DNA from: Nereocystis luetkeana
Lineage: Eukaryota > Sar > Phaeophyceae > Laminariales > Laminariaceae
Direction: 5' to 3'
Assembly: GCA_031213475.1 (NCBI GenBank)
Contig: JARUPZ010000019.1
Location: 7,490,870 to 7,554,869 of the forward strand
DNA length: 64,000 nt
Made by a program: the position numbers and the translations under genes. The notes under the pieces were generated by a model. The model saw only the letters and a list, made by a program, of their open reading frames with translations. It made no database searches and had not been told where the DNA came from. Shown one piece after another: positions 1 through 64,000 of this stretch (the first letter of the stretch is position 1; every line of letters begins with the position of its first letter).

Positions 1-2754
1 CTCTTTATCATTCCCCTGTCCGTCGGCGTGCCCGACCCGTGCCTTCCCCCTCTTCTTTTTCTTCTTCTCCTGCTTTTGTTCGAGTTGCACCAAGCTGTCT
101 GTGATGGCTTTATCAGCAGCGAAACGTTTCTCCGCCACACGCAGCACCGCTGTAAAAAACATGTTGAACAACAATGGCGCGAGCACACACCCTTGCCGTA
201 GGCCCTGGTTCACGTCGAACATATATGAGCACTCGCCGTCATCCAGCCGCACGCATGCTCGCATGCCGTCGTGGAATTGGCGGATAACGGTGAGCATTCT
301 AGGTGGCACCCCACAGCGAGCCAAGACAGCCCACAGGAGGGTTCGGTCGACGGAGTCATAGGCTTTGGTGAGGTCGACAAAGCACATGAACAGCGGAGTG
401 TCCTTCTTCCTTGCCAATTCCTGCAAGCGTCGCACCACGAACATCATGTCGACCGTCGATCGTTCGGGCCTAAAGCCACACTGCTCCTCTGGCAGGATGC
501 CTTCCCGTTCGCAATAGTCGCTGAGTCGGCGCGCGATGACTTTGAGGAGTACTTGGCCGGCATGCGCGACAAGGGAAATGCCACGATAGTTACCACACTC
601 CGTCCTGTCTCTCTTCTTGTGCAGCACCTTAATCGTTGCATCCTTCCATTGCTGCGGCACGACCCCTCCCTTCCACACAGCGACGATAATCTCGTAAAAG
701 CTTCCCAAGGTGTCCGAGTCTCCCTCGTCGGCCAGGACCTTCAGAAGTTCAGCTGGGAGACCATCAGGCCCAACCGCCTTGCGGTTCGCCATCGCCCTGA
801 TCGCGTCTTCCACCTCGTATCTAGACGGGACGTCGTCCAGCGGACTGCACGAAGGCCAAACCTTGAGCTCATCGACGATAGTCGGGTCGAGGGTCGATGA
901 CTTGGTGTTTAGCAGCTTATGGAACCACCTTACCCATCGTTCCCGGATGAGGCCTATGTCTCGTAGTAATCTACCTTCCTCGTCCCTGATGTACTGCGAA
1001 TGGAAAGTCCTCTTTCCTTCCACATTCACCCCCTTAAGGTGATTGTAGAACCCAAACTGATCGCCTTCTTGGATACGCCTTTCGAGTTGACGGACGTATT
1101 CCTCGAAGAACTTCTGCATTCCGTCCGTCCTCGCATGTTTGAGCTGTTTAGTGGCAATCTTCCCAGCTTTTCGCAGATTTTTGTCTTCAGGGTTAGCACG
1201 TAGTTGCGTCCTCGCATTTTCCTTCTCCTGCCATCGTGAGTGCACCTCTGCTTTTACCTCTTCGGGCGTACACCAGCCCAGCGGCCCTTGTTTTCGACTG
1301 GTATGAGGTGCTAGTTTAGCAGCAGTCGACAGCACGATCTCCACTAGAACAGTTGCCTTATCATCGACACTCCCAATTGTACCAGGCGGTGGGGGGGTAA
1401 GTTTCGTTATTTCCCTATTGAGGTCCGCTCGGAGACCGGGGTCTGCCATCAACCGTTGTAAATCAATAGCTCGTTTTCCGCTGCCTGCTTTTACCCTCCG
1501 ATTCGGCGTGAACCGACCCAAGAGGCGAATATTGCAGACCACGAGGTTGTGGTCAGATTCATGCCGATCCTCTTGGGGTTTCCGTAATGTCATGTTGCGG
1601 ACCAGGCGTCGATCAACTTGCCGAGTAAGGATGTAGTCTAGCCTACACTGACCCTTCCCGGAGTTTGGAGATTGGAAAGTGTACGACACTCCGCGAGTAG
1701 GTGTGGCAAAGAACGTGTTGAGGAGCGCAAGCCTGTTGTCATCTGCGAGGAGGAGTAGTCGCTCTCCGTTGTTGTTCAATCCATCGCGCCCGTATTTACC
1801 CATCACCTTACTGCCGGCACATCCGCTCTCTCGCTTGCCGGTGCGAGCATTTGCATCCAAGGGCACAAGTAGGTGATCCCCACTTGGAACCCCCGAGACG
1901 ACTTTGTTCAGTTCGTTCCAGAAGTGGTCTTTCTCGCGAACGGGTGCATCCAGTATCGGCGCATAGCCGACAACAAAAGAAACAGCATTTGATTTGCCCT
2001 CAAGTTGAATGCGAACTTTCATCAGTCTGGCACTAACGCACTCCACCTCGAGACCATCCTTGCCCACACCTGCCACAATAGACTCCCTGACAGCTAGTCC
2101 TACACCATGGGTGCCCTTCCTCTCGTATTTGCTGCCGTCTGCTCCAGAGCAAAAAATCGTGTATCCAGCTGCTGTGAACGTGCTATGCCCGTCTCGCCTA
2201 GTCTCTTGGAGACCTACGACATCGCATCCTAGTTCCTGGCATACCTTCATGATGACCTCGCTGTGGCCGATGCCATTTTTGCCGTTGAAGGCGAGTGTGC
2301 GAACATTGAACGTACCCACGACGAGTTCCCCAGCTCTGTACCTAGCCCTAGCATCTGAGCGTAACCTTCGAGCTTCTCTGCGACCTTTCCGACCTTGCCT
2401 CCTCTTCTTCCGTGCTGCGTGTTTTTTCTCCTCTACCCTCCGCTTTTCCCAGGCGGTGGGTTTCTTCCGTTCCGTGTTTTTTCGCCCGGCCCGGTTCGTG
2501 CCGAGGTTCCGACGTGCTGGGGGCAGCAATCCCAACGCGCCTCGACGCCCATCATCTCCTAGATGACGTCGAATGGGGTGCTTACTCACGTGGATCCTAG
2601 CCTCTCTTCTCCGTTCGCTACGAGTTCCACGCCTTCCGCGACGGTGATACGACACGGCTACCGCAGGCCATACTGCCGCGTGGAAAAATCCGCGAGGAAA
2701 CTTTCCGCCATATCGCTGGCCATCACCGCCGGCTTGACCATGCTCGAACGCTAG
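1..2754 (-). CDS. LINE ORF2: APE-type endonuclease plus reverse transcriptase, open at the left edge
   Basis: One minus-strand frame stays open from a stop at 2757-2755 to the window edge (918 codons). By this family's known function the product nicks target DNA and primes reverse transcription there. A basic leader rich in Arg and Lys runs to about 2330. The endonuclease follows with GTFNVRTL, QETRR, GYAPI, LDANARTG and SDHNLVV, the N/E/Y/D-N/SDH series of APE-like LINE nucleases (about 2330-1500). A linker about 500 nt long leads to reverse transcriptase motifs FVDLTKAYDSVDR (near 350-390) and QGLRQGCVLAPLLFN (near 180). A lysine-rich stretch lies just before the edge, and the YxDD motif must lie outside the window. 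I found no in-frame ATG before 2250, so the true start is upstream, non-ATG or lost. The frame looks intact and the copy may be young. Confidence 0.9.
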
Positions 2755-3196
2755 TTAGACGCGCAAGCAAGGTCAAGGCCGCGCTCCACTGGGAGCTCTA
2801 GCACGTGTTGGGGAAGCCGCTGGCCGGACCTCCACCCCGGCCGGGGAGCAGCCGAGGGAGGTAGTTGTACGTCTACTGGTATACTCAAAAATCGTAAGAA
2901 GCAACTTGTAAGAATGCAAGCTAAATACAACTCTCGCATCGGCCCCGCGTGGCGCCATTGTTAGTCGTAGCACGCATTCAATCCGAATAATACGTTAGTA
3001 ACAGCGTATACATGTAGTACTCGCACAGGCTCCGTACCTGTACATACATTGTTGGCTCTCGCATCGACCCCGCATGGCACGATTTTGGGAGCTCCGATTC
3101 AATCCGCAAAATATATTTCTATTCGACGCTGAGATGTAGCTGAAAGAATACCTACGAGACGCGCTACGGAAACGTTTCCTTCCTGATCCCCATTTA
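2755..3196. other. Spacer between LINE and TIR element
   Basis: No reading frame or repeat that I can support. It may include the 5' part of the neighbouring LINE (around 2755-2900), but no boundary is visible. Confidence 0.4.
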
Positions 3197-5051
3197 CCGT
3201 AATAATGCGACTAAACGCCCCCCTCCCCCGGACCCACTTTTTGAGCTCGCTATCTCCACAGCGAGAACGTCAGCGCCGAAGAGGATGACGTTGGACAAAC
3301 CTCGTCGAGGGCTTTCCGAAATGGTGTCGTTCGGCATTGACAACGTCTTTGTTAGAGCCCATCTTAACGGGGACTTCTACTTTTTTCAATTCGTTTTTTT
3401 TATTTTTTTTCCCAATTCAATTTGCATCTGATTGACCGAAGAGTGAATGACCAAGCAGGAAAAGTAGAAATTTGAATTTGAGTGAAAAGTCTTTTGAGAA
3501 CTTTTTTTCGTGTGATTTTTTTAATTTCAATGTGGAATTTGGGAGTTCCTCGGTCTTGATGTAGCATGTTCATGGTGGGTCAATTCTCTTTTGTTTTTTT
3601 GTTTTTTTTCCTTTCTTGCTCTGACTCTCCGTGATTTTCATTTTATTGTTTTCTCTTCCTTTTCTGATTGATAAGCCGTACTGAAGGAGCCGTGTGGCAT
3701 GGTTGGATGACGAACCTGCTCTGCTCGTTTCGTATTGTCTGACGCCAAGGGGCTGGGCATAGTTGACGAACGCAGGGCGGAGACGGCAGTCTGGGTAGCA
3801 AGGTACCAGGCGGATTAACCTGGCTATACTACTCGTACCACAAACTGCTGCCGCCACCTGGAAGGTGCTTTGGGCTTTGGTCTGCCTGTTATTTCCCCTT
3901 CGTTATTTTCCCTTTGTTATTTTTTTTTCCTTGGTTCTTTGTCTTACTCTGTTACAAGTAGTGGTGTTTTTGTTATTTTTTTTCGTTTTTCCAGCTCGTT
4001 CTTTTTCAAGTGTTGGCCACCTCGCCTGCGGGGGGGGGGCACGACAGATTGTTTCTCCTAGTTTTTGCTTTTATTTTTTTTATTTTTCTCTTTCGATTCG
4101 TCTACTTTGTTTTTTGTTTTCTCTTTGATTATTTATTTTCGTTTCTCTATTTCATAGATTGTGTATGTCGTGCCTGTCGTATCTAGTATGATGGCATGGC
4201 TTTGCATTGCCCACTGCAGTGCTTACTGCACACGTGGCAACGTAGTATCTCTGTGGCGTAGCTTTGTGACCACATAACTTGTATCTCTTCTAGGATTGGA
4301 GAATCGGCACGGACACTGGTTGTGCTGGATGTCGACGGGTAGAAAGAACGGTTTAATGTGAAGAACACACACACACCCTCGGTGGAGTCTGGGGCGATTC
4401 TTGGCCGCTTCGGTGACCACGATCGAGGCGATAACACGCGAACCTCAACCAGAGGTGACCGGAGCAATAGCCGCGCCCACGCCCACACACCATAGCACAT
4501 CGTACCCCGGCGGTGGGGCCTCAAAAGTAATCATGGCGGCCGCAATCCCAGTTTTTCGGGCTGCTCGATCGGCCAACAATCCCGAAAACCGAGCAAACGA
4601 GCAAAAAAACAGAGGATACGCTGGAGACCTCGATAGCTGCATCACCGCTGCTGTTCCGCACGTGGCGCTTGAGGGCTTCCTCCGCCCGCCCAACACACGC
4701 CGAGAGTGATAGCTTCCTATCCTGCGCGACCAAAAAGAAAAAGAGGCTGGCGGCGGCGCGCACGCGGCAGCGCAAACGTTCGCTCTGGTCTACGCCCGTC
4801 GCTGTTTGTCGGCTGGGCGTTGTGTGACGCGGCGCGTTCTTCCAGTTTATTCCGAATTATTTTTTTATTGACAATTAATACGTCGTTCCCCGATAGGACA
4901 CAAACATTTGTTTTGTTCGAAATCAAATTAAAATTCATTTAAATTTAAATTTTGTTTCTAAATAGCGTTCCCTGTTAAGATGGGCCTTTACGGAGTTATC
5001 GAGCTCGAAAAGTCGGTTCGGGAGGGGGGGCGTTTACTCGAAGTATTACGG
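3197..5051. mobile_element. 1.86-kb non-autonomous TIR DNA transposon with TA flanks
   Basis: The two ends are long imperfect inverted repeats. Both begin CCGTAATA and carry a shared TAAACGCCCCCCTCCC block, an ACTTTT(T/C)GAGCTCG block and an inner CCCATCTTAAC(G/A)GGGA block about 150 nt in. TA lies outside each end (3195-3196 and 5052-5053), as expected for a Tc1/mariner-type target duplication. The interior is T-rich and holds only short frames, the longest being 102-113 codons near 4183-4709. No transposase motif was seen, so I read it as non-autonomous. The superfamily is inferred from the TA flanks alone. Confidence 0.7.
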
Positions 5052-5403
5052 TATATGGCTTGCAGTACCCCAGGCGTTGGTGATGTAGGTGTTCGGGCCC
5101 GGGGTGCTTTCTTCCAGGGTTGTGCCGTTTTTAAATGGTGATGTAGTCTGTGATAAGAGCGCGCCAAATGCCGCTCGCCGTTCCTTGCCCTCGTCCGGGC
5201 GGCACGTGCAGATACATGGGCTTTAGGGCATATATGTCACATGCCGGACTTCGATACCGCTGCCCTTCGCCCCCTATGCGTCTTGAATTTAACTGCGCGC
5301 TCCATTTGTGCCACTCCTCCAGCTTCTCCTGAATGGCATCGTGACGTTTTGGTCTTGGTGCAAGCCCAAACGAATATTAGGATTAAATGTCAGGCAGTGA
5401 ATG

Positions 5404-5745
5404 CCGGCGTCCCCGGTGGCTTGGTAGGTGGTCCGTGTGCCTATCAATATCAATTTCGTGGGTTCAAGTCTCTCCGAGTTCGTAGGGGCTTTTTCTTGCA
5501 CAAAGAAATTGAATAGCGGAAAGCGCGAGAGCGTGAGTTAGCTACATTCGATGAAAACCGACGAGCAGTGGGAATGCTGAACCCTATGCGCGACAAAAAT
5601 CTAAAGGCACGTACCGGGGGGGAGAAGGGTAGACACCTGTGACCACGGCTTGTCCAGAAGCTCGTTGATGGTAAAACCTCCTACGAGTTAGGCTGGAAAG
5701 TAAAAGCGATGATAAAAGAAAACGTGAAAACTGCAATCTTCGGGA
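5404..5745 (+). mobile_element. tRNA-headed SINE, family S1, copy 1
   Basis: The head resembles a tRNA gene: an A-box-like TGGCTTGGTAGG near 5418 and a B-box-like GGGTTCAAGTC near 5460, so an RNA polymerase III promoter is likely. The body (AGCGCGAGAGCGTGAG, CACGTACCGG) and the tail recur in reverse at 20337-20664 and 35742-36046, with the same order and similar length. A more distant relative with a poly(A) tail is at 50521-50864. Members of such families are copied by a LINE partner. Confidence 0.75.
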
Positions 5746-7300
5746 AAATGAGCGGAAACGAGATAAACGAGTCGCACTTGTACTAATACAGTAGTATCAT
5801 CCTGACTTTTCAATGGTAGTTTGGATGCGCGCCTTGAATATTGTCGGACTCTCCAAAGCTGAAAATGGCGAAAAACTAACCGGTTTCGTCGTTTAAACTG
5901 ACAGCAAGCAGTAGCCCCTTCTTGGCTTCAGGATCACCGAACGAGGCTCATAACCTGTGAAAATTAGGCACCCTGCGTGTTCTGGTATACGCGGTACGAT
6001 ATATATAGATTTGATGCTGTACTAAGCGGCAGACAGGGCTACGATCGGGAGCACTGCACTATGTGGTCAGGTCGTGCGGTGGCTGTCAACGCGGACTTGG
6101 CTGAGGCCCTTGAAGATGGTTTAACTCTGGTATCGTGATATTGTCTTGAAGGAATAGAGCTCAATATAGCTCGTAAAGCAAGGGTTGGACACATTTAATA
6201 ATCCCTCTGGGAGTGGGTAGAAACGGACTAGCGGTGTGCGACTACCACCCCTGTACTCGAGAGCCAGTAATGACATGCAGGCCGATACTAACAAGCGAAA
6301 CAGAGCCAGCACGCACTTGAACCGTAATTCAAGGCACCAGACCGTGTTGCCAAATCTAGCTATGATAGAGAACGTACGCACGGTAGTAAGGTTAATACTG
6401 TTGTTTTGAAACATACTGCCGTTTTTCCGGCTGACTGTTTGTCTCGCGCCTAACCAACATTCTGAGCGATTCGCCAGATGCGACAACTTTTCATATAATC
6501 GGACGATGGAGTAGGCCAGGTGAACTTTCAGAGCGTGGGCGCGTGTTTCGCGCCTGGTACTCCCGCAGCGAGTGAACAACACGTGACTGTACGATAATTT
6601 CTGCTCATGATCATGATCTACGTTACTCAACAGCAGTTGTGCGGTCGTCTAAAATAGATCGACGAGTGAAGAGGTTGTTGTCAGTAGTGGGTAGTGCAAT
6701 TGCTGGGGAGCAGGGCAATCGTTGCCCTGCTGTTCCCTAGGGGTTACCATTTACCTGGTAGTATTTTCGTAGGTTTGTGAAGTATTGATTAAACATACAC
6801 GATACAGCAGCGCGGAGAGTAGACCCGTCGAACAAGAACACGACGGTTGCCACTACTTCTGTATAAATACTCGAAATCTATTACATAAAGCAGCCTAACA
6901 CAGGGGAAGAAACATCACGAGCCGATCGAAAGGTTCTGTGGCACGGTATAGGAAGAGTCAAAGCTCGCCACACTGTCACAGGCGTAGAAAAGCGCCGCAT
7001 CTAATCTTCGCTGGGCCGTTTACTCTACCCCCCCCGGGCACCACGGCCCCTAACGCAACGCAACGCAAACCAACCCAACCAAGCATGATGTGACGCGTTT
7101 ACTACACCAAACCCAATGTCGATGCAGAGGGGCAGGTTGGGCAAAACGAATCCGATTAGAAACGCGCTGCATCTAAACTACGCGGGGACGTTTTCCCCTA
7201 ACCCCCTCAGACACAAGAGCCCTTAGCGGTCGGGGTTGCAGCCGCGTTCACGAGAGACCCTGCGCCCTGGATCGAACCACCGTCCAGCCGGTGGAGTCGT
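5746..7300. other. Unassigned spacer
   Basis: The longest frame is a 169-codon minus-strand frame at 6121-6630 with no recognisable domain, no signal of splicing and ordinary composition. I do not call it a gene. Two C-rich stretches (about 7030 and 7200) follow similar words (CGCTGCATCTAA, CGCCGCATCTAA), suggesting a diverged local duplication. Confidence 0.3.
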
Positions 7301-7304
7301 CGGC

Positions 7305-7400
7305 TTCGCGCTCGCGACCGAAACCGAAATCGCGCTCGCGGCCGAAACCGCGCTTGCGGTCAAAATCGCTCTCGCGGATGAACCTGCGCTTGCGGCAACC
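7305..7400. repeat. GC-rich minisatellite
   Basis: Imperfect tandem units of roughly 24 nt built on TCGCGCTCGCGGCCGAAACC. About four units, decaying to the right. Confidence 0.6.
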
Positions 7401-8079
7401 CCATTGTGCTGTTTGCGCTTTTCGACGAGCCAACTCTCGCGCTAGTGGGAGACTCCACCGTGCTGTATACCCTGTTTAGCGAACCAACGCTCGCACTTGC
7501 GCTCCGATACGTGGGTGACGTGCGCACGCGCGATCTGCTCTGTTGTAAAAACAAAACAGTGGAGCGAACGACGTCCGCCCTCTGCTTATAGAAGCAATAT
7601 TCGAAGAAGAGGGACTCTGTCTCACCTTGACCCGACAGATCAAAGACAGCTGGGCGGTCACAATTGCAACACTGGGACAGGGTGGTGGTGTCCGTGATGG
7701 TAGGATGCCGGCAAGCCTCCCCATCACCGTGAAAGTACTCCCGTCAACCACGCCCTAAGAATGGTTACACGCCAAGACAGGAGCTGCCTTGACGATGGGA
7801 GAACAGGGTACACATTTGCGACGACTCCTGCAAGACCCGCCATAGCGAAGAAAAGAAGCCAGGAGATGAGCAGTCATGCGGAAACCATCAGAATCGTACG
7901 AGGGCTTATAAATAGAAATCCACGCGAATACCACTAGTAAAGCAGGAAGCATCGGAACGTGGCGTAGCAGCAGTCGTACCACTAGTATAGCAAAAACCAT
8001 CGGAACGTCGATGGAATAGTGGGCGGATTGGGGGTGTGGGTAGTTTGGATGGATAGGTGAGTTGGGTTTTCGCCACATA

Positions 8080-8440
8080 GCGTTGCAGCATGGACTTACG
8101 GCATACCGTCGCACCGTCGTTGCAGCATGGACTTACGGCATACCATCGCACCCCTCGGCATCCCATGGCTTGGCATAGGATTCCATGGCGCCGTGGGGAG
8201 TACCGTGGCATTCCATGGGTGGTCCCCGCGGCAGCCGCCACGTCACTCCATGGCAACCCGACGTCATGTCGTGGCAACCCCCACGGTACCCCGATGTCCA
8301 TGACATCTAGGTTAGGGTTAGGGTTAGGGTTAGCGTTCCATGGTATGCTGTGGAGGTCCGTGGAAAGTTCCGTGGTATGCCGTGGAAGATGCCGTGAAAG
8401 GTTTGCTGCAGGTGGTGCCACGGCATACCACGGCATGTCG
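8080..8440. repeat. CCATGG/CCGTGG-rich degenerate repeat block around a telomere-like array
   Basis: Words of the form CCATGGCAT, CCGTGGCAT and GGCATACC(A/G)TGG occur many times on both strands at irregular spacing, and the first 50 bp contain a direct duplication of GCAGCATGGACTTACGGCAT. The block is interrupted by the short telomere-like array at 8310-8333. No coding sense was found. Confidence 0.6.
8310..8333 (+). repeat. Interstitial telomere-like TTAGGG array
   Basis: Four GGTTAG/TTAGGG units in a row. A two-unit relic lies near 23572-23590. Too short and too internal to be a chromosome end. Confidence 0.8.
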
Positions 8441-8583
8441 CGAAAAGGACAATAATAATGCGCATGCCTCTTTTTCGTCTTCAGAATGTGCCGAATTTCG
8501 AAGTGGGGAACTAGGAAACACAACCAAAATCGAGTACGTGTACAAAGGGTTCAAGGGTTGGACCGACAAGCCAATCGTACGGC

Positions 8584-8889
8584 GATGCTGACCCTGACCT
8601 CGTGTGCCCTACTGCTGCTGCTGCTACTGCTGGTTCCCGAGAGTATTCTTGGTTTTCCAAAGAAAAAAGTCCTCTTCGACACGAGTCGTACGAGAGTAGC
8701 GTGCCTCATTCATAGTTTCTTTGGAAGTGTGTGTTTCACTGCTGTCTCGTCGTGTGTAATTCACCTTTTTGTCGGCGACATTTGTCCGCTGGGCTCAACG
8801 CACACGGCGGCAAAGCCAGTCCCAGCGGGCCCTGTGCAACGCGCACGCACAAACGAAACTTTCTCGTGCTGGTGCGGTTGTAAGTCGTG
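8584..8889 (+). CDS. Candidate small secreted-type ORF (unsupported)
   Basis: From the ATG at 8584 the frame reads about 101 residues. It opens with MLTLTSCALLLLLLLLVP, which looks like a signal peptide or membrane anchor, and then gives a cysteine-containing tail ending CWCGCKS. The leucine run is encoded by a CTG-rich microsatellite-like stretch, which could create the same look by chance. No family was recognised, and no splice or promoter signal stands out. It could be a first exon or a random frame. Confidence 0.2.
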
Positions 8890-8904
8890 AAATATCGAAC
8901 GGTT

Positions 8905-9345
8905 TTTGTTTTTTAATTCTACCTATCGAAACCTAACTCTACCAGTACTCGTGGGCAGACTGTGCCTGCCCACAGCAACGTTCGGGCCGTGTCTTAGGGA
9001 TCCCTAAGACATGCTGCAGGTGGTGTTGTCAGGCCCACCCTCCTACTGATCAGGGGGCGGAGGAACAAGAGAAGATCTGATGTAGATGTCGTACAGCAGT
9101 AGTAGTGGTGGCACCTGTCATAACGGTTTTAATTTTGTGAGTTCTACCTAACGAACCCAACTCTACCAGTAGTACTCGTAGGCAGGCCGTGCCTGTCCAC
9201 AGCAACGTTCGGGCGGTGTCCTTAAGACATGCTGCACGTGTGGTATTGTCAGGCCCACCCTCCTACAGATGAGGGGACGGAGAAACGGGAGAGACTCTGC
9301 TGGAAATGTCGTACAGCAGTAGTAGTTGTAGCACCTAACCTGCTA
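8905..9345. repeat. Tandem duplication of about 220 bp
   Basis: Copy 1 (8905-9125) and copy 2 (9126-9345) share CTCTACCAGT, CAGCAACGTTCGGG, AAGACATGCTGCA, GTCAGGCCCACCCTCCTAC and GTCGTACAGCAGTAGTAGT in the same order, offset by 220-224 bp, with scattered differences. No coding meaning is evident. Confidence 0.8.
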
Positions 9346-10319
9346 CGAGAAGCTCTATTGGGCATTCAGCGTAACACTGCCGTATTTCCCTCAACAATTG
9401 TTGACTTACGCTATTCGGAGAACGGCAATGGGGGGCGTTTGGCTCCCCTTCTCGCAGCAGCAGCAGCAGCAGCCTCCTTCCTACCCTTGCTGCGCGCGAC
9501 CCGCTCCGAGACGAAGTTTGTGCCCGTTGGTGCGCGGGCTTCCATGCTTGCGAGTCTATCCGATCGAGCAGCAATTGCTCTGGGACCTTGCACGGCATTA
9601 AGAACTTCGAATTGCGGCTGTTGTTGTAGCAGGTTTGATAAGTATTTCAATTTACTGTGGATCAGGAAGAAACCCTGCCATAAAACGCCACATAATATAT
9701 AGCAAACCCCATCAGGTCACGACCCTGCAGCCAGACGTGACCTTGCACGGCCGTTTGCGAGCGACGAGCAACGACCTCATTAACGCCGTTAATCAATCGC
9801 GCTGAGCGAGCCATGCTTTTACAAGATGATCTCATTTTTGTTACGGTCGATGCGCTGTTGTAGCCAATTCGCGAAAGATTTCGCTGCTCGTACCGACTCT
9901 GGCACGAGCGATTGTTTAGAAGCGATTGTCCTGCGGGTGGGGCTGGATCGCGTAGCTCAAGGTGCAGGGCTCCGTTGAATCCAAAAGTTGGCCCAGACTG
10001 CTTTTATGTGTGTCCGCTATCGATTCGCGCCGTATTCGCGTCAACGTCGAGGGCGGTTTGGGACCAGATTTTGCGAGGTTGGAGTTTCCTTTTCAGGGCG
10101 GACAGACAGACAAGTTTCCAATTTCCGCTGTAGAACCCCCAGGTAAACCTAGGGAATATAACCATCAACTATGTGTCGTGAGTGCGACTCTTGCAGATTT
10201 CATAGTTGTTATTGCCCTCGATGAAATGCATTCGAGCGCTGTGCTCAGTTGGCTTGTCTTTTTTTTATGAAGTCGCTTCACGCTCGCGCATCTCATTGTT
10301 AAACCCGAACGGTTACTAT
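9346..10319. other. Unassigned spacer with a CAG/GCA run
   Basis: A GCA microsatellite sits at 9456-9475. The minus frame 9411-9650 (79 codons, alanine-rich) crosses it. No domain was recognised and I see no gene. Confidence 0.3.
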
Positions 10320-10610
10320 ATTACGGGACAGGGCGGTATGCTGGCCCAACCAGCGTTTTGGTACAGCAGTATTATATATTATATACCAGGTATATATACA
10401 CGTCTATACTCGTTCCTGCTCTGTCGCCCTAAAGGCATATGCTCTCGTGCATTTCACACAAGCGAGCGACAGATTGACACGTATTTTCAACAGCGGGGTT
10501 ATTTACGAGAGTGACGACACATTCGACGAGGATCGCAAAATGAAGGCGAAGTAAAAATAATCGAATGTAAAGTCGTGGTAAAAGAGATCCCCAACAAGCG
10601 GTCAGAGAGT
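10320..10610 (+). repeat. Dispersed repeat R3, copy 1
   Basis: Contains CAGCGGGGTTATTTACGAGAGT, CGACGAGGATCGCAAA and AAGTCGTGGTAAA in the order also found at 12985-13110 and 13430-13540. The nearby GCGTTTTGGTACAGCAGTAT word recurs at 13350, 20085 and 22650. Family unknown; no terminal structure was found. Confidence 0.55.
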
Positions 10611-10657
10611 TGACGACGCTCTGTTGGCCAATGAAAGCATGTCGGTTGTTTACACAA

Positions 10658-12978
10658 TGTTATGATACTGCTTTGTATGAGGTTGAAAGCCCGGTAAATA
10701 CCTAGGTTCAGGCACTGGGAACGTATTTGTTAATATCACGGATAGGGGGACACTTCGTATCCCAGGACAGGTCTGCTTATTAAGTCGGTACTCGTTGGTA
10801 CTCACGTTGTTGTTCGCTGTTGTTGTTCGCTCAGAGATAGAAGAATAGTTTTATTCCTTTCGTGCACGACGGAGACTGAGACCACGCTCGTGTCTCTCTG
10901 GAAATCCCTGGTTTCCCACCTAAGATACGCCTTCCAAGTACTACAAATACGATCCCAGTGCCAGAACCCAGGTAATTACCGGGCTTTCAATCTCATACAA
11001 AGGAGTATCATGACACTAGCCCACTCTGATTAGCTGTATATTATGCAGAATTATGTGGAATTCATGGAAACCCCGATTCCACAAACTAGAACATGAATCG
11101 ACGATGCGGCTCCTCAAAACCCACTCCCACACCTCTGAACGGCAAGGCAACGAAGCCGGCCAAGTACGTAAAAAAGAATGAAAGGAAGACGTAGCCTAAA
11201 GGGGCAGGAAGAAAATCGTCAACGAAAAATTATTGCCATGTCACCCGCGACGGGGGGGGGGGCGACGAAGATGCAGGGAAAAGTGAAAAGTGAACATATA
11301 AAAAACGAGAAGAAAACATAACACGGAAGATGTCAAGAAGCATACAGAAAACACAGCCTATAACTCGGGAAACGTGTCCTGTGCCACAAATGAGTGGCCC
11401 GATTACCCAGACCAGCCCCGACACTGAGCGGGGGGGGTAGGCAGGACAGAACACGCGAAAACCATCCCCAACCAAGCCCAAGAAAAAAACAAAAAAACAA
11501 ACAAACAAATAATCGAGGAACACACCTGCCGGAAAAATCCCGACCCGAAAACTCGGAAAACGTCAAAAAGTTGAAAAAACACCCCCCAGAGTCCAGGAAA
11601 ACGTCGAGAAAAAAATATCGAGAACTGCGAAAGTCAGCTATCCACGGCGGCGCCTCGAGATTCGTCTATGTTGAGCTGGACCCCCCGTGCAAATGCGCTA
11701 GCCGAGTGAATTTACAGACACCAAGAGCCTCGTAAAGCTCTCGTCGAAGTCGTGTAGCGCGCCGGAGAAAGAGGAAGCTTGATCGGTCCCGGATCGTCCA
11801 AAAACCGAACCAAACATACTCCATCCGTGGGCGTAGTCGCGCTGATTTTCCCGAGCCACCACAGACCGTCGTCACCCTTGTACAAAAAATGGGCCCCGTT
11901 GGGAAGCACGGTGTTGCAGTATCGGCGGAGCCAGTCGGCGTGCGAGACGCAGCCATAGCCGGGTGCCAGAAACCGCTCGCCGTTACTCCGGGAGAGCTCC
12001 CGTTGTGCCGCGCCGATTCTCATTCGGCGGTACAGGTGGTTGGTTTGGCGGTGCTGGTTCGGGGTTCCGGCCCAGCAGCGCAATATTGCGTCGCGAGAAA
12101 GCTGAAGGTCCATTTCCCGTTCCCAGGATGGACGGGATAGCCCTGTCCAGCGCGTCTCGCACATCACTGCTATGACGCCACCTTGACCTCGAACCGATTG
12201 GTGTCCGGTAATCTTCTCCACTTCGAGTCGGTGAAGAGGTGTCGAGACGTCGTCCTGGGTGACGTGTTACAGAGGAGATTTCTTGGAGAAGTTGTTGAGA
12301 ACGTACTGCGTCAACCCCACTGGCAAATACGTCGGCATGTCGCCACGGTCGTGGGGGTTGGCACAGGGCTTGCATCGTTGAACTGAAACGCGCCGATGAG
12401 CATCCGCGCTGGGCATATCGGAAAGAAGATCCACATACAGGAGCTTTGCCCCAAGAGGAGATCCGTCCGGGGTGTCAGCTGAGGAGCAGGGGCCAACTGC
12501 GACGTATTATGTCTTGCCGATGACGCCACTTGTTAAGATCACGGATAGCGGGACACTTCGTATCCCTGGACAGGTCTGCTTAATAAGTGGGTACTCGTTG
12601 GTACTCACGTTGCCGTTCGCTTAGAGATAGAAGAGTAGCTTTGTTCCTTTCGTGCACAACGGAGACTGAGACCACGCTCGTGTCTCTCTGGAAAACCCCT
12701 GGTTTTCCACCTAAGATACGCCTTCCAAGTTGGTAATTTGCCGGGCTTTCAATCTCATACAAAGCAGTATCATAACATATTTGTAGTACTTGGAAGGTGG
12801 AAAACCCGGGGTTTTCAAGAGACTCACGAGCTTGGTCTCAGTTCCCACGTGCACGAAAGGAATAAAGCTGATCTTCTTCTATCTCTAAGCAAACAACACA
12901 CGTGAGTACCAACGAGTGCCGACTTAATAGGCAGGCTTCTCCAGGGATGCAACGTGTCCCACCTGCTTGATCCTAACA
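10658..12978 (+). mobile_element. Solo LTR of TRIM-like family L1, split by a second L1 element
   Basis: Fossil LTR. The first 70 bp (10658-10727, TGTTATGATACTG start) and the rest (12778-12978, ending CTAACA) together form one plus-sense LTR of about 270 bp. It is interrupted by an antisense element of the same family at 10728-12777. A TATT duplication (10724-10727 and 12778-12781) brackets the insertion. The host LTR was therefore present before the insertion. Confidence 0.85.
10728..12777 (-). mobile_element. LTR retroelement of family L1 (LARD/TRIM-like), antisense, fossil
   Basis: Fossil LTR element. LTRs lie at 10728-11015 and 12531-12777, with a 1.5-kb interior. In the element's own sense (minus) the primer-binding site next to the LTR at 12531 reads TGGCGTCATCGGCA, which suits a tRNA-Ser primer. 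The purine-rich stretch near 11016-11030 is the counterpart before the other LTR. The only sizeable sense frame (11712-12221) contains LWWLGKISATT and VRFLDDPGPIKLPLSPARY. This resembles a small barrel/chromo-like segment, but that is a weak inference. No complete gag-pol is present, so the element is broken or non-autonomous. The two LTRs differ clearly in length, so it is older than the TRIM at 16 kb. Confidence 0.8.
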
Positions 12979-13690
12979 ACGATCGACAGGTTGACATGCA
13001 TTTTTAACAGCGGGGTTATTTACGAGAGCACCGAAACATTCGACGAGGATCGCTAAATGATGGCGAAGTAAAAAGTAATCCACTAATAATCCACTGTACA
13101 AAAAAAGTCGTGGTAAATTATTTGTTTGTTTGTTTTAGCTCCTCCTGCTCTGTCGTCCTAAAGGAATGCTCTTGTTATGTGCTTGTGGGGTTGCTCGTCG
13201 CGCGCTCGCATGCTCTTGTGTACTTGCCGTGTTGGAACAGCAGTGTAGCGAATCTATACTCGTTCCTTCATTGTCGCCCAGAAGGCACAATATGCTCTTG
13301 TACACTCGACGCTCTGCCATCGCTCGTCATATAAGAGATTCCCAACAAGCGTTTTGGTACTGCAGTATCCAGACTCGTTCCTGCTGTGTCGTCCTGCGGG
13401 TATGCGGTCTTGTGCACTTAACACAAACGACAGCTTGGCGTATATTTTCAACAGCGGGGTTATTTACGAGAGTACCGAAACATACGACGAGGATCGCAAA
13501 GTGAAAGTAAAAAGTAATCGACTGTCAAGTCGTGGTAAAGTTCTTCATTTTTTCAGCTCCTCCTCCTGCTCTGTCGCCCTCAAGGAATGCTCTTGTTGTG
13601 TATTTGTGGTGATGATGCTCATCGCGCGTCGCGCGCTCGCAGGCACTTCTTGTGTGTTCGTTTATAAAGGATAGAGCACTGAGCTACTCT
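12979..13690 (+). repeat. Dispersed repeat R3, tandem copies
   Basis: Two R3 units lie in direct order (about 12985-13330 and 13430-13680). They share CAGCGGGGTTATTTACGAGAG, CGACGAGGATCGC and the TGCTCTGTCGCCC / GGAATGCTCTTGT words. ATATAAGAGATTCCCAACAAGCG at 13330 is repeated at 20065 and 22630. Function and class are unknown. Confidence 0.5.
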
Positions 13691-13699
13691 GTCAATTCG

Positions 13700-13790
13700 T
13701 TTTATAAAGGATAGACCACTGAGCTACTCAGTCTGTCAGCCTTGACTGAGTAGGTAGCTCAGTGGTCTATCCTTTATAAACGAACAAAAG
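13700..13790. repeat. Near-perfect palindrome of two tRNA-like heads
   Basis: The tRNA-like start GACTGAGTAG...CTCAGTGGTCTATCC and its inverse face each other across about 15 bp, with matching TTTATAAA ends. This is a head-to-head junction of two S2 elements. A second such palindrome is at 19862-19930. Confidence 0.75.
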
Positions 13791-14130
13791 AAATATCTTT
13801 GGGATCGATACGGCCTCCCGCCGAAAACATCCTCCGGGGTTGATCAGGCACCTGATCAGCATCTGGTATTTCCTTCGTATAGCCCCCCGCCCTAGTCGTG
13901 TGTTATTTTACTCAAGTGGTTCACTCCACTCCCGACTCTCTGGTCGAGTGTTATTTTATCGTGGTTCTCTCCCCATGATTTCCCTTTTTCTACCAACCGA
14001 CACGGTCGGCAGAAAAAGCGGATATACGACGTCTGGCGGGATTCGAAACCCGGACTTCTTTTTAGTTCGAAATGCAAAGGATAGACTAGATAGAACACTG
14101 AGCTACTCCGTCAGCCGCTGACTGAGTACG
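13744..14130. mobile_element. S2 element: inverted ends made of tRNA-like heads, copy 1
   Basis: The left end carries TAGCTCAGTGGTCTATCC (A-box-like) reading inward on plus. The right end carries the same head reading inward on minus, followed by a B-box-like GGGTTTCGAATCC at 14037-14050. The body between them (CTGATCAGCATCTGGTAT, CAAGTGGTTCACTCCAC, CGAGTGTTATTTTATCGTGG) recurs inverted at 19600-19830. The heads match the tRNA consensus only in the promoter boxes, so these are not tRNA genes. Confidence 0.65.
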
Positions 14131-14330
14131 AGGTAGCTGTTCACTCCACTTCCGCCTCTCAGGTCGAGTGTTCTTTTGTCGTGGTTCTCTCTCGTTGATT
14201 TCCCTTTTGCTAAGCGGAAATACGACGTCGAGCGGGACTCGAACCCCGGACTTCTCTTGTTCGAAATATAAAGGATAGGCTGGATAGACCACTGTGAGCT
14301 ACTCAGTCAGGCCGAGTACTACTGTTGCTC
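14131..14330 (-). mobile_element. S2 element fragment, copy 2
   Basis: On minus: an A-box-like TAGCTCACAGTGG near 14295 and a B-box-like GGGTTCGAGTCCCGC near 14240, then the GACGTCGTATTTCC and TCGTGGTTCTC body words of S2. One end only. Confidence 0.6.
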
Positions 14331-14335
14331 ACAAT

Positions 14336-14515
14336 TGCGCAAAAAAAATGTCGAAATTATGGAGAAAAAATATCTCCGATAAATTATTTCTTCTTATCGG
14401 AGAGCGTTTTTTCCTAGTTTCTAAAGTATGGAAATAATTGGAGATATGTATCAATATACGGAGGCGTTCTGTCACTATTCGTGAAATTCTCCAGAAGCAA
14501 AAAAATCAAGTTTGC
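14336..14515 (+). mobile_element. MITE family M1, two abutting fragments
   Basis: 14336-14382 matches the M1 right end (AAAAAATGTCGAAATT, CTCCGATAA). 14393-14515 matches the M1 left end (CTTATCGGAGAGC, GGAGGCGTTCTGTCACTATT, GTGAAATTCTCCAGAAGCAAA). The best full copy is 35071-35293. Confidence 0.75.
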
Positions 14516-14907
14516 TGCTCTGCCGCAGCTGCCTAAAAAAAGACGCGTGAATCGTAGGTCTCCGTGCCTGATGCACCACGTACGACCCAACTCTACTGCC
14601 GCCTGAGCCTTTCGGTCACAGGCAGCAGCAAGAAGGTATCACTCCTTGAGGGTGAGTCCGGACTTACACCCGCCAGAAAGACCTACCCTACTCGCTATAA
14701 GCCTGATAGGGCATGCCTCGCAGCATTCCTTGCCGAGGCGGCGAGGGGAATGGATGTGGTCTCCTCGGTTCCTGTGGCGGCTTGTACAGCGTACCGCATG
14801 TATCTGATACGTACGCGCGCGGACCTCCTTCTTTCATGTTTTGTCTGAGGTGTAGATGTGCTTTAGTTATCGTGTGTACTACCCTTTGCTTGTTTTATTT
14901 TTTTACC
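14516..14907. other. Unassigned spacer
   Basis: Short frames only (94 and 138 codons). No domain or repeat recognised. Confidence 0.3.
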
Positions 14908-15327
14908 GAGGTATTTCTTCCACTCCAGAGTTATTGGAGCCCGTGCGCGGACGCAGGCGCCACCACAGGCCACACTACGGCACAGTCTTTTGCGCCGGTA
15001 GGAGGCTGGATTCGACGACGAGGGAGGAGGGAGACTGAGCGTCGACGTGCGGGGAAGAGACAGATAGGCCTCCCCCTGCGCGAGAATTTTTATTTTTCAG
15101 AGCAGAACCGCAAGTGCGAGGAGGATTAATTTCACATATTTGGAAACAAAAATCAGGAAAATATGGAAGATTGAAAAATCGCGCGAAAACAATGTCCAAA
15201 TTAAGGAGGAAGAGCTCCCCGATAAGAATTATACCCCCCTGTGTGAGATTAGGGGGGGATTGTTGTTCTCACATTATCCGTGGTCGCAGGACAGGCTCCA
15301 ATAACTCTGGAGTGGAAGAAATACCTC
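14908..15327. repeat. Foldback unit with perfect 34-bp inverted ends
   Basis: 14908-14941 and 15294-15327 are exact inverted copies (GAGGTATTTCTTCC... against ...GGAAGAAATACCTC). An M1 right-end fragment is embedded at about 15148-15229. No coding frame fits. The right arm touches the LINE 3' region that begins near 15330. Confidence 0.8.
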
Positions 15328-15329
15328 AA

Positions 15330-16063
15330 GTAAAAACAGAGGCAAAAACAAAAAACAAGCATACGCACTCCACCACTGCGGACACCAGGGAAGCAAAAAG
15401 GAGACTATTAATAGCAGACAAAAACCTAAAGAAGATGAAGCTAAGCAAAAAAAACAAAACAAAACAAAAACAGAAGCAGACAGCAAAACACAAAAAAGGC
15501 AAAACGGACCATACTAACAAAGACACAAAGAGGTACAAACGGGAATGAAAGAAAGATGAAAAAAAGAAAGGACAAAAAGCGATAATCACGGGCGGGGGGG
15601 TAAGAAAATACGAAAGGCAGGCACTGGAGCATACAGACACGCAAAGTTGCCCAGGTGGCACCATGCTAGTTACTTGGGTCCAAAAGAAGGGAGTGCATCA
15701 TGACGATGATGGCCATAACCAGGCTTCAGTCTGTTGGGCAGACCGCCTCCCCCCCCTCCCCCCCCGCCATTCCCCCTCGTCCCCCTTTCGCCCCCCCCCT
15801 CTTCCCTGCCATTCTGCGCACTCGCGTTGGCGTCAACGGCTGTGGCCGTGGTTGTAGCTATTCTATGCCGTTCTGCCGATGCCTCCTTCTCATCTGTATG
15901 CCATTTCCGCATGAAGGCCTCCGCCCCTTCCTCGACCCGTCGGAACCATCTGCCGGCTTTCTGTGTTGCCTCGCGCCATCCTTCGAGCTTGATGCCGAAC
16001 TCCTTGAGGTCCTCCTCAAGGTACCTCATCCAGTCCCACTCCTGTCCTCCGGAGCAACCCTTA
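15330..16063 (-). mobile_element. LINE 3' end: ORF2 C-terminus and A-rich 3' UTR
   Basis: On minus, 16063-15670 encodes the tail of a LINE ORF2: RYLEEDLKEFG, GWREATQKAGRWFRRVEEGA, EAFMRKWHTDEKEA, ending in a stop at 15670. The A-rich untranslated part (15669-15330) is nearly the same as 19160-19518, showing it is a family 3' UTR. The ORF2 upstream part resumes at 17701 on the far side of a TRIM. Whether this is the family of the LINE at 1-2754 cannot be decided, because the two do not overlap. Confidence 0.75.
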
Positions 16064-17700
16064 TGTTATGATACTGCTTTGTATGAGGTTGAAAGCCCGG
16101 TAATTACCTGGGTTCTGGCACTGGGAACGTATTTGTAGTGCTTGGAAGGCGTATCTTAGGTGGAAAACCAGGGGTTTTCCAGAGAGGCACGAGCGTGGTC
16201 CCAGTCTCCGTCGTGCACGAAAGGAATAAAGTGGCTCTTCTATCTCTAAGCGAACATCAACGTGAGTACCAACGAGTGCCGGCTTAATAGGCAGACCTGT
16301 CCAGGGATACAAAGTGTCCCGCACTCCGTGATCTTAACAAGTGGCGTCTTCGGCTTAGGACTTTTTGCCTTTTTGCCGGTACAAGTTTTTTCCACTCTGT
16401 TTTTGCTTTTGTTTTAGCTTCTTTTTTTTTTTGAGTCAATTTGCTCCACTGCACGATGGAGACTCACGAGGAGGGAGGGTCTGCTTCCCCTCGTGGTGGA
16501 CGAGACACTGAGGCCCAGACCCGCCCAGTGCCCCACCGCCCAAGGCTCGTCGATGGAGATCGAGCGCCTTGTACAACAGACCACCAAGCGGAACGTGTGT
16601 CTCGACAGGAGCCCAGTGATGACGACGTGGATCGCGCGCCTTGTACAACTCGCCCGTCCGAAGACCCAGGGCTGGGGCCCCTTGGCGAATCTCGAGCAGC
16701 TTCCGGCAGACGGACCTCGTTCAAGACCTTTTCCGAGCCTTCTCGCTCGCCGGGACGAGCTCTGCCGTCCAAGCCACCTGGCTCCGCTGAGAGCGTTGAG
16801 CCAGCTTCTTCCGCTCTGGGCCGGAGAGCGTCGGACCCTTCGGAGCGCGTGGCGCGCATAACCAGCCAGGCCTTGGGTTTTGCAGTTTTGACTCCCCACT
16901 CGTGCCATCTGCCGTCCAAGCCGTCCAAGCCACCTGGCTCCGCTGAGGGCGTGGAGCCAGCTGCTTCTGCTCTGGGCCGGAGAGCGTCGGACAAACCTGG
17001 ACGTAGCGTTTTTCACGCGAGCCAACTGCGCTCTTCGCCATCGGATCTACCTGCTCCTGGGCCAGATGAGAGAGTGATTGCGACTGTTTTTCCGCCTCGC
17101 ACGATTCCACTGCTGCCCGACCTCGCTCGTACGCGTAGGATAGCCGCGAGCGATGCTGCCTCTCGTGATTTTTTTCCCGCAACGCGAGCACACGACGCGA
17201 TTTTTCCGTGCGCGCACCACACGATGACACACTGGACTTCAGTATTGAGGCTACGCTTCCTTTCATTCTTTTTTACGTACTTTGCCGGCTTCGTTGCCTT
17301 GTCGTTCAGAGGTGTGGGAGTGGGTTTTGAGGAGCCGCATCTTCGACTCATGTTCTAGTTGTGGAATCGGGGTTTCCAAGAATTTCCCATAATTCTGCAT
17401 ATACGGCTCATCAGAGTGGGCTAGTGTTATGATACTGCTTTGTATGAGGTTGAAAGCCCGGTAATTACCTGGGTTCTGGCACTGGGAACGCATTTGTAGT
17501 ACTTGGAAGGCGTATCTTAGGTGGAAAACCAGGGGGTTTCCAGAGAGGCACGAGCGTGGTCCCAGTCTCCGTCGTGCACGAAAGGAATAAAGTGGCTCTT
17601 CTATCTCTAAGTGAACATCAACGTGAGTACCAACGAGTGCCGGCTTAATAGGCAGACCTGTCCAGGGATACGAAGTGTCCCGCTCTCCGTGATCTTAACA
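16064..17700 (+). mobile_element. TRIM (terminal-repeat retrotransposon in miniature), family L1, structurally whole
   Basis: Two 276-bp LTRs (16064-16339 and 17425-17700) start TGTTATGATAC and end ATCTTAACA. They differ at only about seven sites by eye, so the insertion is fairly recent. A 4-bp CTTA target duplication flanks it (16060-16063, 17701-17704). The primer-binding site (16342 on) reads TGGCGTCTTCGGC and suits tRNA-Ser; a purine-rich GAGTGGGCTAG precedes the right LTR. The 1085-bp interior carries one 305-codon sense frame (16441-17358) with no gag, protease, RT or integrase motif. It contains an internal repeat (PPGSAE.VEPA.SALGRRASD twice). By definition TRIMs rely on enzymes from elsewhere. 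Confidence 0.9.
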
Positions 17701-17880
17701 CTTACCCCCAACCACCTCCCCTAACATCACCCTCTTCGGCAGACGCTCCTCTCCCATGCGTGTCACAAAGTCCGCAAACAAGACCCTACGTCTGCGTACC
17801 GTCGTCTCAACGCTCTCAGATTTTGTCCGGAGAAGCACGCTAGCATAGGATAGAATGTGGTCTTCACGCTTTCGTTTTCG
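17701..17880 (-). mobile_element. LINE ORF2 fragment, upstream part of the tail split by the TRIM
   Basis: On minus it reads RRRVLFADFVTRMGEERLPK and then RVMLGEVVGGKG, the usual run-up to the ORF2 C-terminus, and continues into 16063 once the TRIM and one CTTA copy are set aside. The 5' boundary near 17880 abuts an S2 element. Confidence 0.7.
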
Positions 17881-17884
17881 CCGG

Positions 17885-18098
17885 CCGATTGATTAACCCC
17901 GGAGGATGTTGTCGGCGGGAGGCCGTATCGAGTCCAAAGGTACTTATTTTGTTCGTCTATAAAAGGATAGACCGCATGTTTTCCATTTTCCTACCCACGG
18001 CAGAAAAAACAGAAAGACGTCCTCTCGCGGGACTCGAACCTCGGACTTATTTTGTGTTTATACAGGATAGACCACTGAGCTACTCAGTCAGCTGTGAT
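17885..18098 (-). mobile_element. S2 element, copy 3 (short)
   Basis: GGCCGTATCGAGTCCAAAGG and TTTGTTCGTCTATAAAAGGATAGACC at the left match the copy at 19820-19880. On the right, on minus, an A-box-like GAGTAGCTCAGTGGTCTATCC and a B-box-like GAGGTTCGAGTCCCGC form a tRNA-like head. The middle body is shorter than in copies 1 and 4. Confidence 0.6.
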
Positions 18099-19159
18099 GT
18101 TGATGTTATTGTTGTTGTTGTTTTTGTTGTTGTCGTTGTTGTTGTCACATTAACTCATCACCACAATACAATGATACTATTCTGCCTCGTGAAAAACAAT
18201 ACCAGGAAAAAACAAACTATGACTGCTTCTCTCGTGATGATAGTGTGCGCGCAGGTCACTATGGGTCTCCGTGCATCGTCTTCCTGCCGCTCTTCGTGGC
18301 CGCCTCATCGCCTTGGCCCGATCCGCCCGCTCCTTTGCACGTGCTCTCGTTGCCACTCCCTTCCAGTCGGTTCCCTTTCTCTTGTTATTAACGTCACTGG
18401 TCTTTGTAGTTTAACGAGTTGTATACCCTTCATGGGGAATAACCCACGCAATTATCAGGGACGTGGTATCATAACTGCTGTGCTGCACCTTTTTTGTGTC
18501 AGACAGCCCAGGAAGAGATGGCGATCGTTGATATTCGTGTGGTAGTAAGGTTCGATTGCTCCTTTTTCACTGCATATCCGCGAGTCTTCACTCTGACAGC
18601 ACTCCAGATAGCAGGCAGGTGTGTTCCTCTTTCGTGTTCACGACTACCGTGCGTTTCGTACGGTGCAGGCAGCACTCCAGACAGCAGCCGCTGTAGTCAG
18701 CAGCCACAACTTGGTTAGTGGTGGGAACGGGGATACTCTGTTATGTTATAGTTGCGAGGATATACCCGCGGCCATGTTAGTTCAGTTTGCACATTGGTTT
18801 TATCTTGTGTGCACTTTCTTCGTCTCGTGTATTTTTAGGCAGCCGATTTTTTTTTTTTGTGGTTTTTCGGATCTTCCTAGGGCTCCAGCACCTTTGTGTG
18901 ACCACGGACTCCTCCGTCAGAGGGTTAATGTGAGGACAACAACAACTACCCAGAAAAAAAATAGGACAGGATGAAAATAACAACTCGACGTTGAAAATCG
19001 AAATCAAAAATCGAAAAAAAAACACATCCAAGAGGGAAGAGAGAGAGAAAAAGTTCAAGTCAGGCAAGGAAGCAATAGAAAGCAAGAAATCAAGAAAGGA
19101 CACACAAAAGAATGCGCAATTTTTCGCAGATTTCAGGCTCGCACGCCTCGCGAGGGGTG
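18099..19159. other. Unassigned spacer with GTT microsatellite and A-rich tract
   Basis: TTGTTG-type repeat at 18105-18150. A duplicated GCACTCCAGA(T/C)AGCAG word lies at 18599 and 18670. 18950-19150 is very A-rich. Nothing defensible as a gene. Confidence 0.3.
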
Positions 19160-19518
19160 TAGAACAGAGACAAAAACAAAAAACAAGCATACGCATTCCG
19201 CCACTAAGGACACCAGAGAAGCAAAAAAGAGACTACCAGGTAGCAGACAAAAAACTAGAAAAGATCAAGCGAAGCAAAAAAAAACAAAAGCAGATATAGG
19301 CGAAAGCAAAAAAGCAAAACGGAAGATACAAACAGAGACACATAGAGATACAAACGGGAAAGAAAGAAGGATGAAAAACAAGGGACAAAAAGGGACGAAC
19401 ACGGGCGGGGGGGAAAGATAATACGAAAGGCAGGCACTGGAGCATACAGACACGCAACGTGGCCCAGGTGGCACCATGCTAGTTACTTGGGTCCCAAAGA
19501 AGGGAGTGCATCATAACG
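19160..19518 (-). mobile_element. 5'-truncated LINE remnant (3' UTR only)
   Basis: Closely matches 15340-15705: AAAAACAAGCATACGCA, GACACCAG(A/G)GAAGCAAAAA, GGCAGGCACTGGAGCATACAG and CCATGCTAGTTACTTGGGTC occur in the same order. The coding part is absent, as expected for a 5'-truncated insertion. Confidence 0.8.
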
Positions 19519-19544
19519 AAGTATCGTCCACTGAGCTACAGTCA

Positions 19545-19897
19545 CCTGATTCAGCTGACTGAGTAGCCCAGTGGCTTATCAAGTACATCCTTTATACTTC
19601 TAACAAAACAAGTCCGAGGTTCGAGTGCCTCCAAGACGTCGTATTTCCGAAGGGAAATCAAGTGGAGATAACCACGATAAAATAACATTCGACCAGAGAG
19701 TCAGATGTGGAGTGAACCACTTGAGTAAAAGGGCACACGACTAGGGAGGGGGACTATATGAAGGAAATACCAGGTGCTGGTTAGGGGCCTGATCAACCAC
19801 GGAGGGTGTGATCGGCGGGAGGCCGTATCGAGCCCAAAGGTACTTATTTTGTTCGTTCATAAAGGATAGACCACTGAGCTACTCAGTCAGTTGCTGC
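19545..19897. mobile_element. S2 element: inverted tRNA-like ends, copy 4
   Basis: Left head on plus: CAGCTGACTGAGTAGCCCAGTGG and, after a spacer, a B-box-like GAGGTTCGAGTGCC near 19618. Right head on minus: GACTGAGTAGCTCAGTGGTCTATCC. The body is the inverse of copy 1 (GGTTCACTCCAC, CTGATCA, GGCCGTATCGA). A second head facing away (19900-19930) makes the right end palindromic. Confidence 0.65.
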
Positions 19898-19944
19898 AGC
19901 TGACTGAGTAGTTCATCAGTGGTCTATCCTTCCCTTTTTAAACG

Positions 19945-20110
19945 AGCATTGCGTACTTGTCGAGTTGGAACAGCAGTATGGTATCTATACTTGTTCCTGC
20001 TTTGTCGCCCAGAAGGCACCATATGCTCTTGTGCACTTGGCGCTCTGCCATCGCTCGTCATATAAGAGATCCCCAACGAGCGTTTTGGTACAGCAGTATC
20101 TAGTTGTTAT
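19945..20110 (+). repeat. Dispersed repeat R3, copy 3
   Basis: Shares CATATGCTCTTGTGCACTTG, CTCGTCATATAAGAGATC and GCGTTTTGGTACAGCAGTAT with 22565-22665, and less exactly with 13265-13370. Confidence 0.55.
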
Positions 20111-20336
20111 TGCCCTCGACAAAAGCGTTCGAGCGCTGTTCTCAGTCTGCTTGTCTTTTGTTAGGAAGTCGCAGTTGGAGTTGGTGCGAGTGTCGAGAGA
20201 GACCTGTCGGTACCGGCGCAGACGGTACCCCAGCCGGCGGGGTTTGGCGCAGACTGGACGTCTGCTTTTTTCCCTTGGAAAATCAAGAACAAGAGACTCG
20301 CGCTTCACGCTCGCGCACCTCATTGGTAAATCCGAA

Positions 20337-20664
20337 CGTTTTTTTTTTTTTTCAACTTCACTTTTACTTTCCAGCCTAGCTCGTAGGAGGTTTTTACCCT
20401 CGGCGATCTTCTGGACAAGCCGTGGTCGCAGGTGACGCCCCTTCTCCCCCCCGGTACGTACCTTCAGATTTTTGTCGCGCATAGGTTTCAGCATTCCCAC
20501 TGCTCGTCGATTTTCATCGAATGTAGCTAACTCACGCTCTCGCGCTTTCCGCCAATCAATTTATTTCTGCAAGAAAAAGCCCCTTCGAGTATGCACTCGG
20601 TGAGACTTGAACCCACGAAATTGATCTTGAGAGGCACGCGGACCACCTACCAAGCCACCGGGGA
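20337..20664 (-). mobile_element. tRNA-headed SINE, family S1, copy 2
   Basis: Inverse of copy 1. On minus the head reads CCCCGGTGGCTTGGTAGGTGG, then GTGGGTTCAAGTCTCACC; the body words GAGAGCGTGAGTTAGC and CACGACGAGCAG-like words follow in the same order. A T-run at 20340-20352 (A-run on minus) marks the tail. Confidence 0.75.
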
Positions 20665-20984
20665 CTATATTATGGGACAGAGTGGTATGCCAGTACAGCA
20701 GTACGATGGCACGGTGGGAACAGGACGCCCCACCCCCCAACAACCGCCAATAGGTTGTGGCTTGCCTGGTCCATACGGCAGTCGCCCGTGTATACGGGAA
20801 ACCATGTCTGCCGATATCTGTATATCGCAAAATGTCTCCCCTCGCCTCTAAGAAGAGCCCACGGCTCACGGCTCCGGCTCCGAGCGACGATGGAAGCCGG
20901 AAGCCTACCCGTCCCTATACGTACGGAAAGACACTCCCTCCACAAAACATGCTATCACAACGTCATGTAGAGTACAGGCGGTGG

Positions 20985-21360
20985 TGGATCAGTGGGTACA
21001 GCTTGCAGGAAAGAATATGTTCACCAGTTTTTTTTTTTATCGGGGAGACGAAATATACGACGGTAGCAAAGCGATCGACAGACGATTAGACAGAACATAC
21101 ATGTCTGTACCACACAGCAGTACGACGGTCACAAAGTAATCGACAGATTAAATAGCTAAATAGACAGAACACGTCTGTCTGTACCAGACAGAGGATCGCA
21201 AAATATAAGCGAATTATAATGTCCCCAACAAGCAGTTACCTGGTACAAAGTAATCGACAGGCGAGCGAACATAGCCAGAAGATGTGCCTGCACCACACAG
21301 AGGGTCGCAAAATGAAAGCGAATTAGACTTTCTCGTGCTGTTAGTAGTAGTGATGCACCA
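20985..21360. repeat. Local tandem repeat of about 100 bp
   Basis: Three imperfect units share GTAATCGACAG, AGACAGAACA, GTCTGTACCA(C/G)ACAG and GGTCGCAAAATG-type words. No coding sense. Confidence 0.5.
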
Positions 21361-21534
21361 TACTCCTTCACAGCCTACTATTTATTATTAGAAGAGTGGG
21401 AATGACGAAAGTGACAGTTCTACGGCGGCACAGTGGTCTGCCACGGGGTTTCTTGAGTTTTAGTGCGCTTATAGGCACGACGGATACAAAGTAATCGACA
21501 CTACTCGTGATCGTACTATAATAGACAAATATTT

Positions 21535-22340
21535 CAGGGCTTTTCGCGGGTCAGGTCAAACCTCACGGGTCGGGTCGGGTCAGCTGACCCGACCCGACCC
21601 GCGATTTTTTTTAGGTATGTTGACTTGACCCGACCCGACCCGCGAGATTTTGAAAGCCTCTTGACCCGACCCGACCCGACCCGTGAGATTTGAAAATCTC
21701 TTGACCCGACCCGACCCGACCCGCGAGATTTTGAAACCTCCTGACCCGACCCGACCCGACCCGCCACTTTCCGACTGACCCGTGAGACACGGGTTTCATG
21801 CGGGTCGGGTCACCTTGACCCGCGAGACCATTTATCTTGACCCGAAGGTTTGACCCGCGGATCTGGCCCGTGGGTGGGCACTTCAAAAACAATTTAATGT
21901 TCATTTTAGTGCCCCGAAGCGATATATGACGTGGCTGTAGTGGGTATGAATGGATGCGGGCATGCGTACATGAATTTGGCGGTGTTTTAATGTCTGAATA
22001 TGATACCAAAGGGGTGTTACGGAGTATTGGTACGAGATAAGCCTTTGGGTAAGAGGGCGGGAAACTATTCAAGTGGCGGGTCCGCGAGCCGAATGCGCGG
22101 GTCCGACCCGCGGGTCAGCAAAAAACAATTCGCGGGTCATGCTGGCCTGACCCGCGAGTGACCCGCTTCTCGCGGGTCATGACCTGACCCGACCCGTAAG
22201 CTTTTCATCACCTCTTGACCCGACCCGACCCGACCCGTGAAGTTTTGAACACTTTCTGACCCGACCCGACCCGACCCGTGACATTTTGAGCATCAAGTGA
22301 CCCAACCCGCGGGCCGGGTCATGACCCGCGAAAAGCCCTG
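21535..22340. mobile_element. 806-bp hAT-type MITE filled with GGGTC/GACCC repeats
   Basis: The ends are inverted repeats starting CAGGGCTTTTCGCGGGTCA. An exact 8-bp target duplication AAATATTT sits outside both ends (21527-21534 and 22341-22348), as hAT elements leave. The two arms consist of many GACCC units interrupted by GCGAGATTTTGAAA-like spacers. A unique core (about 21880-22060) holds no transposase. It is mobilised, if at all, by a hAT transposase elsewhere. A relative without clear ends lies at 59287-59420. Confidence 0.88.
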
Positions 22341-22348
22341 AAATATTT

Positions 22349-25238
22349 AAGACTACGAATATGTACCTGGTACTTATTTAGGTAATATTAGAGAAAAAAA
22401 AACTATCGAGTCTTACGCGATGCCAAAATATGTAACGACCTGCGTGGCATATGGTTTTTCCCAAAATAAGTACATGGGCACTTTCCCGACCAAGTACATA
22501 CCAGGTACAGTATTAATATGATTTGGTAGTAAGCGTTTCTGGACATTCTATTTTCATAGTGTGGCACATCGATCCCCAACAGCCGACATATGCTCTTGTG
22601 CACTTGACGCTCTGACATCGCTCGTCATATAAGAGATCTCCAACAAGCGTTTTGGTACAGCAGTATGATATCTAACGAGCGATGACATCCTCTTGTGCAC
22701 TTGCTGCTGCTGTTGTTCTTCGGGGCGATCGTCGCAAGCACTTTGCGGATCCACTTGGTCCTGCTGCTGCTGTTGCAGACGTGCCATCGCTCTCCCTTTG
22801 CACCTTCACCTCCTCATATATCACCTCATCACCTTGCACCTTCACCCCACTTATCACTTTGCATCTTCAACATATGCTCTTGTGGTGGTGGTGCTGCTGT
22901 TGCAGACGTGGCTGCTGGGGCTACTGTTGCATGGTATATGGGAAAAACACGGTACCCTGGTATGTGGTATGCTATGTTGGCGGTATGGTACGATTGTGTA
23001 CGGTGTCGTGCATGTATTATATGGCTAAATTTTCCTGGTGGTATGGTATGTTTCAGTATATATATAAGGTCCGTGAGGGTCGAATACCGTATGAATATCA
23101 TCTGGAATGACCTTATATATCGACCATTGGAAAGTGTTCGAAAATATAAGCCATACGGACAGACAGACAGACAGACAGACAGACAGATTGACAATTACCG
23201 CAGCCGAGACTCAGGTTTACAAACTGAGAATTGTCATTTTCGTGCGTGCGCGCTGGAGACATTATTATGGGTATTATACGGTAGTACCAGGTATGTTCCT
23301 GGGTACTACAATTGTACGTGGTCCCGGCAATCAATGTCACGAAGCTTGTGAGCTTCGACGCACTTGACAACATATATCTGTTGGTTATACCTGGTTTACG
23401 AGTAGGTTTAGCAGTTAGGGAGAAGGGATCTTTAGGGATGCTTTTTACTTGAAAAATGTGTAGCGTGGTCTGCACTTCGGGATCGTCGTCCGCAACTGAG
23501 AAATTTCCTGGTTCGATGCAAACTCGGCGCAGCCGCGTTTTATGGCGAGTTTTGGCTGCGGTTTGGGGTCAGGGTTAGGGTTAGAGTCCGGGGTTGGGTT
23601 GGGTCTTCGCCCGTACCTTGATCCCAACAGGAATCAAAGCACCCGAACAGCCTACCAACCTAAAGATCCCGTCTCCCAGATTGTTAAAGGTCCTCTGGTT
23701 TACTGTAGCACTGCCCACTGGTCTGCAGAGTCACGTGACTTTACAGGCCAGTGGGTCGCGCTGTATAGCCAAAGAGCGATGTAAGTACACCAAATATGTT
23801 TACAATACTTATGTTTAAAATATCCACTGCGAATTTACGCCCGATGGGTTCAACAGCGGCTACGCGTGTGTTGCCGTTCACATCAAAACGTCAATTCTAC
23901 TCATCGGAAGGCACTCAACACACCTATGTTCCGTTTTTACCATGTTTGCTATTATAGGCCAAGACGCAGGTTTCGTGGTGACAAATTACGAGACCGTAAA
24001 ATCGTGTGTATCGCATCATAAAACTTGTGGGAGGTTTTAGTGTAGGTAGATAGTGGCATGTCAAACGTACTGGAGCGGAGAAAATAATCACATCACAAAC
24101 GAAACAGATGAAAAACAAAACAACAGAAGGGAACAGGCAAAAAGGATATGGATACCTCCAAATTACCACTGACAAAACACGTGCAGAAGGGCAACGTCGT
24201 AGCGCCAACGGCTCGACGAATACACCAGAGACAGGGCAACAATCATGGCTGCGCAACACACTTGGCTGTCTATTTCTTTCTGTCCGCGCTTGAGTTGGTT
24301 CTCGGGCACTCTCCCCGACATCACGATGAACAGGTTCTAATGATTTGATTTTTGCACTCTTCAAAACCCCGCATAACACATACAACGTGCGATGCACGCG
24401 GGAAATACGTGCTCTTCACACCTACCTAAGAAATAACACCAACACCAATGCGTCGTGAGACGTCGTATTCACTCTGGCTACGGCTCGTCTTGTCGCGTTC
24501 CCTCCACGACCATCGCTTGTCTAACGAAACACCGGGCACTGTCTCACGACGTGCACGCGTCACCTACACTGACACACCTGCCTTCAGGCGAAAGTCGCCT
24601 GATAGACGACAGGCAGTAGTTCAGGCGACGCATCATATCACGCGCACGCACGCTGCCCCCCTCCCCCCCCCCCCGCCCCCCCCTCGATTGGGCGATTTTG
24701 TTCTCACGCTCGAGACACACATTCCATACAGATATCCCACTACGTATAGCCCCTCCACCAGTCACCGCAACCACGTGGTAGTTGGCTCGCGCTGCCACAA
24801 TCTCAAGGACAGGTCGGGGCTGACTTGCCACTTAACGGCACTACATCCGATGCATTTGAACCAGCCCCAGCCGTTGCTGTGTACCTCGTACTACACATAG
24901 GAGGGCAAGGAGAACATGGTGGAGAGGTGCCGCGTAAACCTGGTCCGGTCCCACCCCGGGCCTGGCGCGCAACACGAGCCAGATCGTATACTGTTGACAT
25001 ACAAAACATCCAGCGAACCGTCATCAGAATCGTTCCCCCCGGGTGCGGGCCAGTACCCTTCTCGAAATGAGCTATCACAGAACACACAGTAAATTGTACC
25101 AGAGCTCTGTCGGGAGCTGCCTCTTCAAGAGGGGTTCGGCTGACCATGGCACCGCGTTGTGTCGATACATTCCCCCTTTTTCTTCCCCGCTGTTGTTCGA
25201 AGATAGAGCCATATCGCTGAACACGGAACAGCTCTTCA
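22349..25238. other. Gene-poor spacer with microsatellites
   Basis: Holds an R3 piece (22565-22680), a CTG-rich run (22700-22770), a CAGA tetranucleotide array (23157-23187), two telomere-like units (23572-23590) and a C-run (24658-24690). An imperfect palindrome centred on AGTCACGTGACT lies at 23712-23756. No gene is supported upstream of the end of the propeller gene at 25239. Confidence 0.4.
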
Positions 25239-28200
25239 TCACAAACGAACCCGCCCGAGGTAAGGGTTTTGGCTCGACCCAAGGAAGGTGTACCCGCTTT
25301 GGGAGTTGCGGTACGCGGAACTGATGAACGACGTGTGTCCGGTGGTGTCGTGCATACTTTCCGTCATAATGCCGTCCGCAGAGAGGACAAACACCAGGCC
25401 ATACCTGGGGGACGGACGGGACGGGGTGCGGGGAGGTTAGGGTCTCAGCGTCAAGAAACATCCCACAGTTGAAAGGCCAGGTGGTTTGAGTATGTGAGAG
25501 TGCCAGGGCTTCCACCAGGCGTGAGTGAACAAATCGGTAGGCTAGAGATTACCAATACTTGGGATCAGCTAACCATATCGCAGTAAGCCAAACGCTTCAC
25601 GCGGCAGTTCTTTCCCGCGTCATTAGTGTACAAGTGGGCCCCTATCGGACCAGTACACCCATCGAAAGGACGCGACGAAAACAAATACGACAACGAGGGG
25701 CGCGAGCAACACTAGAAACTTCGAGAAAGCAGGCAATCATTCTCAAGACCAGGAGCTCACTTTGGCACGGCTTTGTCGAGAATCTCGATTGGAACCAGTT
25801 TTCCGATTGTCGTCCTTATTACTCTAGGCTTCTGCAATCAACGGAGTCGGTGCGGGGGGGGGGTGGGGGCAGAGTAAGTTGTAGATATGGGGGCATAATT
25901 TTCTCAAAAACGTACCGGTCAAAATTCTCGTGAAGCTCCTACAACTGCGTACCACGGTTTTGATTCGCGTGAAAGCAGGTAACGCGAGGCTCGGGAAAAG
26001 GCCACCAGGGAGTCGTCGATGACGAGCACAAGCTTCGGGATCAGCTACGCGTAAATGCTATTTGACCCTGGTGCCGAAGGAGCTCGCGTTGGGCAAATCA
26101 CAGCGCAAGCAGACGGGCGTGTGATGACTCAACGGCATAGCAGAGATTTTTGGAACTGCTGGTGGTAGGCACTGATCAACATACCCTGAACATGTGCGTA
26201 CTGGCAACTACCTAAAATTATGTCATCTACAGTGATATTTTGAAGCAAGAAACGCTGTTTTGGATTCCGACTACTTCGAAGTCAAGGTGCGCGCGATGTA
26301 TTTGGGTTGCATATTTCATACCTGTAGGGCCAGATGTAGGGGTGAAAATGGCAGCGCCACCTTGGTGCCGGCGCTGACACGGTTCAACAAGAGCGGAAGG
26401 CGAGGAAGGGAGCGATTGCCCGAGTATCAGTAATTGGCGGGTGTTCGCACTCTTCTAGGTAGGCGTTGGCGGTCTTACTCCGCGATACTCTTCACTACAA
26501 TCCCAACCGTGGAACAAATTTCCCTCCCTCTACCCCCGATAGGACCGCTGCCGTTCGATCCGAACGAGGTTCGCAAGACCTGCAAGGTTGCTTACGGTAG
26601 GAGAAGGGCGTGGCCTGTAGCGCTAGCCTGAAGAGGTGTTTCGCGCTAGCGGAATACCAGCATATTTTCATACAAGTTTTACCTGGCAATGTAGCCGCCC
26701 CGAGTCTTGTCGAACGCGAGGCCATCCACGAATCCTGCACCAATCGCGTTTGTTTCGTGAGCCAGCAAACGAAGTTGGGTGGGGGAGCTATCAGGTCAGG
26801 AATAGTTTGTCTCGGCCGTCGCATGGCTTGCTATATATAGGCGCCATTCTACGGCAACGCTAGCTTGCTCGTACCTGAACATGGAAGGTTGAGAAGCGCT
26901 GGTGTGGAGTTTCCAGCAAAAATATAACCGCAATACGAACTCGAGATTCCACCGGCTGAAACACCCAGTCAGGCGAGTGCCCCCCACCTCGCACAGCTTA
27001 TCGGACGCAAGGGCAAAAACGTAACACCCTTCGACTTCTCCTTGTACTCCGCAATTTTTGCATATGTGTGGGCTGAGTACGCCGCTACCAAAACAGGTAC
27101 ATTGATTTATTCCTACTGCCAGGCAGGCGCGTCGGAGGTGTTACGACCATGTACACTCCTGTAACCAAACAACAACAGCAACAACAACAACAACAACAAA
27201 AACAAAAACACCTGGAAGCGAGCTCGTAAAAATCCTCACTCCCTCCGGCAGGGTCTCATCCTCTCCACAAAAGGCCAACCCGGCGGCCAGAGAACGGGGC
27301 GGGTTTCCGTGTGCGGGTTCTTCCGGCAACAGCCTCTTCAGGTCTATTTCGAGAATGCGAAAACGCATCGACTCCACCACGAGCAGTTTTTTCTCCAATG
27401 GGTCAATCTTGGGGTCGGTACCCAGCGACGAAGAGGATAATGAGGCAGCGCAGTGGGAATGGGAGCACAGGCGTGCATCCAGGGCGGGTTAAGGTCTGCC
27501 TCCGTCGTTCTTTGAAGGTGGCGTGGCCATCGTCATCGTCACAAGCCAGGCCGATGAAGGTGCGTATCGTCATTTTTTGTTATCTTGCAGCTTTTGGGGC
27601 CACAGACCCTAGAGAAGAGAGGATGCTCAAAGAAGACCTACGACTTTCCCACCGCAAGGGGGGGGGGGGGGGGCAACGCCCGCTATTTGGTGCACGCGGT
27701 CAAAGTGAAAATGGTGCAGTCTATTAGTAGGAAGGCGGAGAAGCAGACGTGGGGATAAAAAGTCTACAAATCGACGAATCCGAGGGCTGAGGAAAAAACA
27801 AAAAATCTGTATTTTTGGAGGGAACGCTTCCAATTTCAAGAATACGCACCCCCGATTCACTCACTCACTATTTCGTTTCACTCGAGATCGTCACCATCTA
27901 AAAAGCAAGCGAGAATCGCTGTGCGAATGCGCCAACGTGGTGGCGCCAACATGTTCAGCAAAAACGCCTGGCGAAAAGGTGGAGCATGCACGCACTACGC
28001 TTTCTAGTACGTAAGGTGCTCGTGTTCCCAAAAGACGGTCCACTCTGCCGCTTGATTCCCTCACCTCCACCCCGTTGGGAAAGTGGAGGCCGCACAATAC
28101 GGTTCGAAGGTCCCCCGTCCTGGGATCGAAGCGCAGCAGGCGCCCTCTAGCCCCTCCGTCGACTATCTGCACACGGCGGGGGTGGGGGATGGAGGGCGCA

Positions 28201-31200
28201 GCTTTGGAGACCATACGAGCAGCAGATCGTTGCGATGGTTCAAGGGACGACGCGTGCACAGCCTTGGTTTTACAACTTACGTGCCCTTACGCCATATGGT
28301 GCAGAGGGTGAACATTTCAGAGGTCAAGTCTCAGCTGGAGCAGGATAGCGCAGGGAGACAGTGACGTTTGAGAGGGAAGATATTTTACACCAGACCATGA
28401 GGGGCGCACGAAAAAGGGAAAGTAAGCATCGAACGCCACACAAACCACGAAACGCGTGGCGCGCACATGTGACGTGCACTGCTTTTCTGGGGGGGGGTGT
28501 ACTCGATAGGAGAGATGTACTCGATCTCATGCATGGCCGTAGTCGTATGACCATAGACCTCGCATGCCTACAATGCCGGGACGGAGCATGTCGGGTTTTC
28601 ACCGACCAGGCAGATATTGCTTGCACCAAGCGCGAAGCGCCGTGAGGTGTCCAGCGAGTCGCATGAAGGGTGAGCTACATCCTACTATGAACCGCTTGTG
28701 AGGCGGATTTTCTTGCCTATGGATGACAGCTTCAATGAGTTAATTTAATTTCCGGTGTAGGCAATTCCAGAGACAGCAATGGGAGTACTATGTAACTGCC
28801 CCTTGGGTGCCTTACCTTGAACACTGCGTGATACGATCATTCCCACTTGTGCGGGGTAAAGGTTCTTTACCTCGCACAAATGATCTAACTCGGCAACCAG
28901 CTGTGGGCGACCGCCAGAAAAAAACAAAAAAAACGGTACCCTGGTTGTCTAGCGCACGTAGTGAGCGGCATGTTTTACAGTGTCGTTGCCAACCGACGTC
29001 AAGCCAACATTTATAAAATAGGCGGGTAGGGGGGGGGGGTAGGGAGGCGAGCAACGACGAAGCACAACGACGACGACATACTTACGTTTCCTGCGTGTGC
29101 TTTGTCCTCCTTCGCCTCTGAGGCTGAAGGGTACAGCCATAAAGCCGCGTTCGCTTCAAGTAGCTTACTGCCGGAGCTATGCACCGCCTTGACAACAAAC
29201 TAAAACGCCTCATCAACCACAACCGATCGGCTCGAACGATCTGTCTCCTCTGTTTGATGCGCCTCGCCTTTCGCTAGCTGCTCATCATCGATGTCCATCC
29301 GGCCTCGCCCGTGTGGGGGGGCACAAACAGACGGCACAGTGCTGGCAAGTAGAAATGCCACGTCTCGCTCTAAAAGCAGCGCAACCCACCTCTCTGCGGT
29401 TGTGCGCGCGCGGGTGCTTCCAGCTGCTGTCGGTCAAGAAAACCATGCCTGGGAAGGAGGGGTGGACAAGATTGAAAAACCGGAGGGGAAATCTTAGGGC
29501 CAGGAAAATGAGAACACCAAGCTGGTGGATGTTGTGAACCACGACGAGAACCGCTGAGGTAATGTACTCTTCTTGAACGCCGACGAATGTATTTCGCCGC
29601 GTTTTTCTAGAGCGTGAGACAAAGCGCGAGACCTGAGTCGAATACAATGCACCAGGTGACACGCAAGATAGCGCGTAAGATTACAACAAAAATGGCGGCG
29701 TTGAGAAGATCTCGTCGATATATTTCCATAGACACATCGCTCGCCATTAGCATCCTCCCCGTTGCCGCGACAATCACCGCGGAAAACCGTCCCAGTGTGT
29801 GTGTGTCATGTCACACGTGTTACACGGTAGGCGTTCCTCCGTGTGACCACGAAGCATGACACCGGGACGGGGATAGCGGCAGAGCGCAGTTCAGTTCGAA
29901 ATGTAAATCACCACAATCGAACACCTACTAACGTGTACGAGTACAGTGACGGGCAGGAGCGTAGACCGGGGCTGAGATATCCACACGCACTCCTGAGCCC
30001 CTTGCGTCAGCGCCCAAGAGGCCCAGAGTCTATGACACGTTTGAACCCCTTGTGTCCCGGTCCCGAGCAGGGCGGAAACGAGGTGCAAACCCTGAACCCC
30101 GTCCCGAAGACGGTCTGTCGTCGACAGGTGACCCCTCGGGGCCCCAACTACCGCCAAATTGCTCGTGTATGCCAGGGGCGCGGCCTGCACCACCTGGTCC
30201 ACGCAGCACGACAGGAAGCTGTTCAGAGGTGACACAGCCGTGGACGATGGCGCTATAGTATTATTTTTCAAATGAGCCAACATTATTTTTCCCACTTTCC
30301 ACGCGAAGCGTCAACCACGGTGATTATGAGGATGTTTTTTGTGGGTGACAAAAAGTGTGAGAGGTAATAATAGTGAGCGACTGAGGGTTCGATGTCGCTG
30401 TGTTATCCGTCAAGCATTGTGCAACTTGTATGCATGTGTTCGGCTGTTGGCGGTCGCATACGTGTATGTCGCTTGGTTCACTTCGAAACTATTTCGAAAG
30501 CTAGCCATGTGTGCGGCCACCCAGTCCGAAAATGCAGAGATATTTCCTCAGACAATCCTAAGATAAGACAACCCGAGATGAGCAGATAAACGCCAATCAC
30601 CAACCATTGGGTACATATGGATACGAGGGGACATTGGGTTCCGGTTATTAAATTTACCCGACTAATCCTTAGGACTGCAGTCCCGTTTGGGGACAAACTA
30701 CTTATAATTTAACTGGTCTGTCCTCAAAACGGGACTGCAGCCCTAAAAGGGCTAAAACCACCCTTCTTTCCATAAATCAGAAAATTTGAGCACTGCAGCC
30801 AAACGAAACCAAAACGACTTTTACAAAGAAAGCAAAAAAAAGGTCTTATGAGCCAGTGTTGTTATATTATGAGGATAAGGCCTCAGAAAATGATGGTGCA
30901 CCGCCCAAAAACGTTTTTACTGAAAGTCTTTCTTTCTTGTCGATAAATTATTTTTTACCAGATACATGATCTCAGTATGGAATAAAATATCTTGGTTCTA
31001 GAATGGATCCAAAAAAATGATTTTGGGGAAGCAGACCACTTTCTGCGCAAGGTGGTGCAATTCTAGTGTTCTCGAGTAGACTAACTACTACGGGGAGCAA
31101 AAGCCGGTCAAAGTGTGGGGGTACATATTACGGGGGAACCTAGTTAACAGGACCTATGGTGTACATAAAAACCTAAATATTTAAGCATTTTTACTAACAA

Positions 31201-34200
31201 TATTTGGTCCTGTTAACTATAGCCCCCCGTAATAGTCGATTTTTCCCGAAATATAGGGTGAAATACTTTATTACCCACCAATATAAACCGGACAAAAACT
31301 TAGCGCCACCGGAGAAAAGCAAATTCTCATAATGTTCTGTACTTTCATAACGACCGAAACATATATATTTAACCTGATTTTACTCAGTCTGCTTCGTATA
31401 TAGCCCATACTTACGCCATGAACGCATTATTACAGAGTCTACCGACGATTTCCCTTGTAGAGATCCTTCAGCCTATATCCCGTTTTCCCCATATTTTTTT
31501 CTCGGATCTAGATTGTTCACACATTCTTCTACTTTGTGCTCTCATATCGGAAACTACTGAAGTAAAAAAACATGCTCCGCATAAAACTTTCCGGCCAATT
31601 CAGAGAAAAAAACGAACGCTGACGTCCTCATCCATGGCCAACCTTTCAATTATTTTTCTTCCCGAAAAGTGACGTCACGATTCCGGATGACGACAAATGT
31701 CGACCAAGGGTTTTCGATCAATCACAAATTATAATCTTGAAAAATGACCAACAACAAAACTGCGGGCACGAAAAAATGTCCTTCTCTGCCCAATTTTCCA
31801 GATTATTATTATTTTCCGAAAAGTGACGTCACGATTCCGGATGACAACAAATGTTGACCAAGGATTTTCCACCCATAAAAAAGTTCAATCTAAAAATTTG
31901 GTCATAGAGAAAACTGCGGGCACTAAAAAATGTTTTTTTTCTGGCCAATTTTCCAGTTGTTGTTGTTTTTCCCGAAAAGTAACGTAACGATCCCGGATGA
32001 CGACAAAAGTCGACCAAGAATTTTCCATCAATAAAAATAAAAAATCTAAAAAAATTGACCATTAATAATCAGAAAACGGCGGGCAAAAAGTTGACTAATC
32101 AGGAAACTGCGAGGATCAAAAAATGTCTTTCTCTCATTTTTTTCCTTCTCAAAAGGAAGGCAAGAGCACCCACCACATCGCTGATAACGACCGCGAAGCA
32201 CAAAACTGCTGCTGTTGGAGAGAGCGCAAGAAAGCACCAACGAAACACACACGTGCTTGCAAAACGGTTATCGGGCCCTTCGTACCAAAGCACGCCCGTC
32301 GGGATGACGGCACACCGAGCGCCTGTGTCCATCACCACAAACAGGTGTTGCGAAGCCTGCCCGCACGGCTGTTGAACGGATTCCGAGCAAACTGGGAGGC
32401 CATCTCTGAGATAATCGCCATTTTACCTCTAGCATCCTACTCGTACTGGTACAGCAGTATTTCTAGCGCCATTAATCACTGCTGTATGAAGAGCGACAGT
32501 GTATAGCGCCCAAAAAGATAAAAAAAAAAGCGTGCCATGATCGGAGTGATTTTTGGCACCTTCTCTTGTGAAGACGAAGTCGTTGAGGAAGGCAAGCGGG
32601 GCCCTCGTGTCCGCGGCCGCCGCCTCCGCGCCACCAGAACTCCCGAGTGGGGCTGGCATATCTGTCAACGAATTGATCTTCGCGTGAACAACCATGGGAC
32701 GGGGCCAAACGCGACGGAACAGAGCCTCGTCAGTTTCGGCCCGAAGTAAAACCCCTTGGGAACGGCACCCACGCTTTGGGGACAAAATATATTGGAATAA
32801 CAGTAGGGTCATATTTACAGGGGAAACCGGCGATCACCGTTCGTCATCCGCATACTCTCCTGTCGACCCCGAAGAGCATGTCTCGGGGAGGGGCATTAGG
32901 GTTGGCAAGATTCAAGTGCTGTTTTATGCACTGGTGCTCTATACAAACGTGTTTCCCCTCTGTGGAGATGTACTTCTTCCCGAAGAACGGCTGAAAAAGC
33001 CTCCAGCTGTTTTTTTCTGCACGTCAGCGAGTGATGCGGCGTTTCTTGTACCGCTCTGTACCTCAAACGTCGGTACCGTTTCGATCAAACATTCCGCACC
33101 CTTTGACAGACGATCGTTAGTACTCGCTTGGTGATCTACACCTTTGGAGGCAGACACAGTAGATAGATTCATGTATTCCCAATATTGTTGGCACGGTACG
33201 ATCTAGCTCGTGTTGTCGGGTGGGAACCAGTAAAAAATCTGCATGATCTACGAGCACACATTTTTTTCCCATGAAAAGATTTTGCAGAAACATCTCGCAA
33301 CGGTAGGCGAGGGTCTATAACGGGGGGGCCATAGCAATCAGGACCCATCGAATACACAAAAACCTATACGATATTACAGTATTTTTACTAAGCATGTTTG
33401 GTCCCGATTACTGTGTATCAACGTACTAGATGATCTGTAGACAGATAGATAGATCACGATCTGTATAATTTGTCCGAGCTGTGAATATTCAGAACACAAA
33501 AATGCCTCCGTGTGTAGGGACAGAGTGGTACATAGCAGGCAATGCGTGTCCCAGTGAACGGAACACAACCCGAACCCCCCCCCCCCCCCCGCCCCCCCTT
33601 GGTCCGTCGAATATCCTCCCCGTACTCTGGCCAATGCCGCGCGTGCGTTTGTGGTTCGAAATTCGCGCGATCATTCCCGTGGTATACACGGCGGAATGGA
33701 AACCCCTTTGCCACCCTCTCGCGGGGAGTCCCCGGCCAACTGGTCTCACCGCGCAACCTTTACCCCTCGATCGACCTCCGCAGTACAGCCGACGTCGGGC
33801 AGAAAACCGATTAGAACGATGACGCCACGAACTAAACAGCTCGCGAGCACGAGCGTCAACACCCACGCAGCACATCTATATATTGGCTACCCCTCCCGTC
33901 CCCAAAGGAGCCCGAGAGCCTCGCGGGAGAGGAGGTAAAGGGGAAAGTAAGAGCTCACCAAGTGCCTGGCGCCCCCGCCCTTCTTAACGTCCAATTCGAA
34001 GAGCCCGTGGTAGGCATCCAGGATGTAAAGCTTCCCGCCGCGCCATCTGACACCCAGCGGACGCCCGCATTCCTTCTCATCTTCTAGGGTAAGCGCTTTC
34101 GCCTTCGCCTGCGCGGCCGGTCGGTCGGTCGGTCGGTTTCGCTTCTTTTTTTTACGGTAGGTTCAGGACCAATCGCCCTTTCTCCGCGCGACAGCTACAC

Positions 34201-37200
34201 CGTACATTTGGTAACATGCAAGATGGCACACTCACTGGGAATAATTCCTGAGCTGGTTTTCTCCAAAAAAGGGGGGGGGGGGGGGGTAAAGGGGGGGAGG
34301 GGTGCTCGTGTACTCTACGAAAAATATGGCTTGGGAATGTTTGGCCGAGAAACTTCCACAGACGCGACGCGGGCGCATCGCGCGGCGCCTGCACTCCCCG
34401 TGGGTCCCACGGGGTGTGCTTGCTTGCGTGTTATCCGGTAGAGAGTGTATATGAGTGCAACCTGGACCAGAACAAAAGGGTCAGCAAGCCGCGCCGCCGT
34501 CCAACCCGGTCTGTAGTCGACGACGCTAATCTTGAAACAGTGCGAACTGATATTTGCCACGTGTGTATATATACATCGAAGTATATAAGTATATATACTA
34601 CGGATGGACAAGGTTGTTTCAAAACCCTCTAAAACATCGTCCAACCGAAAGTCCTCTAAAACACCGTCCGGCCGTAAATCCTCTAGAACATCGTCCGACC
34701 GGTCGGTTACCGCCGCTCGTCGGACAACGACTAGTTCTTGACGCATAACCACGTACTGGTATAATGAGGGGAAAAATAGAAGAAAAAAAAAACTGCGTTA
34801 CCTCTTGTGCGTACTGTAAGCAGCATCACGCCCTTTTACCTACTGCGGACAGCATCACACCCATTTACTACTGCTAATTACGGGGGACCATAGTTAATAG
34901 GACCCGATATTGTTAGTAAAATGGTTAAATATATAGGTTTTATGTAGACCATAGGTCCTATTAACTATGGTCCCCCGTAATAACATCATCACACCCTTTA
35001 CTCCACAGTCAGTTTAATTCGAAGCAGTTTGCCCCCCAAAACAAGTGTGGTTCAGCTCTAAGGCTCATTCTTATCGGAGAGCGTTTTTTCCAAAATTTCC
35101 AAAGTTTGGAAATAATTGGAGAAGTGTATGGATGTACGGAGGCGTTCTGTCACTATTCGTGAAATTCTCCAGAAGCAAAGATATCAAGTTCGTCAACATC
35201 CAATATTTGGAAAAAAAACAGGAAAATATGGAAGATTGAAAAATTGCGCGAAAAAAATGTCGAAAATTTGGAAAAAAAGCTCTCCGATAAGAAGGACCCT
35301 AAAACGCGGTACAGCGGGAACTACAGTACTACCTTCTCGTGGCAGACGTGCACGAGTCGGTTGCCGAAGTCTACGCCGGTGGTGGACCCGACCGCCCTCC
35401 CGGCCGCCGAGACAACGCTTCCGGTGAAGAAAACAGTCTGCGGGTTTTCCCCGTTGGCGTCTAGGCGTACTACCCTCCCGTCCCCCAGCCCCGTATACAT
35501 CTCTCCATCGTCCCCTTTCCGTTGAAGCGAGCACGAAGGGAAAAACGGAGATGTTGGAGCAAAGAAAAAACGGAGATGTTACGGAAGAGGGACAAGCGGA
35601 GATGTTAGAGGAGCAAAGGGAAAACGGAGATGTTACGGAAGAAGGGCAAACGGAGATGTTAGAGCAAAGGGAAAACGGAAATGGTAGAGCGGTGGTAGCG
35701 CTCATCGTAGATTGACAATGAAACTACAGTGTTTTTATTTTTTATTTTTAATGCATCACTTTCACTGCCCAGCTTAACTCGTAGGAGGCTATACCCTCGG
35801 CGGTCTTCTTCTGAACAAACCGCGGTCACAGGTGTCGTCCCTTCTCCCCCCCCGGTACGCGCCTTCCTCTTTTGTCGCGCATAGGGTTCGGCATTCCCAC
35901 TGCTCGTCGATTTCCATCCAGTGTAGCTAACTCACGCTTTCGCGCTTTCCGCTAATCAATTTTTATGCAAGAAAAGTCCTTACCAGTATGCACTCGGTGA
36001 GACTTGAACCCACAAATTGATCGTAGTAGGCACGCGGGCCACCTACTGAGGGGCATTTTTAACGACACCTACTTGGCAAATTTCTTGCCAAAATAGCAAG
36101 TTTATGGAAATGTGGACTTGCCAATATAGCAAAAAACTTGCCAAACTTTTTTTTTTATATTTTCCGTTCAGCTTCGTTAGCAAGTTTATGGAAAGTTCTA
36201 TCTGCTATTTTATTTCCTATTTTAGCCCAATCACGCAAACGCAAGGTTGTACAAACCAAACCACCCCACGACGCCCACGCTAGACGCGCTCTAACTTGTG
36301 AAATAGAGGGAGATACAAAGGATACCCGGTGGCATTGATCACAGCGATGATAGGGCTGGCGACACTGGCCGTGAACCCTGTCTGGATGCGACATGGGTGT
36401 CGTTTTGTGCGGGGACTAGATTAGAATCACAAACAGCAGCCGTCCCAACTTTTCCCAGGGGATTTTGGCCCGGCTGGAAGGACTGCCGACCTCTGAGGTA
36501 CGTGGGCTGCGCCTGGAGTCCTTTCTGCGGCAGCATGTACTCCATAGAGCGCGTCGGCGTGCCGTCGGCTACCTGCTGCTGTAAGGGGTTTTAATACAAT
36601 CTGAGGGCGTTATGATGCGAACATTTGCCAAATATTGCCACAGATACATAGGTAGTGTTTCACGATAGAAGGTTTCGGCAACTTTACGGAATTTCAGTCT
36701 TGCCAAATATCAACTTTTTTGCTATTAATAGTTCATTCGGTCGTTAGAAACGACCCTAAGCCACCGGGGACGCCGGCTAGGAAGGGGCAACTAACGGTAG
36801 GTGCCCTGCTGGCTCGTTTTTTTTTGGGGAGGGGGGCAAAGTTTCGAGCTACCCGCGGTTGTGTGCGGGGCCCCAGCACTACTCTGTGGGCCATAATCTC
36901 GACTTCGCCCGAACATAACAGCCTCCGTGGTCTTTGGCTTCATCGATGAACGCCTTGACCACAGAGAACAGACTTGGTAAACTCTGCGGGAGGTCTTCAT
37001 GTGCAGACACCGCGCCCCGTGCTCCAAACGAAGGCTTTGAGCACCCCGGGACATATCACGATGTAGATATGCTAGATCCTAAACGGCCGTTGTCAGGTTC
37101 TGTGCAGGCTCTGCACAGTACAGATGCAACCCCAGGAAAACGTGTCCTACGTCGTGCAGGTTATACGGCTCCCTCCAGGCAACATGAGCTAGATCATACA

Positions 37201-37248
37201 GGCCATACAGATCATACAAATCATCCATATCAGGGATCTATCTATCTG

Positions 37249-37279
<31 letters not shown>

Positions 37280-38415
37280 GTCGCGACAGATCTAGATCAC
37301 CAAGTGGGGTGATATGTTCGAAGTGTGAGTGGGTTGGGTCGGAAACATTGGTTGGTTGTACTCCATGGGTCGTACCTCACGGATCGGACAACTGCGGCAC
37401 CTCATGTCTTCGTGCATGGGCGAGTACTCCCAGCGGCGCTCGTGTCCCGACCGCAACGCTTGCCCCAATACATGCGTTAACTCCCTCACGCATTAATTAT
37501 ATCCCGCGAGCTAGCGCTGAGCGCAAAACACCTCATTGCTCCTCGGCTCTACTCGTACCGATGGTGATGCTGATGCTGAAGATCTAGATGTCGAGCTCCA
37601 ACGGACTTCGGGTAGGGGGCACCCTGCCAAATACCCTTCTGACGTTGAGTGGTTAGGCTAAAGACGTTACGTGGCATGCGTGTACGTTCTCCGACGGGTT
37701 CCTTTGAGGGGGAAGATCAAATCGTGCGCTTGATGAACTAAAGCTCTAAAAGGGCACTTCCATTGTCTTCGTTCACAATCGTGCCTCAGGCGAGTACGTG
37801 CAAAGTAGCTCATAGCTCACAACGACCCCGGGAGCATACGACCACTCACTTTGTTATGACACATGGGCGTCCCAAAATCGCAGCAAGCACGGCGCAACTG
37901 GGATTTTGAGGCACAAGCGCCTATCATACGTACATCGTACTCGTAGAGCTAATCGATTCGCGGTCTGTGCTATTATTAGCCGTAGATTTTGCGAGCTTCG
38001 GGAAGAAGAAAGCAACAGCCAGCTTGCCTGGCCCCCGAAAACCTCATGCGTGAAACTTTTGGCCGCAGCCCACCATGAAACATCTGACAACAACCCTTAC
38101 ATCCTCATTGTAAGAACGCCACGCACACCGGGCACGCCCGCAGCCTCGAACCCTATCAATACAACATGACTTACCCGCCAGGAATACTCAAAAAGGCTCC
38201 GCCGGCATGCTACAAGGCGCTGTTACGGTACAGGTACTTGCTGCCACACAACAGCAACGACCAGGTAAAACATGATCGCGTGAAAAATTGAACAAGGAAC
38301 ACGCACCTTCCGCAAAAGCCTCTGGCGCGATCAGGTCGCCCTCGTGGAGGTGTTCCGTCGCAACGAGGCGTTCGTTCGGCAGTAGGGCGCCCTCCAGGAG
38401 GGGGAGCTCGGTAGG
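25239..38415 (-). CDS. Strictosidine synthase-like / APMAP-like six-bladed beta-propeller protein, first exon missing
   Basis: Ten exons (minus): 38415-38307, 35514-35333, 34108-33959, 32677-32560, 29448-29390, 28166-28065, 27407-27212, 26734-26683, 26627-26508 and 25404-25239. All have GT and AG borders and agreeing phases (0-1-0-0-1-0-0-1-2-2). They give 417 residues plus stop, about the usual family length. Family signatures in order: LLPNERLVATEHL, DDGEMYTGLGDGRVVRLD, CGRPLGVRW, KLYILDAYHGLFELD, APLAFLNDFVF, GMVFLTDSS, GRLLRFDPRTG, LHFPNGVE, KLLVVESMRFRILEID, TSSLPGFVDGLAFD, GGKFVPRYGLVFVL, SMHDTTG and YTFLGSSQNPYLGRVRL. Animal and plant relatives are usually membrane-anchored or vacuolar/ER hydrolase-like proteins; the substrate here is unknown. 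The exon with the start codon and any membrane anchor must lie upstream of 38415 and was not found. Exon 26627-26508 rests on family match and phase, with a weak donor. Confidence 0.88.
27166..27201. repeat. CAA microsatellite in an intron
   Basis: Run of CAACAA units just downstream (minus sense) of the donor at 27211, inside the propeller gene. Confidence 0.8.
28485..28885 (+). repeat. Dispersed repeat RC, copy 1 (intronic)
   Basis: About 400 bp, closely matching 46527-46913 in the same direction: GTACTCGAT(A/C), CCATAGACC-type, TGCCGGGACGGAGCATG, CTTGCACCAAGCGCGAAGCGCCGTGAGGTG and GAGACAGCAATGGGAGTACTATG. Partial inverse copies lie at 59425-59610 and 61520-61705. Class unknown; no tRNA head or clear inverted ends. 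Confidence 0.75.
30667..30757. mobile_element. MITE family M2, copy 1 (intronic)
   Basis: About 90 bp that folds back on itself. Both arms carry CCTT(A/T)...G(G/C)(A/C)TGCAGTCCCGTTT and GG(G/A)GACA. A second copy at 62491-62579 has the same arms. No coding capacity. Confidence 0.7.
31128..31232. mobile_element. MITE family M3, copy 1 (intronic)
   Basis: 105 bp with inverted ends TTACGGGGG(A/G)...CC(T/A)AGTTAACAGGACC and a central TTTTTACTAACAATATTTGG. Other copies: 34878-34980, 39146-39250, 61894-62006, 62332-62436 and 63207-63311. Most are flanked by TA, which suggests a Tc1/mariner-type (Stowaway-like) origin; this is inference. Confidence 0.85.
31590..32135. repeat. 155-bp tandem repeat array with TGACGTCA sites (intronic)
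   Basis: Three to four units with anchors CCGAAAAGTGACGTCACGATTCCGG at 31661, CCGAAAAGTGACGTC at 31816 and the diverged form at 31972, spaced 154 and 156 bp. Each unit also has AAAACTGCGGGCAC and CCAATTTTCCAG. The first two keep a perfect CRE-like TGACGTCA. It lies in the intron between 32560 and 29448 of the propeller gene. Confidence 0.8.
33318..33421. mobile_element. MITE family M3, divergent subtype B (intronic)
   Basis: Same plan as M3 but the arms read GGGGG(G)CCATAGCAATCAGGACCCAT and GGTCCCGATTACTG. It shares its arm sequence with the copy at 62008-62117 (CAGCAATCAGGACCCATC). Confidence 0.6.
34878..34980. mobile_element. MITE family M3, copy 2 (intronic)
   Basis: Near-perfect inverted arms GGGGGACCATAGTTAATAGG around a TTGTTAGTAAAATGG core; lies in the intron 35332-34109. 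Confidence 0.9.
35071..35293. mobile_element. MITE family M1, full-length reference copy (intronic)
   Basis: 223 bp between inverted ends CTTATCGGAGAGC and GCTCTCCGATAAG. The left half has GGAGGCGTTCTGTCACTATT; the right half has GGAAGATTGAAAAATTGCGC. It ends 40 bp from the splice donor of the exon at 35514-35333. Confidence 0.88.
35742..36785 (-). mobile_element. SINE family S1, copy 3, split by a TIR element
   Basis: On minus, the SINE tail and body lie at 35742-36046 and the first bases of its head (GGCGTCCCCGGTGGCTTAG) at 36761-36785. Between them sits a roughly 710-bp insertion. Together they match S1 copies 1 and 2. In an intron of the propeller gene. Confidence 0.7.
36047..36760. mobile_element. 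TIR element of about 710 bp inserted into a SINE
   Basis: Inward-reading ends AGGGGCATTTTTAACGAC and AGGGTCGTTTCTAACGAC are imperfect inverted repeats. Inside are several CTTGCCAAAT words (36080, 36140, 36700) and no transposase. The target duplication is not clear, so the exact ends may shift by a few bases. Confidence 0.6.
37237..37280. repeat. TATC microsatellite (intronic)
   Basis: Ten or so TATC units with one TGTC variant. Confidence 0.9.
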
Positions 38416-39145
38416 CTGGTGGTCGTGGCAGGCAAGCAAGGTGTGTGCGGGTTAGGGACTGGCTCTCTTTTGACCCCGGTTTTATCCGCGGCGGGTCTAG
38501 ACGCCGGCCATAGAAGGCTGTTTCGTTCTGCGTGGGCAAAAGCATACCATACGAGTACCCTCAAGTAGTGTTGGATGTCGAACGAGAATGGAGTTGGATA
38601 CGATAACGCAACAAACAAGAAAACTAATCGCCAAGACTTTTGATTATTTTTTTGTACCTGGTACCTGGTACGTCGAAGCTTTCGTTCAGTGTCAGCATAA
38701 AAAAACACGGAGATGCCAGGGGGTGCAGGATAAAACACGTTCTCGATACCATACAATACATAGAAAGTTCGACGTTGACCGTGTGTGCTGTCTTCGTATT
38801 ACATCGTTCTTTCTTCGCAGCTTCATGAGCACACCCAGTGTCCGTCCTGATCCTTATTTTCCTTATCCAAGAGAGGTACTATTTCTGCGGTCACAGACCG
38901 TGAGGCAGAGGGAAAAAAACTATTAATAAGCAAGGAAAGCAATCGCAAAAATCACGGGTAAATAAAGCAAGTGAAACGCCAGCGTAGCGGGCAAGAGAGC
39001 ACAGCAACACAAGCAAGACTACATGCAGTACGTGGAAAATAAGAACGAAAGCACAATGGAAAAAAAAAACTAATCCTGAAATGAAACAGAATACAAACGA
39101 CGTAAGGAGTTCAGAAAGGCTGCTACAGACAGCAGTAGCTGCTAA
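38416..39145. other. Region expected to hold the first exon of the propeller gene
   Basis: On minus, the frame upstream of 38415 reads LLACHDHQ before the acceptor. I could not identify a Met-plus-hydrophobic exon that ends in phase 0 here. A hydrophobic minus frame at 39194-39448 overlaps a MITE and is doubtful. Confidence 0.3.
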
Positions 39146-39250
39146 TTACGGGGGACCATAGTTAATAGGACCAAATATTGTTAGTAAAAATGGTTAAATA
39201 TATAGGTTTTTATGTATACCATAGGTCCTATTAACTATGTCCCCCCGCAA
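39146..39250. mobile_element. MITE family M3, copy 3
   Basis: Inverted arms GGGGGACCATAGTTAATAGG and core TTGTTAGTAAAAATGG; the right end reads CCCCGCAA. Confidence 0.88.
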
Positions 39251-39841
39251 TAGCATGACGGCATAGGTACGCAAGAAAGACAGAAAGCTGCTGCATGGAC
39301 GAAGCAGCACGAAGGGGGCTCTTGATATCGGCATAAGGACGGCGGGGAGGAGAAAGGAAACACTGGGAGAGACAAGGAAAGAAACAAGAAGGAAGAGAGA
39401 AGGGAGCAAAAGAGAAAATCGTCCTCCAGGCGGGGATGATAGTAACATGGGTGCCCGTCCATACTAGAAAACCGATTCGGGAACTTAGCCACACCCTTTG
39501 CCGTCTCCTTCCTACTGTCGTCAATAGCGGTGTCAACTGTCAAGTGTCAGGTGTCAGTACTGCCGCTGTCGCCCCCCCCCCCCCCCCATTGAACAACTCA
39601 ACAAGAAACAAACAGTGACTGCTACGGTAGAATTCATGGGCTAGTCGAGCCGGTACCTAGCCACCCGATCTAACCTTTCGTTTCTGCATTCGTCGACAGC
39701 TGTATCAGGACGGCTTCCCCCCCCTCGTTGTCGCCGCTCTTGGCGTCCTCAGCCGCATGGCGCGGCCACCTTCTCTTAATTATTGTTTTCGAAATGTCGA
39801 AGCTTACACCCTGTACAACTGCGTACAACCAACAACTACAA

Positions 39842-40304
39842 CTACAGTACTAGTTGCGTTTAGTTGTCCAGGACAGGTAGTTGTCCGTCGACAACTATTA
39901 ATAGTTGCACAGGTTCTCAAAACAGTAGTTGACTGTAGACAAATAGTTGTGCAGATTTTCAAAACAGTAGTTGCCTGTAGATAAAATAGTTGCTCAGCTT
40001 CTCAAGGGAATAATTGTAGACAAATAGTTGCGCAGCTTCTTAACAGAATAGTTGTCTGCAGACAAATAGTAGCGCAGCTTCTGAAAACAATAGTTGTCAG
40101 TGGACAAATAGTTGCGCAGCTTCTCAACAGCATAGCTGTCTGTAGACAAATAGTTGCGCAGGTTCTCAAAACAGTAGTCGCCTGCCGACAAACAGTTGCG
40201 CAGGTTCTCACAACAGTAGTTGCCTACAGACAAATAGTTGCGCAGCTATTCAAAACATTATTACTAGTTGTCCAGCCAACTGTCGCCAACTAGTGCTACT
40301 GTAG
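39842..40304. mobile_element. Foldback element made of 42-bp tandem repeats
   Basis: Ends are inverted (CTACAGTACTAGTTGCG at left; CTACAGTAGCACTAGTTGG inverse at right). Inside are about seven units of roughly 42 bp built on ACAAATAGTTGCGCAGCTTCTCAAAACAGTAGTTG. Because 42 is a multiple of three, the minus strand stays open for 79 codons as a 14-residue repeat (LST.NY.F.KLRNY). A second array without clear ends is at 40845-41265. Confidence 0.65.
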
Positions 40305-40844
40305 TTTGAGAGAGCTGCGGAGATAGTCTGCTGTTTAAACAGCATGGGACAGCAACATGGGGAAGGGGTGGCGCGGTAGCGCTTGATGGCAGTCAGGCCG
40401 GCTGCGAGAACGAGTAGCAAGCTGCTGGGTGGTCTTTGGCAGATTTTTGCTTGTATTTGGCGACAGGAGTTGACACAATCTCTTGTCCACGCGGAATGAC
40501 TTGGACGGGGGGGGGGGGTTGGTGTGTGTTGTGTGTTGTTTTTGTTTCGTTTGCGTTCTGGTTGGCTTCAACTCGCGTAAACGATAGAAGTAATAGTTGA
40601 GAGGGATGGCAATACCCAACTACAGTCAGTAGTGCCATCATTATCTTTTTGGTTCGTTTCTCGGTTAACCTGTTCTTGTGTTTCCCGCCCCGATGAAGGT
40701 GTCTCAGATGCATGCGATTCCTTGATTTGAGTCTGTACTTTCCTGGTACCAATCTCCGCATGACATAAATTTACAGTAGGCTCCCTCCGATCCCCCGCGC
40801 CCCTCTCTAACTATTACAATTAACGCATGACGCAGCAATTTTCA

Positions 40845-41265
40845 CAAGTACGCGTCAGGACAACTAGCACAATAAGTTGCGCAGCTTCTCCAAACAGTAG
40901 TTGTCCGTAGACAACTAGCGCAGGTTTTAAAAACGGTAGTTGCCTGCAGGCAACTAGTTGCGCAGGTTTAAAAACAGTATAGTTGCCAGCAGACAACTTC
41001 GAGTAGTTGCGCAGGTTTTCCAAAGAGTAGTTGCCTGCAGACAACTAGTTGCGAGTTGCGCAGGTTTTCATAACATTGTTACAGTAGTTGTCTGCACACA
41101 AATATTTGCGCTTGTTTTCAAAAGAGTAGTTGCCCACAGACAAATACCGGCGCAGGTTTTCAAAAGAGTAGTTGCCTCCAGACAACTAGTTGCGCAGCTT
41201 CTCGATAGAATAGTTGTCTTCAGACAAATAGTTGCGCAGGGTTTTCAAGAAGTATAATATTAATA
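40845..41265. repeat. Second 42-bp repeat array
   Basis: Eight or so units AGTTGCGCAGGTTTTCAAAA.AGTAGTTGCCTGCAGACAA, related to the foldback element at 39842-40304 but more diverged, with longer spacers. Confidence 0.75.
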
Positions 41266-41972
41266 GTTGTACAGGGTGTGAAAACTTTCGATACGATATC
41301 CAACACTACCTTCAAGGTAATGATCGCGATGCCTTTCCAAGATCATCTCTCGCTGTCGCCTCGGAAACACCGTGCAATATGGACATAGAGCAACAGCTGC
41401 AGAAATGCACCAAGTATAGCTGAAAGCTGAACGTCAAGTAGTGTCGAGGACTGACAGCGGATGGTCTCACTGCAAGAGAAAATTGCGGCGCAACAGGTGC
41501 TTCTGCTTGTGGAGCTCAGAGCTCAGTACAAGAACTATCATCTACGACGCAGTACAAACACGAGCACAATTTACCGCAGTAGCTCACATTTCGCCACACC
41601 ACTGGCTCGAAAGGAGATTCAAGGCGCATGAAAATAGCGCCCGCTACAACCGCCAGACAGGCGCCTATCCTTGCTGCGGTGAAGCTAGAGCTCATGCTTC
41701 CTTCCCCTGCTCAGTACGCTCTGCGCACTGAACCGACTGAAACATGTTCTGCTCAATCTGAGCTACAAGGGAGTGCTAACTGTAGTTGAGGCATGTTTTT
41801 GCGGGGATGAAAATCAAGGATATCCAAGTGTTTTTGTTCGTCGTGCGCATTCCAAGTGTGCGGCGCATTTTGTTTCCGCTGTGTGCGTGAAGGACTGACT
41901 GCTACCAGGTAGTATCACTCTGTAGAGAGCAGGTTGGGGCATGATCGCCCGCCTGCCCACTGGACGAAGGAA
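41266..41972. other. Spacer before the RCC1 gene
   Basis: Holds only short frames. An earlier non-coding or coding exon of the RCC1 gene may lie here; an AG at 41931-41932 could be an acceptor. Confidence 0.3.
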
Positions 41973-44913
41973 ATGCGCAAAAAGAAGAAGGTCAAAGAGC
42001 CCGATCACGACGGTCGAGTTGTTAACGCGTTCACGTGGGGTACCGGCGAGGGAGGCCAGCTAGGATACGGCCTCGATGCTCCCATCTCGCAAGATGTTCC
42101 TCGGCCGGTATTCCCGATCGGCGCGGAGGTAGGACGGCATGCCGTCAGAGCGGCCGCAGGAGGTCGACACTCATTATTCCTGCTCGAATCATCTGAAGTG
42201 TTGGCATGCGGCGTGTGGGACGATGGGCAGCTCGGGTCCAAGGATCGACCCGTAGTGTTCGTTCCAGGGACAACTGAGGAGATGACGCCGCTGCCGAAGT
42301 CCCTCGTACCGCGAGGGATGGAGACTTCTCCCGTGCCGGTCAAGGTGCCCGCGAAACTCGTGGTAAAAGAGCTCGCCGCGGGTTTCGCATCGAGCTTCCT
42401 GTTGACGGATTTTGGCGAGGTGTGTGCACTACGCCAACATGTTTCTACCTGAACAACGTACGAGTACAGCAGTATAATACCCTGGTACCTGGTACGTAAT
42501 AGTAGTGCCCCGCTCGTCTGACGCAAGGTACAGCAGTAGTATTAATAGTAGGTGCTCTCTCTACGGCGTCGTCAGTTGATGGAACTCACGGAAACGCTGC
42601 GTAACGCAATTTTTCCACCACACGGTGCCGCGCGTACCGCACCTTCTTGACTGCCTGGTTTTACTCCCGCAGGTGTGGTCGTGGGGAAGTGGAAAGTTTG
42701 GCTGCCTTGGTTTAGGCGATCTCAAGAGTCGATGGTATCCCGGCCGCATCCCGTTCTTCGCTGAGAGCCAACCGGCGAGAGTCGAGAAAATTAGCGCCGG
42801 CAGTTGGCACGTCATGTGTCTATCACACAAGCAAGAAGTGTACACGTGGGGGCGAAACAATTGGGGCCAGGCAAGTCCGTGCTCATAACGCACTGATAGG
42901 AGAGCGTTTGTGCGGGGTCAATACTCGCCACGGTGCATACACACTTCGTCCATGGGTCCGTGTTTCTTTTTCAACAACGCAGTCATAATTCTCCGAGAGT
43001 CGGGACACTACTCTGTACTGCTGTAGCTGTGCGGTACCAGGTGTTGTGTATTACCTGGTATATAGTGCCGTAGAAAACTCCTGCTGTGCTGCACGTTGGG
43101 CTACTTCTGTCACAAGGAGCGAATGCACCTGTTGGGCCGTACCTCGGTCACAATGTGACTGAAGTATCCCAACAGGCACACTATATAGCATCTGCTGTAG
43201 GAGCGCATCCCATCCCAACCATTCTCTAGCTTATAATGATATATATAACCCAGGGATGAAAACGCGTTGCTGGCGAGAATCGAACCCGCGCACAACCTTT
43301 GTCGGTCATACCCGGCATGCCCTAATACGCACTAGCCACCCCCTCTTCAAGTTAGGTTGCTTTGGAATGATGACACGACGACGACTCAGAAGGCCTTTAC
43401 GTACCAGGGAACACTGACCGGGCCATGTCCTCTTGATGGACCCCCCCCCTCCGTTGCCTTTTATATCATTAGTACTCCAGCGGCCAATACACTACGCTGC
43501 ATTGTCCGTGCGCGTTTTATTTTTAAGTTTCCATCATCCCAACGTCGCCCCTGTTCTGTACAGCTCGGAAACAGCGAAACCAGCAAGTGTGAACCGAGCC
43601 CCGTAGCAACACGCTGGACCCAGGGAGAAACGCCCCTACAGATATCAGCAGGAGCGGAGCACAGCGTCGCCATGGTGGAAGTGCTGCGCCCCAACCGCCG
43701 TCGAGATATCGTCGCGTTTGCGTGGGGGAACCCAGGAAACGGCCGTCTCGGTTCCCAGCGGCAGCAAACGCACGCACGCCCCGCGGAAGTCGAGGACCTT
43801 ACCGAAGCGCTACGAAAATTGAAGCGGAAGCCCCTTAGCCTTTCAGCAGGCGGAACCCACACTCTAGCGGTGCTGAGCTCGGGGGAGGTGGCCGCTTGGG
43901 GTGGCGGGTGTTATGGGCAGCTGGGCGACGGCCATATGTGGGACAGGCCAGAATCGGTGATAGCATCGGGGTTGCAAGGGGTGCGATCGGCGAGTGCCGG
44001 CGCCAGGCACTCGATGGCTCTCTCGGTGGACGTTTCGGACACTCAGGTCTGGGGCTGGGGCTTCAACCGGTGGGGGGAGCTAGGGGGGGGAGACGAGAGC
44101 GTTCGGCTGCAGCCAAACCGCATCGGCGGGCTCGACGGCTGTACGGTGCGGCAGGTGGTCGCCGGGGAGAGACATACGATTGCTCTAACGAGCGGCCAGG
44201 CTCTCCGGGTAAAGGACTTGCGCGACTACCGCGGGTTCATCAACACCTTTAGAAAGGGCGGGTTGCTCGTGTACGATGCCCTCAAGAAAACAATGGCCGA
44301 AAAGGGCCTGAACCCTGATTGGCTGGACACGCCCCTCCTGGTCTTCCCGGGACAGCCAGGCATGACCGAAGCGGAGTGCCGGTTGGGCACGGGGGAGCCC
44401 CACATGGATTGGTGCATGGATACGGCGCCACCCGGTGGGGACGTCTTCGACAGCGTCAGGGGGGGGCACGAGATCGTGTACGTGTGTCGTCCCTGCGGGC
44501 TAGACAGGGTATGTCTAGCGTGCGCGCGAAAATGCCACTCGAGGCACTGTGTCGAGCCCGTCTTTCAGCTCAGGAACGCGGCGGAGCCTTGCGATTGCAG
44601 CACCACTCGCGGCATATGCGCATGCAGGTGGAGCACGATGCGCGAGCAGTTCCGAAACCTGGCCGCCGCCGGGGCGTCCCCGGGAAACCCAGCGCTGGGC
44701 GAGGACGGGTCGTTGCACCCGTCCGAGTTGAGGGAACTCCTGCAGATTGTCCGTGGGGGGGCAGCGTTTGTGACGTCAGACGATGTGGACGACGGGTTGG
44801 CGCAGCTTACCCAAGGCGGAGAGAGAGAGCGCATAGACTACCTGCCATTCGAGCGTTGGTACGAGGAGCACTTCAGTAAGATTGACGCAGAGTTAGACGA
44901 GGCCGACGCATGA
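41973..44913 (+). CDS. RCC1 seven-repeat propeller with UBR-box-like zinc domain and EF-hand-like tail
   Basis: Exons 41973-42419, 42673-42870 and 43564-44913 (TGA 44911-44913); both introns are phase 0. They give about 664 residues. Seven RCC1 repeats form a complete propeller (residues about 15-430): FTWGTGEGGQLG, CGVWDDGQLG, VWSWGSGKFGCLG, VYTWGRNNWGQ/LG, FAWGNPGNGRLG, AAWGGGCYGQLG and VWGWGFNRWGELG. The fourth is cut by intron 2. Residues about 517-574 hold Y.CRPCGLDRVCLACARKCHSRHC and EPCDCSTTRGICACRW, the Cys/His plan of a UBR box, which in known proteins binds N-degrons or other N-termini. The tail ALGEDGSLHPSEL is EF-hand-like. Intron 2 uses a GC donor (GCAAGT at 42871). The ATG at 41973 precedes a basic KKKKVK run; the frame is open upstream to a TTG at 41934, so an earlier exon is possible. 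Substrate and partners unknown. Confidence 0.9.
43110..43345 (-). mobile_element. tRNA-headed SINE, family S3 (in RCC1 intron 2)
   Basis: On minus the head reads GGTGGCTAGTGCGTATTAGG (A-box-like) and GCGCGGGTTCGATTCTCGCC (B-box-like), then a non-tRNA body with inverted CCTGTTGGG / CCCAACAGG words. The cloverleaf is incomplete, so it is not a tRNA gene. Only one copy is seen here. Confidence 0.55.
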
Positions 44914-46220
44914 ACCCCGTGCCAGGCGAGCACGGGGGCCGGACAAGGCGGCTCTTCAACCCTCGGGTCTCCTTTCTCGCGCACTTCGTAGGAGTTCTCG
45001 AAAACGGCTGGCTGGAGCTTGATATCGTTGTTTCCGCTTTGGGCTGTCTGCTACGTGTTGATCGCAAAATTGCACTATTGATAGAGCAGGTCCTACGACA
45101 CGCGAAGTAAAAACACAAAACCCTGCAGATAGGATGTTTTGTTCTGCCTTATCTCCCACGGACATATCGTGGATGGAATGCTTCGCCCCGTCTTTACCGA
45201 TATCGTACGAAAAAAAAAGTTGGTTCTGGGAGACTGCTGAAGCCCTGGCTGATGGTTAGAAGGACCGGTGCCAGTCCCGTTCGGAATATGTGAACACACA
45301 CACGGTCACGACAACAAGTAAGGCCTTGGGCTTAGATTGATCACGCTGGCATTCGAGGTTTGTCTCAGGTGTCATGCGATGAGCTCCGCGGCCACGGATA
45401 GAGTTATGCCGCATTCGATCCTCTCGACGGCACAAAGCGACATGACAAGAAAGAGATTTCCATCCGTCGTTCATAATACCCACCAACCAGCAACGATGGT
45501 TGTACAAAGGGGCCCTCGGCAACGAAAGGGGTGCGCCTGTTTCGCCCTGGACAAAACGGCGAGAGATCATTTCCCCACGACGACTTAACAGTAAGACGTA
45601 CACAATTTTCGGCCTCGGTACCTCCATAACTATCAATTGGGAAAAAGTGCGGGCATCTATCCCCTTTTTCTTTATCTCGCAGTTCTCTGTACCTCCTATT
45701 AATGGCTCAAAATGCACCTTGACTAAAATATACCGGTAGGTTAAGATGCCAGGGCTGTTCTGGACACCAAAACTTGGAGCTCTACAGTAGAGCGCTACGT
45801 ACCACAAGCAAGTCGCCCCTCTACATATTTGCCAAGCGCACCGTCACCGTGAAATATGTCGTTGTATGCATCAGCCTCAACCATCGCCGAATAGTATAGG
45901 GTGAAGACCCGGCAGAACAGATCACAGACTTGCCATCTATGGACATATTCGACAAATATTTTATTTGGAATTCCGGATTCTTGCTCAATCATCATGGATC
46001 GGTTGTAACGCAGCACAATATACGGCGCCAATGAACCTGCACAACCAAGTTCGGCCCTTCTCGAATCCTCCTTCAAGCATGATCGCGATATTGGACGGGT
46101 ACCGCCCGCGATGGATGCAACCCACACCCACGGGTACGAGCCACGGCACGGGCCGCTGATAATATCCACGGCGAGGGGTGCGGGGGTTCTGTCGGGAGGG
46201 GGCGGGGGCGGGGGGCGTAC
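44914..46220. other. Downstream region of the RCC1 gene
   Basis: No AATAAA is evident. Short frames only; the 183-codon minus frame at 45256-45807 has no recognisable domain. Confidence 0.3.
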
Positions 46221-46523
46221 TCATTTGTTGCTTGCCTCAGCCATTTGGCCATTGACCACGCATCCCGTTCGAGACGGAGCACCGTTCCTACTCCTAATAG
46301 GGACACCTTCAACGTTTGGGCGCTCACTACGTTGTTTCCACATAATACGTAGTTTTTTTTTGCTAATATTATCCCCTTCATGTTTCACCGCCTGTGGCCA
46401 CCATCTATTTCCCAGGATAGCGATCGTTTTCTCGCTGCTATCTATTAATAGTGTACCAAAATCCTCCACGTCGCATTCGTATATTTCCTTCATCTCCTCT
46501 TCTAACACATCCCGTTCCTCCAT
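46221..46523 (-). CDS. Small unknown ORF, WWPQA family, copy 1
   Basis: ATG at 46523, TGA at 46221-46223, 100 residues. Core: SSEKTIAILGNRWWPQA, then WKQRSERPNVEGVPIRSRNG and APSRTGCV, ending EASNK. It shares its frame, C-terminal stop position and most residues with the copy at 46983-47288. I recognise no family. The N-terminus is acidic (EERDVLEEEMKEIYE). It may be a transposon-borne frame or a duplicated gene fragment. Repeat RC adjoins its 5' side. Confidence 0.45.
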   Translation of the reverse strand: MEERDVLEEEMKEIYECDVEDFGTLLIDSSEKTIAILGNRWWPQAVKHEGDNISKKKLRIMWKQRSERPNVEGVPIRSRNGAPSRTGCVVNGQMAEASNK

Positions 46524-46526
46524 GGA

Positions 46527-46913
46527 GGGGGGGGTGTACTCGATAGGAGAGATGTGTTCGATCTCATGCATGGCCGTAGTCGTATGACCATAGACCCTCG
46601 CATCCCTACAATGCCGGGACGGAGCATGCCGGGCTTTCACCGACCAGGCAGACATTGCTTGCACCAAGCGCGAAGCGCCGTGAGGTGTCCGGCGAGTCGC
46701 ATGAAGGGTAAGCTGCATCCTACTAAGAACCGCTTTTGAGGCGGACTTGCATATTGATGGCAGCTTCAATGAGTTGATTTAATTTCCGGTGTAGGCATTT
46801 CCAGAGACAGCAATGGGAGTACTATGTAACTGCCTTTTGGGTGCCTTACCTTGAACACTACGTGATACGATCATTCCCAATTGTGCGGAGTAAAGGTTAT
46901 TTACCTCGCACAA
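46527..46913 (+). repeat. Dispersed repeat RC, copy 2
   Basis: Closely matches 28488-28885 end to end, finishing CGGAGTAAAGGTTATTTACCTCGCACAAA. It lies between the two small ORF copies. Confidence 0.8.
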
Positions 46914-46982
46914 AGAGGGGGGGGGGGGGGTAGTCGGGAGGGGGGAAGGGATACTGTCGGGTGGGGGGGAGGAGGGGCGTAC

Positions 46983-47288
46983 TCACTTGCTGCTAGCCTT
47001 AGCCATGTGATCATTGGTCAAGCATCCCATTCGAGACGGAGCACCGTTCCCACTCCTGATAGAGACACCTCCAACAATTGGGCGCTCATTACGTTGTTTC
47101 CATACTTCGTGTATCACATATAAACTTTTGCTAATCTTACCCCCTCCCTGTATCGCCGCCTGTGGCCACCATCTGTCTCCCAGGATAGCGATCATTTTCT
47201 CACTAGTATCTGGTGTAGGAAACTTCTCCATGTCACGTTCGTCTACAGTATAGCTACTTGAAATCGGGAGGGGGGGGGGGGTGCTCAT
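46983..47288 (-). CDS. Small unknown ORF, WWPQA family, copy 2
   Basis: From ATG 47288 to TGA 46983-46985, 101 residues. Core: TSEKMIAILGDRWWPQA, then WKQRNERPIVGGVSIRSGNG and APSRMGCL, ending KASSK. Alignment with copy 1 is gap-free across the last 45 residues or so and looser before. An in-frame Met further upstream (47360) is possible. Function unknown. Confidence 0.45.
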   Translation of the reverse strand: MSTPPPLPISSSYTVDERDMEKFPTPDTSEKMIAILGDRWWPQAAIQGGGKISKSLYVIHEVWKQRNERPIVGGVSIRSGNGAPSRMGCLTNDHMAKASSK

Positions 47289-47349
47289 TACCATGCATGG
47301 CCTGAGTCGTACGACCATGGGGGGGCGTTGTCGGAAAACCGTTACGAAA

Positions 47350-47847
47350 ATTGGCACCACTGCTCATCATCCATCGCATCAAAACCCCCAGCGAGCGACG
47401 ATATTCGCGGTAACACTGCGGTCGAGGTAACGAGTTCTCTGTGACAACTGTGGCGATACACTTGTTGTGGAGATATTGTCGTGGCGATGCTGCAGTAGCA
47501 ACGTTTGTGTCGACGCTCTTTTTTAATCCCTGAGCCCGACGACGAAACCCACCGAAAAACACAACAGCCACACCGGGACAACTGTTTAACAGCTACAGCA
47601 ACAGCAACACCAACAACGTCGGCAATGACAATAACAGCAACGGCACCACCAACACCAAGACCAACACCGCCACCGCCAACACCTACACCTACACCTACAC
47701 CAACACCTCACACCAGTACTATATCACACTATTGAAAACACCAACTACCAGGTACTAACTGCAGCCGCAAACGATTCGAAGCTGTGCAAGCGATACTAAA
47801 ACTACCGTACGCGCCTTACTAAACCAGGTAGGTGCTTTTATATGATT
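47350..47847. other. Spacer with ACC/ACA-rich simple repeats
   Basis: CAACAGCAACACC-type and ACACCT microsatellites at 47590-47715. No gene supported. Confidence 0.4.
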
Positions 47848-47857
47848 ATTATCGGAG

Positions 47858-48210
47858 TGTCATGATACTGCTTTGTATGAGGTTGAAAGCCCGGTAATTA
47901 CCTGGGTTCTGGCGCTGGGATCGTATTTGTAGTACTTGGAAGGCGTATCTTAGGTGGAAAACCAGGGTTTTTCCAGAGAGGCACGAGCGTGGTCTCAGTC
48001 TCCGTCATGCACGAAAGGAATACAGTGGCTCTTCTATCTCTAAGCGAACATCAACGTGAGTACAAACGAGTGCCGGCTAAATAGGCAGACCTGTCCAGGG
48101 ATACAAAGTGTCCCGCTCTCCGTGGTCTTAACAAGTGGCGTCGACGGCAGACCTGCGCGTGAAATCACAATGGGTTTCCAATCCATTTCCTTAACCACTC
48201 GGGCACGACG
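47858..48210 (+). mobile_element. L1 solo LTR joined to a complementary copy of its tRNA-Ser(GGA) primer
   Basis: Fossil. 47858-48133 is a 276-bp L1 LTR (TGTCATGATACTG to GTCTTAACA). After AG, the sequence 48136-48210 is not element interior: read on minus it is a tRNA-Ser. It has TCGTCGTG, a D-arm CCCGAGTGGTTAAGG, an anticodon arm ATGGATTGGAAACCCAT (anticodon GGA), a variable arm TGATTTCACG and then a short T-arm GCAGG/CTGCC lacking its loop. The acceptor strand follows, ending in CCA next to the LTR. Eukaryotic tRNA genes do not encode CCA. The unit interrupts an M1 MITE, with GGAG at left and CGAG/GAG at right. Confidence 0.85.
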
Positions 48211-48290
48211 AGAGCTTTTCCCCCATATTCTCGACATTTTTTTCGCGCAATTTTTCAATCTTCCATATTTCCCTGATATTTTTTTCTAAG

Positions 48291-50073
48291 ACCTATGCCA
48301 ATGGAAACGCGAAGTTCGAAAGTTTTTTTCTAATATATCGCTTTCAAAAAACAGCCGAAAAAATTCTCGTACCGCCGCTGTGGGAAAAAAAGAGAAAAAA
48401 GTTTGATTTTTTCTCTTTTTTCCCCCAACGGCTGCAGGCGGCGCAATTTGTGTTTTTCTGGTTTCAAATTGTCAACACGGTGATCGAAACCAGCTCGTGC
48501 GACGATCGACGCTCGATCTCGACATAGACTCAGCCCACGGCCAACCCGCTCGGTATCTGGCAAGGCCAGCGAATATAGATGACGGCCTCGAAGATATCAG
48601 GTGGATCCATGGTCTAGGGCGCGAGAGCTGGCCAGCGGCGTCCTACGGTATCCTCCCAAACCTGAAAAAAAGGTCTATTTTTTGCCATTCGAGACGGGTG
48701 GAGAAGTTTAGTCTTCTGTTTTGTGCAAACCAGCGGCCAAATGTTTTTTTGTCATACGCCTGGTCAGGTCCCGCCACATGACACTGGCCATGGTGTGAAG
48801 ACGGTGACCATAGGGTGGGTCGGAGCCCCTAACGAGCGCACTCCGTTCAGAATTCATGACGCAATCGTTGGTTTTGTTGATCGATGTCTGTCGAGGACTC
48901 GGAATCTCGCCGCTTCGAACCAAAGGTCGGCCTGAGTTTTTCTCAAGCCGATGTTGGCCCACAACATCGGCCCCAGATTGCTTTTTTCGGGCTTTTCCTG
49001 GCAGGTCTCCTATGCCAATGGAAACGCGAAGTTCAAAAGTATTTTTTCAAATATATCGCTTTAAAAAAACAGCCGAATTTTTTCTCGTACCGCCGCTGTG
49101 GGAAAAAAAGGGAAAAAAGTTTGATTTTTTCTTTTTTTTTCCCCAACGGCTGCCGGCGGCGCAATTTGTGTTTTTCTGGTCGCAAATTGTCAACACGGTG
49201 ATCGAAACCAGCTCGTGCGACGATCGACGCTCGATCTCGACATAGAGACTCAGCCCACGGCCAACCCACTCGGTATCTGGCAAGCCCAACGAGTATATAG
49301 ATGACGGCCTCGAAGATATCAGGGAGATCCATGGTCTAGGGGGCGAGAGCTTGCCGGCGGCGTCGTACGGTATCCTCCCAAACCTGAAAAAAAGTCTATT
49401 TTTTGCCATTCGAGACGGATGGAGAAGTTTAGTCTTCTGTTTTGTGCAAACTAGCGGCCAAATGTGTTTTTATCACACGCCTGGTCAGCTCCCGCCACAT
49501 GACACCGGCCATGGTGTGAAGACGATGACCCTAGGGTGGGTCGGAGCCCCTAACGAGCGCACTCCGTTCAGAATTCGTGACGCAATCGTTGGTTTTGTTG
49601 ATCGATGTCTGTCGAGGACTCGGAATCTCGCCGCTTCGAACCAAAGATCGGCCTGAGTTTTTCTCAAGTCGATGTTGGCCCAACATCGGCCCCAGATTTG
49701 CTTTTTTCGGGCTTTTCCAAAAGTTAGGAACTTTTTTTTTTTTTTAGGTGGCCCACATAGGAAGCGTGTTCTGATTTTTTTTGGCGGGTATCTTTGAAAT
49801 TCAAACTTTTTATTGCAACTTCGCTGTACCATTGGCATAGGTCTTCGGAACTTTTTTTTTTTTTAGGTGGCCCATAGGAAGCGTGTTCTGAAAATTTTTG
49901 GCGGGTATCTTTGAAATTCAAAGTTTTTATTGCAACTTCGCTGTACCATTGGCGTAGGTCGGAACTTTTTTTTTTTTTTACGTGGCCCATAGGAAGCGTG
50001 TTCCGATTTTTTTGGCGGGTACCTTTGAAATTCAAAGTTTTTTTTGAAACTTCGCTGTCCCATTGGCATAGGT
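48291..50073. mobile_element. 1.78-kb foldback element with internal 717-bp duplication
   Basis: Ends are inverted: ACCTATGCCAATGG(A/G)(A/C).CGCGAAGTT-like at both. Inside, 48292-49008 and 49009-49725 are a direct duplication of about 717 bp (for example CGGCGGCGCAATTTGTG-type, ACACGGTGATCGAAACCAGC, GAAGTTTAGTCTTCTGTTTT). Then come three units of about 115 bp (from 49729, 49848 and 49963) built on TAGGTGGCCCATAGGAAGCG and TTGCAACTTCGCTGTACCAT. No transposase was found; the target duplication is unclear. Confidence 0.75.
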
Positions 50074-50255
50074 AAAAAATCGTGAAATTCAAGGAACTTG
50101 TTTTTTTTTTCTTCTGGAAAATTTCACGAATGGTGGCAGAACGCCTCCGTATATTGATACATATCTCCAAATATTTCCAAACTTTGGAAATTATGGAAAA
50201 AACGCTCTCCGATAAGAATGAACTAGCCTCCCCGTATATTGACACATTTTTTTGG

Positions 50256-50461
50256 TTCATTCTTATCGGAGAGCGTTTTTTCCATAATTTCCAAAGTTTG
50301 GAAATAATTGGAGATATATATGTGTATCAATATACGGAGGCGTTCTGTCACTATTCGTGAAATTCTCCAGAAGAACCAAAAATATCAAGTTCGTTAAACA
50401 TTCCAACATAAGGAAAAAAATCCCCAGGAAAATACCAGGTATGGAAGATTGAAAAATTGAG
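50256..50461 (+). mobile_element. MITE family M1, plus-oriented copy
   Basis: Starts CTTATCGGAGAGCG and runs through GGAGGCGTTCTGTCACTATT to GGAAGATTGAAAAATTGAG, where it loses its right end. With the end of the nested copy at 50217 it forms a large inverted pair. Confidence 0.8.
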
Positions 50462-50520
50462 CATACAGACTCGATCGTAATATAGACAACATGACGTATA
50501 CGAGTACATCCATGTAAGCC

Positions 50521-50864
50521 GGTCGCCCCGGTGGTTCAAGTGGTTAACCTCGAATTCTACTTGTTTGAGTCCTGGGTTCGAGCCCCAGGAGGGTCGGACT
50601 TTGACTTTATTTGCAAAAATAAAAAAAGGGATTCAATTGTTGAGAGCGCCTTGCAGCGTGGGTAGGCACAATTCGATGCGAGTCGACGAGGGAAGAAAAG
50701 GCTGAAATCTTCTCGCGATAAAAATGAAGGCACGTACCGTAGCGGGAAGGGGGAAGAAGAGCCTGCTACGTGTCCCCGGATCTAAGTTACGAGTCGGAAG
50801 GAGAGAGAGAAGAAGATGTGCGAAGATAATGAATGGGATGAGAAAAAAAAAAAAAAAAAAAAAA
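50521..50864 (+). mobile_element. tRNA-headed SINE related to S1, with poly(A) tail
   Basis: Head: CCCCGGTGGTTCAAGTGG (A-box-like) and CCTGGGTTCGAGCCCCAGG (B-box-like with a good T-stem). The body carries AAGGCACGTACCG and ends in a 22-base A-run. The acceptor stem does not pair, so it is a SINE head and not a tRNA gene. Confidence 0.75.
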
Positions 50865-51492
50865 TGTCGTATGCAACAAATACGAATGGATGTATGCTGT
50901 ATACTCGAGGTATGTACGTACATACCTGTGGTATTGCCCGCTGGGAAGATACACGCACGGTTATATTGCTAATAGTATGTCTTATACCAGGTATGTACTG
51001 CTGTTTGTACCAAAGGCAGCGACGTTTTCGGCACAAACTGAAACTATCATGCTACAGCAGTATGCGTACTCGTACGCTATTATTTCTTTGTCTGCCGCCG
51101 GCCGTTGAACGTGTCCCTCTGTTCCAATTGTTTCAGTTCATTACTATTATTTTAGTTAATTGTAGATTGTCGTCACGTGTCCGTGGTGCTACTGTTGCTG
51201 CGAATGCATGACAGGTTGCGCAGCCCGCACGGTACTGTAATCAGTGCAACCAAGAACAGTGAGCGGGTGCGGATTACGCCAGGCTGCACTGAGCAGTGGC
51301 TTTGAGCAGGTAAGAGAGGATAGAGGGTACAGGATATGTAAGGTGGACGGAACGGGGAACGGACCCTAATTGAAACGCCGAAACGTCGAATCCATCCCTA
51401 ATAAAAAAAGCCACTGATATCATATTAAACTCCGCGCACCTTGAGGAACGAACGACGAACATCAAGCCATATACGAATACAAGGCTAGTCTC

Positions 51493-52065
51493 ATGTCAAC
51501 GCCAAGCGGCGGAAGGTCTCATGCCGGTGGACAAGGTCAAGGAGGGGGGGGCAGTGGTAGCAGGGGCGGTGGTTCGAATCGCCGTTCAAAGAAAAAGAGA
51601 ATGTCCGGCGCCAACAGGGCCACAGGAGGAGCCGGAGCAGAGGAGCAACATGTAAGAAGGTCACCGATCGTGTCTTCGTCTTGTACAGAGTGCGAGGTTG
51701 TGCTTGCCAACTACTTTGCGTTTCAAGCCCCCTTCGCCATCGACAATCGACACAGCAGTATATACGCTCGCGGCGGCTTCTTGCGCCCTTCTGAAGAAGG
51801 CGAACAAGGCACACGCGCCGCCCATCTCCGGTAGACATCGTCAAGCAAATTTGTTTTGTTTTTTCTTGTCTTTGCGACTGGACCGGATCTTGTTCCAAAA
51901 AGTGCCGCTCCACACGACGTTGGTGAGGTTGGGGGTCGGGGGGTGGAACACTCTGTGTTTTTCTTATTTACTTGCTGTGCACCCTTTTTATCATCTCAAA
52001 AACCAGGGACTGCAGCACACTTGAAAAACCCACAAGCGCAAACACCTCCTCCTCGTGTATGGTCC

Positions 52066-52162
<97 letters not shown>

Positions 52163-55100
52163 ATCCCTCTCTCTTTCTCTCTCTCTCCCTAACTCGCCCC
52201 AACCACCCACCGCCTGCACCCCCAAGCAGCATGTGAGCCAAGATGCTAGTGAGCAAGGCAGCGGCGGTGGCAGCGGTGGAGGAGGCGGCGGCGGTGGGGG
52301 GGGGGATAGGGGTAGAGGAGATGGGGGAAACTCAGGCGGCGGTACTTCTGGCAACCGCGGCTCCCACAATTCTGGCGGAGGAAGCAAGAGAGGCGGCAGA
52401 TCGGGCAGTCGTAGCGCCGGCGGCATCAACGGCGGCGGCGGCGGTGGCGGCGGTGGCGGCGGCGGCGGCGGAGGGAGCGGAGGCGGAGGCGGAGGGGGTG
52501 GGGGAAGCGGGGGTGGGGGAGGTGGCGGTGGTCGTGACCGCGGCGGTAACTCCGATGAGTTCGATGAGCGAGCTATTCGCGATTTCCAAAGCTGGGTGGC
52601 CTCGGGGTCGGCCCCCGATGCGGCGACGGTGGCGCAGCAGAACTACGACAAGGACGAGTCGGTGCCTCGGTACACCCGACAAGTCCGCCACTCCCTTCAA
52701 AAGCGGGACGTCGGAGCCTACGCGCCGCGCCCCACCCGTGCGTCGCCGGCAACGGGCAACGGGGCTGCTGTAGCGGACGCTGCTGTAGCGGACGCTGCCG
52801 CCGCGGACGCTGCCGCCGCCGCCGCCGCCGCCGCCGCCATCGCCACCCATCAGGGTAGCAACAGCATTCATCCCGGTGGATTCGTTGACAACGCCAGCGA
52901 TAGCTACGGCGAGAGGGCGCCGCCCGCGTGGGGGGGGTCCGACTCGCTTGCTCCTAACGCTATTAACAGTATAGCATCCGCTCAGCGGGGAGTACTGGGG
53001 GGGATTGGCATGCCTGTGCAGCCTGTGCAGGATGGGGCATTTACGGACGTAGGCCGCATAGAGGAGGAGAGGTGGGTCCAGACGGGTCAAGGAGGCCAAG
53101 GCTATGAGGTTTCCAAAGGAAGAGGAGAAGTCGATGTTGTTTCTCGTACGGTGGGGGCTGCGGGTCCACGGGGCGATGGCTATGACGGAGGAGTTCCTCA
53201 AGACCAGGTGCGTTTTCATTTGTGTTCGAGAGTTTTAAATTTTTTCTTGGGCACCGATCCCCGCGGCCTGGTTTTCTGCTCTAGGCTAGGACATACCAGG
53301 TACCTAGTACCTGGTATGAACTATCCGTTGCGTTGTGTTGCCCACGTTGTGCATGTGTGGAGCCCTTTTGCCTTTCTAGACAGTACCCCAGGCAGGCGGA
53401 GCGTGTGTTTCGTGTGAGCTGTCGGCGGCGCCTTCTGTAATATGCCATGCTCCGTGTCCATTTTTCACCCTTGCAAAGAAGAGGAGTTTCGACGAAACCC
53501 TCGATCTCACAGCTGAGGTGTATGTGTGTGTTCCCCCCCCCCCCAGTGCCTCCCAGATCTCGAGGTTCCAGGTATACCCAACTCTTGAAGCAGCCCCGAT
53601 TTTGTTTTTCGGCCCTGACTATTGTCAATACTACTCTACTTGCGTGTGCCTCTGCAGACGGGGCCGTGGAGCGGCATGGCGGGAGACATCACCGAGGACG
53701 GTGCTGGCGGTGCTGCCAACGGCGCGTTGCGTTCGCATCCGCCCAACCTATTGATAGGCGCGCCTCAGCAGTCTCTTCACTCGCGCCTTGGAGACCTGGC
53801 CATAGACGGTGGGCAAAGGTTCCCGGATTATCAGCAGCAGCAGCAGCAGCAGCATTTGGTCGGCAACGAACAGGTATTTTCGACAAAAGTTGCGGACACC
53901 TCAGCTGTTAATTTTTATTTTATTTTTTTCTTGTCGAAACTCACAGACACCTCAGCTGTTATTTATTTATTTTTTTCTTGTCGAAACTCACCTTTGCAAG
54001 CTGCGTGCGATAGTTCGACCGCACGTGCAAAACGGGGTGTACAACCTCGTTAAGGTTTACAGGTCGGCGGCTCCCCTGGACGATAGCACCAGGGTCAACA
54101 GTACGATTTTATAAACAACCGGTGCTCGCATTGTATATATAGAACTACATACAGATGCCTCACTGCGCATGCTCGGTTGGTACACCCCTGGCCTCTCAGA
54201 GCTCCCACTTGGAAACCGCCTCCCTTTATTACTTGCCGGGCCTTTCCAACGGTTCTTTATTTTCTCCATTTCTCTTGGCAACTTTCGGTCATTTTTTTGC
54301 CTTTTTTCTTCTTTCGTTTCGTGTCCATGCGTGTACTCCGAGTACGGCACCGCGGGCGAGCCCGGCGCCGTCGTGGGTGTCAGCGGGTGCTGGGGGGTGA
54401 AGGGGGGGTTGCAAGGAGCGCGGTCGCCGCTTTTGTGCCTAGGCGTCGCGTGTGCCTCGAGACACGCGGGATGCATGAATGGGCTCTGTCCGGCCTCCAT
54501 TTGTTATTTTTGATAGAGCATGTACGAGTAATCAAGGGTCGTTCGAGATTACAAGATAAGATTCAAGCGGTGCTTATTTTTGCGACCACGCTGAAGTTGA
54601 AAGAGGGAGCTGCGCAGTCTGAGCACCAACATTGTCGAGCTGGCGAACGACGGCCACGGTGAGCACGGGGCCTCACGCGAGACGGGCGACGGGGCTGACT
54701 GTGGCAGAGAGTGAGGAGAGCTTTACCCGGACCGAATCGGTGGCGAGGTGGTCGCGAGAGGGGCGGGCGGCGTACGAGGTTGAGAGAAAAGCTCTGCTGT
54801 TTGTTTTTGTTTTTTTTTTACCGGTGCAAGGTGTTCCAATCAGGCCGAAAAGTATTACATGAGGGGACGGGGATTTTTTGTCTTTCCAAATTTTCGGTTT
54901 CATTTTCATTGTTTTTGCGGTGCTGCTGTGCCGTGCTGTGCTTTCTCTTTCGTACATACAACAAGCATATCAAAAGAAGAAAAGGATCACCCTATGCACC
55001 TGGGGTATGTACGTACGTACGGCATGTAAGCGAGCGTAGCAGGCGGAACCGCCCGCGAAGCGTAGCGTATGTGGCGTCCGAGCTGTTTTTTCCTGAAGCA

Positions 55101-57430
55101 TGGCGGCGGGACTCTTGGCATTATCAAGTCGCCAGTTTGCAACTATAATAAAAAAACTCTATGCAATGATGGATGGACCTCTGTCCGCTTCGCATAATTT
55201 GTAATTTTCCTTCCTGAGCGAGCGTAGCAGGCGGCGTAGGCCGCCCGTGGAGCGAAGCGCCTTGTAGAAAATATATTCCTGCCCGAAGTATTGCGCGCAA
55301 TGAAAGCGAGTGGCACAGACGTGGTGCGGCTGGGAAGAGCCGCTTCGGTTCGACGGTCACATGCTGTTTGAAGGAGGGACTCAAGAGTCCACGCCGGCGT
55401 TTTTTCTTCCGCGCGTGCCGCCGTCCCTATTTTCTTGCGAGTTTGGAGACACGCCGCGTGCCTTAGCATTTCCAATCTCATTGTTGATAGTCAAAGCCGG
55501 CGTGACTCTCGCACTTTTGGGTTTAGGTGCTATCAGGTAGGTGTTTCTAGGTATATGTCATGGTCTGTTTTTTTTTCGTGTGGTGCATGTTCGTTGAAAC
55601 TTGCGTCTTGCATGGAAGCACCTTGGTGCTGTTTCCAGGTAGCTCGAAGGGGTATGTTTTTTTTCCCTGTGGTGCATGTTTGTTGAAGCTCGCTGCTTGC
55701 ATGGAAACGCTTGGGGGCGGAGGCGCGTGAGCTTCTCGTGTTGATTCCTAGCCAATGCCCATAGCGCGTTTTCGGTATGTTTTTTTTCTCTGACGGAAAT
55801 CGCCCCTGTCCCTCCGATACAATAACAGCAGACGCAGTACCAGCAGCAGCAACACTACGACTACCAACCCAATTCCATACAGCAGCAACAGCAGCAGCAA
55901 CAGCAGCAACTCAACCACCAGCTCGAACAACACCAACAAGTGCAACCGCTCCAACAGTCCCTCCCTGGTCTCGGGAACTCCGGCGGGCCGCTGCATGGCC
56001 GGAGCTTCTTGGACCAGCCGCTTGTAGCCGCCCAGCAGCCGTCGACCGCCATGCAGACGGCCATGCCTACCGGCATAGGTCCGGCCGAGGGACAGCAGGC
56101 CACCCCTGGGCGCGTCGACTGGGCTCCGCTAGCCGACCCCCCCTTCTCGCTCTCGTCGGATTCCTCTGGTACAGCTGCGGCGCCGGGCGGCATGCCACGG
56201 GGTGCTGAGGATAATGCGCAGGCGTTCTCTCTGCTACAGCAGCATCAGCAGCAGCAGCAGTTGCAGCTGCTACAACAGCAGCAGCAGAACAGCAGCGACG
56301 GCAATAGTTATCTCCACCCCGCGGGTGGCTCTATGGCTGGCGGCCCACTGGTTGGCGGGTTTTCGACTAGCGGTGGCGGCGGCGGTGGCGGCGGCGGGAC
56401 TCGGGGCATGCCGGACACGGCCGTGAGGGATGCTTTGGGCATGGTGCCGGTGGCGATGGGCGGAAGCACGGAAGGTCCGTCAACGTTGCCCTCGCCGGCG
56501 GCGCCAGTTGTTGCCGCGGCGACAACGAGTAAGCGGTGGAAGAGGTACATGCATGAGGGAAGACCTTACTGGCACGACGGAAAAGAGTCGGTGAGTTGGG
56601 GTTTTGTTTGCTGCCGCACTCGGCTTCGGCAGGGCGGAGACCGGGGTTGAGGTGGAGGCCGGGGTTGGAGAGGGCACATGCGTGGCGGTTTTGTGACTTG
56701 GTCGGATACTGGTATTCAGTGACGATGCCGATGTAGTGCGCGATGATTGTTTTTTGGTAAGCGGAGAAGTTCTCCTCGTATTTGTAAGTGCGTACGGGGC
56801 ACACCAGCTGTCCCCTTTTCATGCATCCCAACCTCAACAGGTGTTGACGGCTGGCTGGCGCTTCGCTGGCGTATGGTACAACTTGGCCTCTTGACGGCAG
56901 CTGATATGTTTTCGTTTGCGTCGAGCTGGTTGATGTTTTGAAGCATCCGCCACAGCCAGTCTTTTTTTTTTTTTTTTGTGAGCGGCGACCTGAAGAAATT
57001 TCGCGGAACCGTCGGAAAAGTTACGAATCTGCAGTAAACTACAGCCTTGGTCATATTTGTATTATGTGAGCAGTGGGTTTTCCCTTGTACCGTGCCCCCC
57101 CCCCCCGTGTGCACCAAACGCGCTGCAATCTATAGTAGTGGCCAACAGGTTGTTCGGTGGGGTTAGGATTTTCTCGCGTCCTTGACGGGGAGGGGACGGC
57201 ATCTTGCCAGCCCCTATGACAACGCCTGGGCTTCAGAAGTAGCCGACCACTACTGCTGTTGCTCCTGCTTTTTAGCTTCCCTCTGCCGCGCCTGTAAAGC
57301 GCTGCTTTGCTGTATGTGTACTAAGCCAACTCTCGTTTTACCGCCGGTCCTTACCACCGGTTTTCCTGCTGTTAACAGACCTGGGATGACCCGGCACTGC
57401 TACAAACACAGCAGCCGCAGCAGCCGCAGG

Positions 57431-57474
<44 letters not shown>

Positions 57475-57533
57475 CAACAACCGCAGCAGCAAGAACAACC
57501 GCAGCAGCGACAACAACCGCAGCAGCAACAGGC

Positions 57534-57593
<60 letters not shown>

Positions 57594-59647
57594 GCAACAG
57601 CAGCCAGAAGCAAACATACCGTGGGATGGCCAGCAGACCCCTTCCGCTGCCGCCGCCGTGCAAGAACCCCACTCGTACCCGGTCGTGGGAGTTTCCAGCA
57701 GCGGAGGCAGTGGTCCGGGCGGGGAGATCGGGAGCGCCGGCCCCTCCGGATCATTGGGTTTCACGCGCTCGGTGGCTTCCTTGCCCGGGCACGAACCCCA
57801 GGGGGACATATCGATTCTGGGAGGGGGCGGAGTCGGAGGCGGATCCGGAGCCTTGGCTGGTTACCAGGCGGGAGATGGGAAGGTGATGCCGCTGGCGCTC
57901 CCGTCTCAACAGCAGCGGGGCTGGGAGCAGCAGGCGCTGCCGCAGCAGCAGGCGGCACCGGGGGGGTCGCGGGTTTCCACGGACACGAGTGGCGGGCGCG
58001 GCTGGGGGGTGTTGCCCGAGGTGACATCGCCGTTGCCGTCGCCGTGGGAGACCCGCGGCTCGGCAGAGGCGCAGACTAAGGAAAACGCGGCGGAGGCTGC
58101 GGCGGCTGCGGAGGCTGCGAAGGCTGCTGCTGCTGCTGCGGCGGCGGCGGCGGCGACCATGGCCGGTTACCCGGCGGGAGATGGGAAGGCGATGCCGCTG
58201 GCGCTCCCGTCTCAGCAGCAGCGGGGCTGGGAGCAGCAGGCGCTGCCGCAGCCGCAGGCGGCACCGGGGGGGTCGCGGGTTTCCACGGACACGAGTGGCG
58301 GGCGCGGCTGGGGGGCGTTGCCCGAGGTGACACCGCCGTTGCCGTCGCCGTGGGAGACCCGCGGCTCGGCAGAGGCGCAGACTAAGGAGAACGCGGCGGA
58401 GGCGGCGGGGGCGGGGGCGGCGGCGGGGGCGGGGGCGGCGGCGGTGGTCGTGGTGGCGCCCGAAGAAGCTTCCACGGAGAGTGCACCTCTGAACGCGTGG
58501 CAGCGCGGGCAGCCGCTCCTGTCCCATCAAAGGCAGCAGAAGCAGCAGCAGCAACCGCAGAAGCAGCTGCAGCAGCTGCAGCGCGGTGGTGGGGTTGGGG
58601 GTGGGGTTGGGGGTGGGGGTGGGGGTGCCGCAACGGTGGCGTCCGGGTGGGGGTCGCTGCGGCAAGATTCGCAGAAGCAGGGGCAGGGGCACGGGGGGGT
58701 TGTGGACGCGGCGCAGGCGGCCAATCGCTCCAACTTGAAGGTGGGGTGGGATGGGACTACGTGCTGTGTGTGTGTGTGTGTTTTTTTTTTTCGGTGCTGG
58801 TAATTGTACGAGGCGATCGCGCACCACCTGTGCGATAATTGCTAGCCACGTTTTCTCGGGGCAATACTGCTTTACTATCACTAGTATACAGTGCAGGATG
58901 CTCTTTTGCAGCGATAAATGACGGGTGTAAGGTACGCGCGAGTGTTTTGCTGCGACATGTACACGCGTGTGGGCAGGTCTCGTGCTCTATCGCAGTCCGA
59001 ACACGCGGGTTAAAAAAAAAGAGACCTTGTGTTTGTATGGCGCGCGCCTGCCTCCCCATGCCGAAAGGCTGTAAGTCGGCACAGCAGCAGTACGGCTCTC
59101 TCTAGTGCTGATGCCCAAATTGCAACAGTCTGTAATGTAAGCCTTACAGCAGTAGCATTATGTCCAATAATATAATCACCGTTTTTACACTAACTTTTAA
59201 ACTGAGCGGTGATTGTATATATGGACAGAGTGGTTGTTAGATTCGCACGTTTTTGGGGACAAAATGTTGTGGTTGGGATTTTTTGGAATTGTTCACGGGT
59301 CGCGGGTCAAACCTCGCGGGTCGGGTCTGGTCGGGTCGGGTCGGATCGGGTCGGGTAACGGTGACCCGATCCGACCCGAGAGAGTTTTGAAAACCTCTCG
59401 ACATGACCCGACCCGTCTCGCGGTTCTTAGTAGGATGCGACTCACCCTTCATGCGGACTCGCCGAACACTTCACGGCGCTTCGCGCTTGGTGCAAGTAAA
59501 GTGTATCTGGTCCGTGAAAACTCGAGGTGCTCCGTGCCGGCACTGTAGGGATGCGAGGTTCTATGGTCATAGACTTAATGATATCGAGTACACCCCCCCC
59601 TCGTAACCCTGCACTCGATGCGAGAAGACGCCACGAACCCTCAAAGA

Positions 59648-59692
<45 letters not shown>

Positions 59693-60499
59693 CTCAGCTT
59701 CCTGCGCACGTACTGCTTGCTGTATGTTAGGCCTGCGCATCCTCGCCCAAGCTTTTCTAATATTAGTTAGGCCCATCATGCACGCCGCGGAAATCCCATG
59801 GTTAGCGTGCCGGAAGCAGAGAGGGGAGTCCTTTTCCGTTCCGTGCCCGTCAAACGTCGACGCGGCTGCCGCGTCTGTTTTGGACTGCTGTATCGATTGA
59901 TCTCGACACAGTACGCAGAACCAGAGCATCTTCACTACCATATCGTTGCGAAAGCCCCCCCACCCACCCAGCGTGTTTCTGACTTGGCCTTGATCCCCCC
60001 ACCCCCTCCCGGGATCCGGATTTTCTCGAAAAACCGCGCACTGCCCGCGCTGCATCGGCGTCGCCCTGCCAACAATGCCGAATACGTACAGGCGGGGCTT
60101 GACGCGGCTCCGACCTCGCGCCTCAACCGCCCACAACAGCAACAGCAGCAGCAGCAGCAGCGGCAGCAGCAGCAGCAGCCACAACTACAACAGCACCAAC
60201 ACCAGCAGCGCCAGCAGCAGCAGCGCCAGCACCAGCAGCAGCAACGGCCGGCGGAGGGTAACGCGACAGGATTTGTCACAGCTACTGTCGCGGCGGCGGC
60301 GGCGGCGGCGGCGGCGGCCGCCGCCGCCGCCGCCACCACCGCCGCTACCGCCGCTGCTGGCAGTGGCAGCAGCGGCAACAACAACAGCAGCGGCGGCGGT
60401 GGCGGTGGCAGCAGCAGTGGCAGCAACTCGGCAAATGTTCTTCACGCCCAACAGAGCGAAGCAGTAGCCGCTCACATGCGCCAAGCCGAGCGGCAGCAA

Positions 60500-60582
<83 letters not shown>

Positions 60583-63500
60583 ACAACAGAGGCACGGCAC
60601 CCGTGGTGCGCCAACCTCTACCAGCGGCGCCGACAGCGCCTGGGCCGTGGCTGGAGGTGGTCGCGGTTTTCGCGGAGACTCTAGCGGAAGAAGAGGAGGA
60701 GGAGGAGGAGGTAGAGACGCTGCGCCCATGTCTTCTTCTATGCCTAAGCCTGTGCCCGCAGTTGCGACGTCTGCGGCGACGGTTGTGGCCACTGGGTGGG
60801 GAAACGCTGGAGGGGGGGCAGGGGCGGCAGGCAGGGGTAGGGGGGTGGGGGGGGATGGGGGGGTCGGGGCGCCGGCGTCGACGGCACCCCCGGCAGAGAC
60901 GCAAACGGATGACGATAAGGAGAAGGCTAAGATGACTCGATTCCCGCCGAAGAGGACCGTGAAGAACCAGGTGGGAAGGCGTTTGTGAGGCGGGGTGTGG
61001 GGTGAGGTTGGGTTGGGTTGGGTTTGGGGTGGGGTGGGATGGGGTAGGGTAGACTGGCCCAGCGAGAGGTGGGGTGGGGAAGCGGGGGACGTCTGTTCGT
61101 TTTGTCAGTGTTTTCTTACTCCTTGTTCCTCTCCTTGTGACGTGGCCGCAGCATCGAGGGGCATTCAGAGTTGTGTCACGACGGCAAAGAGAACAGCCGA
61201 ACCTTCCTCGCGTGTGTTGCAGTTTGTGAATGAAAAATTCTCATGTTATGTGCTTGTAGCTATATACCCAATGTTGCCGTGCTGTCAATTGCATTGTCGA
61301 CTGCATCCCTAGCGTCGCAAGGCAAACGACACAAAAGGGGCCGCAAACATATTGGATTGGGCATTAAAAAAGCATAGCGCGAGTTGAGGAGCTCCGTCGC
61401 TCGTAACATTTTGCACCTAAAATGACCCCTCTCCCCGTGGCGCCCTCCCCCCGTGGCCACATGTGGGGAAAAATTGACTCATTTTGAACCTGTCATCTAT
61501 AGAGCGCCATCGCCTCGCAAGCGGTTCTTGGTAGAATGCGTCTCGCCCTTCATGCGACTCGCCGAACACCTCACGTTTCGCTTCGCGCCTGGTGCAAGCA
61601 ATGTCGGCATGGTTGGTGAGAACCCGACGTGCTCCGTCCCGGCATTGCAGGGATGCGAGGGCCTATGGTCATACGACTTCGGCCATGCATGACATCGAGT
61701 ACCCTCCCCCCCGCCCCCCGCCCCCGCCCCCCCGATCAAGGCGTTTCTCAACCCACCCCTTCTCACCGTATTAGTAGTGCTATATATTTCTAATGGCTTC
61801 ACGAATAACCCCTTTGGGCGTGAAAAGAAGGACCGCTAGTCTTCATGTTAATGTATAAACGTTCCTTATATTTCCGTCCAGAGGGACATACTGTTACGGG
61901 GGACCAATAGTAAATAGGACCAACTACGAGTATTGTTAGTAAAAATAACGTTATATAGAGGTTTTTGTGTGTACCGTAGGTCCTATTTAATATGCCCCCC
62001 CGGTAATAATACGGGGGACAACAGCAATCAGGACCCATCATACAACCACAGAAATCTATATAGTCCTGTGTTTTTGCTCAACATATTTGATTCTGGTTGC
62101 TGCTGTGCCCCCCCGAAGTACCCGGGGTGGCAAAGTAAGCCAAGCTACATAACCGATTCGAGTGCTTGATTCACAAAAGGCGCACCGTTTTGAGCCGTGA
62201 TCGCGCCAATCGAAATAAAAAAACTCGCGGAACTCCGTTTTTTTTTTTCGTTGCGCAACTACCCTGGTACATAACAACTGCTGTTTTCCGTAGCCCCTAA
62301 AGCTTCCCCAGCCGAAGAATAAAAATTACTATTACGGGGGACCCTAGTTAACAGGACCTATGGTATACATAAAAACCTTTATGTTTAACCATTTTTACTA
62401 ACAATATGTGGTCCTGTTAAATATGGCCCCCCGTAATACGAGTCAGTCGACCACGACTTGCAAGTGAACCAACCCCCAGCCCTACGTTCCCCTCGTTAGG
62501 GCCGCAGTCCCGTTTTGGGGGCAAACTACTCGGAAATTGAGTAATTTGTCCCCTGAACGGGATTGCAGTCCTAAAAGGGTCAAGACACATTGTATATTTA
62601 TTTATTTCTCTTGTTCCCCAAGTATAGACGCACCCGCTCCTTGAATTCTGCAGCTTCAGATTTTTTTCTTCCTCCTTTACGCAGTGTACTTGCTGCGTGA
62701 GAGACCATATAAAACCCGTAGCAAGCGCGATCGAAGTATCACACACACACTGCTTGCGAAGATGAGCTTCGATCAAATCCTCGATCTCACAGCTGCTTGA
62801 AAAAAAACAACAGTAAGGATTGATATGTCCTGGGTTGGGCAGCCTAAAAGTACCTACCGCCGTGGCATTTCCCCAAACCCCTCTCCGGCGACGCACGCCT
62901 CCCCGTCCCCCGTTCCCCGTTCCCCGTTCCCGACTGGCGGCTCTGCTATTACACTCAACCGGGATTGGAAGTATATCGGGTCTGAATAGTGCACCCCTCA
63001 GGATGATCGATTCCCACCTCATGATCTCGATGTCTCAGGGTAGATGAATACATTTATTATCTGTACCCCTCTTGTCCCTATAATATAAACACCGTTTCTA
63101 TTGAATTTGAATGGATAAATGGTCCTTGTGTTTCCGGACAGAGTGGCAGGAAATTGGCTCCTGATGTCGGGTCATAAGCAGCACAATCTGCCTATTTTGT
63201 CTACTATTACGGGGGACCATAGTAAATAGGACCTACGGTACACACAAAAACCTATATGTTTCCTTTGTTTCCCTAAGAATATTTGGTCCTATTTACTATG
63301 GTCCCCCGTAATACCAGGGTAGCAAAACTTTATTTTTTTATTCGTGCGGTAGGGAGTCTGTACTGTGCAGATCCTGCTCAAATTATCACAACGGCAGCGA
63401 GGAACTAGATGATCTATTCATGGATGATCTAGAGGATTTACCGTACCACTGTAGATACTGCTGTAGATAGATAGATCGTGAGCTGTCCGAGATGTGAGAC

Positions 63501-63962
63501 AGTTCCTCCGTCGAGGATCCCCCGTCAGTCGCAACATTTTCAGTCTAAAAATTACCCCCCTCCCCCTACCGCGGCATTGCCCCGAACCCCTCTCCGGCTA
63601 CGCCTCCCTTCTTCCTTCCTCTCCCCCCCCCGATCCCTCCCCGACAGGTGGGCCTGCTATACCTCGCCTACCCCAACGGCGCCGGCCCTTCCCGGAGCTT
63701 CGCCCCTCAGAAAGTCCGCCCAAGCGCCCACCTCACCGTTCGCTGGGAGGTGCCCGCGGGAGTTGTAGAGGGGGCTGGAAGGCCTCGTCAGGAAGGGGGA
63801 GGGGGTGAACCGCAGCGGCTGATGGTCGGGCTGTTCCGCCTGGGGGTGGGGTCGAACACGGCCGGCATCATCTCTAAGAAGCTATTCGAGAGGCCCCCGA
63901 GGCCTTGCCGCGACCCGCGGCAGGTGCTGTTCGGGACGGTGCCCTTCTACGCGCCGAAGTCT
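51493..63962 (+). CDS. Large low-complexity WW-domain protein, 3' end beyond the window
   Basis: Exons 51493-51651, 52230-53207, 53658-53873, 55829-56590, 57379-58740, 60140-60970 and 63648-63962, with a donor GTGAGT at 63963. Every exon is a multiple of three and every junction is phase 0; 1541 residues are seen. The start has MSTPSGGRSH and a basic RRSKKKRM. Residues 54-379 are Gly-rich, then Ala-rich. Residues 687-714 form a WW domain built across an intron: RWKRYMHEGRPYWHDGKES joins TWDDP (two Trp, final Pro). WW domains bind proline-rich peptides. Long poly-Gln runs follow the WW and lie in exons 4 and 6; exon 5 has a 102-residue internal duplication. Exon 7 (TVRWEVPAG, LMVGLFRLG, VLFGTVPFYAPKS) looks like a folded beta domain that I cannot name. 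Its link to exon 6 rests on phase and an open frame (TVKNQ/VGLLYL), so it is less sure. No host function can be assigned. Confidence 0.82.
52068..52191 (+). repeat. TC microsatellite acting as polypyrimidine tract of intron 1
   Basis: About 42 TC units (52068-52152), then imperfect pyrimidine runs, ending about 40 nt before the exon 2 acceptor (CAG at 52227-52229) of the WW gene. Confidence 0.9.
57856..58406 (+). repeat. In-frame 306-bp coding duplication in WW gene exon 5
   Basis: Segments starting about 57856 and 58162 are offset by exactly 306 bp (102 codons) and nearly identical through GAGATGGGAAGG.GATGCCGC, GGCTGGGAGCAGCAGGCGC, GGGTCGCGGGTTTCCACGG and GAGACCCGCGGCTCGGCAG. The protein unit is MPLALPSQQQRGWEQQALPQ and on to WETRGSAEAQTKENAAEAA. 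Confidence 0.92.
59287..59424. repeat. GGGTC/GACCC repeat block related to the hAT-type MITE
   Basis: GCGGGTCAAACCTCGCGGG and several GGGTC units, then GACCC units with GAGTTTTGAAAACCTC, as in 21540-21800. No CAGGG end is seen. It abuts repeat RC. In an intron of the WW gene. Confidence 0.7.
59425..59610 (-). repeat. Dispersed repeat RC, partial copy 3
   Basis: Inverse of 28488-28690: GTAGGATGCGACTC, GGCGCTTCGCGCTTGGTGCAAG, GTGCCGGCACTGTAGGGATG, ending ATCGAGTACACCCCCCCC. Confidence 0.75.
59651..59690. repeat. GA microsatellite (intronic)
   Basis: About 20 GA units in the intron between exons 5 and 6 of the WW gene. Confidence 0.9.
61520..61705 (-). repeat. Dispersed repeat RC, partial copy 4
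   Basis: Same segment and direction as copy 3: GCGGTTCTTGGTAGAATGC, TTCGCTTCGCGCCTGGTGC, CGTCCCGGCATTGCAGGGATG, ATGACATCGAGTACCC. Both partial copies end at a C-run. Confidence 0.75.
61894..62006. mobile_element. MITE family M3, copy 4 (intronic)
   Basis: Arms GGGGGACCAATAGTAAATAGG and GTCCTATTTAATATGCCCCCC; core TATTGTTAGTAAAAATAACG. It directly touches a subtype B copy. Confidence 0.85.
62008..62117. mobile_element. MITE family M3, subtype B, abutting copy
   Basis: Arms GGGGGACAACAGCAATCAGG and CTGGTTGCTGCTGTGCCCCCC around TTTTTGCTCAACATATTTG; back to back with copy 4. Confidence 0.7.
62332..62436. mobile_element. MITE family M3, copy 5 (intronic)
   Basis: TTACGGGGGACCCTAGTTAAC to AAATATGGCCCCCCGTAA, TA on both sides. 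Confidence 0.88.
62491..62579. mobile_element. MITE family M2, copy 2 (intronic)
   Basis: Arms GTTAGGGCCGCAGTCCCGTTTTGG and CTGAACGGGATTGCAGTCCTAAAAGG; matches 30667-30757. Confidence 0.7.
63207..63311. mobile_element. MITE family M3, copy 6 (intronic)
   Basis: TTACGGGGGACCATAGTAAAT to ATTTACTATGGTCCCCCGTAA with TA flanks, 336 bp before exon 7 of the WW gene. Confidence 0.9.
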
Positions 63963-64000
63963 GTGAGTGCCTTTAACCTCGCCCCTGTTTAGGACCGCAG

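Follow-up and report, generated by a model that had tools for sequence, protein, structure and literature searches.

How does an LTR come to be joined, in the middle of a MITE, to the complement of a nearly whole tRNA? This question is raised by positions 47858-48211 of the window, the 64,000-nucleotide stretch of Nereocystis luetkeana DNA that we analyzed. Plus-strand strong-stop synthesis normally halts before m1A58 of the primer tRNA, and it passes position 58 with methyltransferase-mutant cells (PMC13191261). We conclude with high confidence that the unit in the window is over-extended plus-strand strong-stop DNA of a tRNA-Ser-primed LTR element. That element was probably of the Ty3/gypsy type.

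The unit begins at U3 with TG, contains the whole LTR and the spacer, and continues into the complement of CCA (47858-48138). Its LTR (47858-48133, plus strand; 276 bp, U3-R-U5) has TG...CA ends (TGTCATG...TTAACA); compared with the pair of LTRs that bound the intact element at 16064-17700, it shows 95.7% and 94.9% identity. The tRNA part fits the primer of the primer-binding site (PBS) and reaches nucleotide 4 or beyond in alignment with host genes (L085-L093 and L095). Relative to host tRNA-Ser(AGA) genes, the copy is changed at nucleotides 25 (G>A), 26 (G>A), 34 (A>G), and 68 (A>T), and nucleotides 55-61 are absent. Because the LTR carries only 6 private substitutions in 276 columns, decay alone is insufficient to explain these differences. 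LTR identity and host-gene alignment together confirm the preliminary description of an LTR followed, inside a MITE, by a near-whole tRNA-Ser complement with CCA. That description had the copy extending to about nucleotide 2, which holds as far as nucleotide 4; nucleotides 3 and 2 are common to the tRNA and the target. The window copy consists of LTR and tRNA alone, a form that it may share with others, as several right ends among its relatives are unread.

Table 1. Coordinates of features in the window, and structure of the tRNA-bearing relatives for which both ends are in hand.
Feature	Position	Strand	Remarks
Left part of interrupted MITE terminal repeat, TTATCGGAG	47849-47857	+	Last 3 bases GAG are the left duplication copy
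2-nt spacer AG, LTR to PBS	48134-48135	+	Same as in canonical elements
Reverse-transcribed primer tRNA-Ser	48136-48211	- (tRNA sense)	Aligned to host genes L086-L091
tRNA copy: CCA; G73; acceptor 3' strand	48138-48136; 48139; 48146-48140	-	Host-gene alignment
T-loop skip junction	48150-48151	-	Nucleotides 55-61 (including A58) absent
tRNA copy: nucleotide 34	48179	-	G (gene A)
tRNA copy: nucleotide 26; nucleotide 25	48187; 48188	-	A (gene G); A (gene G)
tRNA copy: nucleotide 4	48209	-	48210-48211 either tRNA nucleotides 3-2 or target
Right duplication copy GAG	48210-48212	+	Microhomology GA with tRNA 5' end
Right part of interrupted MITE	48213-48283	+	
Canonical element	16064-17700	+	LTRs 16064-16339 and 17425-17700; CTTA/CTTA duplication
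Second relative	10728-12777	-	PBS TGGCGTCATCGGC 12528-12516; AATA/AATA duplication; nested in older LTR
L074: LTR-tRNA (to about nucleotide 20)-interior-LTR			TTGA on both sides
L065: LTR-whole tRNA-interior-LTR			CACG
L064: LTR-tRNA (to 27)-end of LTR			CGTT
L072: LTR-tRNA (to 27)-end of LTR			TCCC

The identity of the window copy as tRNA-Ser comes from alignment with host genes, not from tRNA models. When the minus strand of 48139-48212 was compared with the Rfam tRNA model, as had been proposed, the match ran end to end and reached 16.7 bits (E = 0.22 in a 96-base search), under the gathering score of 29. Wider scans with the same model gave no match to the tRNA copy, ARAGORN called no tRNA there, and the strand folded no better than shuffled sequences (z = +1.9). 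Such a poor fold and score are expected of a tRNA without its T-loop.

The interrupted MITE can be recognized on both sides of the unit. Six further MITE ends in the window have its terminal repeat, TTATCGGAGAGC, none with more than one mismatch, and the insertion site reads TTATCGGAG, unit, GAGAGC. To the right, 48210-48283 is 89% identical to 35284-35211 and 48212-48289 is 85% identical to 15217-15140, both on the opposite strand. A near-tandem repeat of about 720 bp, with 94-96% likeness, adjoins the MITE at 48324-49682. The target duplication, previously put at about 4 bp, is 3 bp (GAG), or 4 bp if one mismatch is accepted (GGAG/CGAG); it is not decisive, because its GA fits the tRNA as well.

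If every element of the family carried this tRNA sequence as ordinary interior, the unit would need no special explanation. The two other elements in the window argue against this. Each has an LTR, the dinucleotide AG, and a PBS that matches 12 of 13 bases of the AGA-type primer (TGGCGTC, one mismatch, TCGGC), followed by a different interior. In the element at 16064-17700 the PBS, TGGCGTCTTCGGC, occupies 16342-16354, with no tRNA sequence past it. In the element at 10728-12777, the interior at 11943-11934 (GCACGCCGAC, minus strand) fits the copy of the tRNA 5' end (GCACGTCGAC) at 9 of 10 places. The tRNA copy is therefore not the normal interior of every copy. Other features of these elements deserve mention. 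At 10658-12978, the second relative sits in an older LTR of the same family whose flanks are ACAA/ACGA, and most of the interior of the small element at 16064-17700 is filled by an open frame of 307 codons (16435-17358) with no Pfam match. On the minus strand of window positions 1-2754, a long open frame with Exo_endo_phos endonuclease and RVT_1 domains belongs to a LINE-like element.

To identify the host genes, we searched the genome with a pattern for the tRNA 3' end without the following C. There were 12 loci and none with the reversed control; once fetched, they comprised six intact tRNA-Ser(AGA) genes, four intact tRNA-Ser(CGA) genes, and two decayed loci. All 10 intact primer-type genes have G26 and A58. 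A second pattern, covering the anticodon and D arms with at most two mismatches, returned 45 loci, which is a lower bound, and again none with the reversed control. These divided into 12 gene-like loci with G26 (7 AGA, 4 CGA, and 1 TGA) and 33 copies. The seventh AGA locus is known from the pattern listing, its sequence not having been fetched, and the TGA locus (L124) has a different body. Among the 12 gene-like loci listed, none has anticodon GGA, and none has A26 or G34. A decayed tRNA-Ser pseudogene (L094, C25:9471517-9471635) has no CCA, yet it carries A26 and GGA, as if it came from mature tRNA. Outside the host genome, a contig filed under a Maritimibacter bin (L031 and L032, NZVC01000054.1) carries 69 tightly packed tRNA genes, serine AGA, GCT, and CGA among them, and is likely a misbinned eukaryote. 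Further candidate modification marks at positions 10, 32, and 39 and in the variable loop had been seen against a reference tRNA-Ser(AGA) from the probably misbinned contig; they were rejected when host genes proved to have the same bases as the copies.

The window unit is one of many. Using it as a query against the 465-Mb host genome, we found that 20 of the 42 matches listed, window included, reach query position 326 or beyond and so enter the tRNA; the search began from 2,743 first-look candidates, its counts are lower bounds, and the query is biased toward tRNA-bearing copies. Of these 20, the 19 other than the window copy include 9 that are exactly 360 bases long versus 353 for the window copy, a difference that reflects the presence of the T-loop. 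All 19 were fetched and aligned in detail with the window copy, with break points set by eye. Fourteen of the 33 pattern-listed copies, including the window's, belong to this first set, and the other 19 were fetched later. The total is thus at least 38 loci (20 with the window plus 19 more, counting L061 and L062 once), four of them with 4-bp duplications. One candidate for a second LTR-tRNA fusion, L040, was rejected, as it ends in another repeat. A random sample of 27 genome stretches (270 kb) was of no help in finding tRNA genes or further copies. In 3 of these 27 stretches (L055, L053, and L057; 97, 89, and 92% alike) there is a dispersed tRNA-like repeat (GGTGGTTCAAGTGGTTAACC...GGTTCGAGCCCCAGG), also present at window positions 50518-50620, which is possibly a tRNA-derived SINE. 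Four tRNA pattern scans of viral contigs gave no match, and 30 viral-contig matches to TTAACAAGTGGCGTC were discarded as short chance matches.

The copies lie behind more than one kind of LTR. A recognized LTR end adjoins 29 of the 33 pattern-listed copies, two have a weakly recognized end, and two have none (L113 and L114), so the division into genes and copies does not depend on position 26 alone. The 19 further copies include six with the LTR family of the window (plus one weakly), five with a second LTR-like end, four with a third (plus one weakly), and the two without a recognized end. The second and third ends are presumed LTRs, defined by CA, a 2-nt spacer, and a copy of the tRNA 3' end, with no two-LTR element seen and with reference tails drawn from the copies themselves. 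A tree was built from 28 LTRs, and 3 of its 25 inner branches are starred. It places the canonical element at 16064-17700 among the read-through copies; the element at 10728-12777, L042, and L057 fall outside that group, and both isoacceptors occur in both main subgroups. Not all copies are independent, since L061 and L062 share flanks and several copies share one interior junction. For this reason, and because break points were set by eye, a Fisher test on the 20-copy alignment overstates significance.

The copies differ from the genes at particular positions. At position 26, the 33 copies read A in 32 cases, T in one, and G in none, and their anticodons are GGA (16), CGA (15), and TGA (2), never AGA; the two TGA copies may be CGA copies with a CpG change. 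The 20 aligned copies give the same picture. Position 26 is changed in all 17 that read it, eight have G at position 34, 11 have C, one has T, and none has A, and position 58 is altered or absent in 8 of 20 (T in 7 and deleted in the window copy), with L073, ambiguous near a T-loop gap, counted as unchanged. Across all remaining positions, 35 of 1,460 cells differ (2.4%). In L064 and L072 the tRNA copy breaks off at nucleotide 27, one base short of G26 (by eye). Of the 19 further copies, 16 can be read at position 58, and 7 of these are altered there (4 T, 2 G, and 1 C), with L119 set by eye. An apparent tie between A58>T and the CGA isoacceptor in the first 20 copies was dropped, because L111, L112, L116, and L117 read GGA.

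What would produce such changes? Reverse transcriptases leave mutation signatures at m2,2G26, I34, and m1A58 in tRNA-seq work (PMC4697793 and PMC9943672), and PMC5372738 describes human, yeasts, and fly as having serine AGA genes, converted to inosine, without any GGA gene. The pattern at 26, 34, and 58 in the copies seems to be the one predicted for mature tRNA-Ser, with I34 read as G, dimethyl-G26 misread, and m1A58 sometimes misread or skipped. G26 and A34 are missing from 33 of 33 copies and G26 is present in 12 of 12 gene-like loci, a sequence pattern that agrees with mature modified tRNA as the template and from which the modifications themselves may be read. The initial assignment to tRNA-Ser(GGA) must accordingly be given up: none of the gene-like loci listed is GGA, the gene has the anticodon AGA, and GGA in the copies is consistent with a reading of inosine as G. 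The D arm and anticodon arm do match the host gene, as the initial reading demanded, except at 25, 26, and 34, and the changes at 26 and 34 are those that mature-tRNA chemistry would predict.

The skipping of the T-loop with position 58, as first described, is real in the window copy, but this 7-nt skip is private to it; most others have the T-loop, with A58 kept or substituted, some are 1 or 2 nt short, and most of the T arm is gone from L114 and L121. Against the explanation stands that A58 is unchanged in 21 of 36 readable copies. So does the behavior of nucleotides 5 and 68, by which the AGA genes can be told from the CGA genes: many copies are mosaic at these two places. The window copy combines T5 of the AGA type with T68 of the CGA type; the AGA-type T5 is found in 3 of 5 readable GGA copies, and the CGA-type A5 in 6 of 9 copies with C or T at 34. 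These mosaics are not explained by a single template unless repair derived from the PBS is added.

We next consider what lies beyond the tRNA. Both ends are in hand for four relatives (L064, L065, L072, and L074), and each has a perfect 4-bp duplication. The same length is found in the two canonical elements and in the older nested LTR (ACAA/ACGA); it characterizes the LTR family and is not specific to Ty3/gypsy. The 3 bp at the window unit fall short of this length, a point against the strong-stop account. Given these LTR-type ends and 4-bp duplications, read-through DNA can finish an aberrant transfer and integrate. In at least 10 other copies the tRNA gives way to element sequence, which may be interior, a 3' LTR end, or a pol-like frame. 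L065 and L071 share the place at which they pass into the interior, and there GCACGCCGAC resembles the tRNA 5'-end copy GCACGTCGAC at 9 of 10 bases; L116 goes back into the LTR end. L066 runs from LTR and tRNA into RT/RNase H (Pfam RT_RNaseH, 1.8e-26 on the adjoining stretch, L080), L069 runs into a frame ending YLDDV (by eye), L060 and L073 enter a frame with a DTGS motif, which we take to be that of a protease, and L067 enters an opposite-strand frame that is integrase-like by eye. These pol-like joins suggest gypsy-type partners. However, the L066 join does not prove the Ty3/gypsy identity of the LTR family, since it is a template switch and the pol frame could be that of another element. 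L068, L070, L075, L077, and L078 enter sequence without assignment. A search of 0.8-1.8 kb downstream found no second LTR in 11 copies (L060, L062, L066-L070, L073, L075, L077, and L078), so completion of the transfer is demonstrated for few.

Two further types of junction were seen. L108 and L118 are palindromes of LTR, tRNA, and the inverted end of their own LTR that turn at the tRNA acceptor stem (by eye), which suggests fold-back priming by the run-off plus strand. In L112 (by score) and L068 (by eye), what comes after the tRNA copy is an inverted end from a different LTR-like family, which suggests that two molecules were joined.

The following steps can be fitted onto what was observed of the anatomy, the host genes and their signature positions in the copies, the several LTR ends, and the junctions and duplications. 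Minus-strand synthesis would begin on mature tRNA-Ser(IGA). Plus-strand synthesis through U3-R-U5 would then copy the still-attached primer to the tRNA 5' end, inserting C opposite inosine 34 and misreading dimethyl-G26, and in the window copy it would jump over the T-loop at m1A58. Other copies would undergo an ectopic second strand transfer into element sequence, and two would turn back on themselves at the acceptor stem. Within the window, what entered the MITE would be the LTR-tRNA DNA itself. The enzyme was presumably the reverse transcriptase of the element, and the order given for these steps is likewise a reconstruction. The insertion of a read-through strong-stop product, already proposed for this locus, is supported.

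How the window copy reached its present form is less certain than what it is. The simplest account is direct strong-stop insertion, in which this copy never had a second LTR, and we consider that account reasonably probable. Its main rival is later loss of the right part: the copy would once have been LTR-tRNA-interior-LTR, like the relatives (at least 10) that run on into element sequence, until a deletion took everything right of the tRNA. We judge this unlikely, because the tRNA end meets the MITE at just the point where the left flank breaks off, with a repeat of 3 bp, so that the deletion must have ended precisely at the target site, and because LTR-LTR recombination would remove the tRNA, not keep it. 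Solo-LTR recombination was rejected as the origin of the unit on the same ground. It is far less probable that the tRNA part came from a genomic tRNA gene or pseudogene joined at the TGGCGTC that it shares with the PBS. CCA was earlier held to rule out a gene source; this argument is weaker than claimed, since TGG is already in the element's PBS and TGGCGTC is in canonical PBSs, and a decayed A26/GGA pseudogene without CCA does exist (L094). However, A26 or G34 is found in 0 of 12 gene-like loci, all 33 copies lack G26 and A34, and three different LTR-like ends show the same in-register join through a 2-nt spacer to CCA.

The unit might instead be a tRNA-derived SINE on the minus strand, with a tRNA head and an antisense-LTR body, propagated by a LINE. 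The minus strand does read tRNA-Ser, CCA, and LTR complement, copies are many, and the window contains a LINE-like EN-RT frame. We nevertheless regard a SINE as highly improbable, since the sequence past the tRNA 5' end, which would be its 5' side, varies between copies; four copies have LTR-type ends and 4-bp duplications; a canonical LTR element lies among the copies in the LTR tree; and the window copy, without its T-loop, has no B box, although many others keep theirs. The combination of a common 5' end, A and B boxes, a LINE-type tail, and long variable duplications does not describe this set. In the strong-stop model of how tRNA-derived SINEs arose, the DNA involved is minus-strand strong-stop DNA. 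The unit resembles what that model proposes, in that primer tRNA is joined to LTR-derived cDNA and integrated, but U3 is present here, which places the molecule after the first strand transfer. With the B box lost and no sign of LINE propagation or SINE-type amplification, the proposal that the unit is an intermediate in the birth of a SINE is not supported. A tRNA could also have primed itself, been reverse transcribed alone, and then been inserted next to an LTR. Such a mechanism has been put forward for tRNA-Gly in a cell line infected with HIV (PMC12220202), and L094, L113, and L114 are tRNA copies without a recognized LTR end. This, too, has very little probability in our view: LTR end, short spacer, and tRNA 3' end are in register in the 20 aligned copies and in at least 15 of the other 19, which is what elongation from the PBS would produce, and the copied tRNA matches the PBS.

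Products of this kind are known from retroviruses. HIV-1 product P1 is a read-through to the 5' end of tRNA-Lys3, made on unmodified tRNA, and PMC13191261 lists it as not an active template. Like the unit, P1 is a copy of the whole primer formed when position 58 does not block (PMC13191261). The copies described here differ in that they resemble products made on modified tRNA and have become fixed in a genome, and in that some of them finished the transfer, at ectopic positions. A whole reverse-transcribed tRNA at an LTR end is likewise known from MoMLV, in a circular DNA where tRNA-Gly sequence lies between two LTRs (Colicelli and Goff 1986, via PMC12220202). That was a single cloned episomal molecule with a spurious primer, whereas here the primer matches the PBS, dozens of copies are integrated, several LTR ends are involved, and there is a modification signature. 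An HIV-1 provirus flanked by a tRNA-Gly copy shares the joining of a CCA-bearing tRNA copy to an integrated LTR (PMC12220202), but it came from one cell clone, the tRNA was non-cognate, and its authors read the copy as self-primed and separately inserted. Our literature search, which left most subscription papers outside its reach, found no description of a genomic set of read-through copies or of modification marks in them.

Taken as a whole, the genome may be an archive in which several LTR families have left traces of reading through their primer tRNA. Single insertions would then document how mature tRNA-Ser was modified, and some lineages would now use a full-length tRNA complement as PBS, rewritten from different isoacceptors. 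We hold this reading tentatively, giving it somewhat less than even weight. In L061/L062, L063, L076, L119, and, partially, L114, an interior that starts like GAACAGCCGC follows directly after the tRNA. Nucleotide 34 reads C, T, G, C, and G in these loci, and because it varies among them the PBS seems to have been rewritten from different tRNA-Ser isoacceptors. Alternatively, one interior site may have been reached several times by independent jumps, as in L065 and L071. If a full-length tRNA-complement PBS is indeed in use, read-through would no longer be a dead end. Described as unable to continue reverse transcription, read-through has left at least 38 loci behind three LTR or presumed LTR families, and a few of its copies are complete integrated elements with deleted interiors. 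Furthermore, DNA copies that seem to keep misreadings at 34, 26, and 58 would make the modification of a primer tRNA readable without RNA. Which barrier, 58 or 26, ends plus-strand strong-stop synthesis thereby becomes testable in a lineage far from the laboratory retroviruses.
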